Source: Linnemannia elongata
Lineage: Eukaryota > Mortierellomycota > Mortierellomycetes > Mortierellales > Mortierellaceae
Assembly (NCBI GenBank): GCA_036320915.1
Contig: JAXBDG010000015.1
Span: 372,001 to 436,000 of the forward strand
Length of the DNA stretch: 64,000 bases
Reading direction: 5' to 3'
The first letter of the stretch is position 1; every line of letters begins with the position of its first letter. The notes below the pieces were generated by a model that was not told the DNA's origin, did no database searches, and saw only the letters and a program-made list of their open reading frames with translations. Shown piece after piece: positions 1 to 64,000 of the stretch. A program made the translations under genes and the position numbers.

Positions 1-1310
1 GTGACGCGATCTCAGCAGGCGACGTTGTTGAGTGTCTTGCTCCAGATCCTGGATGATACCCTCAAGCACTCATTGAACACGGACGATGAGGCCTCGACTG
101 ATGGCATGAGCAATGGAACTGAACTGGACGAGATTGTACCTCCTTTGGTTATTGTTCTGACAAACATTGCTTCGGCTGGAGGAGAAGGCAGGAAAGCCAT
201 GAAGGCCAGGCTCTTGCCCGACGACGTGTAAATGAAGCTGACACGGACATCTTTTGAGCTTTAAATATGTTCGCTCGAGCACTGCAAATACTAACACTTG
301 ATTATACTGTACATTTTCCGTATTAGGGATCGATCGCGTCCATTGGAAAAGGGCGACACCTTCTCAGCAAGGCTTATTCGACGAATGACATCGGCGCGGT
401 TCCCTCAGATCAAGGAAACTGTCAGCCAACTGTTGTTTGTGGTGTGCAATGAGGATCGTAAGTCAACCGCAATGCGGGTCTTGAGGTGGTTTTCCCTTCC
501 TGAGACAGACACAAAAATAATCATATGCAGGGGCGACGGCCTGCAGGAAAAGGAGGGAGAGGGGGGGGAAAAAAGGCACATGTACGTACCCAATGGTCAA
601 TACGCTGATTACGCATGCTAATGCACATACCTTCTCGTTTTGTTTTATGTGAATTCTTAGCCTCTTTGTTGACGCGTCATGTTGGATACGGTAACGCTGC
701 AGGATTCTTGATGAACAGAAACTTGGGCGTGCCGGCTTCTGTGAGCGGGATTGATTCTGATGATGAGGAAGAGGGCGAGGGTGAGGAGGTGGATATGCCC
801 TCGAAGAAGGCAGCCGCCTCTGCAGCGGCTACAACATCGCCCACCAGTCCCCTGTCACCTGTAACTCCCACATCTGCAATTTCATCGTCTTCTTCCCCTT
901 CCTCTGCGGCGACCACCGCTGGAGTAAAGTCATCCACAACTACGACGGTATCATCCTATACAAGGACAACATCAGTGTCGACGACGATCGAGTCTGCGCC
1001 CTTGAACCGTCGCATGTCGTCGACCTCTGCATCCTCGGCAGCTGTGAACCCGATCACAGGAGCTTACTACCCAGACCCATCGGCGATCCGGACAGCGATG
1101 GCGGATATGACAGAGGAAGAAAAAGAAGAAGAGGCAGGGCGATTGTTGGATTTGTTTGACAAGTTGCGTCGGACGGGGGTTATGGATGTGCGTAACCCGG
1201 CTTTGGAAGCAGGATTGAAGCAGCGGGAGAGGGATCGATACTATGATGAGCAGGAGCGTAAAGAGCAGGAGGAAGATGAAGAACTTGAACGTATCTATGG
1301 CAAAGTATAA
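1..1310 (+). CDS. RIC8: Synembryn/RIC8 family, G-alpha chaperone and exchange factor (3' part)
   Basis: C-terminal part of a Ric-8 protein; the 5' end lies before the window. Exons <1-227, 327-457 and 661-1310 join in phase (donors gtaaat and gtaagt, acceptors ttag and cttag). The joined protein carries family landmarks: a hydrophobic armadillo-like stretch (PPLVIVLTNIA), RPLEKGDT, an R-L-I-R-R-M-T segment, the LLFVVCNED helix, and the GYGNAAGFL signature encoded just after the second intron. Ric-8 folds and activates heterotrimeric G-alpha subunits in the cytosol. After GYGNAAG comes an acidic SDDEEE cluster, then a Ser/Thr/Pro/Ala-rich linker (about 110 residues) and a charged C-terminal helix rich in E, R and Q. 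The linker is probably disordered. Family assignment is firm; the exact first donor (226 or 228) rests on phase. Confidence 0.88.
748..800 (+). other. Acidic CK2-type cluster in RIC8
   Basis: Encodes GIDSDDEEEGEGEEVD right after the GYGNAAG helix. The Ser followed by DDE fits the casein kinase 2 consensus S-x-x-[DE]. In mammalian Ric-8A an acidic CK2-phosphorylated segment sits at the comparable place and stimulates activity; equivalence here is inference. Confidence 0.45.
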
Positions 1311-1350
1311 AGCTGGACTTGCCGCCTTTTATCGTTATTATTGTATTGAA

Positions 1351-1356
1351 AATAAA
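1351..1356 (+). terminator. Poly(A) signal AATAAA, RIC8
   Basis: Canonical AATAAA 41 nt after the RIC8 stop codon, in an A-rich stretch. Confidence 0.55.
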
Positions 1357-1776
1357 GAAACAAATGTGGTTGAAAAGCGAAAGAAAAAGAAAAAAGAAGG
1401 TTAGAAACAGAGGGAGGAGGAGGAGAAGGAGATGTTGTGAATGCGTTAGTGAGGGGAAAGAATTGTAGGAGAATATACAAATCTAGTAGATATCTGTAAA
1501 GTGGACAGACCCATTGTCATTGCCGTTGAGCACGTCCAAGCCTCTCCTGAGACACATCACATCTATTCAGTAAGAGACAAGATTTAAACAAAGCGGGAGA
1601 AGAAAAAAGATGGACCAGGGGGCGCAATTTTCTTTTTTTTTGTGTTCGCGGGAGTATCCTGGCTGGGCTGCAGGGGGGAAGGAGACGAAACAAAAAAAAA
1701 GAGAGGATAAAAGAAAAAAGAGAAGGGACGAGCCCCTTGATGATTTTTCTGCTTGTTTACATTTTTGGGTTTGAAA

Positions 1777-1780
<4 letters not shown>

Positions 1781-1821
<41 letters not shown>
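1781..1821. repeat. T41 homopolymer
   Basis: Uninterrupted run of 41 T between RIC8 and eIF4G. Confidence 0.9.
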
Positions 1822-1822
<1 letters not shown>

Positions 1823-2287
1823 ACCGAGAAGGGGGCTGGCTGGCATGGCACACGGTTGTGTTGGCAACAAGGCGAAGAAAAGGGGAACAAACTGAACAAT
1901 AGTCTCAGCTGGTGTCTGAGGACATGCAATGAATGAATGTACAACAAATAGCATAGTCCAACTTTGCCATGTCTCTAGTCTGGGGTAGTGATAAGGACAG
2001 GGATAGAGAGGGAAGGGGAAGAAGGAAAGGAGAAACTCGCATCACTGCGGTGTCATCAACAAACATCATCGAAATCAGTGCGGATATGGTTGCTCTAAAT
2101 GTGGTTGAATAGGCTCGTAGTTGTCTTTAAGCTAGCACGGTGTCTTTTTAGACGAGAGTGAAGAGGTGGTGAGTGGCAAAGAAGAGAAAGAAGCTCTCCC
2201 TTTCAAGTCTCTTGTTGTTGATCAACACATATACATATACACTCAAAGAGTGAGGTGTAGATCTCATTCGTCTACTTATTAGTAATC

Positions 2288-2292
<5 letters not shown>

Positions 2293-2324
<32 letters not shown>
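2293..2324. repeat. (TC)16 microsatellite
   Basis: Dinucleotide repeat in the C/T-rich eIF4G upstream region. Confidence 0.9.
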
Positions 2325-2332
<8 letters not shown>

Positions 2333-2650
2333 TTGCTTCTTCTCTGCTTCTTCTTTCTTCTTTTTCTTCTTCTTCTTTCTTCCACCCTACTCTCTCCCTT
2401 TTTGGATTCATTCATTCTCAACCTACCCCTCCCTACGGCTACCACACCCACAGTAGCCTTTTTTTATTTTGCTTTCGTCATTCGAAATCTCTTTTTTTTT
2501 TTCACAGTCTCTTTCTTAAGACTTTCTCTCCTTCTTCCTCTTCTTCTTTCTTCACCCATCCCCCCCTCCTCCCCTCTTTTCATCACCCGTTTCCCCTCTT
2601 CACCCACCACCCCTCCCCTCTTCCCACTGTAACTCCATCCCCCGTGGGTT

Positions 2651-2659
2651 ATGTATTAA
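2651..2659 (+). promoter_or_regulatory. Minimal uORF ATG TAT TAA before eIF4G
   Basis: A Met-Tyr-stop frame ending 16 nt before the presumed eIF4G start at 2676. It matters only if the transcript starts upstream of 2651. Confidence 0.35.
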
Positions 2660-2675
2660 AAACAAATCACCTATT

Positions 2676-5600
2676 ATGAAAAGGAATTCGACCCAACACT
2701 CTACATCCGGTACCCCTCCCATCAGCTTTGCCGCGGCTGCCCAGAAAAACACCAACAAAGCCAACCCCCCGACTCAACCAGCCACGACGACCACACCAGC
2801 TACTCCCGCCGCAAACCCTTCTTCCGCCGCTGCTGCTGCCCCCGCCGCTGCTTCTCAGACTCCCTCGTCGACTGCCACGACGCCGTCTTCAGGAAGCCAG
2901 GCTGCTGCTGTCAACAATTCTTCTTCTTCTTCTACCTCAACCACACCTTCTTCAAAGCCAACCTCGGCCAAGCCTGCCACCTCAACACCCACCACTCCTT
3001 CAACTGCCAATGGCAACTATTCTGCAGTAGCCGCTAAGGCTAACCATGCGTACGTTCATACCCCTACAAAAAAAAATAGCTCATTCCTCTGCTCTTGCTT
3101 TTCTTCTGTGCATATCTCTTTGTTTTTCTTTTACCCTTTTTATTGGCCTTTGGCGTGGATTCATGGATCTAGACTCGAAAAGTTTTTTTTTCTTTCATTC
3201 TTTTTCTTCTTTGTTCGGCGCAGACATCAGTCGGTGTGAGTTGGTGTGAAGTCTGCGCCAGGCTGTGATCCCTGTGGTCATCCTTGCTATCTACTTTTTA
3301 TTATGTGGACTCGAATGTGCTGTATTCCACTCGATCCCAATCCGTACACACAACACCTACGCCTCATATGGTTACAACAACAATACAGGAAACACAACAG
3401 GACAACAACAGCAAGAGCTCTCCTATTTGGAGATTTTCATGCTTTCGTTTACTGCGGGATTCACAAAAGCAACATCATCTGTCAGCAGAGATCAGTTATT
3501 TTTATGATCAGACCTTTATGAGTGAGATCCACTCGGACCTCGGCCGGGCACCGTCTCTGATCTTGCCATATGGGCAGAAGTTCGTCTGTCTTTTTCATTT
3601 TTTCGGTGGTCCGTTCGCACTATTTTCTCTTTTTTTCTTTTTTTCTTCCTTTGGGATTTGTTATGATTAAGACTTGGAGCAGACTATGGGTAGCCAAGAA
3701 AGGGCATTTACAGAGACCGACGGACGGTCTGACCGATGATAACATATGATCCGGGACATAAGCTAATCGCTGACTTTTATTTCTTTTGTTATTATCCCCT
3801 TGCCTTTTTTTCCTTGCTGCCCATTTCCACTCCCACACTATCTCTGTAAATGCGCTCAACAAATAGTGCCAACAGAAGATCACAGGCACCCACTGCTGCG
3901 GCAGCCGTAAAAGGTCAGCCCGCCGCCGCCAAACCCGCTGCTACTCCTGGTAAGTTGATCCTTTTTTTTTATTGTCGAGCAGTACTCTATCACTCTTTGC
4001 TCTTTCCTGAGATATCCGTTATCTGACAGGCAAGCACCTTTTCTTTTGATATGTTTTTCCTTTCTCTGTAGCCGCATCAGTTCAGTTCGGATCAATCAAC
4101 GACTCGACTTCAGGATCGGCACCCGCAGCCTCGAGCGACGAGACCCCTGCTGCCACTGCTACCGAGGACGCCATGACTTTTGGAAGCATCACCGCCACAA
4201 AGAAGATCTCCAGCAACAAGCCAGAGGAGGTGAGTCGCACTTTTATCAAAATCGACTGTTGTGTTTTTTTTGGGTACAAGCCTGCAGGAAGGGGAAGGGA
4301 CACATCTATAACCCTCATGCAAGCAAAATGGAGATAAGAACAAGCAACAAAACATAATTGGTCATGGTGCCTTTGCCTAACCCATACATTACAATGTAAA
4401 TTCTCTCTCATCAGACCGCTGCTGCACCTGCTCCGGAGCCTACTCAACCCGTGCCTGCGGAGTCTCACCACAACACTTTCAAGCCCGCCTCTGCACATGG
4501 CTCTCAGAACCAGCACAGACGCACGGATTCGACCAACTCTGCACATGCCACCGAGCACCATTACCGTGCTCAGGTGCCTCCCACCATCTCGCAGGCTCCT
4601 ATGATGCCCTCGATGGGTGTTCCTCAGGCTGGAGCTACTGGCTTCACTTCTCAGCAGCCTCCCATCAAGAACATGAGGCCCATGAACCCCGCAACTGGTC
4701 ACCACATGCACCCTCAGCACCCTCAACAGTGGGGTCATAACCAAGGCTACGTAAGTCTCAATTCTTTCTCTTGCACTGCACAATAGGTTGTAATGTCAAT
4801 TATCATTTGATACATGGGAAAAATTCCACACAGAGGAATCCGCAGCTGACCAGAAACCAATTTTTCTTCCGGCTCAATTAATAGTACATGCCCACTTATG
4901 ATCAATCCGGATACTACCAGCAGCACATGTACCCTCAGGCCATGCCTGCTTACAGCGCTCCCCCTCGTCAGCCTATCGCTACCAGACAGACTTTCAACAC
5001 CAGCGCTCCTGCTTTCACCCCCCAGGCTCAGGGTTCCAAGCGCATCGCTATCATCAACCCCGAGACCAAGGCCGAGGTCAAGCCTGAGGCCACTTCATCT
5101 CCTTCTCTCGACAGCAAGACTGCCAAGACCAACGTTGCTGACGTGAAGGCCGCTACCGAAGAGGAGAAGAAGAGCATTATCACTCCTCCTCCCGTCAAGA
5201 ACGTCATCAAGATCGTCAACCCTGCCGAGAAGGAGCGTGAGGAACGGGAACGCAAGGAGAAGGAAGAGAAGGAGCGCAAGGAGAAGGAGGAGAAGGAGCG
5301 CAAGGAGCGTGAGGAGAAGGAGCGCATCGAGCGCGAGGCCAAGGAGGCCGAAGAACGTCGTATCCGCGAGGAGAAGGAGGCCGAGGAGCGCCGCATCCGC
5401 GAGGAACAGGAGGAGAAGGAGCGCAAGGAAAAGGAAGAACGCGAGCGCAAGGAAAAGGAGGAGCGCGAGGAGCAGGAGCGCGTTGAGGCCGAGCGCAAGC
5501 GCAAGGAGGAAGAAGAGCGTATCGCCCGCGAGAAGGCCGAAGCTGCCGAGAAGGCTCGCTTGGAGAAGGAGAAGGCCGAGGCTGAGGCTGCCAAGGAGAA

Positions 5601-8196
5601 GGAGCGTGCCGAGAAGCTCGAGGCTGAGCGTCGCATTGCTTTGGAGACCGCCAAGTTGGCCGAGAAGCTCAAGGAGGAGCAGGAGCAGGCTGCCGCCTCT
5701 GAGAAGAAGGCTGCTGCCGAGGCTGCCGAGTCCAAGGCTGCCCCCGACTCTGCCAAGTCTGGTCTCTCTGTCGACCTTGCTCGCACCGTCTCTGCCCCTA
5801 CCCCCAGCCCCTCGACCCGCATTGAGAACTTTGGAGCTGTCAGCTACCCCTCGCACATCCAGTCTCCTGGCAACGCTGATGCTCAAGGAAAGTTCAGATA
5901 CGACCGCGACTTCTTGATGCAGTTCATGAACGTCTGCACGGACAAGCCCGATTCCCTCCCCTCCCTTGACGTCTTGGGTGGCGATGGTAACGAGCGCGGC
6001 ATGCCCTCGCCCGGTGGTTCCCAGCGTGGTCCCCGTGGCGCCATGCCCAACGGCCGTGGCAAGCCTGCCCAGCCTATGGGCTCCTTCAGCTTCGGCAACA
6101 AGATGGGTGGTTTGGGTGGCCCCAACGGCGTTCCCATGGGTATGCGCACCCACAGCGGTGACACCCGCATCCACCGCTCCCCCAGTGATAACAACTTCCT
6201 TCCCCGCAACAACAACCTCTCCCGCCCTCCTTCCCAGCGTGGATCCCGTGGTGGCAAGCGTGGTGGTGGAGGAGGACGTGGTGGTGACCGTGGTCACCAG
6301 GAGCCCGCTCTCACCATTCCCTTGGCTGATATCGTCCCTCTGGAGAAGACTGAGAACGCTTGGACCCCTACCGTCAACGCTGTCCAAACCCCTGCTGCTC
6401 TCAGTGGCGAGGAGCCTATTTCTCAGGAAGTTGTTGCTCGCAAGGTGAAGGGTCTCTTGAACAAGTTGACTTTGGAGAAGTTCGACTCTATCTCGGACAA
6501 GGTCATCGAAATTGCCAACCTCAGCGCCAAGGAGGACGATGGTACTACTTTGAAGCACTGCATTCAGATCATTTTCGAGAAGGCCACCGACGAGCCCAAC
6601 TTTGGAAGCGTCTATGCACAGTTGTGCTTCAAGCTCATGGAGAAGGTCTCGCCCGAGGTCAAGGATGTGAACGTTGAGGGATCGACTGGAGGAAGACTTT
6701 TCCGCAAGTACCTTCTTCACAGATGTCAGGAGGATTTCATGAAGGGATGGAAGGACAAGGCTGCCGCTGGCGGTGTCTCGTTGAACGACAAGGACGGTCC
6801 CGATCTGATGTCCGACGAGTACTACATCCTCATGAAGGCCAAGCGTCAGGGTCTCGGTCTCATTCACTTTATCGGAGAGCTGTTCAAGTTGAACATGTTG
6901 ACCGAGAAGATCATGCACGAGTGTGTCAAGAAGCTCTTGGCCAACGTCAAGGAGCCCGAGGAGGAGGAGACCGAGGGTCTCTGCAAGCTGATGACCACCG
7001 TTGGTCTCCAGCTCGACAGACCCGAGGCCAAGAACCACATGGATATCTACTTTGTCCGCATGGCCGAGTTGACCAAGAACAACAAGCTTCCCAGCCGTAT
7101 CCGCTTCATGGTTCAGGATGTCATCGATCTCCGCGCCAACAAGTGGGTCAACCGCCGTGCCGCCACTGGTCCCAAGACCATTGCCGAGATTCACGAGGAG
7201 GCTGCCCGTCAGGCCGAGGAGAAGGAGAAGGAGATGATGCGCCGCAGCGCCTCCTCCGGTGGTGCCCGTGGTCTTCCCAACCGCCGCGAGCAGTTGAGCC
7301 GTGGTCCTTCGTTCCGTGGTGGCTCTGGAGATGCTCGCCACGACATGAACGCTCCTCAGGTGGGTGCGGATGGCTGGTCCACTGTTTCCAACTTGCCCAA
7401 GAAGGCCGGTGATTTGTCGTCGTTCGGTAACACTGCTCGCTCCAAGGTCAGTGGCACCCCCAGTCTCGGACCCTCCCAGTCTGTCTTTGGCTCTCTCCGC
7501 AAGACCAAGGGTGGTGAGGCTAAGGCTGCTCCTCAGCCTGAGGCTCCCCGCCAGCTCAGCTCCACCAACATCTTTGCGTAAGTTTCTTTTCTATCTGACC
7601 TGTATGCTTATTGCATACGTTTGATTTGATTTGTTTTGGACGATTAATTAACACTTGAATTACATTTTACGATTGATAATAGTGCTTTGGAGGGTGATAC
7701 CAGCGATCGCCGCGGCAGCGTAGATGCTGAGAAGCCCACTGAGCGTCGCCGTCTCAACTTGCTTCCTCGCACTGCCCCTGTCGAGGCTGCTGCCGAGAAG
7801 CCCCAGACTGAGGCTGCCCCTGAGGCACCTAAGAAGACCAAGGATGAGGCTCAGCGCAGCATTGCCAACACACTCAAAGAGTATCTCTCGTTGAAGGATA
7901 TGAATGAGATGTTGATCAGCGTCAAGGAACTGGACGCTGTCTACCGCCCCTTGCTTGTGACGGAATTTGTCAACCAGTCGATGGAGATGAAGGCGACTGA
8001 TGTTGACAGCATTGCCGAGGTGTTCAAGAAGCTTGCCGCGGAGAAGATTGTCTCTGCTGAGGACTTTGAGACTGGATTTGCTGACCCTCTCGAGTTCTTG
8101 CCCGATACCGCCATTGATGTCCCCAACGCCTACAAATACACCGCCCAGTTGCTTGAAGCCGCCGGCCTGGACCCTGCCAAGGCTGCCAAACCTTAG
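2676..8196 (+). CDS. eIF4G: Translation initiation factor eIF4G
   Basis: Scaffold of the cytosolic cap-binding complex, bridging eIF4E, eIF4A and the ribosome. Six exons join in phase: 2676-3049, 3876-3949 (acceptor 3866 also keeps frame), 4072-4229, 4415-4750, 4885-7577 and 7683-8196, giving about 1382 residues. The N-terminal 640 residues are low-complexity, with a long E/K/R stretch (roughly residues 430-590). The eIF4E-binding motif YDRDFLM (Y-x4-L-hydrophobic) is at 5899-5919, near residue 653. Then come RGG/Gly-rich sequence, the MIF4G domain (about 826-1068, starting ISQEVVARKVKGLLNKLT) and a C-terminal MA3 domain (about 1268-1380). This is the yeast eIF4G order plus the MA3 domain found in plants and animals. 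Strong use of C/G-ending codons suggests high expression. Identification is secure; only the small exon 2 acceptor is open. Confidence 0.93.
3217..3259 (+). other. Hairpin in the first eIF4G intron
   Basis: GGCGCAGAC (3217-3225) and GTCTGCGCC (3251-3259) form a perfect 9-bp inverted repeat around a 25-nt loop. The loop holds two copies of GGTGTGA. It lies inside the 826-nt intron 3050-3875, the longest in the gene. Function unknown. Confidence 0.4.
5899..5919 (+). other. eIF4E-binding motif of eIF4G
   Basis: Codons for Y-D-R-D-F-L-M match the canonical Y-x(4)-L-hydrophobic helix that docks on the convex face of eIF4E. It lies between the charged stretch and the MIF4G domain, as in other eIF4G proteins. 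Confidence 0.85.
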
Positions 8197-8631
8197 ACGT
8201 CAGAAATCAATCACACATTCATTCACATTCCCCTCACACACACACATTTGCACAATACACACACACATTTATATCACACACGCTCACAACCAACAACAAC
8301 AACCACTTCCCAAAAAAAATAAGCAAATATCCTACGACATCAAACGCCAACCGCAACAGCAACAGCAATAGCAAACACAATCACCAAGCTTTTACGCCAG
8401 CGCCAGCGCACAGCAAGGACCTTTACCTCTCCTATATCTTTTTTCGCATATCCAACCCCCCATTCGCTTCGCTTCAAAGGCTGACGCGTGATAATACTCT
8501 CTTTTTCTTTCTTTCGTTCTTTCTTTCTTCCCCTTTCCATTTTTTCTTTACTTTTTTTGTTCAAAAAGCATCTTGTATTATTCTTTTCTTCTTCTTCGAA
8601 ATAGTTTGTAACAAAACACAGAAATATGTCC

Positions 8632-8637
8632 AATAAA
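8632..8637 (+). terminator. Poly(A) signal AATAAA, eIF4G
   Basis: AATAAA 436 nt after the eIF4G stop. The intervening 3' UTR begins with a CA-rich stretch (about 8211-8290). Confidence 0.45.
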
Positions 8638-9201
8638 TACGACCATGGACCAAAAAACATGCATGTGCATTGCAGCAATGATTTTGAGGATGTAAGGGGG
8701 AGGAGAAGGACGACGCGATGAAGAAGAGGAGGAGGGGGGGGGGATGTATGAGGAAGAAGGTGGTTTTTTTTTTTTTTGATGATGCGAGTCCAAATTAGTG
8801 GACATCAACACAAGGCATGATTGTCATGATTGACATAATTGACATAATTGATGTACAGGCACACGGACAAAAAAGAAAGAGGGCTTGTTTCAAATGCACA
8901 GGAGCTGGGAAACATGGAGAGATTGACAAAATACAGGGATGGGACCAAAAGGTTTGCTTCTTGAATGAAAGAAAAGGGGCTTGCTCACAAAATGGGTGTC
9001 ATGGATTAAAAAACAAAAAAGGCAAAGGCAAGGGGCAGCGCGATTTGATAAGCAAACGGAGAGAATAAAAGAAAAAAAAAAAAAAAAGGCAATTGCAAAA
9101 AAAACAAAGAACAAGGCATGAAGAAAACTAAGCATGGCTATTACATAAAAATTGGGAAATCAAATCAAAATGAGATGCAAGTGGTGGAAAGGGGTTGGGG
9201 T

Positions 9202-9217
9202 GGGGGGGGGGGGGGGG
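9202..9217. repeat. G16 homopolymer
   Basis: Sixteen consecutive G, preceded by GGGGTTGGGGT. G runs of this kind can form G-quadruplex DNA. Confidence 0.85.
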
Positions 9218-9301
9218 ATGCCATTGCATTTGCGAATCAAGGATGGTAAATGGTTAGAAGCAGGAGGATGCGGAGGAGGAGTGTGCGCTTTTGCATCTTT
9301 C

Positions 9302-9321
9302 TTTTTTTTTTTTTTTTTTTT
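9302..9321. repeat. T20 homopolymer
   Basis: Run of 20 T, 85 nt after the G16 run. Confidence 0.9.
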
Positions 9322-12300
9322 GTTGTGTTTGATGAGGAAAGCAGTGAAATGTTGAGGATGAGGAACTAAGGAAGATGGGGTGGGGGTAAGCTTAGGTAGA
9401 GTGGTGGGATAGTAGGGGACTAGTCTAGCTGTTAGAGAATTTAGGCGGGTGGGTAGAATAGAGTATTTGTAAGAGGGTGGTGATCGAGAACCTAAGAGGT
9501 GAGAGCCGCGTCGGAAGCTAGTCCGCCGTTTTTTTTTGTTTTTTTTTTCTGAGACGAGGGTGTGAGCAATGAGAACGAGAACGAGAGAGAGAGTGAGAGA
9601 GAGAGCACTAGAAAAATTTTGAAGTGGACTAGCGAGGAACAACCCCACCTTTATCCTCATTCCTGCACTTCAAATTACAGCCATTGCTCGCAAAACGGAA
9701 TTGGTCAATGAGGCGTAAGATAGGGAGGTGTATTATGTAAAACGCATGAGACCGATGTGAGCTGTGTAGAGTACAGTACATGGGATAAAAATAACGGCGG
9801 GTCCGTTGTGGTGGTGGGTTATGTCCTAGGAGGTCTGTGGTTATTTTTGATGGGTTGCCATCCTGTGAAATGTTGTTTTTGGATGACAGGCTTGCTTGAC
9901 TGATATGTAGGAAGATGACATTTCGAAGAGGAGGGATGGGAGCCCTTTTGTAATCTTCAAAGAAGCAATGAAAGACGTGTTTGGTTGATATGCGTTTCTT
10001 GGCCGAAAAAAATGAGTGTATGAAGCAAGAGTGATCAAACGGTTTGTTTTTTCGCAAAGCTGGTTTTCGTCCGCGACAGTAAGATACTAGGTTCAACATT
10101 CTTGCTTTTTTTTTACTCTCTCTTTACTTCTCTCCATCCTCTTGATAAATCTCAAAACAGGAACAGAAAAAAAAGGGAGGCGGGAACGTCGGAAGAGGCT
10201 GTTTTAGTTCTCTGCAGGAAGGGCAATTAGTTTTTGTCGTGTCTGTCATGAACCTTCTTTTTCCAAATCCTCTCATTCCTCCCTTCTTTCTGAAGTTAGT
10301 TTCTGTATCATCAGAAGGAATGTAAGGCTAAATGACTTGTTAGTTTAACTAAGCGCAGGAGAATGAAATAAAACAGAAACAAAATGACGAACGACGATGG
10401 AGGCTATATCTCATCCCAAGAAAATAAAAAAAAGGGAACATTGTAAGAGAAAGCTGCCTTTTTTTTTTTGGTTCTTCTCTCAATTGTCGAAACGCCTCGC
10501 TAGTTAATTCTAGGCGAATCAAATTTCCCGTGAATGAACAAAATGTCAAGGATGCCAATGGCTTTTTTTTTGTTCTTATTTTTATCGCATTCGGTTTTTT
10601 TCTCTTTTTTTGCACCCTAGGGTCCAAGCGCCTATGCATGTACTCATGTCAATTGATTTTGTTGTTTTATTTTTAACAGTTTTTTTTCTGTCTATTGAGT
10701 ACGAGAAACTAGGGTTATGACGACTTGGATGGAAGAGGGTGAAGGTGAGAAATGGCCATCTTTGCTTGTACAGCACTTGGGCGTAAAAAAAAACTGGGTG
10801 AGACGAGGTGGTCACGCTGAAAGAGGAAAGGATGATAAAAATAAGACATTGGGCAAGGTCGAAACCCCAAACGTCCAGAATAGACACATAGGAATATATG
10901 TGAGAAAACAAAAATGAAAGGGATGAAGAAGGACGGCAAAGAAGGATGAGGAGAACCATTGTCCAAGAATAGGTTTTTGTTACTTGAGTTAGGGAGTGCT
11001 TGCTGTTTAGGTACCATCAGATGGAATACACCACACATAGAGACATAAGTACTGTAACAATGAAGCAAGGGACGAGGAAGGATGTTGACAAGAAGCGCGA
11101 TCTAGGAGAGATGCGAAGGAGAAATATAGGAAAAGGGCGACTTGGTTGATACTGTTTTTGCGACAACAAAACAATTCATGGCAGACAACTATGTCAATGT
11201 AAATCCAACTGGAACAAGCACAGGGGGGCGAAGGAGAGCAAGTTTGCTCTTGCTCACTCAGCTCTTGGGGTTGGTGGTGGGAGAAAGAAGGAGGGGGTGA
11301 TCGGAAATGACTACCGTTGCTGGGCTAGGCTAACACCAAGACTGGACTAGGCTTTGCCCTTGGACTGAATTGAATTTGACTGGATTGCGGGTGCGAGAAG
11401 AGGCGGTCGCGCTTTGTTTGATGTTTTCTTTGGACACATGGTGGCACAAACAGAATTATTACCGTTAAAGAGTCAGAGTCGTACTATTGCGGCCATAAGC
11501 AAATGCTGGAGGAGTAAGGGTAAGGAAGGATGTGAGGCACTCAAGCAAGTGGCAGCATTAATATTGAGAGCGCAAAAAAATTATTTATGATGAACTCAAC
11601 TCACAACCCAGCCAGATAGGTTTTTTTATCAAATAGAGCAGCTAACAAAAACCTGCTTAACTTTCCTTCTTTTCCTCTCTTCCTCCTCTCTTACACATCT
11701 CTTTCTCTTCCTGTCTTTTTACTGCTTTCCTTTCCTTCGCTTTGATTTTTTTTCCGCTTTGTTATTTGTTTTTGTTTGCCTTTTTCACCTTTGTACTTTT
11801 CCTTTTCTTCCCCCTTTTTCTTCAACACTTCCGAATCACCTTTTGCATACTTTCGAGCCCTCGAACTCTCTTTTTATTATTCGCCAGACCTGAACCAACA
11901 TATACCCAGACAGAGTGAGTGTCTTCTTTCTTTTTCTTGCGTCTCCTTTATTTTGTTCTTTTTGTTCATCACATAAGCAGCAGTCATCACCCTTGAACCT
12001 CCCCCTTTGGAATGAAAGATTCAAATGCGCAAATGAGAAAGAACGAATGTGCGTGAATGAGAAAGTCATTGTCAAAGAAGCAATAGACAAAAAGAATAAG
12101 AGGTATGACGGGTATTGATGATATGTGATTCGACGGTGATTAATGGACCTGAGACCAACAAAGCAGGAATGATAAAGCACTGATGGTGCCTGAATATCTG
12201 TGGCGCGTTTGCTTCTTGCCGTTCATTTGAAAGAGAGAGGCCAGTGGCTAAACTTGATGGCTGCGAGTACTTTTACCGTTGGAATGACTCTCATAGAGAG

Positions 12301-13789
12301 GCGAGCGAGTGTGTGGTCTGGTCTGGTACGGTATGGTACGGTATGGTCCTCTTGGGGAATCAGGCGCACACGGTGGCATTCTTCTTTCATGCTTCTCTGA
12401 CATGCATCCTTGGATATGCTATTAAGAACGATCCTATTTCGGGAACAATGAACGCCCCTCCTCCACCATCTCATCCGTCCCTGGCGGCTCCAGTTCTCAT
12501 TGCTTGTTGTTGTTTTGTTCTTTGCCTTTTCATCTCCTTTGTAGTCTGTTGTGTTGTGTCTACAGATTATTCTGCACCTATTCATTTCTCATTGCTCGAT
12601 CGTGTGTTCAGGTGCCAAGAGGTGTATGTGGTACTGTACCCCTTCCACTATTCCACAACTCTCTTGTCCTCCTGGCTCCCTTGTTTATTTTGCTCCCTTT
12701 AATTATTTTTTTTTCTTTTTCCTTTTCTTCTCCTTTCTTCTTCATCCCATTCCATCATCTTTCTTTCTCTTTCTTCATCCTCACGCCATCCCTTCTCCTT
12801 CCGTCTCCTCACTTCCGCTCCCTCCTCGCCACCCTCTCCTCACTCCGCCCTAACGACCCCTTTCCACATTGATATGAAACGTCCATATCTCGCTTGAACT
12901 TAACGACAACATCACACCATCCACATCCGCTTTTTTTTCTTGACAACCACGTTCACATCAGCTTCCCACCTGACCTCGTTGCATTATTAACGATCTCCCC
13001 CACACCCTCTGACCATTTTCATCCGCCAACTCTTTTCTTAATCGGTACTTGTCGTCCCTTTTTGATGAGATGGGGCTGTAGATCTCCCTCACTTGTTTTT
13101 ATTGAGCAAAGCACAACAACAAAAAAATATTTTCTTCTTTGCCTTACTTATTGTCGAGTAGGCAGCAGACAGGAGAGCTGTTCCATCGGTGCTAATTTTA
13201 CTTACCATCACACCTGCCTTCGTCTTCCTCCTTCTGCACACCTTCTTGGCAATAGATCGCCTGTTCATTCAACAACCTCGAATCATCGAAACGAACAACG
13301 ACAACAAAAAAAAAAAAAAAAGACAACTCCTCTCAAAAGTCGACTATCCTGTCCCCTTCCCTCCCCTTCAGCTCATACCCACCCAGTCCTCTTCACGAAA
13401 CGCCCTTTTTCCTTTCCCGTTCGCCCAATATCTTCTCCGTCCCGTTTCAACTTTTCCTTGTTTGCTACTGCTACTGCCACCTCGCCCTACATTCTACCAC
13501 CACCGTCCGACCAACCGATCTCCTCTTCCTCCCGATACCATATCCCGGACGACAACGACGACGACGACGACGACAGTAACATAAAGCAGCCTCGCATTAT
13601 ATCCTCCCTTTATTCTTATACAGCTTCTGCACTCGCTCTCTCTCTCTCTATCTCTCCCCTTTCTTCCTCCCACCCCCTTCAACTGCCGGTCGACCTTCTT
13701 TTTTTTTCGTCCCCTTTCTCTGAACTTTTCAGCATATCAACAGCACTACAACTACCGCCTCAACATATACAGCAACAACAGAAGCAAAC

Positions 13790-14527
13790 ATGGGAAACTT
13801 TCTTTCACAGTTTAACGATCTTGTTAACAGAGACGCCGACTCCAAAGTGCCCGATGTCCAGCTCGACTTTGAAGGTAAAAAAAAAACATATGAACGTTGA
13901 TAACTAATTATCTGAGGATTGTATGAAAGCAAGATCTCGGCCTTATTTTGTTATGTGTGCCTTTTGTTGTGTGAGCGGGAAGGAAGGGTGTCCAACCAAA
14001 CCCGAGGAAAATTCCATTTTAACGAACGAAAGGAACAACTGAAACCAACAACATGCCTTGCTGCTTTTTTTTTTTTTTTTTTTTTATGTTTTATTTTTTT
14101 TATTTTTTATTTTTTTGGTTTTTTTTTTGGTTTTTGTATGTGTTCACTGTCATTCCTTTGTATTAACTGGTCCGATGTCATCTGTATTGACTTTTTGTGT
14201 ATTCAATTAACTTGATATACAATTTAGATTCGTCTATGACCGAGGAGGAGCTCGAGTCGTACTCAAACGTTTTACATATGCTGGAACCAACGGCAGATCT
14301 GCTCGAGATGCTCAGGACTTATGAAGGGTGTGGAGAATATATCCGTCAGGTAATTATTATGCTATATCACACAGGAATACTATGAGCATGTCACCTAGGA
14401 CAAGAACGACAGGAAGAAACAAAAAATGACAAGGAAGAAACTTGACTTAAAGAGAGGGGGGTGGGGGTAGTGGAAAACATTGTTACAGGATGACTCCACT
14501 CTGCTTCAACCAGAATGGCCCTTCAAG

Positions 14528-14578
<51 letters not shown>

Positions 14579-15063
14579 GCAGGATAGCGAGTAACATTTG
14601 TCATCAGGAGGGCGCTTTCTCTTTTTTTTTCATTTCTTTGTCTTGGTGTACTTGCGTGTTTCCCATTTTGAAAAGCCCTTTTGGAAAAAAAGCTAGAGAG
14701 GGGGGTTGAAGAAGGAGTTGTATCCAATAGCGCTCAAATGCAAAGAACACGACAAAGAGTTGGGACTATACCACTTGCCTTTTTCTTTTTCGTTCTGTCG
14801 CGACATCCCTGGGCGGCTCGTTATTGTCGTGAAGGGGTGGTAAGCTGTTCAATTATAATTGGTTCCCTTTATCTTCCTAGCGAACCACTCTACCACCTCC
14901 TATCCCATCCAGTCTCCCAGTTCTTCCCCTTATTATCCCCTCTTAACTTCTCTTTTCATCCACCTGAACGACCGTTGGTGGTCTCTTATTTGTTCATGCA
15001 ATCTCTTTATCGACAATCAGGGAAGAAGGCTTGTCAACGAAGGGCAAAGCAATAAGGATATAA

Positions 15064-15104
<41 letters not shown>

Positions 15105-17970
15105 GGAACCAACAAAATACCACGGATGGTATGTTGGTCTGGACGTCCACATCTGATGGACGAATCAGAATGAAGCGTCCATTCGGTGCTGAAATATAAA
15201 AGTACGTACCCGTACGTCTTACAGACAACAATGGCAAGAAAACACGCGACGCAAGATGGTACTCTTGTGAGACTTTTGTTGGGCGTGGGTACTCCGGTCA
15301 AGGGGCGAATAAGAGAAAGGCTACGAGTGATTGCATCGCGCAGGGATGGAAGGGATGGGTGCTTACGAGGAGAGAGCGATAGAGATGGCTTTTTCATGCA
15401 CGGGAAAGATGGAGAGATTGAACAAGCCCTTTGTTGGGTTTAGTTTTGTTACGCCCTGCTTTTTTCTCACCCTTGTTGCGATTGACAGGCAAGGTTTAAA
15501 GGTGGAATGTTGAACTCGATGACTGGGTGAGAAGGAGGCAGCCTATTACTGTATTCTTCTTGATTCGGATTGAGGTTGCTATTTATGGTCTTGATGCATT
15601 CCGACATCCACCAAGAAAAAAAGAGTTACCACTGGGAGCAGGACATAAGAACAACGACACATGTGGGCCTTTGGAAAACTTTTCTTTGTTCATTCAGCAG
15701 CTACAAAATATGGAGATCTCGGGATCTTTATTATTTTGCTTGACACAAAAGGGAACTCAGATCTGATTTTTGGAGTGGTTGGCGACGCAGCGGTCTATCC
15801 CACTGAAAACAGCGACATCTCTCTTCATCAGGATCCTTCTTTTTGAGATGGACAAGTGAGAGGGTGTTCCCTGAAAGGAGTACCTTGTTGTTCAGAGACG
15901 ATACTTTTGTTTTTATTCCGTGGACACGACCGAGCCATGTTTGTTTTTGTTATTTTTACAGACTCCTTTTTGTTGTGCTCATTATTATTTTGTTCATCCC
16001 AGAACAATGGCTTATTACATGGTGCTCTCGTGCAGATTGTCTGTGCAGACGTACAAACAAGCTACTTTGTCGGGGGTTTGGTGGATGTTTCTTTTTGTCT
16101 CTTCGCTTCAATCTTCACATACATACACACACACACACACACACCTGCATACCCATACACTCTCTATATTTTTTTTACGCGTTTCAATGGGTTTAGGTCG
16201 TTCGCGTTTATTTTTGGATTTCACCTCATCATGCATCCTTCGGGGGGACAATTTCTGTTAATTTCGGGTTCAATTGAAGTTGCCTGCAGGAGAGGAGGAA
16301 GACGGATTACATTTTCACAAGGAAAAAAAAAACTATGGCATGCCGCCATAGGAGGATGGGAGGATGGGGATGGTTGGAAACCACAGGCTCGGCTAAGACA
16401 TACTACATACCAGCGTCATTCTTGATTTTGCAAACATTCTTCATCCATTTTATTCTTTTTTCTGGAAAGGAACAACATTTACCAGCCTGCTCCTTTGTAT
16501 ACGTTTTTCAGGCTGTTCCTGTTTCATGGTCATTCCTTCGTGGGTTGGGTTCTTTTTTCTGGCTTATTGAGATTCGATCCTTTGAGGCTTCACGGTGTAG
16601 TGGTCCTTTCGTCTGTTCTATTCTCCTTGACATTGAGGACTCACGCGTGGTTTCAATTGTCAACGAGGAAAGAAAACCAAGGAGACGAGTACTTTCGTTT
16701 TGATTATTGTTGTTCTTCACGGAGGTGGGAAGCATCCTATATTTTTTTCGAGTGGCAATTGCGAAGTGAGAGGTGAATGGGAGGAGTTATTTTTACTCGT
16801 GTGTTGTTCATTCCCGAGAGCCCATTTCTATTTCAGCATCTCGTTGTCTTTTCACTTTTTTTTTTCTTTGACTTTTCATTGCGGAAACCAAGTCGAGAAA
16901 CCTCACACGAGCAAACAAGAAAAAGTGTGGAATCCCTTCCAGGACAGAGAGCAGGATGGGACAGGAATCTGGATATATGTCATGGAAGCAACAAACGAAA
17001 ATAACCGCAAAGCGTTCTCGGCCCGATACTCTACCCTCTATGGCATTTTCCTTCCACGTGGCTAACATGACAACTTTATATATTATGAAAATCCATCCTG
17101 TAGGCAATTGGATCGCCTGGCCCAGAATCAGAGCAAGAGGCATGGAACCATGTCCGCCCTGCAGTCGATAAGCTCAAGACCTTCTACAAGTACTCCACCT
17201 CCATCGGTAAGCTATCATCTCTTCTTTTTAAAACGCGAAGGTGCCCAATAGCATGTTGAGATAATGACTAACGCGATACTCAACCCTTCGCCTTATTAGA
17301 ATCATGCTTGCCACAAATTTTGCAGACGCTGTGCATTGGCGATGTTAACAAGAACTTGGAGAGGCATCAAGGATTGGCAAGGATCTTGTGCCAATTGCTC
17401 GACTTTGTGTTTGAGTTTGACTCGCTCAAGATGAAGACCCCTCAGATCCAGAACGACTTTTCCTACTACCGTCGCTGCTTGTCCCGAGGCAAGCTGTCGA
17501 ACGAGGTGGATCTCAAGTCCGCGATGAACGAGGACGAGCTCGCCAACCACGTCTCGATGTTCTACGCCTATCCTACACCAATGCTCAAGACAGTGACGGA
17601 AGTGACGACCCAGTTTGTGGGACAGCACCGTGTCCGCCGGAGTGTCTCTGAGTGTCTGGCGACGTTGGCGGGAGTATGTTATCACACTGTGAACAACAGC
17701 AAGAAGAAGCCCAACCAGCGGGCCGAGACGACAGCATTCTGTCTGAGAGTGATGGTGATCTCGATCATTATCTATGACCACATTGAGCCCCAGGGTGCGT
17801 TCAACAAGTCGTCGCCGATCAACATCAAGAACTCTGTCAAGGCCATTCATACCTTTGGAAACGCGACGGATACACCCAACCTGATCTCTGCCTTGCGGTT
17901 CAATACCAAGCACTTGAACGATGCCACGACACCCAAGACCATCAAGACCCTGATCGCCACCACCGCCTAG
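13790..17970 (+). CDS. CYRI: CYRI (FAM49) family Rac1-interacting protein
   Basis: Exons 13790-13874, 14228-14349, 17104-17206 and 17300-17970 join in phase to 326 residues, against about 324 in animal CYRI-B. The protein aligns along the whole family: myristoylation-type N-terminus MGNFLSQ, the EGCGEYIRQAIG helix, AWNHVRPAVDKLK, then the DUF1394 core with QNDFSYYRR, FCLRVMV, YDHIEPQGAF and TKHLNDATTPKTIK. Arg161-Arg162 in NDFSYYRR correspond to the arginines animal CYRI-B uses to bind GTP-Rac1. CYRI proteins sit on the plasma membrane and dampen Rac1-SCAR/WAVE actin signalling; the same role here is inferred. The second intron (14350-17103) is 2754 nt, far longer than any other in the window. 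The start is fixed by the MGN context. Confidence 0.92.
14064..14085. repeat. T22 homopolymer
   Basis: T run in the first CYRI intron, followed by further T-rich sequence to about 14130. Confidence 0.85.
14528..14574. repeat. A47 homopolymer
   Basis: Longest homopolymer in the window, in the large CYRI intron. It is followed by GAGGGC. Confidence 0.92.
15065..15100. repeat. A36 homopolymer
   Basis: Second long A run in the same intron, about 490 nt after the first. It is also followed by GAGGGG. Confidence 0.92.
16125..16144. repeat. (AC)10 microsatellite
   Basis: Dinucleotide repeat in the large CYRI intron. Confidence 0.85.
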
Positions 17971-18824
17971 AAGCAGGATGATCTCGTTCCGCGTTTCTGA
18001 CATTTTTTTTTTTTTGTTTCTGCGTGCCTGAAAAGCCATTTTACCTCTTCTTCCTCCTCCTGCTTACCCACTTACATTATATCGCTTCATTTTTCTACGC
18101 CTATGACCATAATTACTCCTTTTCTTTTTCTCTCCTATAGTACCTTTTTTTTCTTTTTTGTGCAATGTCCTAAAAAAACCACACCACAGTCTCACTTCCC
18201 ATGCCAAATAAAAAAAATCTGTCCCTCTTTTTTTTTATCTTTGTCAATCTGATTCGCTTTCTACCTGTGCGCCTATGTATGGAGGCAAGGAAGAAAGAAA
18301 GGGAATCGGATTGTTTACTAGTACTATCTTGGAGTGCCACGAGACTTGCCTAAATGCTGCCTGGGCCTTGTTGTTGTTGTTATTCGTTCCCTTAGCCACT
18401 GACACACACAGACACAAAATGATAATTTTTCGACCCTTGTCATCGCTCTCTGTTCGAGTGGGTGGTTACTTTGCCTCTTTTTTTATATTTCTCCTACTGC
18501 TCTTTCCCCTTCTTTACACATCTCTCCATCTCTCCACACTTTTTTTTTTATTTTCATCATTCCTTTGATTTCATCTGAGTTTCTCAGCACAAGCAATCTA
18601 CACCCCTCTCTCACCTCATTAAGGTAACAACAAACAACAGTGTTTATGCCAAAAAATGAGGTCCAGCTGGCTCCATCTTGAGCATACCTGCGGAAAGGTG
18701 TTCCAGGCCACCGATAAAACTTTATTTTTCAGAACACTCCTCGCCCCTGGTTCTGAGTCAGCCTTTTTTTTTTTTTACTACAGTCAAACCAACTGCATCC
18801 TTCTGTCAACCGCCGCCGACAATA
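17971..18824. other. Intergenic: CYRI 3' flank and promoter of the next gene
   Basis: T-rich, with several T8-T12 runs. No coding exon recognised. The frame of the next gene stays open upstream to about 18660 but has no ATG there. Confidence 0.5.
18207..18212 (+). terminator. Poly(A) signal AATAAA, CYRI
   Basis: AATAAA 237 nt after the CYRI stop, followed by an A-rich run. Confidence 0.45.
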
Positions 18825-20705
18825 ATGGCGTACAAGTCCCAAAACTCCCAGCACCAGGGACTGCAGCAGCAGGAAGAGGCTCCACCTCCTCCCTACACTT
18901 ACACACCACCAGGAGCAGAAACAGGAGCCGCGACACAGTCCCGACAACTTCAATTCCCTTCAACGATGTCAGGAGGACCTGTATCAGCGAATCCAGTACC
19001 GCATTGTGGTGGTGGTGTTGCTCCTCCTCCTCCTCCATTGCCTCCCCGTACTTCGAGGACACCGAGGGCGCCACAGTTTCGTGGGACGGTTGGAGCGCCA
19101 CAGATGTATGGGGAGGGTGTAGTTGATATGTCCGGAAAGGAATATGATGCGATACCTGATACTTATTTTGCGAGACCTACTGGGCCCAGGGCTCCACAGC
19201 TGATTACTCAGGAGGAGAATGAGTCTGGTCAGGGAAAGCAGCAGGAGCAGCAGCCGGTTGCGCCTGGTGCAGGAATGGTCGCAGGGATACTGGAGAAGAA
19301 CGATATTCAATCGTACTATCAGCCTCCATCGTTCCCTGACAAGAACGGAGAAAAGCCTTTGCAGGATGTGAAGCAGCCTATTCAGGAACAACAGCAACAG
19401 CAACAGCCTGACCCATATTACCAATCGCAGCAACACTCGGCGCCAGTGGTCTATCGACCACCCGCAGCACCCCAGTTCTCGCCTCAACTGGACCAACACC
19501 AGCAGCTTCATTCAATATCCTCAGTCGTTAATTCGGTCTCATCTCCAGCCATGGGGTACGCAGAAACGCCTAAGATGTATCACCCGCCTCCTACTACGTC
19601 CTACCCACCTCCTGCTAGTGCACCTTCGCCGGCATTGAGTCAATACCCTCCACCTAGCACCGCACCCATGTTCTCCCCTGCAACTGTAGTCCGACCCTTA
19701 CCGGCTGTACCGCTTCATCACAGTGGTAGTGTGTCTATGCCGGTACCCATGCCGATGCCGGAACCCAGCAAGCTTCCCATGTCACCATCCGCACCCGAGC
19801 ATATCACAGTAGCGCCAACACCTATTCTTCCACCAGCTGGCGTCCCTGCTCCAACTCCAGCCCTGGCACCAGCGTGTATCCCACAGCCAATAGCAGCGAC
19901 ACCAGGAGGACCAGGACTGGTGACAAGCTTCAAGTGCAAGGAATGTGGTGGACTTTTGGATTCCGAGTTTGCGGTTTGTACACGGTTACATACCCCGTTG
20001 ACGGCGTACGCGGCTCCACAGATTGGATACTCAACTCGACCGGATTTTCATCTCGATGGACAGCACCCTATTCCTCCCGTTCCACAGCCCCATCATCAAC
20101 AACATGGTTATTACCCGCAGCCTCAGCAACCGCAACAGCACCATGGGTACTACCCTCAGCCTCAACAACAACATCACCAACCGCATACTGCTTATCCTCA
20201 ACAGCAACCACTTTACGGCGGGTACGCGCACCATTACCCCCAGCCAACAGTGACAACAGCAGTAGCCGCCCACCCGAGCAACAACCATGGGACAGATGGT
20301 GCATACTATAAAAACCCACTCACCAATGGACTCATGAAACTGTTCGGAGGCTCCTCTCAGTCTTATGGAACCAACCATCAGATTGTTTCCCCCTTGCCTG
20401 TGGCCCCACCGGTACAGCCTGTGCATCATCATATGCCAGGCCCTCAGGGACAAGCGGGAGCCTATATCCCTTTGGCCGGCCCTCCTCTTCCACAACCTCA
20501 GCATCATCACCAGCCATACTATCAGCAGCAGCAACAGTATCCACCGGCGCCATATCCCTCAGATCACCATCACGGAATGATGTCGCCTGTTGTTGGGTTC
20601 CAACAACCGCCTTACGCGATGCCTGGAGGTGGGAAGGATGGATATGGAGTTGCTGGGGCTGGGCTTATGAGGTCTGCTACTTCTACCCAACCTCCTTCTA
20701 CTTGA
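18825..20705 (+). CDS. Pro/Gln/Tyr-rich protein of unknown function with a CxxC cluster
   Basis: Single-exon gene, 626 residues from the ATG at 18825 (MAYKSQNSQ); I did not use the in-frame non-ATG extension upstream. Composition is extreme: Pro, Gln, Tyr, His and Ser dominate. Near the N-terminus is a PPPPY motif (residues 20-24) that fits a WW-domain ligand. A short island, KCKECGGLLDSEFAVCTRLH (about residues 370-389), has C-x2-C-x10-C-x3-H spacing and could bind zinc. It is followed by repeats of the type YYPQPQQ with His-Gln runs (about 425-460). No signal peptide or membrane segment is seen. Most of the chain must be disordered. I do not recognise the family; a scaffold or RNP-type role would be a guess. 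Confidence 0.75.
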   Translation: MAYKSQNSQHQGLQQQEEAPPPPYTYTPPGAETGAATQSRQLQFPSTMSGGPVSANPVPHCGGGVAPPPPPLPPRTSRTPRAPQFRGTVGAPQMYGEGVVDMSGKEYDAIPDTYFARPTGPRAPQLITQEENESGQGKQQEQQPVAPGAGMVAGILEKNDIQSYYQPPSFPDKNGEKPLQDVKQPIQEQQQQQQPDPYYQSQQHSAPVVYRPPAAPQFSPQLDQHQQLHSISSVVNSVSSPAMGYAETPKMYHPPPTTSYPPPASAPSPALSQYPPPSTAPMFSPATVVRPLPAVPLHHSGSVSMPVPMPMPEPSKLPMSPSAPEHITVAPTPILPPAGVPAPTPALAPACIPQPIAATPGGPGLVTSFKCKECGGLLDSEFAVCTRLHTPLTAYAAPQIGYSTRPDFHLDGQHPIPPVPQPHHQQHGYYPQPQQPQQHHGYYPQPQQQHHQPHTAYPQQQPLYGGYAHHYPQPTVTTAVAAHPSNNHGTDGAYYKNPLTNGLMKLFGGSSQSYGTNHQIVSPLPVAPPVQPVHHHMPGPQGQAGAYIPLAGPPLPQPQHHHQPYYQQQQQYPPAPYPSDHHHGMMSPVVGFQQPPYAMPGGGKDGYGVAGAGLMRSATSTQPPST

Positions 20706-21418
20706 TTTTTTGATACCCTTTAGCACCTCTTTTTTTTTTCTGTGCTTACTTGTAGTAGCCGTCGATCTTTAATAGCATCATTGCTTTTTCGTGCTTTTCT
20801 ATGACAAGATAATATGAATGGAAATAATTGAGTATCTAACTCCTTCCTGTATGGCTCAATTGAAAAAACGAACCGGGGTGCCTGAATAAGCGGGGATCGG
20901 AGTGGGAGGTGGATACTGGCTAGGAAAGGAAAACTTGTTCTTTCGCGTGTCTGAGATGACGAGGTCCTCCTCCCCGCTCTACCTTCGTCGACTACAAAAG
21001 GCAAAAAAAAAAAAAAAACCAAGAGAAAATCGATAGCTGAAGGAAGCAGCTCAACTTTGAAGAGAAGAATGAGTGCTTCTATGACGGGTGTTGTTGTGTG
21101 TACCAAAAAAAAAAAAAAGGCGTAAACAGTTTGGCCAAGAAGCACAAAATTTCCTAATTGGTCAGAGTCGATTCTTCATTAAATGCGACGGGAGCTTCGC
21201 GCTCATCTCACCCCTTGTTTCCTTTACCTTTTTTTTTCTTTTTCGTTTTTGTTCTCACACACACTTCTTCACATACACGCACATCCTCTTGTCCTTCTCT
21301 CTTTACACACCCACGTTCTCTTACTCACTCATACTTCTCTACCCCTTAGACACTCATACACGCACCCTCCTTCTATCATTTCCTTCTATCCAAATCACCT
21401 CCCTCAAACACACAAAAG
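20706..21418. other. Intergenic spacer
   Basis: T runs, two short A runs (about 21003 and 21106), then a C/T/A-rich leader with repeated CACACTC-type sequence before the next gene. No gene seen. Confidence 0.5.
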
Positions 21419-23571
21419 ATGACCTCAGTCCTCTTCTACAACCCCGACAACACACCCGACGAACTCGCCTGCAGTTCTCCACCCTCTCACAACGACGCCA
21501 ACTGTCCTTGGCCCAAACCCAACAGCCCACACGATAATCAATCATGGAAGAAGGATGGTGATACAAAGCCGCCAAAGATCCCGAGTCTTGCGAGACTTAA
21601 TATCCTCCAAGGGTTCTCCATTCTAGGTGGGGCGGGGTCGGTGGCTCACGAGATTCAAGCCATGGAGTATCAAAAGACTCTGGCGCTTGCTTCTTCGGAG
21701 GGACGGTACCGGCCTCGGTCGTGCACCTTCAACTCGACTGATAGAGCTGAGGTCCCGACAACGACCGACGTGACGACGACAGAAAAGGAGACGACAGAGG
21801 GTGAGAACACGGTAGCAAGAGGAGGAGGTGAACAATTGTGGCCATGGTCATGGTCACAGAAACTCCAATCGATCACGACGGGTTCGAGGGGTACGATGAA
21901 GCGGTACCGGATCACGATCGAGGAGCTCCCGGGGGAGGTTTCTGCCGACGGTTCAGCCCTCGTCTCCACTTCCGCTTCCGCGACCTCTGCCGCTGATGTT
22001 TCTGCTTCTGAAGCTGGGGTCGGGGCTGGTTTGGAGGAGGTTGAGGCAGTGAAGAAGGTGGCGACGACGACGGCGATGATGCCGATGGGTGTTGTTGAGT
22101 GGCTGTTGAACGTCAGTTATGATAAGCCCTATGGCTTCCGCGCACCTGCTGTTGAAGAGAAGAAGGGTGGCGATGAGTCCGCGGTTGCGGTTGTTGTTCC
22201 TGCCCTTGCTGCTTTTGATGAGGTGACTCCGCAGGTACCACTTCCAGACCACGACTTGTTGTCATCGTCGTCTGTTCCTGTCGCCGTGGTTGCTGCTGGT
22301 ACAGTCGCGCCACCAACTGCCGAGTCTCCTGATAGAGCGGGGCCTGAACCTGTTGCCACCAAAATCGAGTCGCCTGTTATGGACCAGCTTGCAGTTACTC
22401 CTGCCGCCCCTGTCCCCGCCAAGCCATCATCAGAGGCAGCAGCCTCTTCTTCGGTGTTGGTCAACAAGGTGATGGAGGTCCGACCTTCCTGGGATAACAA
22501 CAACAGTATCAGTCAAGATACTTCTTCTCGAACGAGAGAGTGGCCACCCCTTCGCCACCAGCAGCAACGTCGTCCATCCGAGGTACACCCTCCCCCCCTC
22601 CCTCAGCCTCTTCTTTTTTTTTTTTTTTTGTAAATCATACGAAACAAAAAGCGCTAACAATCTCAACTATCCTCTCCTCCATTCACAAATAGTCGTTCAC
22701 ACAAACAACGATCACCCGCCCAGACGGAACCATCGAATCCAAGACTGTGACATTTAACCGCCAATCTGGCGTAACCGAGACACATACTCGCATCCAACGA
22801 CCTGACGGGTCCTTCCTTGAGTCCTCTACCCACCGCATCAACCCTTCTTTGCGCGAGGCTCAGGAGAAGGAGCAGAAGGAGCAGGAGCAGCAGCCAGTGC
22901 CTTCGACGCGTCATGAAGGAGGGAACCCTTATCGGAACCATTTGAACCGTGTTGCTGCCCAACAACAACAACAGCAGCAGCAGCAGAATGACGCCGAAGT
23001 TGTCGCAGCCACTACTGCTTCGGCCATCGCCGCTTCTACATCCACTCCTCCTACCCCGCCTTTGTCGTCATCGACATTGCCATCCCAGCATCGTCCAAGC
23101 TTCCGAGAGCGCTGGGCTCGACGCCGTCAAGAACACCGCGAGTTCCTCGAAGACCTTCGTGCCGAACGCGAGCGCGAACGCTCTTTTACTTCCCAAGACC
23201 ATGAGCAAGAGCGAGGACGCCAAGATGATAGGAGGAGAGAGCGCCGACAGGAGCTGAGGGATGCTGAGGCGAGACAGCGGGAGGCTACCGCTGCTGCCTA
23301 CGGGTTCGTCCCCTCTTCTTCCTCTTCGGCTTCAGAGTCGGCTTCGTCATCCTCGAATGGGTCCACCGTCGACCGTGAGCGTGAAGACCATCGTCATCAT
23401 CACCGGGATCGCTTACGTCGTAGGGGCCGCAAGGACGAGGACGAGGAGAAGGAGTACGACGGGGAAGGTAGACAGCAGCAATACAGATCACGGTCTTGGC
23501 CACCAAAGGGTTACCTCAAGCGCCAGGAGCGTGAGCAGCAAGAGCAACAGGAACCTCGTCATAACGTTTAG
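21419..23571 (+). CDS. Charged low-complexity protein of unknown function
   Basis: Two exons, 21419-22582 and 22693-23571, join in phase 0 (gtacac donor, aaatag acceptor) to 680 residues. The N-terminal half has a more ordered island (LARLNILQGFSILGGAG, residues 60-76) and long Ala/Val/Thr/Ser stretches. Just after the intron two related segments, TRPDGTIESKTVTF and QRPDGSFLESSTHR, look like beta-hairpins and recall the short strand motifs of MLF/HAX1-like proteins. That resemblance is weak and I would not name it on this basis. The C-terminal third is a basic-acidic R/E/Q helix (about 530-600) followed by a Ser run. No signal peptide. Probably cytosolic or nuclear. Confidence 0.72.
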
Positions 23572-24165
23572 AAATATGTAATGAACCTCACCCTTTTTTT
23601 TTTTTTCCTTTTCAGTGAAATAAATAATTTTCAAGCATTTAATTAAGTCCGCAATTTTCGATAAAAAAAAGTGCGTTCCAGGGCAGTTGTGGGCGGGGGG
23701 GCAATGAGTCGCACAAGATATGAATTTGACCACACTGGTGAAGAGAATTCATTCAACGTTGAGATCAGATGCAAGCAAACAATAAGCCTGACAGGACTGG
23801 ACAGGACAAGACAAGAGGGAAACAAGTTTATTTTCTTTGAAGAGAAGAAGCGAGTTTGTATTGAGAGAGAGAGAGAGAGTATGCTATTAAGGAAAGGGTA
23901 ATTTACAGAAGGAGGAAACGCGACTAGAAGAGGGCATTACAACAAAGAAAAGGAGAAAGGGTGAAGTACAGAAAAAAAAGAAAAAAAAAAAAGAGTAAAG
24001 GAAGGGCATCGAAAGCCGTACTAAAAACACAAGTATGCAAATAAACTAAAGTAGCTATTAAGGTCGTCCTATCGTAAAGCGGTAAAGTAAAAATAAAGAA
24101 AAAAAAACAACCAAAGTGTGATAAACTTGGACAAGGATGGGGCAACCTACAAGACGACTTGGAAT
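23572..24165. other. Convergent intergenic region before HAC1
   Basis: 3' flanks of two converging genes. Several GAGA and A-rich stretches; no coding exon recognised. Confidence 0.5.
23619..23624 (+). terminator. Poly(A) signal AATAAA
   Basis: AATAAA 47 nt after the stop of the 21419-23571 gene. Confidence 0.5.
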
Positions 24166-25911
24166 TCACTTCTTGCGAAGCAAAGACAGACGCTTGCAAA
24201 TCTCGTCGGAATCAAGTGTTAATCGACTCGAAACCAACGCCCTCACCAAAAGACCGCGGGCTGCTTCTTTGCGGCCCTGACGGAATTCTGTTACAATCTC
24301 CTCAATCACCGACGGGTTTAGACTGGTAATGTCGTCCTTAATGGTTCTCGACTGGGGCTGGAGTAATCCTGGTGCAATGGTAGGCGTGTTAGACAACAGA
24401 GGACTCGAGAAGAGTTGCTGGCGCTGTTGAATAAAAGTGAGGACCGCCTGCCGAAGTTGCTGTTCCTGCTGGGGCAGCTGAGGAAGCTGCTGCGGATTGC
24501 TCGATTGCGCTCCAGTCGAGATCAAGAAAAGAGTCGAAAAGTTCAGCATCAGCTGTGGCAGCACCATGTTGGCCAGGAAGACCATCATATACGCTGCTGC
24601 CGGGACCGCTGAAGTGCGCGTTGTTGGAGAAGAGGCCGCTGCAGAGGAGGAGAGCGTCAAGGCTTTCTTGCGACGACAACTGTGGTTGTTGTTGCAAGAA
24701 GGCCGACAGCTGATCTCCGTCCATTTCTGCGAAGCTGCACTCTGATCCGACAACGAACGGGCTTCCCTGTTCGGACTCTGCTTGCTCGTCATCGAGGTCT
24801 TCATCGTCATCGAATAGACTCGTCGGGGTTTGTTGTTGGTGGTGGAAATCGTGGTGTGAGGGTTCCTCTGGGTTGGAGCCAGCTTCTGCTGCGGAGAGTT
24901 GGTCAAGGTGTCCGTTTCACGGGACCTCTTGTCCTTCTTTGCCAGTACTGCAGACTATTAGTTGAGGGTCATAAGCAAGGCGTATCTGTTAGTGATGCTT
25001 GAACCGGTTGGAATGTGATGGATGGATACGAGGTGGCAATGGATGGGTATGAGTGTAGCCATGGAACAAAGAAGACAGTGGATGGATATGTAGGCATTGG
25101 ACAGCGAGGACAATGGATGGATGATGTAGTGGACAACGATAGTTACCTGGCAAAAGCCGACTCCGGGTTGGTTGTTGGTGTTGTGCTTTACGGATGGGGA
25201 CGACGAAGCCAATTGTTGCTGCATCTGTGCGAACTGTGCGGTGAGGGCCTCGAGCCTTTGGTGGAGTGAGAGGTTGTCAGACTCGACGGTCTTGAGACGC
25301 TTGAGCAGTTGACAATTCTCCTCCTGAAGGGTCTCGTTCGAGGCCTCGATCTCGGCGACGTACTTGCGCTTCTTGTCTCTTGATTCCTGGGCTGCTGCGC
25401 GGTTGCGCAACACTCGCTCGCGGGCCTTTGCCTCCTTGTCGGCAGGGTCAGCTGCCGATCTCTTGCGACTGCTGCTACTGGTAGTGGTGCTGGTGGCAGT
25501 CGAAGAGGTAGAAGTCCTACGGGAGGACTTCTTGGTGGAGGAGGAAGGGACCTCGAGGTGGGAGAGGAGGGGCGACTCGAGCTTAAGGACCATTGGGCTG
25601 ATCGAGGGCGAAGCAGTCCAGGATGTTGAAGAGGAAGTAGCGAGGATGCTGGGGTCGGAGAGGAGGAGGTCGGTTGCACTGTTGTTCTGGCTGTTCGAAG
25701 AAGTGGTTGAAGGGGTAGTATCCATGAGTTGTGCAAGGATATCGATATCGAGATGCAATGAAGTAGTAGGGGTGGTTGCAGAGGGGGTTGTCGCGGATGC
25801 CAGGCTGTCCAGGTCTGCGTTGGACAGCACTTCGCTGTCAAAGGGAGCATCAGCAGAAGAGGCATGGGCCATCATGTGTGGCAATGTTGGAAGCTTAGTT
25901 GTCGAGAACAT
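24166..25911 (-). CDS. HAC1: HAC1/XBP1-type bZIP transcription factor of the unfolded protein response
   Basis: Exon 1 is 25911-25147 and exon 2 starts at 24954 after a 192-nt GT-AG intron (phase 0). The unspliced form is 517 residues, ending at 24166. Residues 161-183 form the basic region; ERVLRNRAAAQESRDKKR is close to yeast Hac1 and XBP1 (N-x-x-A-A-Q-x-S/A-R). A zipper follows with L195, L202, V209, L216 and L223. After residue 255 two long frames overlap. The annotated frame holds a hydrophobic stretch and a charged C-terminus. The other, entered if 59 nt (24950-24892) are removed, encodes acidic activation-type sequence (LFDDDEDLDDE, FDSFLDLDW) and stops at 24389, giving 423 residues. 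This is the arrangement of an Ire1-spliced UPR factor. The family call from the bZIP is strong; the Ire1 splice is a prediction. Confidence 0.87.
24511..24600 (-). other. Hydrophobic segment in the unspliced HAC1 frame
   Basis: In the unspliced frame these codons read about 30 mostly hydrophobic residues (AAAYMMVFLANMVLPQL, then LNFSTLFLIS). In the predicted spliced frame the same DNA gives acidic activation-type sequence. It recalls hydrophobic region HR2 of unspliced XBP1, which brings its mRNA to the ER membrane; that function here is inference. Confidence 0.5.
24892..24950 (-). other. Predicted Ire1-type (unconventional) intron of HAC1, 59 nt
   Basis: Bounded by CTG/CAGT (cut 24951/24950) and CCG/CAGC (cut 24892/24891), both matching the 7-nt Ire1 loop CNG/CNGN. 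Loop 1 (24953-24947) is closed by arms TTTGCCAGT and ACTGGCAAA once the spliceosomal intron is gone. Loop 2 (24894-24888) is closed by TCT/AGA, with an outer CCA/TGG. Removing 59 nt (2 modulo 3) moves the frame into the acidic activation domain. A 62-nt variant ending at the next overlapping CAG/CAGA gives the same frame. Confidence 0.72.
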
Positions 25912-27231
25912 GATGGCCCGGACAGAGGTACGAGGTTATGAAAGGTTTATATACAGAAAGGGTAGGGTGGGGTGGGAGGAGGTGCTTGATACGTGTCAAG
26001 AAGAGAGCGAGTTGCAAGAAGAAGAAGAAGAGAGAGTGTCGTGGCAGAAGGAGAAAGGTTCAACGAGTTGAAGAGAAGTAGAGAGAAAAAGAAGGAAAGG
26101 GTGGGGAGATGGGCTTTCTTTATGGGGAGATGCGCAATTACGGGGCGTAAGCAAGACTGGTTGTGGTGGATATGAAAATGTTTTGCAACGTGTTCGATTG
26201 TCAGCCTGTGGCTATTATTGCCAGCGCCAAGACAATTCTTTTTCGCTTTTCCTTCGTTCCCTTCCAAAGAGAACACAGAGAGCACCCCCCTCTCTCTCTC
26301 TATCTCTCTCTTGCTCTGTTCAATTTATGCCTGTGCCCTGTTCGTCTGACACAAACCGGAATCGAATTTTGAACATTGCGCCATTGGCCATATGAAATCA
26401 ACCTTGACTTGACTTCGCCATATCTGTTTATCCCTCCTTTCACACTCACTACTCACACTACGATCATATTCCTACCACTCGCACGACCCCATCTCGTACA
26501 CCATTACACTGCAAAACGCAGCTCCTATCTCATAACCCAATCACTCCTGGCACTATTATTTGCCTTGCTTCTAGACCCTCCCCTCCCCCCTCTCAATTGC
26601 TCCCTACTTCCACAACACCAAAATGAAAAAAAAGCAACAAAAACCAATTTGCCACTGCACTTTAGTTGAGAAGGGGGCCGCCGAAAATAAATAATTTTTG
26701 GGCAAAAGAGTCGACAGCCGGAATCAAGGTTGCTCCGCCTCCAATCTTTGCTCCCAATTGCCCTTTATCTCTTTGTCCTTTACATTATGACATCGTTTGT
26801 TTGTTTGTGTCCAGAAACACAGCCCACAGAACAATAAACCTTGTCTACGTGGCCCCAATCGACCATTTGCGATTAACAATTGTTACAGCTCTTGCAGTCA
26901 TGTACTTTTATGCTCGCAGATACCGTCGTCGTACTTCGCCATCCCTCACGCACACTCACACACGGCGTCTCAAATAGCAGCAATAATCGACATCAGAGAC
27001 CAAAAAGAACACATGGGCTGAGTAAACAAGGTTGGGATGATATGAACGCTTTGGAATTTGCATGCTAAGATTATGGTGTCTACGATGTGTAGGCTAGATA
27101 AGTAGGAAATGGTAGGAATATTGTGCTTTGCCTAGGTAAAGAGACAATACTGAAAGAGACTAACTGCCTTGACAGAGGAAAGTGACGAAGGGAGAACATC
27201 TCGAGGGGAAAGAAGATGAAAAAGTACATCT
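25912..27231. other. Intergenic: HAC1 upstream region
   Basis: No gene recognised. GA-rich near HAC1, then mixed sequence with a CT patch (26290-26312). Includes the 3' flank of the GPI-protein gene. Confidence 0.5.
25946..25953 (-). promoter_or_regulatory. TATA-like element, HAC1
   Basis: TATATAAA on the minus strand, 35 nt before the HAC1 ATG. If it is used, the 5' leader would be very short. Confidence 0.4.
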
Positions 27232-27792
27232 TTAAAGAAGCATAGCAAGAGCGGCACCACCTGCAACAACAGCTCCAACACTACTAACCGCCAAACTAGC
27301 AGCGCCACTGCCAGCAGTACGCGTAGGAGCACCAGCACCACCACTGGCAGGAGACGAAGGAGCCGCACCCTCCCCACCACTACCCGCTCCACCGCTACCG
27401 CTATTACCGGGAGTAGTAACATTAAACCGGCCGGAATACGCATTATTAGGGGCCAACAGGAATTGCAACGCATAAACACCAGGCTTGGTATCGGCAGGGA
27501 CGGTCCAGACGAGGTTTCCGACGGATTTGGTACAATCGATAGTACCAACCTTCTTGACAAAGAAGGCGTTGTTGATGTTGTTCGAGTCCATGAAATCGAC
27601 TTCGGTTGCGTTGGGGGTTGCGGAGACGAGGGTTGAGGGGGAGGTACAGGCCATGGTCCAGGAAAAGGTTTGGTTGGTGCCAGCTTCGTATGTGATGCCG
27701 TCACCTACGGGCTGTGTGAACGAGATGTGGGTCAGACCTTGGGCGGATGCCATAGTGGCGATGGTTGCCAGTGCGAGAATTGACTTGATCAT
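27232..27792 (-). CDS. Small GPI-anchored cell-surface protein, Kre9/Knh1-like domain
   Basis: Single exon, 186 residues from the ATG at 27792. A signal peptide is obvious (MIKSILALATIATMASA, cut before QG). The mature domain starts with ISFTQPVGDGITYEAGTNQ followed by FSWTMAC, the pattern of the Ig-like Kre9/KNH N-terminal domain in fungal wall proteins, and ends with PGVYALQFLLAPNNAYSGRF. Then comes a Gly/Ser/Ala/Pro linker and a hydrophobic C-terminus with a small-residue omega region, as for GPI addition. N-x-T sites (NQT, NAT, NVT) suggest glycosylation. Likely located at the plasma membrane or wall, with a role in beta-glucan organisation by family analogy. The longer in-frame upstream extension is non-coding-like and breaks the signal peptide, so I reject it. 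Confidence 0.83.
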   Translation of the reverse strand: MIKSILALATIATMASAQGLTHISFTQPVGDGITYEAGTNQTFSWTMACTSPSTLVSATPNATEVDFMDSNNINNAFFVKKVGTIDCTKSVGNLVWTVPADTKPGVYALQFLLAPNNAYSGRFNVTTPGNSGSGGAGSGGEGAAPSSPASGGAGAPTRTAGSGAASLAVSSVGAVVAGGAALAMLL

Positions 27793-29143
27793 TGTTGTGT
27801 TATGTGTGAGGGAGGGTGGAAAAAGGGAGTGGAGTGGCAAGAAGGGTAAGGATGTGTGGTAGGGAAAAGGATCCTGTAATCGCTGGGGTTTGAAGGGTGA
27901 AGGACTTGAACGAAAGCAAAGATGAAGAAGAGAAAAAAGAAAAAAAACGGAGCCGGCATGGGTTGGTGAAGCTATTGAAATACCCATCCCCAGGACATCT
28001 CGGGGTTGAACATCATGGATCAGGATAACGTACATCCTGAGCATGCTGTCTTCGTGAGTGTGGGTATGGCATCTATTTCTTTCGTCTCATAGAGAACCCA
28101 TTAGATTAGGTACTTTGTCATGGTCTGCAGCACCGTATGCAAGTTGCACAAGGACACAGCCGTTGTATATCATGGCACAATAACTGCGTATTCATAGGCC
28201 AGAACTATACGTGTGCCTCTAATACTTAAACCACAGCAAATAAAGGGCTTATTTTTGGTTTCTTTGATCCAAGGGGGTGAGGAGTTCAAGGAGAGGGTGA
28301 CACTCGTTCAAAGTAATATATAACGAGGGGAGAGGAAACAGAAATATTGAAAAAAGAAGCGAGAAAAAAAAGGGAGAGGAGAGGGGGCACCAAGAGTGGA
28401 GGCGGGGATGGACCTGTAGTGAAGAAGAAGGCCGTATTCAATTCAAGGTGCCACCTTTTCTCGTCTCATATTGTAGGCATAAGAGCCAAAGCAGGAGAGA
28501 AAAAAAAAGAAAGAAAGAGGCAGAAAAGAGAAATTAGGAGCCTCAGGAGAAGAGGAGAAAAAAGAAAAGAAAAAAGAAAGGGAGGCAATTGTGCAGCGCG
28601 ATAGCAAAAGAGGAGAGTGGAGGGAGCGTGTGTGAGTGTGTGTGAGTGAAAGAGAACGCGTGTGTTGCGATAAGTCCTTTTTTATCATCTCTTCTTCATG
28701 GTGTCCAGCTAGGAATGGTGCAGCAAAAAAAAATATTGCTTATGCCTTGAACAAAAACCAGCAACTTGCATCCCTAAGGGATTCCTTCTTGTTTGAATCC
28801 TTTAGTTAGTACCCTCGCTGGGGCATCAGTCCCATGGCGCCTTACGCACGATTGAGGGAGATTGAGGGAGAAAACAGAGGGAGAAGAGGCCACAAGATTA
28901 AAAAAAAAAAAGGGCGAGACAGCAAAACGTAGCAGTGAAGGGTATCTTCGGCATGGCGGCCTGTGTGAGCTAGGAGGAGAAGGAGACGGGGACCAGAGTT
29001 GATTCGAAAGGAGTGTCCATTAGCTATGATAACATGTCCTTCGCGCTGGAAACAATACACAAGTCAAATAGACAGCTACGATAGTGAATGTTGAAGAGTG
29101 AATGGTATTGTATTTATTGCAGTCGCGATAAGAGAGAGACTAT
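27793..29143. other. Intergenic spacer, purine-rich in part
   Basis: Upstream region of the GPI-protein gene and 3' flank of the MAPR gene. A strongly A/G-rich block lies at 28340-28640. No coding exon recognised. Confidence 0.5.
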
Positions 29144-30127
29144 CTAAGAGGATGGCTTGGCAGCAACGGGCTGACGGCAATCTTCAGGGATGGGCGAGGC
29201 GGGGTCTATGGGGTCGAGGATGACAGTGCCGACCTTGAAGTACTTTTGATGGTTCCTGTAAAAACTGGCCCACCCGTCAATATCCTAATGTTTGTATGTC
29301 ATGATTCAGCACATCGTGTGTGTGTGACAGAAATTGATCTGTTAGAAACTTTACAAGCTTCACATCCACACTCAATTGAGCACCATCCATATCCCCCTCA
29401 CTCTCTCACTCTCAAAGCACACTAGATCCACAACCCCAAAATGAGTGAACAAAAGAAGACGACGAAGACAAACATACCGCTAGTTGTTGTTTAGTAAGGC
29501 CACGGAGATCATGCGTCAGATGGGTCTGGAAACAGCCCGTGGTATAAGCACGCGATGCATCCTTACCCGAGAAGAAGCCATACCCACCCCCCTTGGAGTA
29601 ATAAGGTCGTCCGGCGGTCACGTCAAAGACCTCACCCTTGATGGCCAGATAAATCTTCTTTGTCGGATCCGATCCGTCGTATTGCTGCAATTCCTTTTGT
29701 GTGAATACCAATTCCTTTGGCTACAATGGTTGTACAAGGATAAAGGTAAAAATAGGTGTTAGAAGAAACACAATGCCCCTCAGTCGCGAGAAATGAACAG
29801 AGTTCATTGTCCATGCTTCCATGTCAATTTGCTTTGAGCTGAGTGAGTTTTTTTTTTTCGTACAGGGAACCAGTGGCGCAAGTTGGTGTATTTTCCTTTG
29901 TAGCCCCAGAGCCAGGTGTCGGTGACGAGGTAGGAGGCCAGGAAGAAGAAGAGGACCGAGAGGCATAACCCCTGAAGAACAGACTGCTTCCAGGACGAGG
30001 TGTTTGCTGCCGGTCTTGTCTTCTTGGATGAATGTCGACTGGTTCCATTAGCCTGGGGGTCGTTATGCTGGACGTTGTCGACGCGATTCTTTGTGTGCCG
30101 CTGCTTGACCGCCTTTTGTTGGTCCAT
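29144..30127 (-). CDS. Membrane-anchored MAPR/cytochrome b5-like heme-binding protein (neuferricin/PGRMC type)
   Basis: Exons 30127-29864, 29720-29478 and 29284-29144 join in phase 0 to 215 residues. The N-terminus is basic and disordered, followed by one membrane helix (about residues 48-70, VLQGLCLSVLFFFLASYLV). The domain then runs FTQKELQQYDGSDPTKKIYLA, GEVFDVTAGRPYYSKGGGYGFFSGKDASRAYTTG and THDLRGL, ending DGWASFYRNHQKYFKVGTV. This is the MAPR family pattern: the two histidine heme ligands of classical cytochrome b5 are absent and tyrosines of the YYxxGGxYxxFxGxDAS segment are expected to bind heme. Relatives (PGRMC1, Dap1, neuferricin) act at the ER with P450 and sterol enzymes. The GCFQTHLTHDLRG stretch and C-terminal tail favour the neuferricin branch. 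Substrate or partner is not evident. Confidence 0.88.
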
Positions 30128-31250
30128 TGTTGTTGTTGCTGTTGATGTTGATGGTAGGGGTGGGTTAAAAAGGGTAGCAGAAGGGTGAATCGCAGTTTCG
30201 GACTTTTCTCTTTCAAGTCAATGAACCATTGGCCTACACGTGACACCTTCAAGGGGTTTCATTTTGCATGTCGAAAAAGTTGATATGTTACACCCCAAGG
30301 ACCTGCATGCTTTGGTTGCCAATCCATCCCCTCCCTCCCTCGCCTCTCATTTGCCTTTCTCTTCTTTATTCCTTTCGACTCCTATTTGCATCTCGAAAAG
30401 ACCGTTTCCCTGGTTGTTCGTCCCCCTCTGTAGTTTACTAGGACTGCCTCCACCAAAGGGTGTCCATTTGAGTTGCAAGAGTAATAAAAGACTGGTTGTG
30501 GCCTCGACATTCTTTTTTTTACGACAATCGTTTTTTATTATTGATCAAAATATGCCTGGTCCTTAAATGACACTGACACAGTGATCAGTGATGATGCCTG
30601 AAATGAAGATCAAGACACCCAGCAGGGAGCGATGGCGCCTGGATGAGGTTCGACATTCTATTGACCGACGACCATCCTTTGCATGAGAAAAGACGACCAC
30701 CACGTATGGTGTGTCCGGTGTACCAAGAACTGCCCTCTTATGTATTTCCAAATGAAGATACCGTGCAAAACGAGACACAAAAAGAGAGTACATATCAATC
30801 ATCCTGAACAGAATTATCACCTCACCTCTTTGATAGCAATGCCCTTTCGCCTCGACCGCCAATTGATGATTTTAAACTTTTAACTACCTTATGAAGCTTG
30901 CCGAAGGACCTCCAGTTGCCATACATGCAGGGTGCAATGTTAATGCGTGTGCTTTGTTAGCGTTGTGGAGGTAAACCATGATCATCATCAAAAAGACGCC
31001 ACCAAAATGTTATCAACGACTCTGTTGGGGTGACTGCGAAACGCGATAGGTGTGTTCACAAATAAAAGGGCAGGCCAAGAGGAGACTCTCACTCTTCAAC
31101 GCACTCTTTTTCTCAAGAACACAGCACAGACAAGCAAATCGCGCGACAATCTTCTGCAAAGGAACAACAGCAAAACATCAATCATCATCTCAAAGAAACA
31201 TTACTCCAACCAAGCAAACTCACGCGCCTATACCCCATACCCTCAACGGA
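30128..31250. other. Divergent intergenic region between MAPR gene and NUF2
   Basis: Shared upstream region of two divergent genes. A/C-rich leader before NUF2 from about 31110. No coding exon recognised. Confidence 0.5.
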
Positions 31251-33181
31251 ATGAACAACTTTCGCAAATCAATATCTGGTAGACCAGGATCCAACATCCC
31301 TCGACCTTCAAGCGCCATCTCCAGCAGCAGTAACCTCAACCCTGGCGGCGGCGGAGGCGGTAGTGGAGGCGGAGGCGGTGGTATGCTTCACTCAACCCGC
31401 AATGTCCAAGAGACCTACCATTTCCCGCCCCTGAAACCTCAAGCCATTGTCTCGTGCATGGCAGATGTCCAGGTCCCTTGTACGGAAGATGACCTTGCGA
31501 GGCCGACGCCTCAAAAGGTTATGGTTGTTTATGAGGCCTTTATGGATGTTGCTACGGGATGTGTCAGGGATGATTGTTATTTGGATGATATTCAGGAGAT
31601 GAAGATTGTTCAGCACCCTGTAGGTTTTTTTTGGAGCTATTGCTTTTTCAGGGCTACGATTTAGGAGGTAGTTGTGGAACAATCGTCGATGACAGGAAAG
31701 CTTACCGCGTGTCGCCTTTTTTTTTTTTGTTTTTTTTGCTTCTTGTATAGGACTTTGTGGTGGATGGCGTTAGGTTTTACATCTTTCTCCAACAACTGTA
31801 CGTTCAAAAAGTCACCCACAGGACCAACCTGCTATCATCGGCACCGAGAATCCATTAACAATCATGCCCTAATTAATTAATCCTTCTTTTCCTTATCCTC
31901 AATTTCAACAGGGCGAGCATGATGCATGACGTAGGAGTGTACGACTTTACATCAAGGGACTTGACAAAACCCGAGGCAGATCGAGTCCGACGGATCCTGA
32001 GTGCCGTCATCAATTTCGCAAAGTTCCGAGAAGATAGACAGCCAGCGTTCTTTCAGGAGATGCAAAATACGGACGAGGTCATTGATATGATTGTCGACCG
32101 GGAGAAGGAATACGAGCAAATGACCCAGGAACTCGAAAACCTCAAGTAAGTTTCTTCTTTTGCTTTTTTTTTTTTTACTTTGGATATTTGCTTTTCTAAA
32201 TTGGGCAGTTACACCGTATTAGTCTTTGTGTTTACTAACGACAGTCATCTTAATTTATAGGCAGAGAAGAATTGCTCAGGAGCCACGGGTGGAGGAACTA
32301 AAGGTTATCAACCAAAACTTGGCCTCGGAGATGGAGGTGTACAAGAAGAAGGAAGTTGAGACCACACATCTGAAGGACGAAGTCACCAAGGAGAGATCAT
32401 TACTTGTCGAGCGCAACGTAAGGACACCCTTCTCGCTTTTGTATATATTTACTTTGCTTTTACTGCCAATATTTTTCGGGACTCTTACAATGTTTTTTTT
32501 TTTTTGCGACATTCAAAAATATCGAACACCCAATAGAGAGAGTTGAATGCGGCGATTGAAAAGTCAACCAAGGAACTGGACGTCCTGCAGGCACAACGGG
32601 TCCACGTCCCAGAGACCTTAGAACAAGACCTCGTCCAAATCCCCGAATCTCTCATCTCGCTCAACGCTCAAATCGAACAATACCGCAGACAAGTCCAGAC
32701 TAAATACTCCTCTGTCGAACGCATCGAATCCGTCCCCCGAGAACTCTATGCGATCCGGGAAATGATGGCCGTCACTCTCTCACTTCTCGAAAAGTACCAC
32801 CAAGGAGCGGACGAACTGGAGGCGTTAAAATCGACGATTGAGAACCGGAAACTGACGGATATGACGCTATCGTCGAAACTGGAACAGACAGAGCGGTTGA
32901 CCAGGAATTTGGAGGAGAAGAATCGGGTGTTGAGGGAGACTATGCAGCAGAAGCGGGATCAGCATGAGGCCGAGGTGTTGAGTCAGGATAAAGCCTTGGC
33001 GGAGGCCGAGGCGAGGTTGTTGGAGAGTCGAAGGTTGGTTGAGGAGAGACGGAAGAAGCAGGCAGAGATTTGGCAGAGGGAGGAGAAGTATGCGCAGGAA
33101 GTTACGGCCCAGATGGAGAATTTGAAGCATCAGTTTGAATGCTACTCTACCGAGATTGTCCAGGCTCTGCGGATCAATTAG
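31251..33181 (+). CDS. NUF2: Kinetochore protein NUF2
   Basis: Subunit of the NDC80 complex, which couples kinetochores to spindle microtubules. Five exons (31251-31619, 31751-31797, 31912-32145, 32261-32417, 32537-33181) join in phase to 483 residues, close to yeast and animal Nuf2. The N-terminal calponin-homology domain (about residues 58-190) shows FPPLKPQAIVSCMADVQVP, EDDLARPTPQKV and VYDFTSRDLTKPEADR, followed by the NFAKFREDR signature. The rest is coiled coil (about 205-480). A poly-Gly tract (GGGGGGSGGGGGG, residues 32-44) precedes the CH domain and is unusual. The 47-nt second exon is needed to complete the CH domain (DFVVDGVRFYIFLQQL). Transcription converges with the repeat-protein gene 163 bp downstream. 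Confidence 0.94.
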
Positions 33182-33243
33182 TCGAAGAGAATGCCATGGT
33201 TATTACAAGCGACAAAACAGCAAGCAAGTAACAGGAGCGGCAT

Positions 33244-33249
33244 AATAAA
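33244..33249 (+). terminator. Poly(A) signal AATAAA, NUF2
   Basis: AATAAA 62 nt after the NUF2 stop. Confidence 0.55.
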
Positions 33250-33286
33250 CTTGGCATGCTCGTGTTTTAATTGACAATTCTTATTA

Positions 33287-33292
33287 TTTATT
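33287..33292 (-). terminator. Poly(A) signal AATAAA, repeat-protein gene
   Basis: AATAAA on the minus strand 52 nt after the stop at 33345, only 38 bp from the NUF2 signal on the opposite strand. Confidence 0.5.
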
Positions 33293-33344
33293 CACGGACA
33301 ATACGTATTTGTTTACGTAAAAGATGAAGAGTAACAAAAAAAAA

Positions 33345-36300
33345 CTAAATGCGCTGCTTGCCCTTGTCGACATTATCATGATGGCGATGGATCAACCTAT
33401 CAAAGAACGCGCTAAGTCTCTTCCGATGGGGAACGTGGTGGTTATCATGCATTGTGTTCGCCGGCACTTCTTGAATACCAGGCCCACCAACATGATCAAC
33501 ACCGTCGTTGTGGTTGTTGTTGTTGTTTTTGGTGGTGTTGTGGACGATGGGGGGGCCAGGGGCAGGAGGACTGTTATCATCATAGAAATCCGTAGTCGTG
33601 ACAGTCTTGACCCAAACAACCTCTTCACCAGGCTGGACCTTTGGGAGCGGGCCAGAGTAGGCTTCTGGGATCGCGGATGCGATCTTGTCGGCGGCAGACA
33701 CTTCTGTAGTCGATGGCCTTGGTTGCGTGACGATAGGTGCTGCAGAAGCTAGGGTGTTGTTAGAACTGGTGTTATAGGAGTTGGTGTTTTGGGGGGTTGT
33801 CGTTGTGGACATTTGATGCTGTTGCTGCTGCTGGACGACAGGAGCGGGTGTAGTGTACTGCTGCTGCTGCTGCTGATGGTGCTGAATAATGGGAGCGGCG
33901 GCGGCTGCGGCGACGATAGGGGCGACGATCTTTTCGGGACCCGAGTGCTGAGAAGTTGTTGTGGCTGTTGCGTGCTTGTCGACCACAGGAATGACGGGAT
34001 GAGAGGGAGACATGGTATTACCAGTAGTTGAGTGGGTCTCGATCGCCGAGGCGGGGATCATAGGACGAGGAGCAGTCTGGACCGGTGTTGGATCGACATG
34101 GGTTGTCGAGATCTTCTTCTCGGGGATGATGGGGTGTGGGGCAGACAGGACTGGATTCACTTCTTCTTTTGTGGAAAGGGTCTTGGGGATGACTGGGTGG
34201 GGTGCTGACAGGACCGGGTTGGGTTCATTGGTTGTTGTGGTGATGGGGATGACGGGACGAGGAGCTGAGAGGACAGGGTTGTGCTTCTCCTCCTTCACAA
34301 CGACTGGCTTGCTCTCTGTCGTGGTCGTGGTCGCCTTGTGGATGACAGGTGCTGCCACAGCGGCAGCGCCAGCAGCAGTGGCGGCAGCAGCGACGGGGGC
34401 ACGATCCATCAAGTGCAAGGTCTTCGGATCCGACAGATGCAAGTCCTTGGGGTCTGCAGGGCCGTACTCTGAGCTCGTGTGGAACGTGATCGCGTCCTTA
34501 ATCTTGGAGCCCATCGAGCGGTTGTCTGAGGGGGTTGGGATGTCCCAGGTACGAGTACCAGTCAAAGGGCGAAGAGTCTTGGGGTCTGTAAATTGGATCT
34601 CGCTGGAGTTTGGCTTAGTGGCGTTGGTTGTGGCGATGACAGGGGCAACAACTGGCGCAGCAACTGAAGCGTCCTTGGCGGGGGCCGTTGTAGGTGTCGT
34701 CGTTGACTTGGTAACCAGAGGTGCAGCGACAGCAGCAGCGCCGACAGCAGTGGCGGCAGCAGCGACGGGGGCACGATCCATCAAGTGCAAGGTCTTCGGA
34801 TCCGACAGATGCAAGTCCTTGGGGTCTGCGGGACCGTACTCTGAGCTCGTGTGGAGGGTGATCGCGTCCTTAATCTTGGAGCCCACCGAGCGGTTGTCTG
34901 AGGGGGTTGGGATGTCCCAGGTACGAGTGCCAGTCAAGGGGCGAAGAGTCCTAGGGTCTGTGAATTGGATCTCGCTGGAGTTTGGCTTAATGGCGGGGGC
35001 CGTTGTAGGTGTCGTTGTTGACTTGGTAACCAGAGGTGCAGCGACAGCAGCAGCGCCGACAGCAGTGGCGGCAGCAGCGACGGGGGCACGATCCATCAAG
35101 TGCAAGGTCTTCGGATCCGACAGATGCAAGTCCTTGGGGTCTGCGGGACCGTACTCTGAGCTCGTGTGGAACGTGATCGCGTCCTTGATCTTGGTTCCCA
35201 TGGAGCGGTGATCTGCGGGAGCGGGGATGTCCCAGGTACGAGTGCCAGTCAAAGGGCGAAGAGTCTTGGGGTCTGTGAATTGGATCGCACTGGTGCTTGG
35301 CGTGGTGGTCGTGGTTGTAGCAATAGCTGGTGCAACAGCGGGAGCAACAATGGGGGCGTCCTTGTTGGTCGTGGTGGTTGTGGTATTCTTGTTGTGAATA
35401 ATAGGCGCAACCACAGCAGCGGCACCAGCAGCAGTGGCGGCAGCGATTGGAGCACGATCCATCAGATGCAATGACTTGGGATCCGACAGATGCAAATCCT
35501 TGGGGTCTGCGGGGCCATACTCAGAGGCATTATGAAAACTCATGGCGTCCTTGATCTTGGTTCCCATGGAGCGGTGATCTGCGTGAGTGGGGATGTCCCA
35601 GGTACGAGTGTCAGTCAAAGGGCGAAGAGTCTTGGGGTCTGTGAATTGGATCTCGCCGGTGCTTGGCGTGGTGGTCGTGGTTGTGGGGGTAGTGGTATTC
35701 TTGTTGTGGACAATAGGCGCAACCACAGCAGCGGCACCAGCAGCAGTGGCGGCAGCGATTGGAGCACGATCCATCAGATGCAATGACTTGGGATCCGACA
35801 GATGCAAATCCTTGGGATCTGCGGGGCCATACTCAGAGGACTTATGGAAAGTCATGGCGTCCTTGATCTTGGTTCCCATGGAGCGGTGATCTGTGGGAGT
35901 GGGGATGTCCCAAGTGCGTTGCTCTGTCACGGGACGAAGGGTCTTGGGGTCCGTGAATTGGATCTCGCTAGTGTTAGGCTTGGTCGTTGTGCTGGAGACG
36001 ACAGGGACGATGGGAGCGACGGGGGCGACACCAGGGGCCTTTGTGGCAGTGGTAGTTGCGGTGATAGGAGGGGAGATTGTGTACTCGGTATGCTCAACTG
36101 GACGGACTGGGTGGGCAGCAGTACGAGGAGGAATGTTCATGTAAGTCATGTCAAAGACGGGCGCAGGTACTGGAGTACGCTTCTTCGGGGGTGAAGTATC
36201 CATAGGCATGAACACATGTGACTTGATCTCCCCATGAGCAGAGGTATGCTCGGTGGTAGTCGTGGGGATGGTGGATTTGGTAATGGGGGGCAAGTAACCA

Positions 36301-38227
36301 CGATGATCGTGGGCGTGGGGTGGGGTGGTCATATTGTCGGACTCCTTGTCGTGCAAGAAGGCTGCGACGCCAGCGGCAGTACCGGCAGTGGCTGTAGTGA
36401 CGGCGGCGGGGACTGCGGACCTGTGTGCTGAAGAGGTGGTGGTGTGGGGGACGGTCTCGGAGGGGTGGTCATCATGGTGGAAGACATCCTTGATGCGGTC
36501 AGCCAACGACTCCTTCGCCGTGGTCGAGTTGTCATGATGGAAGATCTCCTTGACACGATCAGCAAGCGTCTCTCCGCCCCTCTCGTGCGCAGCCTTACTT
36601 GCCTCCGGCGTCGTGGTGGTAGTATTCTTCTCGGTGGCGGTCGTCTGGACAGGTTGCATGCGAGAGGCAGCTTGAGTGACCTTGGACAAGTCAATATCCT
36701 TCAAGTTCTCGATAGGGACGTTCTCAGTTCTGTTAATGAAGACCTCAGGCGCAGCCGACGACGTGGCAATCGTGGCTGTGTTGACCTTAATGGGAACCTC
36801 AACGGTAGGATGAGACTCATGATGGAAGACCTCCTTGATCCGCTCACCCAACGGCTCCATTTTGACGACCGTGGGCTTGGTGGTGGTCGTTGTATGTGAG
36901 GGCTCGGAGACGTTGGGCTGGTGCGATGCCGGAACAGCAGCAGCAATAGTGCCGGCAGTGGCGGTGGTTGCTGTAGTATGTGGATGATCGTGGTGGGAGA
37001 AGGCCTCCTTAATACGCTCGGTCAAAGGCTCCTTGTGTTCGTGATGAGGGATGGCGGCGGTCATGGTTGAGGGGTGGTGAGGAGTTGCCGCGTCCGTGGT
37101 TGAGCTGTGCTGGGCGTGAGGGAAGTAGTCTGTGGATGGTTGTGCAATGGGAACTGCAGCGGCCTTCTTGACTGGTGGGACTTCCTCCTAAATAAATGTC
37201 GTACAGTAAGCAAATCGATGGTGAGGAAATTTTTTATCGATATGAGAGTGCAAACCAAACCTGTGCGACAATACTGAAAAGAAACAAACATAAGGGTACT
37301 TACTCGCAAAGGAGAAGGGGCAGGCATGCGCTTAGAGGCAGCAGCAGCAGCAGCCGGCTGTGCCGAGGGGGCCGTAGACGATCGCATGGGGGTCCCAAAT
37401 TGAGGATTATCGAAATCTTCCGACGTCGGGGTCGACACATCCGCTTGTCGCTTATGATCATTCCAATTCGCAACCATCACAGGCCCAAAAGGATCCGCAA
37501 TCGTCTTCTTGGGCGTTGACAGTGACGAGGGAGGAGGCGTACCGGCCAGAGCTCGATCTGAGAGAGGGCCCGGATGGTTCTGGGCACCGGGGGAATCGAG
37601 GTTTCCGTAAGTGGCCTTATCACTGGGCTTGTGAGCGTGGATCGCAACCTTGATGGGCGGGCGGTCATGAGGACCGAGGGGTTTGGGAGAAGGGGTTGAG
37701 GTGACGCTGGGAGTTCTTGGGGATGAGACAATTTGAGAAGCTGGGCTGATGGTGTTGTTGATAGCGGTGGTGCCGGTAGTGGTGTTGGTGTTGGAGGTCG
37801 GTTGGAAGTCGCTATCGTGTTGAGAGTAATCGCCCAACTCGTTTTCATGATCATCGTGTCCACTAATCAACTTCTTAGCCGCAGCAATGACAGAAGCCCC
37901 AGCAGCAGCAGCACCCATTGCAGCAGCAGCAGCGTTTTCCTTTACGGTCTCGACTAACCCATGAGCGGGGGTGCCACTAGGATCACCAGCAGGGTCGTTG
38001 AGAGATTGACCCTTGACGGCGTCCAAGGTTCGGTCATGGATAGAACTTGTACCACCGGGAGAGGGGCCGGCAACTTCGTAAGCAGATCCGTGCGGGTTGA
38101 CGACGTTTGCGGATCGCATAGTGGTTGCGATGGGGGTTGGGTCTGGGTTGCTAGTTGCCGAGGTGTCGTTGGCGGGACTATCCTTGAAACCTCCAGGCAT
38201 GTCGAGTCTGTTGCTGTTGTTCTGCAT
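33345..38227 (-). CDS. 1588-residue multi-repeat, largely disordered protein of unknown function
   Basis: Two exons, 38227-37304 and 37187-33345, join in phase 0 (gtaagt donor, tttag acceptor). No signal peptide. Three repeat families are visible. (1) Four copies of an amphipathic motif E-x-L-x-[DE]-R-[IV]-K-[DE]-x-F-x-H-H between 36455 and 37040. (2) Five tandem units of 104-124 residues (about 34340-35990), each with EIQFTDPKTLRPLTxTRTWDIP, then a G-[ST]-K-I-K-D-A motif, SEYGPADPKDLHLSDPK, LHLMDRAP and an Ala/Val-rich stretch. (3) Four copies of NPVLSAPHPVIP-type sequence (about 34030-34290). Poly-Gln and poly-Thr tracts follow, then VVWVKTVTTTDFYDD and a basic C-terminal helix (RKRLSAFFDRLIHRHH). 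The family is not one I know. Scaffold, stress-type or membrane-edge roles are all possible. Confidence 0.82.
34340..35990 (-). repeat. Five-unit tandem coding repeat with alternating unit length
   Basis: The marker ACGATCCATCA recurs at 34401, 34773, 35088, 35454 and 35766 on the plus strand, so spacings are 372, 315, 366 and 312 nt, all multiples of 3. Long and short units alternate; the long ones carry an extra insert of about 18 residues (KDA-x2-APxVAPxIATT type). Confidence 0.9.
36455..37040 (-). repeat. Four dispersed copies of an amphipathic coding motif
   Basis: EPLTERIKEAFSHHDHPH (about 36980-37035), EPLGERIKEVFHHESHP (about 36803-36858), ETLADRVKEIFHHDNS (about 36526-36575) and ESLADRIKDVFHHDDHP (about 36460-36511). 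Ala/Gly/Thr-rich spacers separate them. Confidence 0.85.
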
Positions 38228-39056
38228 GATGGTCGTGTTGTTTCTTTTTAGTGTGAGGGAGCGAGGTGAGGTGAGAGGTGGTTATGGATGATCTTGTTAT
38301 ATTGTTAGGGGGAGAAGTGGGCGATGAAGCGATGATAGTGATATGGTGTGAAGAATGGTAACGATCTTTCAAGTAGGGGTGATGAGTAATTGAAGAGGTG
38401 TGTGACAGATATGTACAATGGGTCGAGGTAGTGGTGAGCAAAGAGAAACGAGGTGAAGGGAGAACAAGTTGATACAATTGGTGAGGCAAGGGATTCGCAG
38501 CAAAGAAAACAAAAAGAGAAAGAGTTGGCGCGCGCAGGGGGTGATCCACCGCTTATATAACAACTGTGCATCCTGCATCTAACAGGGTTCTCACAGAACA
38601 CGGATAAACAGAAAAAAAAATGACAACCCATTCTGAAAAAGAAAAAAACAAAGAGAGAAAAACAGCAAAAAAGACATGTCTCAGGATCTGAAACGGGGCG
38701 ACGCGACAGAAATAAATTTTTTATGTTGCGCGTTTGCCCTCTTGTCTTTTACAGTACATGAGTGGCCAGCACCAGGACCTTCCTGATGTCATTGGCTTAT
38801 GGCTTGGCTTTGCATGACTGTTCTTATACCTGCCCTCTTACTACGCTTCGTGAAGGGCAATGACAGTTTTGCTCTGTCATCCAGACTGCCAGCCCACCCC
38901 TGACTAGGGTTTCTTGGCTATAACATACCGAGATACTGGTCGCCTTGAGGCAATTACATCTCCCACATCCGCCAATAGCTACTCCTCCAAAAGGATATGT
39001 TTCTCAACAAAAGCAATGCTGCGCTGCTGTACTACTTTATTTCCATCATGCCTCAG
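38228..39056. other. Intergenic: promoter of the repeat-protein gene
   Basis: Leader and promoter region with a TATA-like site and A-rich patches, then the 3' flank of the F-box gene. No coding exon recognised. Confidence 0.5.
38553..38560 (-). promoter_or_regulatory. TATA-like element, repeat-protein gene
   Basis: TTATATAA (self-complementary) about 330 nt upstream of the ATG at 38227. Would imply a leader of roughly 300 nt. Confidence 0.35.
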
Positions 39057-40610
39057 CTAAAGCTCATAATCGAGGGACAGGTTGTCTATATCCAGCAAAG
39101 TCTTCTCCTTGAGAAGTGTCGTGAGGGTGCTGTACAAGGGGTATGTTTTATCTGCGTCATCGGCATCATGCTCCTGCTGGCCATACCTATCATCGTACTC
39201 GTCTGCAAATAGTTCTGGGGGTGCCCAGTCCCTTGAAGGACCAGAAATCATGACATCGAGTTTCTCCAGAACCTCTCCTGGTCGGGTGGGAGTGGCGTGC
39301 ATTTGACCTTGACCTTGGAGGTCCTCGCTGTGGTCCTGATTGGGAGCCCCTGGTGGGTGTTGTTGTTGTTGTTGCTGCTGCTGCTCCTGCTGTTGCTCGC
39401 CATCCGCACCACTAAAGAGCTGGATGAGTTGTCCCACCTTTATGGTCCCATCTGCCACGCGTAGCCTACGCAGCCTATGGAACCTCCGCAACACCTCAAG
39501 CGTCTCTGAACCTGAAGGTCTCATTGAATCCTGGGTTAGATCAATTTCCTCCAGTGTCTCAGAGTATCCCTGGCGATTCAACAGGATCTGAAGGATATCG
39601 CAGTCGTCCATGGGTGTGTTGGCGATCGCAATACGTTTGAGACGGGGAAACGCTGAAAGAAGATATTCCAGGCCGTCGTTGTTGATCTCCACAGACTTGA
39701 GGCTGAGCTGGTTCAGTCTTGGGCAGAGAGTTCCGAGTTGTTCACAGAAGGGGATGTAATTGGGCGATCCTCCTGGTCGGAAATGAGCAGATTCCTCTGA
39801 TCCCTCAAGGATGATCGACTCCAGGAGTGGGTAGTCCTGTACTAACTTGAGGAAGTATTCGAAGGAGAACTCGATGTCGATCAAGGAAAGTTTTCGTAGT
39901 TGGCGGGGTGGTTCTGCTGTTGATCTGGTCACTGCTGATGATGATGCTCCCGCTGGTAATGATGTTGCTGGCGGTGTCATTCCTGCCTTATCCTGATCAA
40001 CAGCATCTCTCAGTGGCGCCCTCTGCATCCGCCACGCGACAAAATCTGGATCCAACTCCGCATCTGGATTAACCTGCCACATTTCTATCGATAATTCCTC
40101 CAAGCCGGGCAACATCTCCACCAAATACTCCAAGGCCCCCTCGGGCGCCATGAAACCATCTATACACAACCTTCTTAACTTCTTCATCCTCACCACAATC
40201 CCTATAACCCGCATCAACTGTCTTGTCGCCTCAACCGGACTGGGGAACCAAAGTGACACCTCCTCCAGATCCGGGTTTCGTTCCAAGATCTCAATCGCAT
40301 ACCCATACTTCCGTCCGGGTGCAGGGCCCATGACGGGGGCTTCCATGATGGTGAGCCGTGTACATTCTGGGCCAAGTCGGTCTAGTTTTGCGAAGCGGGA
40401 ACAATGTAATTCGCGGACGAAGAGGGAGTAACGCGGGAGGGCTTCGAGGAGGGCTTCTTGGGAGAACTGGTCCTTGTAGAGGGAGCGCCAGAGTTTGCTG
40501 GCGAATGGGATGAACCAAGCGTGATTAACGCAGCAGGCTGAGGCTAGGTCGGCGGGATTGAGGTATGAAGAGACTTGGATGAGGACTTCTGTTGGCAGGG
40601 TTGTGACCAT
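39057..40610 (-). CDS. F-box/leucine-rich-repeat protein
   Basis: Single exon, 517 residues. The F-box is at the N-terminus (residues 3-45: TTLPTEVLIQVSSYLNPADL, then CCVNHAWF and LWRSLYKDQF), the Skp1-binding module of SCF ubiquitin ligases. Leucine-rich repeats follow from about residue 80, with recurring L-x2-L-x-[LI] strands (LEEVSLWF, LRRLCIDGF, LEELSIEMW, LRKLSLIDIEF, LNQLSLKSVEI, LKRIAIANTPM). They are interrupted by a Ser/Ala/Thr insert (about 205-235) and a poly-Gln tract (about 405-420, coding CAG/CAA). Such proteins form large, fast-evolving families in Mortierella-type fungi. The substrate cannot be told from sequence. Confidence 0.88.
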   Translation of the reverse strand: MVTTLPTEVLIQVSSYLNPADLASACCVNHAWFIPFASKLWRSLYKDQFSQEALLEALPRYSLFVRELHCSRFAKLDRLGPECTRLTIMEAPVMGPAPGRKYGYAIEILERNPDLEEVSLWFPSPVEATRQLMRVIGIVVRMKKLRRLCIDGFMAPEGALEYLVEMLPGLEELSIEMWQVNPDAELDPDFVAWRMQRAPLRDAVDQDKAGMTPPATSLPAGASSSAVTRSTAEPPRQLRKLSLIDIEFSFEYFLKLVQDYPLLESIILEGSEESAHFRPGGSPNYIPFCEQLGTLCPRLNQLSLKSVEINNDGLEYLLSAFPRLKRIAIANTPMDDCDILQILLNRQGYSETLEEIDLTQDSMRPSGSETLEVLRRFHRLRRLRVADGTIKVGQLIQLFSGADGEQQQEQQQQQQQQHPPGAPNQDHSEDLQGQGQMHATPTRPGEVLEKLDVMISGPSRDWAPPELFADEYDDRYGQQEHDADDADKTYPLYSTLTTLLKEKTLLDIDNLSLDYEL

Positions 40611-41302
40611 GATGAAGATGGGATGTTGATTGTGTTGTTACTGTTGTTGAATTAAGGCGATGATGTGTTTGAAAAAGAAATGGAGGTGAAGGAAAGAATA
40701 AAATTTTGGCACGAAAAGTACCATGCTATTTAAAGGGTCAGCCACACGCCGCCTGAGGCAAAGAATCGATACGGGGAGAACGGAGGGGAGAACAGCAGCC
40801 TTTGACGTCAAATAGGCCTTCCTAAAACCTATCTTGCGGGGGATCATACGGGTAAGAATCACTTCCATCAGCATTTACTATTACCCCAAGGCAACATCCA
40901 CACACACACACATCCATGTCCATGCTTCCAGTTGCACCGGGTTCGATGTGTTATCCTGGCTGGCAGGAGGGAGGGAAAGACATAAGGATGGCTTAGCCGT
41001 CGACATCAGTGATCAGTTTCGCCTTCGACGCGTGGACATCCTAGACGGCGCAGCCTGCTGCGGACGTGCATTCACCCAAAGGAACCATTGGACTCTATTT
41101 TTGTTGTTCACCAGAGGCTCTCTTTGATCACCTCGCCTTACTTCTCTTTAAACTTTCTATCCAGGTAGCTCATACTCCGCAAAGACATAAATTCATTTTC
41201 TTTTAAACAAAGCAACCATTCACAAGGGAGACCACACAGAGAGATATTCAATGAGAAAAAACGAACTATGGTATATTTATTAAATACTATTAGGTAGGTA
41301 AT
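40611..41302. other. Intergenic spacer between F-box and OPT genes
   Basis: Upstream region of the F-box gene and 3' flank of the first OPT gene; a short CACACACA tract near 40900. No coding exon recognised. Confidence 0.5.
41276..41281 (-). terminator. Poly(A) signal AATAAA, first OPT gene
   Basis: AATAAA on the minus strand, 22 nt after the stop at 41303. Confidence 0.5.
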
Positions 41303-43626
41303 TTAAGCTGGAGGAGCCTCGGCAGGGATGTAGGGCTCGCCCTCAAGAGGGCAGAGATCCTCACGGGTACCCCACCACTCAACCATACCAACACCACGGA
41401 TGGTGAAGATGAAGAAGGAAAGGAGACCAGTGAAGGCGACACCAGAGTCAAAGGCAGCGGACATGACATAGGTGAAACGCAAGTGCCACTCGGGGTGGTA
41501 GCGACGAGCGAAGAACTGGAAGGCGAAACCGACAGCCAACCAGTTGGTGTAATGGTAAGCCTGAGCGGGGGGCATCATACCAGTGGCAGCCAACAAGACG
41601 GGGATGTGGACATAGTCCAACCAGGAGTTGGGGAAGGCCTTCTTGAGGAAGTAGAATGGAATGGGGAGGACGAAACCAATCAAGAAGAAGTAGTTGATGG
41701 CGTTGTACATCGACGAGGGTCCGAACATGAGGTTGGGCGAGACGACACCCCAGATGACGGAGGCCGAGAAGAAGGTGCGGGCCGAGGGGCAGGAGAACTC
41801 CTTGTTGAGAGGGGTGCAGACGTTCTCCTGGGACTTCAAGAGCCAGTTGGCAGTCAACAAGTTGACGAGACCAGCGATCAAGGTACCGACGAGCTGGGCC
41901 CAGAACATGGCACGAGGGGGAACCTTCATGTAGTGACCGAGCTTGAGATCCGAGGTGAAGGTCATAGCCTGAGCCATGGAGATGTAACCGAGGGTCTTGA
42001 AGGTAACGTTGGCAATGGGCTTACCGGGGAGGATGTAACCAATGACGTACTCAGTGATAATGTTAAGACCGGGCTGCTGGTTAGTGATGGCCTGAATGAG
42101 ACCAACGGGGAGGGAGAAGATGGCGGCAAGGGCGACGGCCAAGAGCACACCCCACCAGGGGAGCTTGTAGTCCCAGACCTCGCAGGTGATGATGGCAACA
42201 GCGGTCATTCCAACGAACAAGGCGGCGTACCACCAGTCGGGAACCTCGGGGTAAGCCTGCATGAGCTTGTGGTGAATATCCTCAGAGTGCTCGCGAGACT
42301 GCTTCCACTGGGCAACCAACTTGTGGCGATGGTACAACCAGGTGTGGGTGATCATGGAGGAAAGACCAGCGAAACCAATACCGTAGGTAAGAGCGAAGAA
42401 GGTGGTGATGCGAAGGGGTCCGTGGAGGTTGTACTTGTCCATGTCCAAGACGTTGTCAGGGGTCAAGATGGTCTTGACAGCATAGCGGTTACCGTTCTCC
42501 ATGAAGAGACCAGAGTCGAGGATGGGGAACTTCTTGGCCTCCCAGAGGTTGGTGTAGTAAGCAATGGGGACCATGATCCAGGCGATCAAGAAGAAACCCA
42601 TGGCAATGTTGACCTGAGCCCACCAGGGGACGATCAAAGGAGAACCCAAGAAGGAAACAATGTTGTTCCAGTCGAGGGAGATGGCACCAACACCGAGACC
42701 GCCAGCACCACCGATCTGGGAAAGAACCTGGCTATCGGGGTTGATCCAGCAGACCCAGGCAATGGAGGAAAGAACGGGGAAGAGGAAACCGGGGATCCAC
42801 TGGTAAAAGAACATGGCAATGGTGGCAACACAGAAGAACTTGAAGCGAGTCCACTGGCCAGGCTGGAGGTCCTCATCCTTGTGGAGGGTGTTGAACAAGG
42901 CGACCTGGACCAAGTTCGAGGGCCAGATCATGGCAGCGGGGTAGACGAGGTAGCGACGGAGAACACCGGCCATACCGTAACCCAACATCTGGGTGCAGAG
43001 AATGAGAAGGAAGTTGGCACCGAAACCAAAGTCCTGGAGGTAGTAGACCTTCTGGATGACGGTGATATCAACAGCGTAGGCGGTACCACCAGCGCAGTTA
43101 GCAGTCAAAGCGACCAAGACGTGCTCCTTGATGTTGAAGGGGCCGGGGTTGAGAGGGCCGGAGGGGAGGACACGGGCCAAGAACTTTCCGAAGGGGTAGG
43201 ACAACAACTGGATAACCAGGGTGGAGATGGTCATGGGGTGGGTACGGAACCAGCTAGAAGGTGCAGAAGAAAAGGCAAATGCATGGTGAGAAAGTGTACC
43301 TTGGATTGTGTGTTTGTGTTGGATGGTATCGATGGAAGGAGGTAAATTGTGTGATGGAAGGGAGGGAGAAGGCGATGAGAAGGGAGGGGGGTGACTTACA
43401 AGAACTGGTTGAAGAAGGAGAGGAGGCAGGAGAAGAGAACGGCCATGAGCCAGAAGCGGAAGGTGAGGACGGGCATGTTGGGGTCATCCTTGTTAGAGAC
43501 GATGGCGGCGACCTCGGGAATGGGAGAGTTCTCCTCTTCCTCGAGGACGACCGACGAGCGCTCGATATCGAACTTCTCGTCGATGAATTCTTTTTCAGCA
43601 GTGTATTCCTGCTTTTGTTCGGACAT
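41303..43626 (-). CDS. Oligopeptide transporter, OPT family (copy 1)
   Basis: Exons 43626-43400 and 43253-41303 join in phase 2 (146-nt intron) to 725 residues. OPT proteins are proton-coupled carriers of tetra/pentapeptides, glutathione or metal chelates in the plasma membrane. Seen here: an acidic cytosolic N-terminus (about 50 residues, with EENSPIPEVAAIVSNKDDP), then about 14-16 membrane helices. OPT signatures are present: NPGPFNIKEHVLV near the N-terminus and LGHYMKVPPR in the C-terminal half, with YVIGYILPGKPIANVTFKTLGY between. Very strong codon bias suggests high expression. A close tandem copy lies 3.1 kb upstream, with the intron at the same codon. This copy ends at EAPPA and lacks the C-terminal extension of copy 2. 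Substrate unknown. Confidence 0.94.
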
Positions 43627-43701
43627 TATGCGAGTGAAGAAGATGAAGGAAGGAGGGTAAGAGGGGAGGGGAGGGGAGGGAAGAAGGTGCTTGAAATGAA
43701 A

Positions 43702-43722
43702 GGATGGTACTGGGACAAGGAA
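43702..43722 (-). promoter_or_regulatory. Upstream block shared by both OPT genes (copy 1)
   Basis: A 21-bp sequence (plus strand starts GGATGGTACTGGG and ends ACAAGGAA) that is identical at 49192-49212 upstream of copy 2. It lies between ATG and the TATA-like site in both. Confidence 0.6.
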
Positions 43723-43748
43723 CAAAAAGCAAGCCGGGGGTCGGCGTC

Positions 43749-43755
43749 TTTTATA
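43749..43755 (-). promoter_or_regulatory. TATA box TATAAAA, OPT copy 1
   Basis: TATAAAA on the minus strand, about 125 nt before the ATG. The same spacing is seen in copy 2. Confidence 0.6.
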
Positions 43756-46212
43756 GCAAAAACGAAAAGGCGGTTAGCCTCGGAGTACAAAGGAGTTTGA
43801 TGTTGCCTCAGGGGGGAGGCAGGAAGAGGATTGAGTGGTGTGGAAAGTGTAGTGCGTTTGTGAGAACAAAAAAGGAGGAAAGACCAAAAGAAAAACGGCC
43901 AAGGGAAGGGTTTGAATCGATTGAAACGAAATGAAATGAATGAGTAATGAAGACTGAGAAGAAGGGAAAAAAGGGACGATAACAACAACAACAAAGAGAA
44001 AGGAGAGTGAGAGCAATAACATAGGGAGAGTGAAAGAGTGACCAATATGGACATTAGGGTATGATTGGACAACAGGGTAGAGCCAATAGGATTCCATGCT
44101 CTCTCGAGGGGTGGACTATTGCGACCGTTTTAGTTCAAGACAAAGCTACTTTTGTACATGGGACACCATGTCGACAGGTGCTGAGAGCTTTTTCTCAACC
44201 AATGCGGACACGTTGGTTTTCATTCTCGGATCTGAAGCCGAGAAGAATTGCGAGAGTGTGAGGTGCAACTGAGAGTGGAAGAGACACCGAAGGGAAAAAG
44301 TAAAAACGAGACACAGGGCGGGCTTGTTTTTTTGTTTTGTTTTTTTACTTTCTCAGTTAGCGCATGATTTGGTTCTTTTTTGTTGTTCCTCTTCTCTCGG
44401 ACCACACGCAGAGAAGAAGAAGAAAGAAGAGGCCAAGGACAACAAGTAACAGTAACGACAAGGGTTGTTTTGACCCTTGTTATTTTTGTGCCCTTCTTCC
44501 TCGATCAACCATGAACCAGTAATCAAGCACACAACGATCGAAGCAGAGTCTCTGTCCTTCCCCTCTCACATAGTCTCTTTCATCTCTCCCTCCCCCTTGT
44601 TCAAACTCCTTAAACTCATGATTCAGCAAAAAGGATAATGGCCGTTTTATCATTGCCTGTGCATCGATCATCATCCCCTCACTGCCAGTCCCTCGGTATA
44701 AAAATAAGAGGAAAATAGCCGACAAAAAGGAAAAAAAGAAATTATGGAAGAAGAAAGGTGTGGTCATGATAGAGACGAGAAGAGAAGGAGAGGGGGGGGG
44801 GGCATTGTGTTCGATCTTGGATTTCTTTCTTTCTCTGTTTAAAGCCCACATGAGACTAGACCTCAAGGTCGGCCTTGCTGCTTTAGCCCACACTATTTGG
44901 AGCCTTTGTTGTTCTTTGTTCGTCTTAGTCTTGCCTCTTGCATCTTGCTTCTTGCACCATTCTCCCATGGACTAAAAGTTTTTCCCATCAGTCATGTAAA
45001 CCGCAACGACGTACTATCCAATAACATGTATCAATGGAAGCTCTGTGTGCAAGAAAGACAGAGAGAAGTAACGCCTGACTGTAATCGATTCTAGACCACT
45101 CTCACTCAACAAAACATTCACACCAAACCCAAAACTGTATTGAGGAATTGCTCTCAACCCCTCTCCCTTCCCTTCATCCTGTCCATATTCGATCGTTGCC
45201 CAATCTCTTGTACTTTGTTGTGTTATTGAATGGGAACACAAAATCTGTCCAACAGCACCCAGAGGATCCAATTCCGTTTGGTCAGAATTCAAAAAAGGAC
45301 ATCCTCCAGGGTCAGTTGGGTACCTCTCGACCTAAATTGAACTTCCTTTGTTTACTCTTCTGCATATTTTGTGTAATCATTCAACTCTGTACTCTATCGA
45401 TCGCAATTCAGTATGACGAATATGGAATATGGGAAAGTAATATTTGCCTGTCCTCACTCTGTGTTATTAATAAGGGTTAAACAGTGCAGCAATAAAGTCA
45501 TAAAGTAATAGAGAAGCTGAGAGAAAAAAAAAAAAAAGTACGCCAGCTCAGTTTTTCTTCTCGGATGCAAGATCCGGTGAGAACAAACGACACATGGAGC
45601 TTTTTCTAGTCCTCTCTTTATTGTCTGTGCTTCGGTTATCATTCCCGGGCTAAACGGGCGATCCCTCCCTTGCGCTATTGCATAGTACTTCTAGGTCGCG
45701 CGCTTGAGAGCCGTCGATCTTCATAGTTCTCTGTAGACCATCGCCGTCCTGTTTGTTGACGCGACTACATGCGCAGGAACTGCGTATCATCGATCTGGCA
45801 AGTCTTGCTCTTCCCCGATTGGAGGGTGTTTTCATCTACCCAGCTGTTGATAATAAGGTGTGGAACATATCTTTGTGACGGGGATCGATTTTCTGCAGAG
45901 GCGTACGATATGTTTGCAGACGGGGCAATATGTCGACTTTTTTTTATGTCCTGTGTACCCATGTAGAATATGAGTGGACTGATAGTTTTGCGGCGTAAGA
46001 TGGATTTCCTTACCATACATTTCTGTCTTCTTGGTGATATATTTTCCCAGATGGGATGAGATTAGCAATAAAACGTAGTCAGAGCCAGTGGAATAACAAT
46101 AGGGAAGCAGGAGCAATTAAAAAACGAAGGAAATCGTAGATGTTAACTAGATGTGTTGGTAAGAAGACATGCAATCATAGTTAGTACTAGAAAATGAAGC
46201 ATACGAACAAAC

Positions 46213-46238
46213 AAAAAAAAAAAAAAAAAAAAAAAAAA
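46213..46238. repeat. A26 homopolymer
   Basis: A run in the spacer downstream of OPT copy 2. Confidence 0.88.
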
Positions 46239-46743
46239 GTGATCTGCATCTCAACAGAAAATGAAATGAAGTGAGGGATATGTAAGAGGTGAGATATGAA
46301 ATGAGAGGAGCGAATGGAATAGAAGCGATCGTAGGAAAGAGAATGGGAGGCAGGTACGACACTCTTGACGGACTGAGTCCCTGAGGCGGTCAGAAAAAGA
46401 ACAAAACAATAAATTAAAAAGAAGGGAGGCTGTTCAGTGATCAAATTGACCCAAAGGCCAAATGGCTCAGTGGTCGCATCAGAGCGTGGGACAAGGAAAG
46501 TTGCTGATAAGATGGTAAGACCGATTTGTTTAATCTCGCACACATCATCACTAACCAAAAAGATAGAAGAAACGCATTCGTCGTTGTTCTTTGGAAGAGA
46601 ACGAAAGAAAAAAGATAAACACACAAAAGATAAAGCCACACATTCAAAGGCAAGAAGAAACAAGAGAGTTGTATTACTGCTCGTAAGAGCTCACAGATTT
46701 ATTAGGGGTATTGTCAATGACTAGATGGTAAAATTAATCACCC

Positions 46744-49108
46744 TTAGGCCAGAGGGGGCAAGTCAGTGCGGTAAGGGCTGTAAGCGATGGGGAAGACGTA
46801 CTTGGGAATATCCTCGAGCTCGGGATCAGCCCAAGGATCGTCCATGCCGCCTCTGGGAGCCATCAAGGGGTAAGAGTCAAGACGGCAGATATCAGCAGCG
46901 GGGTTGCCCCACCACTCAACCATACCAGCATCACGGATGGTGAAGATGAAGAAGGAGAGGAGAACCATGAAGGCGACACCAGAGTCAAAGGCAGCGGACA
47001 TGACATAGGTGAAGCGCAAGTGCCACTCGGGGTGGTAGCGACGAGCGAAGAACTGGAAGGCGAAACCGACAGCCAACCAGTTGGTGTAATGGTAAGCCTG
47101 AGCGGGGGGCATCATACCAGTGGCAGCCAACAAGACGGGGATGTGGATGAAATCCATCCAGGTGTTGGGGAAGGCCTTCTTGAGGAAGTAGAAGGGGATG
47201 GGGAGGATGAAACCGAGGATGAAGAAGTAGTTGATGGCGTTGTACATCGACGAGGGTCCGAACATGAGGTTGGGAGCAACGACACCCCAGATGACGGAGG
47301 CCGAGAAGAAGGTGTTGGCCGAGGGGCAGGTGAACTCCTTGTTGAGAGGGGTGCAGATGTCCTTCTGGGACTTCAAGAGCCAGTTGGCAGTCAACAAGTT
47401 GACGAGACCAGCAATGAAGGTACCGAGGAGCTGGGCCCAGAACATAGCCTTGGGGGGAACCTTCATGTAGTGACCGAGCTTGAGATCCGAGGTGAAGGTC
47501 ATAGCCTGAGCCATGGAGATGTAACCGAGGGTCTTGAAGGTGACGTTGGGGATGGGCTCACCGGGGAGGATGTAACCAATGACGTACTCAGTGATAATGT
47601 TAAGACCGGGCTGCTGGTTGGTCAAGGCCTGGATGAGACCAATGGGAAGAGCGAAGGTGATCGAGATGAGGATGGCCAAGAGGACAGCCCACCAGGGCAT
47701 GTAACCGTAGTACTCGCAGGTGAAGATAGAAAGGGCGGTCATTCCAACGAACAAGGCGGCGTACCACCAGTCGGGAACCTCGGGGTAAGCCTGCATGAGC
47801 TTGTGGTGAATATCCTCGGACTGGGTGCGAGACTGCTTCCACTGGGCAACCAACTTGTGGCGATGGTACAACCAGGTGTGGGTGATCATGGAGGAAAGAC
47901 CAGCGAAACCAATACCGTAGGTAAGAGCGAAGAAGGTCGAGATGCGGAGGGCACCCTGCTCGTTGTATTTGTCCATGTCGATGGTACCACCGTTCATGAC
48001 TTTCTTGACGACGTAACGGTCACCCTCGGTGGTGAAAAGTTTGGCAGTAAGAATAGGGAAACGCTTGGCCTCCCAAAGGTTGGTGTAGTAAGCAATGGGG
48101 ACCATGACCCAGGCAATGATGAAGAAACCCATGGCGATGTTGACCTGAGCCCACCAGGGGACGATCAAAGGAGAACCCAAGAAGGAAACAATGTTGTTCC
48201 AGTCGAGGGAGATGGCACCGACACCAAGACCGTTAGCGCCACCGATCTGGGAGAGAACGTGGTTCTTGGGGTTGATCCAGCAGACCCAGGCAATGGAGGA
48301 GATGACGGGGAAGAGGAAACCGGGGATCCACTGGTAAAAGAACATGGCAAGGGTGGCAACACAGAAGAACTTGAAGCGAGACCACTGGCCAGGCTGGAGG
48401 TCCTCCTCCTTGTGGAGGGTGTTGAACAAAGCGACCTGGACCAAGTTGGCGGGCCAGATCATGGCAGCGGGGTAGACAAGGTACTTGCGGAGAACACCGG
48501 CCATACCGTAACCCAACATCTGGGTGACGAGAATGAGGAGGAAGTTGGCAAGGAAACCGTAATCCTGGAAGTAGAAGACCTTCTGGATAACGGTGATATC
48601 AACAGCGTAGGCGGTACCACCAGCGCAGTTAGCAGTCAAAGCGACCAAGACGTGCTCCTTAATGTTGAAGGGGCCGGGGTTGAGGGGACCAGCGGGGAGG
48701 ACGCGAGCCAAGAACTTTCCGAGAGGGTAGGACAACAACTGGATAACCAGGGTGGAGATGGTCATGGGGTGGGTACGGAACCAGCTGAGGAGATAAATAA
48801 GGAGATTTCTTTTGTTAGAAGGGATTCTGCGAAAGGTATGAGTGGCTCAAAGGATTAGGAGAAGGAAAAAGGATGGAGACTTACAAGAACTGGTTGAAGA
48901 AGGAGAGGATGCAGGAGAAGAGGACAGCCATGAACCAGAAACGAATGGTCATGACGGGGAGAGTGGGGTCATCCTTGTTAGAGACGATGGCGGCGACCTC
49001 GGGAATGGGAGAGTTCTCCTCTTCCTCGAGGACGACGGACGAGCGCTCGACATCGAACTTCTCGTCGACGAATTCTTTTTCAGCAGCGTATTCCTGCTTG
49101 TCGGTCAT
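46744..49108 (-). CDS. Oligopeptide transporter, OPT family (copy 2)
   Basis: Exons 49108-48885 and 48784-46744 join in phase 2 (99-nt intron) to 754 residues. Nearly identical to copy 1 over most of the membrane part, with the same NPGPFNIKEHV and LGHYMKVPP motifs and the same intron position. Clear differences cluster in a few places: the loop after WEAKRFPIL, the helix around EYYGYMPWW, and the C-terminus, where this copy has about 33 extra residues (from GGMDDPWADPELEDIP to LPPLA). A loop change of this sort could alter regulation or specificity; that is inference. Tandem duplication is the plain reading. Also strongly codon-biased. Confidence 0.94.
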
Positions 49109-49191
49109 GGTAGTGAAGGTGAAGGAGGGGGGCGAATGAAGGGAGAGAGTGTCTTTCTTTGTCGAAAGAGAGGAAGGGGTGCTTGTGAGAA

Positions 49192-49212
49192 GGATGGTAC
49201 TGGGACAAGGAA
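49192..49212 (-). promoter_or_regulatory. Upstream block shared by both OPT genes (copy 2)
   Basis: Identical 21 bp to 43702-43722, about 85 nt before the ATG. Confidence 0.6.
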
Positions 49213-49238
49213 AAAAAAGAAACCAGGAAAGTCGTCCC

Positions 49239-49245
49239 TTTTATA
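49239..49245 (-). promoter_or_regulatory. TATA box TATAAAA, OPT copy 2
   Basis: TATAAAA on the minus strand about 130 nt before the ATG, matching copy 1. Confidence 0.6.
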
Positions 49246-49917
49246 CACTTTTTCTTAGCCCTTTGTTCGTTGATGAGAAAAAAAGAGGACGACAAACCCT
49301 GGAAAGACAGAGCAAGCAACCACGCCTTCGAGTGGACATGGCCGTTTGAAAGGAAAAGAAGCGAGAGAAAGATCCATGATTAGGGAGTTGGCCGATGTGT
49401 CCAATGAAGAGCGGGTTGTAACTTTGTTTGCTTTGCACTGTTTTTTCTACCAGGAAAACCGTGTGTTTGTTTTGCTCTCAAGCCGCCTCATTCTTCTTTC
49501 AAAGTGGACTTTGTGTCCCATTGTCCTTGGCCTCCTTTGAGCGAAGATGTGAATAAACAAACATGTACACTTCAGCCTTCCTTTCATACTTCTCTTTCTC
49601 TTTTTTGAACTTCAATGATGAAGATGTGAAGGAGCCAGCATCACTCTTGGTTCTCTTCACGCAGCGTACATCTATTCACCTTTGGGCTATTGAAGGAGGA
49701 GTTTGAGATTAAGCATTCTGGTCGGGTCTTTTTTTTTTTTTTTTTTTGCTTTTTGCCAATACCCGGTAACATCAGAACTAGTCAGGGGTTAGGCCATAAC
49801 GGACATATTACAAGGCCGGTACAGGGCTTTACTGCACTAGGTGTCTCTCTGCCCTGTCTCTCCGTTCTTTTTTCATGTTCCATTGACCTTATTTCAGCTT
49901 AACCAACCAAATCGCAC

Positions 49918-49919
<2 letters not shown>

Positions 49920-49950
<31 letters not shown>
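49920..49950. repeat. A31 homopolymer
   Basis: Run of 31 A in the spacer upstream of OPT copy 2. Confidence 0.9.
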
Positions 49951-49952
<2 letters not shown>

Positions 49953-52649
49953 CAGAACAACTCAGAGTGCTCTCATTTCTGCAAGCCAAAAGAGTCACCA
50001 GCATATGCTGGAAGGGGTTCGTTTTCCCAATCTAGGCCCTGAACCCAATTTCTTGTGCTTGCCTTCCACTTGCCTTCATCTCATTTCCATCGATCGCCTC
50101 TATGCCCTCTGTGTCCAACAAGCACCTGTTCATCCCATTTTCGTTTGTTTGTGTTTGTGTCGCGAGTCAAAAGCGGACATGGCATAATACCTTCTGGACA
50201 GAGACGACAGAGTTTGTGTACACAAATGAAGAGAAGGCAAATGGACGTTTAATGGCGAACTGTATTCAATCTGTGTGCTTAGGTCCGGGTATTCCATCTT
50301 GACCATGGAGGAGGGGCGACCTTTTTCCTCAATGGCGCATTGCACATTACAGGGAATGGCACTGGCGTCGTTATCTTGGAAGAGTTTGTAATCTTAGCTT
50401 ATGGAGTTCTCCCTATCGGCATAAAAAGCCTTCTAAGCCTTTCCCCTATCTATGGTGTACGTTGTGTCATAGCCCCGAACTTTTGTCCGCTCCAAAGAGG
50501 TGCAGTAGGTCCACACTCTAATTCTCTGCAAAATGACAAAATGAAGGAAATCCCAGGAATCGGAGACACACACATAGGGAGAGAAGGACATTTTTGCCTT
50601 TGAGGGAGAGAGAGAGAGAGAGTAGGCAGATGACTAGGTTCGGATGGGTCCCGAGAGGATGCTAAAAATTGAGCACGAAGACAAAGAGAAGGAAGGAGAG
50701 TCCATTCGACATCACACGCATGCCTTTTCTGTTTTTGTTTATCGTGCATGGATTTCAGTTGGACTGGGTGACTTGATCGGAGTCGAGAGCGGTCTGTTGA
50801 AGTGAGGGCCTTACTTTAATTGTGTTGGGAAATGGGAGATGGGATACATGGTTGAGTACAACCACCCAGCCCACCTTCCATATTCTGTTTTTTGCGATTA
50901 TTGAATGCTCTCTTTTTTTACTTCCCTCGTTTTAAAAAGGTAGGTTTGTCCAATTGTTGTTGTTTTAGAGCCAACCACAACACAAACACACGCAACAACA
51001 ATGAGAGAGACACAAACAGACAGAGAAGAGAAAAGGAAAACACTAATTTGGTCGAATGAAATCTCGTTTAAGGGATGTTGGCTCTCACCATTGTCTCTGT
51101 GAACAACACAACAACATATTGAGCGAATCGGAGCGCTTCCAGTTGGACAGGCACACTCTTTGCCTTTGTGCTCGTATGTTCAGCCTGGGAAACAGAGTTC
51201 CCTCTTCTCTCGGACATTGAAAACTGTGTCCGGTTCTGCACTTTACTGTACTCTATACGCACTCTCTCTATCACAGAGAGAAGAAGCGATCGAGCATTGC
51301 GTGTGATTTAGTGTTATTTTTTCGCTTCAAGCTTCCGTTCCTTGCGTGTGATTTGTTGGATCTTCTTCGCCTCCTTCTCTTCCGTTGTGCGTGTGATCAC
51401 TTACATACTTTCTTCACACAAAGGCGTAACTTTTTTTTTGCTCATTACCAAGGTTTATCGTCCCTTTCTGGTCCATACACCAACCAACATCCTCCTCTTC
51501 TCTTTGTGTTTGTGGTCACCTTGACTCCATTCGCACTCACACTCGGACTCGGACTCGCACTTGCCCCTGCGCACTTTGTTCTTCCTGAGAAAAGTCTTTT
51601 TTGTTTTTTCCCCTGAGCATCCAGGAACCATTCCGATTGACAGAAACGCAATTCGGCTCCTCCTTTACTGGCTCACCCCTCCATGCCCTCGTTTTTGGTC
51701 TTTGCTGTTTGTTGTTTATCTCTTTGTACTTACGCTTAGCCCTTTTTTTTTCTTTCCATCTCTTCCATGCTTCCTGGTATGTACCCAAGGGAAGAGCAAG
51801 AAGCAAAAAGGTTCTTTGGGGAGGGGGTTCTTAGTGGTAGCGAAATACTCCCACACCGAACAAATTGTAAAGGATTCTTACCAACTCCACATCACTCTCT
51901 CGTTAGCCTTTCCTACCATGGTCCACTTACACGCCTACAGTAATTCCTGCACCTAGGTTCGACTGTGTAACGAACAACACAACAATCAAATGAATAAACA
52001 AAAGCAAACACAACATTCGTTTGTTGTAGTTTTTCCAGACGTTCACCGCTTGTTCAGCCCACTGTTCGCCATTCGCGCTAGAGGAGAGGAAAAAAGAGGA
52101 GGAGGATGGTTCTTCCACACAACCTTGTAGCCCACTTGCGGCCTAGAAAGAAAGAAGCTCTTCAAAGCTCAAGGTCAAGGTCTAGGCACCCTCACGCCTT
52201 CCACGAGACAAAGCTGATTTTTTTCCCTTGAGCTAATAGATCTTCTTTCTTCATCTTCTTTTCCTTTGCTTACGCCCTATCCCTTATCCGCCATTGTGTT
52301 CTATTCCATCCCCCTTGATGGTCATTTTGTTTCTCAGCAATCACGGCTCTCTCTTTGTTTTGCTCTTATACTCTCGTACTCTCTTTCCTCTTTTTTCTCT
52401 CTTTTCTGTCATAATATCTCTCGTTTCTTGTTCTCTTTCTGTGTGTGTGATACTCGACGAGATGGTACAACAAGTTTCATTGGCCAACGGATACCGAGGG
52501 AATGAAGGGGAAAAAATTCGCAATCTTGATATTTTTTATTATCCCTCTCATCGAAAAACAATGCTCTCCTCTACTTCTGCCTGTCTGTCTCGCCGAGCGA
52601 GGGGGATGAGGCAATGTCCTCAGCCGCCGCGGGCTGCATTAGGTTTTGT

Positions 52650-54887
52650 CTAATCAGAGGTCTCGACAAGGAGGATACCCTCTTTATCCGAGGGAAGAGC
52701 GCCGACCAACTCTGGACCATCTTTTGTCAGCTTGATTACGCATGAACTTCCCACGAAGAGAACTCCTAAATAGAAAAAAAATGAAATGAAATGAAGCGAA
52801 GTGAGAATAGGTGAATGGAAATTGGGTAAATTACGATTCACGTTGTTGATTTGCTGTTTTGCTTTGTTGTTTGTTTGTTTGTTTTTTTTGTTGCTCTTGT
52901 TGTTTTTGTTACTCTTGTAGTGTTTTGTTGCTTTTGTGTGAAGTATTCGAGGCGTGGTATCGGGACCTGGACACAAGACCACAACAACAACTACAACACA
53001 ACAATACCCTCCAATAGCAACCAATCGCACTGATGACAATGTTCACACCTACCGGATTCAGTTCCGATTCTGTTGGCTATAGCGAGATAGGTCTCCAGGA
53101 ATGGTTCTTTGCCACCTGCCTTCTCCTGCTGCTTGTAGAACGGGCTCATCCGAACCGCCCAGTAATGGATCGTCTCATACTGAAGTTCTAGCGCCTCCCT
53201 CTCGAGCTCTGCCTCGTCCAGCTCATCTTCCCAGTCTTCCTCATCCTCATCGTCTTCCTCTTCCACCTCCGCTGCTTCATTCTCACCACCACCTTCGGTC
53301 TCCGCCACGCGCGGATCATCAGCCGACTCGTCAGGATCCTTCCGCTGCTCTTTTTGATTTTCCAATTGCGCTTTGGACTTTTTTGACTTGGGCTTGGGCT
53401 CGACCTTCTCCTTCTTGGGTGCTTCCTCACCCTTGTTCCACGCCATGGAACACAAGAGCAAATTGGACTTTTGGCCGAAATGGAAAGAGGAGAATTCGAA
53501 ATCGGAGAAGGGGGTCTTGAATTGGTAGGGGTTCACGTCCATGCAGATCCCGAATCCCACCTATGGCCCACATTTCGATAGGAAAGACGCGAGAAGGGGT
53601 TTGAGAGATGTTCGAGAACATGAGAAGAGCGAGCAGGAAAGAAAACAGTCCGAGGGCAACGGTGAGGGGATTATGAACGAATGGGTTATAGACATAAAAA
53701 GGCAGGCAGAAAAAAAGCAATAAAAGCGTTCGTTAGTCTTTGATTCAACAGTTGCTTTACATCACCCCGATCATGGTTAACAGGCACCTTATCAAATAAA
53801 AATATAACGCTCTCAAAAGGTCGTTCAGAATGATTAGTGTACCTGGCCCAGCCCTTCAACGGGCATAGACTCAAAAGAAGGCCCTTCCTCGGCCCAGTTC
53901 TCATCCGTGTAATACAAAAAGTGCTTTGCGTAAGTGTTCAGAAGAACACCCTGGGGTGAGACAAAGGCGACAGAGTTATAGTACTCTTCTTTGAATGGAT
54001 CTGTCTTGTTGACGACCCTCTTTTCCGGGTATCCCACCTGAACGTGAGCATTCAAACGAATAGCTAAGCAATACGAGAGAATAATAAAAAGGCAATCAAG
54101 GAGGGTCGGTTATATTAAGGGAGAGATGATAGCTCGGGTATTATTATTGCTTGATCTCGTGCAAGTGCGTGATGTTCTTATGTAAGTTAGGTGAAGGGTT
54201 ATTATTACCTTGTGCTTTAGCCCATTGGATGCTAGGACCAGTCTCTGCATTCTCAAGGTACGGGCGGATATGGTCCTTGGAGGTGAACACGTATCCTACG
54301 AATATGATCAAGCAATGGAAAGGTTGATCAACGACCGTTAATTCTATATCAGTCTCTGCTCTCCCTTTTTGAGACAGTTCCACGTATAGAACCATGTATG
54401 TGCTGCAGCACTCATCAATGGTATGTAAAGCATCACTGTTACTAACCTGAGAACGCCATCTCTGGAAGAATAAGGACATCGACATCCTCTGGCTTGAGTC
54501 TACACGAGAACAAAAAATGACAAGAGAATGAGTGCGATAATGTCAATACTCAGTACCAACCCTACTTTCGCGGCTATGGTATGTGTGTCTCTTCGTTTTG
54601 ATAGTGTCTGCGCTTTATTGAGAAGAATGGTGACATACTTGGCGACCATTGAGGTAGCATGGTCAATGTTTCGTTGGACCTCTCCTAGGATTGGCGCGAA
54701 CTGCAGGCAAGCTAGAATGAACAAAGAGTCAAGTGGCACACAGTTTCAGTAGCCAGGCCATACAGAGGGCGTGCTCTCACAGCTGGTCGGTTTCTGGTTC
54801 GCTTGCCGACTGCTCCCCTCTCCCCTCGCGTCAGGTGTTCCTGCACTTCTGTTGATTCCTGTATTGAGGATCTTTACCAATCTTCAT
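52650..54887 (-). CDS. NTA1: Protein N-terminal asparagine/glutamine amidase
   Basis: Nitrilase-superfamily enzyme that deamidates N-terminal Asn/Gln and feeds proteins into the Arg/N-degron pathway. Seven exons join in phase to 355 residues: 54887-54878, 54711-54639, 54499-54447, 54295-54209, 54063-53843, 53560-53053 and 52765-52650. The first coding exon is only 10 nt (ATG AAG ATT G). It gives the expected start MKIACLQFAPILGEV. The catalytic triad is visible: Glu in LILPEMAFSG, Lys in YAKHFLYYTDENW, Cys in GFGICMDVNPYQF. The last part, ANRIGTESGGVLFVGSS, matches yeast Nta1. An insert of about 80 highly charged residues follows SMAWNKG and is not part of the fold. Probably cytosolic, with possible mitochondrial pools as in yeast. 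The gene is divergent from NDUFAF2. Confidence 0.9.
54878..54887 (-). other. 10-nt first coding exon of NTA1
   Basis: ATG AAG ATT G followed by the donor gtaaag. It joins to the acceptor ctag at 54712 and makes MKI-ACLQFAP. The frame upstream of exon 2 has a stop and no ATG, so a remote start is required. Confidence 0.7.
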
Positions 54888-55225
54888 TTTACTGGTCTCC
54901 TGATTCTGAATGAGTGTCCGGGGTTATTTAAAGTGTGTATGAGAGGGTCTGCGCAGAGATGCAACAGAAAGGGCGTGGGGGGATGTAAGAGACAAAGAAA
55001 AGAAGCAGCAAGCATCCATCGGTTAAATCTCTGCCAGCCCTCGACCTCTCACCTTTCTTTTCTCCCAATGTCTCTCCAGCGGAGAGTAAAGTTCGTCTTT
55101 CTCGCCTGCAGAAATCCTTCACCAGTCCCCTTAACAACGCCACTATTTCCCACACGTCCACCGAGATCCCGAGCTTGTGTCTCATTCACACTACAAACAC
55201 AAGCATACAACACACACTAAGCAGG
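54888..55225. promoter_or_regulatory. Bidirectional promoter region NTA1/NDUFAF2
   Basis: 338 bp between two divergent start codons. Contains TTATTTAAA (about 54925) but no clear TATA box. It must carry control sites for both genes. Confidence 0.55.
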
Positions 55226-56256
55226 ATGTCGAATCTTGGGTTGATGCGAAGACTCGCCATGTCATGGAAGGCTGTAGCTCCAGGAGGAGGGCGTCATTTG
55301 GCGGGGAAGGACTTTGAAGGGAACTTGTACTTTGAAAAACCGGATCCTAATGGTAACGACCTACTTGCGATCCCTCCGCGGCTAATGCAAAGCACTCACC
55401 TGTTGCATATGTTCTTGCACGACCGGAGACGGCTGAGGAGGCGCTACTATATTCTGTACAAAGATTGGTCTCTGTTTGGAGTCATATGCTGATCTTCAAG
55501 GTTACTAACGTCTTTTGCTTGGGGGTGTTCATATTTTTTCACTATGTAGGCGGACGGTACCCTCGGAGGACGGTCGAACTTGCGAACCCAGAACTCTCGG
55601 AGGCCAACTATGACGATGCCAACATTTCCGGTATGGAAAAAGAAGAAAACTTCACCACATTCTTTTGACCAGACACCGGACACTCCTCCTCTTGGCGTTG
55701 ACAATGATAGAACCCGAGTTACTTAACACTAATCAAATATTCAACCATCCGACAATAGTGCAATGGCAGGCATGGCTCAGGAATACACGCAAGGATCCCC
55801 CAACACTGACAGAGATCCAACGCGATGAGGCTCGTAAGCTGTTGACAGTTGCGCGTGCCAAGGCGCTCGATCAGGCATGGCAGGACAGGAAGGCGGAATT
55901 GGCGTTGGAACAGGCTCAAGGACGACAGGCTATCTTAGGTTTGGCTTCTTCTGCATCAAAGGCGGATAGCGCAGAGGAGACAGCGACATCAGCAGCGGGC
56001 AGTTCGGGTGAGGAAGATTCGACCAAGAGTGCGGCGAGAAAGCAGATCGAAGAGAGAGAAGCGGCACGTAAAGGTAAAATAGGGAGAAGCTTAGCTCTTG
56101 GTCATGGATATGCTCAATGGAGGTTTTCTGTGCTACGTGCTGACTTGTTCTTCATTACCATGTTACCTTATTCTAGCTGGATTCAAGCCTCAGGTGCAAC
56201 AGGGTGATTCGTTCGAACCACAGGCATGGTCTCCAGTGGCAACCCGTCGTCGCTGA
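55226..56256 (+). CDS. NDUFAF2: Complex I assembly factor NDUFAF2 (B17.2L/mimitin) homologue
   Basis: Exons 55226-55352, 55550-55630, 55759-56073 and 56177-56256 join in phase to 200 residues. Landmarks of the NDUFA12/NDUFAF2 family are present: LAGKDFEGNLYFEKPDPNG, GGRYPRRTVE and VQWQAWLRNTRKDPPTLTEI. The C-terminal tail after the W-x-A-W-L-R-x-T-R segment is longer than in structural subunit NDUFA12 and is Ala/Glu/Ser-rich, which favours the assembly factor. It acts in the mitochondrial matrix, holding the N-module docking site late in complex I assembly. The N-terminus (MSNLGLMRRLAMSWKAV) could act as a targeting helix. The next gene on the same strand, 130 bp on, is another assembly factor. 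Confidence 0.87.
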
Positions 56257-56386
56257 GGGCAAAAAAAGTGTCGAGAAAACCAATGTAATAAATGTCACGT
56301 GCAACATCATCTAAGCCCTGGTGCACTTTTATGCCCTAATCGTTCCTTGATCAGTTTTCAGTCCCTCTCAAGAACACTTAACGACA

Positions 56387-57341
56387 ATGAGCTCACAGGA
56401 ACAAGGACCAGGAGTTTCAGGAAAAGGATCAGATCATCCAAAACCAGCAGCATCCAATCCACCAAGTGCGCAATTCACCAATGGACTGCTCATGGCATCA
56501 GGGACTGCCTTCCTGACGGGTATCTTTGGTTCGCTTTGGTACCAGGGCCGACAGGAGAAACGGAAAGGCATCAGTACGTGACTAAGCAAAAAGCAATTGA
56601 AGCATATCGGCTCATGCGGCGCTATTTTATTGTCTCGACGTAATACACTCTATTTTCTGGACGTCAAGCAAGGAATGGGATGAACGCTGCTCAATGGCTA
56701 ATACGCGGTTGAATTTGCTCTTTTTCGCACTTGAAAATAGATCGGGCGGCGGCAGGAACACCAGTAGGACCAAGTTTGCAATCATTGAACGACCTCAAGA
56801 TGGCGGAGTCGCTGTTGAAAGAAGGCAGGATGCTGGGCGTCAAGGCCTTTGCGATTGCGACGACCATGTGTATCTCGGGCGCAGTCCTTGTTGTTGGCGG
56901 CACTCGCTGGGCACTTGATGTGGAAACGGTAAGGAAGCTCATCAGCATTTTGTCAGGCGGCCATGTGGTACTGCCTTTTGTCGCTCATAAGCAACAGACT
57001 AGATCACTAAACACTGTGAGATGGTGCATGATTATGGTGTGATATAGATACCCGAGTTCTCGGCAAAGATGCGCGAGCTTTTCCCTAAACAAAAGTCCAA
57101 GTTTGTGGATGCCGTCGTTGGAGCGGACCGATCTGTCTTTGGCGAGCCAACCACAACAGCAGCATCATCATCATCAGGGACAGGAGAGTCAGATGAGAAG
57201 GACTTGGATCATGAAGAGGATGTGAATATCTTGGGAAGGATTGAGAGGGAATTGAGGCGGTTAGAGACTGAAGAACTGTCATCTTTGTCGCCTTTATCCT
57301 CATCAACATCTGCCCCACCAATAGACGAGCAAAGCAAATAA
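56387..57341 (+). CDS. TMEM242: TMEM242-like mitochondrial inner-membrane assembly factor
   Basis: Exons 56387-56573, 56741-56928 and 57048-57341 join in phase to 222 residues. Two membrane helices are clear: LLMASGTAFLTGIFGSLWY (about residues 34-52) and AFAIATTMCISGAVLVVGG (about 95-115), with a short loop between. The second is followed by the family-type segment WALDVETIPEFSAKMRELFP, comparable to the ALGVHSMNDFRSKMQSIFP region of animal TMEM242. In animals this protein helps assemble the c-ring of ATP synthase and touches complex I assembly factors. The C-terminus is an acidic, Ser-rich extension not found in the animal protein. The stop codon lies inside an AATAAA (57337-57342). The assignment rests on topology and one conserved segment. 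Confidence 0.7.
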
Positions 57342-57342
57342 A
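57337..57342 (+). terminator. Poly(A) signal overlapping the stop codon of TMEM242
   Basis: AATAAA formed by the last codon, the TAA stop and the next base. Confidence 0.35.
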
Positions 57343-57699
57343 GTGTGAATGATTTGATTCATTTCCGAGATCTCCCTTGAGCGATTTAGCCCAGTGTGCG
57401 GTGCGCACCAAGCCACATAACGAAAAAAAAAAAGATCTGTTGCGGGCGAGATTGTGTTCTCAATCCATTTTTATCAGTTCTTGTCCGAGGTTTATTACTG
57501 CTTCCTGCCAACTGCCCAACCGCTTCTTCTTCCCTTCTCTCCTCACAACTCAACTCTCTCTCAAAGCCAATACTCAGTCAACAAACAAAGTACTCATCAC
57601 TCGACAGGAAACTCATCAACTTAGTCTTCCCAGCATTCAGCCATCTGCACCAACTTTCTCCCTTCTTTCCCATTCTACATCAACAACAGACACAATAGC
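57342..57699. other. Intergenic: NAR1 promoter
   Basis: 358 bp; C/T-rich with ACAACTCAACTC-like leader sequence before the NAR1 ATG. No gene seen. Confidence 0.5.
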
Positions 57700-60021
57700 A
57701 TGGCATTCTCAGGAGCGTTGACCTTGTCTGACCTGAACGACTTTATTTCGCCATCCCAGGCATGCATCAAACCCGTCGAGGTCGCAAAGACCTCAGAGAC
57801 CCAGGTTTGTTTTTTTTTTTTTCTATTCAGAAACTTTAACACCAACCGTAGCTCATTCGTAAGCACAACCTGCGCAGTTTGCAGTATCCTTCTCTTCTTT
57901 TTCTTTTCCCGTTAAAAGCAACTATGTGACTAATCCAAAAAAAATGGTGTCATATTCCTTTTGTACGAACGAACCAACACTAGGGTGCGATCAAGGTCGA
58001 TAACAGTGGATCGTACTATGAAGTGTCACAGGACGGATCGGAAACAAAGCTGGAGACAGCCACTATCAGTTTGAACGACTGCCTCGCTTGCAGGTAAAGG
58101 CCAGCACATTACAAGAGATAAGCATTTGTTCGGAAAAAGAGGGATGTGTCAGGAAATCTCGGGCATTCGAGAGAAGAGAAAAAAGAAGGTTTGACTGATC
58201 TTTCTACCTTTTTTTTTTTTTTTATTCTTGAACGATTTTTTTAGTGGATGCATCACTTCAGCCGAGAGTGTCTTGGTCACACTGCAATCTCAAGAAGAAC
58301 TGTATAGTATCCTCAAGCAGAACAAGATCGCCATTGAGGTAGGTGACTATTACATCTACATCTCTTTGTAATATTAGAGATCTTACTCAAAAGATGGTCA
58401 AGAAATACGAATCAGTCATTACTAATTGGCAGCTACTCGTCTATTTCTTATACTACTAGACAAACGATCCAAGCACACATCGCACGGTGGTTGTCTCGAT
58501 CTCCCCTCAGACTCGTGCGTCATTTGCAGCAAAATACCAACAGACACCATTGCAGGTAGCCCGCAAGTTGACCTGGTTCTTCAAATCGCTCGGAGTGCAT
58601 TCGGTCTTTGATACATCCTTTTCTAGAGATTTGGCACTCTTGGAGACTGGACGTGAGTTTGTGGAGCGGTACAGAAAGGCGATTACCAAGGGCGTTCTCA
58701 AACCACCCAACATGAATGGTTCTGCGGCATCGTCTTCGGAGGCGACAGCGGCAGCAGCATCAGGCGATATGGAGGTCGATACACCAAAGCCTAGGAAGAG
58801 GATTATTCGGAGAGGAGCTGCTGCTACCAATGACGAGCCCGCAGTCGCAGTCGAGACTGAGAGCGCTATGCCCATGCTCGCTTCCGCATGTCCAGGTAAC
58901 GTCATGTTGCGATCTGAATGAGTGTCACAGCTTTGACATGATATCAATTAAAGGATATGGAACTAATGTTTGCTTTTTTCTTTGATGAACTTCATAGGCT
59001 GGATTTGCTATGCGGAAAAGACACACGGATACATGCTGCCATACATCAGTGAGACCAAGTCTCCTCAACAGATCATGGGCTCTATGGTCAAGAACCATTT
59101 TGGATCGCAGCTTGGCCTTAAGTAAGTTCCTTTACTGTCATAAACTCGCTTAATGCATTGGAAATCGTATACAAAGAACACCTTGCTAATATTTTACATT
59201 ATATTACATTCACAACGAATAGCCCGGATCAGATTTACCATGTGTGTGTGATGCCATGTTACGACAAGAAGCTGGAAGCATCGCGGTCAGACTTTTACTC
59301 GGACCTGTACAAGACCCGGGATGTCGATTGCGTTATTACATCAACAGAGGTCGAAAAGATGTTTGGAGAGCAAGGACAGACAGACATGTCTGTCTTTGGG
59401 GAATTGGATCTTGACCTGGGCTACAACTCTGTGATCAAGGATCCCAACACAGGAGCAGATCAGGTTCTTGTCGGAGCTAGCGGAAATGCCTCGGGTGGAT
59501 TCCTGGAGTATGTAATGCAGTATGCCGCACGGGAGATCTTTGGAATTGATGGGTTGGACGTTGATAAGGCTATAGGGGTTGAGGTCAAGACGGTCAGGAA
59601 TTCGGATTTCAGGGAGGTCACGTTGGAGGTTCCTGGAAGCGGTGAGGTATTGCTCAAGTTTGCGGCGGCTTACGGGTTTAGGAACATCCAGAACTTGGTC
59701 CGTAAGGTCAAGACAGGCAAGTCTCCCTACCACTTTGTTGAGGTCATGGCCTGCCCCTCTGGATGTATCAATGGAGGAGGTCAGCTCAAACCCCCTGGCG
59801 ACAACTTTGCGGCGGTCCCGCTGAAAGATTGGATTGCTCAGGTGGATGGGCAGTACCGCAACGGTGTCTTGGCACGGAAACCAGAAGAGAATCCTGTCCT
59901 TGAGCAATTGTATCGCGAGTGGCTTGGTGGTGTTGATACACCCAAGGCGAGAGAGCAGTTGCGGACGGGCTATCATGCTGTTGAACAGAATTTGGTCAAC
60001 CCTCTGGCTGTCAAGTGGTAG
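57700..60021 (+). CDS. NAR1: Cytosolic iron-sulfur assembly factor NAR1 (iron-only hydrogenase-like)
   Basis: Six exons (57700-57804, 57984-58093, 58245-58338, 58460-58895, 58998-59121, 59223-60021) join in phase to 555 residues. NAR1 links the early CIA scaffold to the targeting complex that gives Fe-S clusters to cytosolic and nuclear proteins. Cluster ligands are visible. N-terminal: the Cys of SQACIKPVE plus the CLACSGC group. C-terminal (H-cluster-like): [24 protein letters not shown] and [13 protein letters not shown]. The chain ends in W, the usual CIA targeting tryptophan (VKW). An insert of about 60 residues, Ala/Ser-rich with a basic PRKRIIRR patch, sits before SACPGW and is probably disordered. 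Length otherwise fits the family. Confidence 0.95.
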
Positions 60022-60066
60022 ACTTTATCGCCGCTGCCTCGACTTGTGATGCGATGGTGACTTGAA

Positions 60067-60072
60067 AATAAA
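60067..60072 (+). terminator. Poly(A) signal AATAAA, NAR1
   Basis: AATAAA 45 nt after the NAR1 stop, followed by further AATAAT repeats. Confidence 0.55.
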
Positions 60073-61040
60073 TAATAATAAAAAACAATCTAGAATACGT
60101 GTTCTTGGCGATGGGTGTGGGTAATGGTAGGGATGATTCAAACAAGTCGTCGATAATGACGGTAGATGGCAAAACCCTTTTTTCTATCCTGTACCCCTGG
60201 AGAAGTGTCACCATTTGTTGACATCTCTCTCTCCCTCCTTTCCCGTGTTGCCATTTTTTTTTCTTGAGTGTTGGGCTTTGATCGATGGCTGGAAATAGAA
60301 GTGGGTGGGTCATGCGCCTAACGTCGGACCTTTGTTGGTAGACATGGGCAGGACAGATGGTTTGGAACAACATGAACGAATGATTGACGAGCTGTGGAAG
60401 ATGGGAGTAGAAATATGGAGTGAAGAAAGACGGGAGAACAGAAAAACAGAAAGTCGAAGTCGACACCATTGGGGCGAGGTGCATCGGATGAACCACTTGA
60501 CGCTCCATCACAGCCGCCCCATCACAGCCGTTCCCTGTTATCAGAAGTGAGAGGGTTAAAAATAACGCATGAATCTTTTGTATTTTTTTACGTTTGTCCA
60601 AAGTAGCTGGGTGTGAAAAAAACTAACATGTTTACGTATTCTTCGTTCATGACACTGTTTTTTCGCTCTTTTGGAATTCATGCGAAAGGAAGAGGGGAGA
60701 GAGGATGTTCCCATTCCATTTTAGGCGTTTTGGGGGGCAGGCGGACAAAACAACGAAGAGGTCCGAGCAAACATAGAAACGAGAGATGGCCTTGTATGCT
60801 CCTGTGTTTGTTTATTTGTGGTTGCTATTGTCGTTGTTTTCCGCCTTTCTTGCTTGCCATGCTCGATGTGAGAGCGATATGGAATCCCCACAAGGCATTT
60901 GCCGTTTTCATTATTGATGATTGATGAGGGAGATGGGGCAAGGCAGGCACTGCACGAGTACAGAAGGAGGCTTTTGATGCCTGATCAAAGGATTTGTCAT
61001 GTTTCGGCCAGTACAGTACTCTATAGGCAATCAGTCTCAG

Positions 61041-61045
<5 letters not shown>

Positions 61046-61072
<27 letters not shown>
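61046..61072. repeat. T27 homopolymer
   Basis: Run of 27 T. Confidence 0.9.
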
Positions 61073-62712
61073 CTGCCCTTTTGGTGGGACCTGAGGGATT
61101 TCTTTTTTTCTTTGCAAAAAAAAGGACATCATCCACGTTTAGTGTTTGAGAATCCTCACAGGAGTCGTAACAAAAGTTAACAGAAAATATCTCCTTGTCT
61201 GGCTCTCTCTCTCCTCTTTATTGATTATTGTGAATGAAACTCCTTGAGGAGTTCATCCTTGTCAGGATCGAGGGATATCAAGAAAAATACGTTGTCGCTG
61301 TTGTTGTTGATGTTCTCTCCTGAAAAAAAAAAGGTCCACTTGTTGGCTCTCAGTATTTTTCTGTGTAATTGGGATAGGAAGGAGAGTGGACCCAAAAAAA
61401 AATAAAAAATAAAATGAGAGCACATTCTCGTTGTGCGTGTTTGCGCGCACGACGAAAGAAAGTAAAAGCACTCTTTTATCTAAAACAGACACCATTCCAC
61501 ACCTCACACAGCATTACTTTTGTTACGAGGATATGTGCCAGCCGATTAGAGAGCCTTGTAAAAATAAGCATTTCCCCCACACCAAAAGAGCCATAGCGTA
61601 CTGTACATACCTTCATACACATTGAGCCAACGGTCTTATTTCGCATTTAGAGACAAGTGGCCAAGTGATGAAGGATACGGATTAATCCCTACGGGTAAAT
61701 CATTCTGATATTTCTGAAGGCCAGTGAGTGTGAATGTGTGCGTGGTGCCTGAGCAAGAACGCATCACATTCTTGGCAGCTCATCTGGCAGGCATGTCGCA
61801 CCTGACTACTGTTCTTCTCTGCTCTCCTTCTTTCTCGTCTCCAGTTTCTTGTATTTCCATTTACCCAATGTACTGCACGTTTCTGAAAGTTGTTGCGCCT
61901 CCTGATAAGAACGGGGATCTGGGGCCAATTTATCCTGGAGTTGAGACCTTTGTGTTTATTCAGGTAACCCTTGTTTCGTTGTCTTCAACTCTCTTTCTGT
62001 GTCCGTCTCCATGTGGGGTACTTTGTCTTACTCCGGCGGATGGAGCTAGCTCCGTTCAAGTTGATTAACTTGGGACAAAACATACATCTGAGGAGGAATC
62101 GAAAGGGACATACGAGGGCCTGCAGAACTCGGTCCATAACAGGAGCGCAAAAGGGTGACCCATTTCAACTTGGCAAGTAGATGAATGAACAATGCTAACG
62201 AAGAAAAGACTATTGCTTACCTGTTGCCAGCACCGATTAGGGAATGGCACGTTTATCTAATGGACTATTGCAATCTGCTAATGATCTACCGTACACCGTA
62301 CACAAGTCGATTGTTGTCAGTATACCTGCTAGTTCTCTTGGGCGTGTATGACCACGATGATGATGATGAAGGTCAATACAACAACAATCTAATAATAAAC
62401 GACAAAGAAAAGCGTTGTTATTCAAAGACAATGCCTTTTGTTTTGTTATTCTAATAAACCGCCTTTTTCGTGTGCTTATGGCGTTCTCGATGTCTGTGTT
62501 CCTTTTTTTCCGTGTATTGTATTCCTATTTGTCTATTGTTACTCCCTCCTGAAGGGAGAGAGCGGAGAATGAGAGGGAGGCACAATGGCCAGCTAAAATA
62601 AACGCAAAAAAGGAGGGGGGTTCCTGTGTCGAACTGACGATGAGGAGGACCATTTTAGTCACTCTTCTACTCCTGTCTATCGGTCTGTCTGTTTGTTCGA
62701 TCCCGCGATCTC

Positions 62713-62719
62713 TATAAAA
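62713..62719 (+). promoter_or_regulatory. TATA box TATAAAA, secreted-protein gene
   Basis: TATAAAA 228 nt before the ATG at 62941. It is followed at once by a GC palindrome and a long C/T-rich leader. Confidence 0.65.
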
Positions 62720-62721
62720 CG

Positions 62722-62737
62722 GGGCGGGTCCCCGCCC
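62722..62737 (+). promoter_or_regulatory. GC-rich inverted repeat next to the TATA box
   Basis: GGGCGGG-TC-CCCGCCC, a perfect 7-bp inverted repeat 2 nt after the TATA element. Could be a dimeric zinc-finger/Sp1-like site; function unknown. Confidence 0.45.
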
Positions 62738-62940
62738 TTCTCCTTGCTTCTTGTTTTCTTTCCTTTCTTCTCTTATTTCTCTTCACTCTTTCTGTATACT
62801 TCCCTTACCCTTTGTACTTTTCTCCCTCTTCATTTCCTTCTCTTCATCCTCTGTTGATCTATTCCTCCACCTCCTGTTCCTCGGACCAATACCTCTATAC
62901 TCCACTACATTCTCTTCATCCTCACCTCCTCTCAACAACA

Positions 62941-64000
62941 ATGTTCATGAAGAAAGCCTTCCTCATCGCTGCACTTGCAGCCGCCCCCGCCGTTGTCTTG
63001 GCCTACGAACCAGTGACCTGCACAACAAAGAACAAGACTCAACCCATCATCACTTCCATCGACTCTGCCTCCCAATTCTGCACCTTCATGACCGGATACG
63101 GAGTCGCCCCCGTCGCCCCCAACGAGGGCTGTGGAGCCGTGTACTGTTACGGTCAACAAAAGAACGGTGGTCTCAAAATGCCCGATGGTTACATTCTCTC
63201 TACCAACTACCTCAAGAACGATACTGCTCAGTATGTCCAGGTGACTGGATGTATCGACTCTTCGGTGTGGGCCCAGGATCCCACGGACGACGGTGGACAG
63301 ATGGATTCGCACGGATGGCCTTATTCTTGTGCCGGGTACAAGAAGTTTGTGTCGCTGCTTGAGCCTGCGACGAATACCTTCTGTATCCGCTGCTGTATGA
63401 CGACCGATAACTCAGACTGCAACACCAGTAAGTTTCTCTTTCATTCTCCTGCTTTTTGCTTGTGCTTTTCGATCCCTATCCTCGCCTTTTCCTTTCCTAA
63501 AAGAGATGATGCAATGCACCCTGTCCAACCAGCCCAACCCTGTCCAATCAGCCCAACCCTGTCCAATCAGCCCAACCCTGTCCATCTGAACAATTTGTGA
63601 CAAAATAAATCCTCTCCTTCATGTCCAACCGCACACCAATCACCATCCCTCCCTCATCCCTTTCACCATCCGCCCAAACAAAACAATCGAAATTAATGCA
63701 ATATACCTCTCTCTCCGTGTTACAAAACGAATAGGCATCTCGACAAAGGGCTGCTGGAACGTCGTTCCTGGTGTCTACACGATGGCCGATGGATCCGCCT
63801 GCAAACCTCCCGCAGGTTCTCCACTCGCCCCCAACGCTACCGCCACCCCTACCGGTCCCATCATCACCACCGGAACCGCCACCGCCTCAATCCCCGGTGC
63901 CTCTGGCTCTTCCAGTGCTGGTGCCGGTGCCGGTGCTTCCGTCACCGCCTCCGCCGGAGCCAACCCTACCAACAAGAACGCTGCTGGCTCTCTTGAGGCT
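62941..64000 (+). CDS. Secreted cysteine-rich, probably GPI-anchored protein (5' part)
   Basis: Exon 1 is 62941-63427 and exon 2 runs from 63735 past the window end (phase 1 join, 307-nt intron). 251 codons are present. A signal peptide is clear (MFMKKAFLIAALAAAPAVVLA). The mature domain has many cysteines (FCTFMTGYG, NEGCGAVYCYG, TGCIDSS, FCIRCCMTTDNSDCN, KGCWNVVPGVY), so it is probably disulfide-rich, and it has N-linked sites (NKT, NDT). After CKPPAG comes a Thr/Ser/Gly/Ala-rich stalk, typical of wall-bound or GPI-anchored proteins, but the C-terminus is outside the window. The family is not recognised beyond 'extracellular fungal Cys-rich'. Confidence 0.82.
63518..63584. repeat. 19-bp tandem repeat in an intron
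   Basis: CAGCCCAACCCTGTCCAAT occurs in about 3.4 head-to-tail copies, with one diverged at each end. It lies inside the intron of the secreted-protein gene. Confidence 0.85.

Follow-up and report, generated by a model that had tools for sequence, protein, structure and literature searches.

HAC1 and XBP1 transcripts provide the classic example of mRNAs spliced without the spliceosome, and their processing is treated as independent of it. The Ire1 nuclease responsible faces the cytosol, and in the XBP1 mRNA the recognized structure consists of twin 7-nt loops. Metazoan XBP1 has a 26-nt IRE1 intron and a hydrophobic region, HR2 (as described in PMC9217131), and its mRNA undergoes a rearrangement, or zipper, at IRE1 splicing (Peschek 2015, as cited in PMC6037481). 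In ascomycetes, accounts of hacA/HAC1 in Aspergillus, Verticillium and Neurospora describe an Ire1 intron of 20-23 nt and a frame-shifted product, HAC1i (PMC8071499, PMC11508391, PMC4488935); Verticillium dahliae and Aspergillus flavus have one conventional intron besides the Ire1 intron (PMC8071499, PMC11508391), and HXL1 of Cryptococcus likewise combines a 56-nt Ire1 intron with a conventional one (PMC3154848). Among the matches listed in the open-licence part of PMC, neither a spliceosomal junction inside an Ire1 hairpin nor a HAC1 of Mortierella appears in titles or in the opening lines of abstracts; subscription papers, including a 2011 survey of Hac1/Xbp1 introns, lie outside this scope.

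The window analysed here is a 64,000-nt stretch of contig JAXBDG010000015.1 from the genome of Linnemannia elongata (32 contigs, 51 Mb). Its minus strand encodes a bZIP protein whose identity as HAC1, and as a likely substrate of Ire1, is supported by the evidence below. The Pfam domains bZIP_2 and bZIP_1 score above the cut-off in P0001, a 99% identical L. elongata model (proteins used for comparison carry P numbers). The last codons of exon 1, GGA GTC GGC TTT TGC CAG (GVGFCQ), end in phase 0 and are followed by GTAACT; joining this exon to exon 2 at 24954 gives a protein of 517 aa (HAC1u, the unspliced form), as long as P0001. The central observation is that a predicted 192-nt spliceosomal intron very probably comes between the arms of Ire1's likely target hairpin, and that the 5′ Ire1 site is predicted only in mRNA that has been spliced in the nucleus (Table 1). 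As far as the accessible parts of the literature go, such a split hairpin is apparently a new variant of HAC1/XBP1 splicing.

Table 1. Features of the HAC1 locus, in window coordinates
Feature	Position	Strand	Evidence or remark
HAC1 exon 1, coding part	25147..25911	-	bZIP domain; 99% identity to P0001 over aligned part
Zipper 5′ arm, GGAGTCGGCTTTTGC, end of exon 1	25150..25164	-	
Hairpin 1 5′ arm, TTTGCCAG	25147..25154	-	ninth base T = 24954, beyond the junction
Spliceosomal intron (predicted), 192 nt, GTAACT...TAATAG	24955..25146	-	join seen in relatives
HAC1 exon 2, unspliced (HAC1u) frame	24166..24954	-	matches gene models P0001, P0003
Loop 1, CTG/CAGT (CNG/CNGN), predicted Ire1 5′ cut between 24951 and 24950	24947..24953	-	isoform P0004
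Alternative 3′ splice site AG (CTGCAG/TACTGG)	24948..24949	-	used in Lobosporangium gene model P0022
Hairpin 1 3′ arm, ACTGGCAAA	24938..24946	-	complementarity to 5′ arm
Predicted Ire1 intron, 59 nt	24892..24950	-	P0004 junction GFCQSAAEAGS agrees
Loop 2, CCG/CAGC, predicted Ire1 3′ cut between 24892 and 24891	24888..24894	-	letters, weak stem
Loop 2 stem	TCT 24897-24895 / AGA 24887-24885; CCA 24902-24900 / TGG 24881-24879	-	
Zipper 3′ arm, GCAGAAGCTGGCTCC, just past 3′ cut	24875..24889	-	coding in HAC1u (QQKLAP) and HAC1s (AAEAGS)
3′ exon after Ire1 splicing, HAC1s frame	24389..24891	-	conserved in P0004
HAC1u hydrophobic stretch, residues 374-402	24514..24600	-	overlaps HAC1s frame; best 19-mer 1.65 Kyte-Doolittle
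HAC1u tail, one coding frame only	24166..24388	-	conserved in aligned relatives

Like metazoan XBP1, the gene combines a bZIP domain, two sites with CNG/CNGN letters, a predicted frame-shifting excision that gives a new C-terminus and a predicted exon-exon helix; its unspliced form is likewise long and has a candidate hydrophobic stretch. Unlike in XBP1, the predicted spliceosomal junction lies within the hairpin, a single base ahead of loop 1; moreover, the Ire1 intron is predicted at 59 nt instead of 26 nt and the hydrophobic stretch is borderline. The conventional intron of A. flavus is described as interrupting the basic/acidic region, away from the Ire1 site (PMC11508391), whereas here it lies within the Ire1 hairpin. 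Cryptococcus HXL1 is similar in the length of its Ire1 intron and in having a conventional intron too, but that 55-nt intron precedes the bZIP region and the Ire1 intron follows it, which leaves the hairpin unsplit (PMC3154848). The locus also resembles HAC1 homologues of Mucorales (among P0060 and P0063-P0118), which read FC(D/G/N)SA and include spliced-type models (P0090, P0074), and differs from the Mucorales sequences P0116 and P0118 in that its site is predicted to be split by an intron and theirs apparently is without one. If the arrangement holds, this would be a phylum whose Ire1 substrate is assembled by the spliceosome, linking both splicing systems in sequence, and nuclear splicing would be a precondition for Ire1 splicing.

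The position of the exon-exon join is visible in relatives, which were read at the protein level, with bases deduced from codons. The motif FCQ is present in 48 of 62 proteins (a chance match in P0062 being excluded from the count), and is followed by SAVLAK in 40, SAALAK in one, the Ire1-spliced SAAEAG in one, intron read-in in three and other joins made by gene models in three. Four contigs below 2 kb carry FCQ/SAVLAK uninterrupted (P0035, 1462 nt; P0047, 1733 nt; P0048, 1746 nt; P0052, 1899 nt), and their length and lack of an intron suggest that they are probably transcripts. Intron sequence is read after FCQ in longer, genomic-looking contigs (P0002, 23,101 nt; P0038, 7697 nt; P0056, 5245 nt), of which P0038 continues into a matching exon 2 in another frame (...VCSTGKEGQGI). 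Read by codons alongside the SAVLAKK of Podila models, this stretch of P0038 determines the bases TCTGCAGTACTGGCAAAG. A donor after FCQ is also placed by the gene models P0020, P0022 and P0042; such a donor is seen in Linnemannia as well as Podila, and gene models indicate it for Mortierella alpina, Lobosporangium and Actinomortierella. For DNA of the relatives, viral_contigs and genome_contigs were each scanned once with a single protein, a search that detects close relatives only, and neither gave a match. The intron of the window contains a 21-nt repeat in 2.2 copies at 25018-25065 (ATGGATGGATACGAGTGTAGCA, plus strand). Several public Mortierellomycota HAC1 models have odd, frame-jumping introns (P0007, P0009, P0020, P0021, P0027, P0037, P0040, P0042), perhaps since annotation pipelines cannot model an Ire1 excision; P0007 and P0027 also have an unrelated-looking N-terminus.

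Joining the exons places nine consecutive Watson-Crick pairs (ten with a U-G pair) around the loop CTGCAGT, and the pre-mRNA offers three Watson-Crick pairs at this loop, or four with a wobble. Both counts agree with a sequence-only reading of the window, and the letters and coordinates that it gave for both arms, CTGCAGT and CCGCAGC were all correct on recheck. Across the unspliced window, both strands included, the best Watson-Crick stem among 630 CNGCNGN sites has five pairs and occurs at one of them. When the amino acids FCQSAVLAKK were kept and their codons drawn anew according to usage in the gene itself, for which counts were small, a stem of at least nine pairs arose in 406 of 400,000 redraws (~0.1%). 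Within the spliced coding mRNA, just two of 22 CNGCNGN sites have at least three pairs, and these are the two proposed Ire1 loops. Taken as an isolated 34-nt element, the hairpin is unexceptional against dinucleotide shuffles (z -1.5, 22 of 300 as low). An Rfam scan of 24600-25400 gave two miRNA matches at chance level; it covered the genomic letters, to which the joined hairpin is invisible.

Structures were judged by the energies of named structures and by pair probabilities. Folding of the joined mRNA bears out the expected effect of nuclear splicing on loop 1: its closing pair is predicted with a probability of 0.92 after splicing, versus 0.00, 0.01 and 0.09 in the pre-mRNA with flanks of 100, 200 and 300 nt. 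Likewise, the spliced 104-nt region has a minimum energy of -43.4 (z -3.9; one of 300 dinucleotide shuffles as low), versus -22.4 for the corresponding pre-mRNA region (z -0.1, a value reached or undercut by 132 of 300 shuffles). The full 9-bp stem proposed in the sequence-only reading is real as complementarity, but its full form makes up a minority of the predicted ensemble: the four inner pairs have probabilities of 0.92-0.97 and the five outer ones of 0.09-0.36, so that 4 bp remain beneath the loop. The outer five pairs are improbable because GGAGTCGGCTTTTGC of exon 1 prefers a 15-bp helix with GCAGAAGCTGGCTCC. This exon-exon zipper, which was absent from the earlier reading and is consistent with the rearrangement of XBP1 mRNA, competes with the outer part of the hairpin 1 stem and has an energy of -27.5 kcal/mol for the two cleaved pieces. 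It is also predicted across the intron in the pre-mRNA, at 0.99-1.00 in the 300-nt fold, the sole one that includes the exon 1 arm. The proposal that nuclear splicing creates the Ire1 substrate thus holds, in these folds, for the loop 1 hairpin but not for the whole structure, since the zipper would form without it.

Loop 2 (CCGCAGC), which we take to be identical to the 5′ loop of XBP1, fits the CNG/CNGN letters. The TCT/AGA and CCA/TGG pairing previously noted around it is present, but the resulting 3+3 bp stem is weak, at -1.1 kcal/mol alone with a closing-pair probability of 0.06, and the predicted probability of display of the loop is only 0.05-0.06.

Excision between the two predicted cuts would switch the reading frame and convert HAC1u (517 aa) into HAC1s, a protein of 423 aa with a new acidic, activation-domain-like C-terminus (SLFDDDEDLDDE...AELFDSFLDLDWS). 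A product of this type, and the strongest sign that Ire1 acts here, is P0004: encoded on a contig of 1697 nt (source label lgn), it is 419 aa long, reads GFCQSAAEAGS and goes on into the acidic C-terminus. Only one such sequence is represented, and its contig is presumably a cDNA, given its length and the lack of an intron; up to the junction it shares 88% identity with the M. alpina model P0019, which continues in the other frame. The earlier reading had allowed a removal of either 59 or 62 nt. Translation of the window gives GFCQSAAEAGS for the former and GFCQSAEAGS for the latter, and the junction of P0004 matches the 59-nt type and not the 62-nt type, which favours a cut of the shorter kind. 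The corresponding spacing is 62 nt in the M. alpina models P0018 and P0019, and Ire1 intron lengths range from 41 to 62 nt among the 41 proteins with both zipper arms. A spliceosomal origin of this second excision was considered and rejected: its ends are not GT-AG, and no AG that would give the HAC1s frame from exon 1 was seen by eye near the second cut. The genome has one locus for an Ire1 RNase domain (PF06479 at C12, next to kinase motifs) and one for a Trl1-type ligase (PF09511 at C23). The RNase domain (L004 1755-1890) is itself split by an apparent intron, which ends in AATAATAG, much like the TAATAG of the HAC1 intron.

The region around the join is conserved. In 30 aligned HAC1u-type proteins chosen for their coverage of the HAC1u frame, mean column identity is 0.96 for residues 250-262, compared with 0.93 for the bZIP and 0.58 for the N-terminal part, where some rows are short. 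Compensatory changes across Mortierellomycota had been suggested as evidence for hairpin 1; none were found within the phylum, as the stem hardly varies. Both arms of the zipper were located in 41 of the 62 proteins by a pattern fixing FCQ, SA.LAK and QQ(K/R), and the constancy of these letters is therefore partly built in; the remaining 21 are other isoforms or models, exon pieces and distant relatives. Ten of the 15 pairs can be judged from codons in most rows and five, which involve third bases, cannot. An impossible pair occurs in one cell only of the 41 rows, the terminal pair of P0016; pair 8 is not judgeable in P0026 and P0033 (GADFCQ), where pairing requires an unusual codon. Pair 4 is G-C in 38 rows, G-U in one (P0028) and A-U in two (P0021, P0041), and pair 5 is U-G in 23, C-G in 17 and U-A in one (P0025). 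Permuting the arms among rows gives an equally good result with a frequency of 0.0019 (41 rows), or 0.003 when five near-duplicates are dropped (36 rows), both values ignoring kinship. A tree of 35 rows, from which six short pieces were excluded, pairs P0021 with P0015 (G-C) and sets P0041 apart in the same 12-row clade, at an open fork; from these sequences, two independent A-U events appear likely, though not certain. The 3′ arm of the zipper is double-coded and thus also constrained by coding.

The following sequence of events would account for these features. Nuclear splicing would join CAG to T (24954), and the joined RNA would present loop 1 on a stem of 4-9 bp and loop 2 on its weak one. 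Under ER stress, Ire1 would cut CTG/CAGT and CCG/CAGC; the exon 1 arm (25164-25150) would zip to 24889-24875 and hold the exons together while the 59-nt piece leaves, and a Trl1-type ligase would then seal them, replacing HAC1u by HAC1s with its acidic C-terminus.

Why the intron lies where it does is a separate question, on which the age of the Ire1 site bears. A motif SA(V/A/R) occurs in the same register in proteins of Mucorales, Endogonales, Basidiobolus and Coemansia: the equivalent position reads FC(D/G/N)SA in Mucorales proteins, FRESAAL in Endogonales, FGESAVL in Basidiobolus and LSESAAL in Coemansia, and the Mucorales gene models P0090 and P0074 read the spliced-type FCDSAAEV. Two further Mucorales sequences, P0116 and P0118, match P0079 of Mucor lusitanicus only from RILRNRAA on, the preceding letters differing as if they were intron, and run through FCDSARIAKK unbroken. 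Because of this apparent upstream intron and the unbroken motif, they probably represent genomic DNA without an intron at the site. The register shared outside Mortierellomycota, together with the intron-free P0116 and P0118, makes the Ire1 site look older than the spliceosomal intron. In eight Mucorales proteins (P0063, P0068, P0079, P0099, P0103, P0104, P0110, P0112) Arg follows SA, which rules out the G that CNG/CNGN demands, in this register, as the sixth base of the would-be loop; the Ire1 of Mucorales may accept a less strict one.

These observations lead us to lean towards a neutral history, in which the intron landed at CAG/T inside an old Ire1 hairpin and stayed there as Ire1 meets only exported, spliced mRNA. 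Such a history is compatible with the split hairpin itself and is favoured by the apparent age of the site and by the Mucor-like P0116 and P0118, which have no intron at FCDSARIAKK; against it, the donor after FCQ has been kept, as seen in Linnemannia as well as Podila and as modelled for M. alpina, Lobosporangium and Actinomortierella. The sequence-only reading had instead seen in the intron a built-in check that only mature mRNA is cleaved. We rank this below the neutral history: with a cytosolic Ire1 nuclease, a check on mature mRNA may be redundant, and the sole point in its favour is that the intron position is kept. A fuller version, that the kept intron hides the 5′ Ire1 site in the pre-mRNA and that the choice between the neighbouring 3′ splice sites 24955 and 24948 sets the amount of HAC1 mRNA open to activation, tuning the gain of the unfolded protein response from within the nucleus, seems to us doubtful. 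A phylum with such a split hairpin would make it easy to ask if concealment of the site before splicing has any effect.

The 24948 site itself raises the possibility that the main spliceosomal product uses it, in which case the main product would be a truncated bZIP protein and the Ire1 substrate a minor isoform. Use of this site, which the sequence-only reading did not mention, would remove loop 1 and lead to a stop after 269 aa. It is a good-looking CAG, 10 nt past a branch-like ACTAAT motif (read by eye), and the Lobosporangium model P0022 joins FCQ/YWQRRTR at this second 3′ splice site; a profile of branch-site-to-AG distances across the window gave no signal. All four of P0035, P0047, P0048 and P0052, however, read FCQ/SAVLAK, and P0004 requires TCTG, which the 24955 site alone supplies; we therefore regard 24948 as improbable as the main site. 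Least probable of these is that the complementarity is a by-product of coding or chance and that Ire1 does not act here, for although the join peptide hardly varies, such that the stem could follow from codons, and the 34-mer is ordinary among shuffles, this would have to accommodate the rarity of such a stem in codon redraws, a spliced-type isoform (P0004) at exactly the predicted frame, co-changing zipper arms and the restriction of CNGCNGN sites with at least three pairs to the two proposed loops.

With nuclear splicing at 24955 as the preferred reading, the unspliced mRNA would encode HAC1u, whose C-terminal part consists of a region overlapping the HAC1s frame and a tail. Synonymous redraws of the overlapping frame leave the HAC1u frame open by chance in 46% of cases, and the open frame over the overlap is thus no evidence in itself. 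The hydrophobic stretch within it (LPQLMLNFSTLFLIST) is borderline, a hydrophobicity of 1.65 being reached in 3.7% of 4000 such redraws. The tail has a mean column identity of 0.65, with a core at 0.79, versus 0.68 in the overlap. AlphaFold2 predicts helices at 460-498 with fair confidence and a helix at 372-401 with low confidence (mean confidence for HAC1u, 51.5). A hydrophobic stretch followed by a helical, conserved tail resembles the layout of the unspliced XBP1 protein, XBP1u, which serves ER targeting, and a fungal HAC1u of this kind would bear on the origin of XBP1-like ER targeting. Hydrophobic stretches late in the protein also occur in P0106 and P0108 of Endogonales and in P0119 of Basidiobolus.
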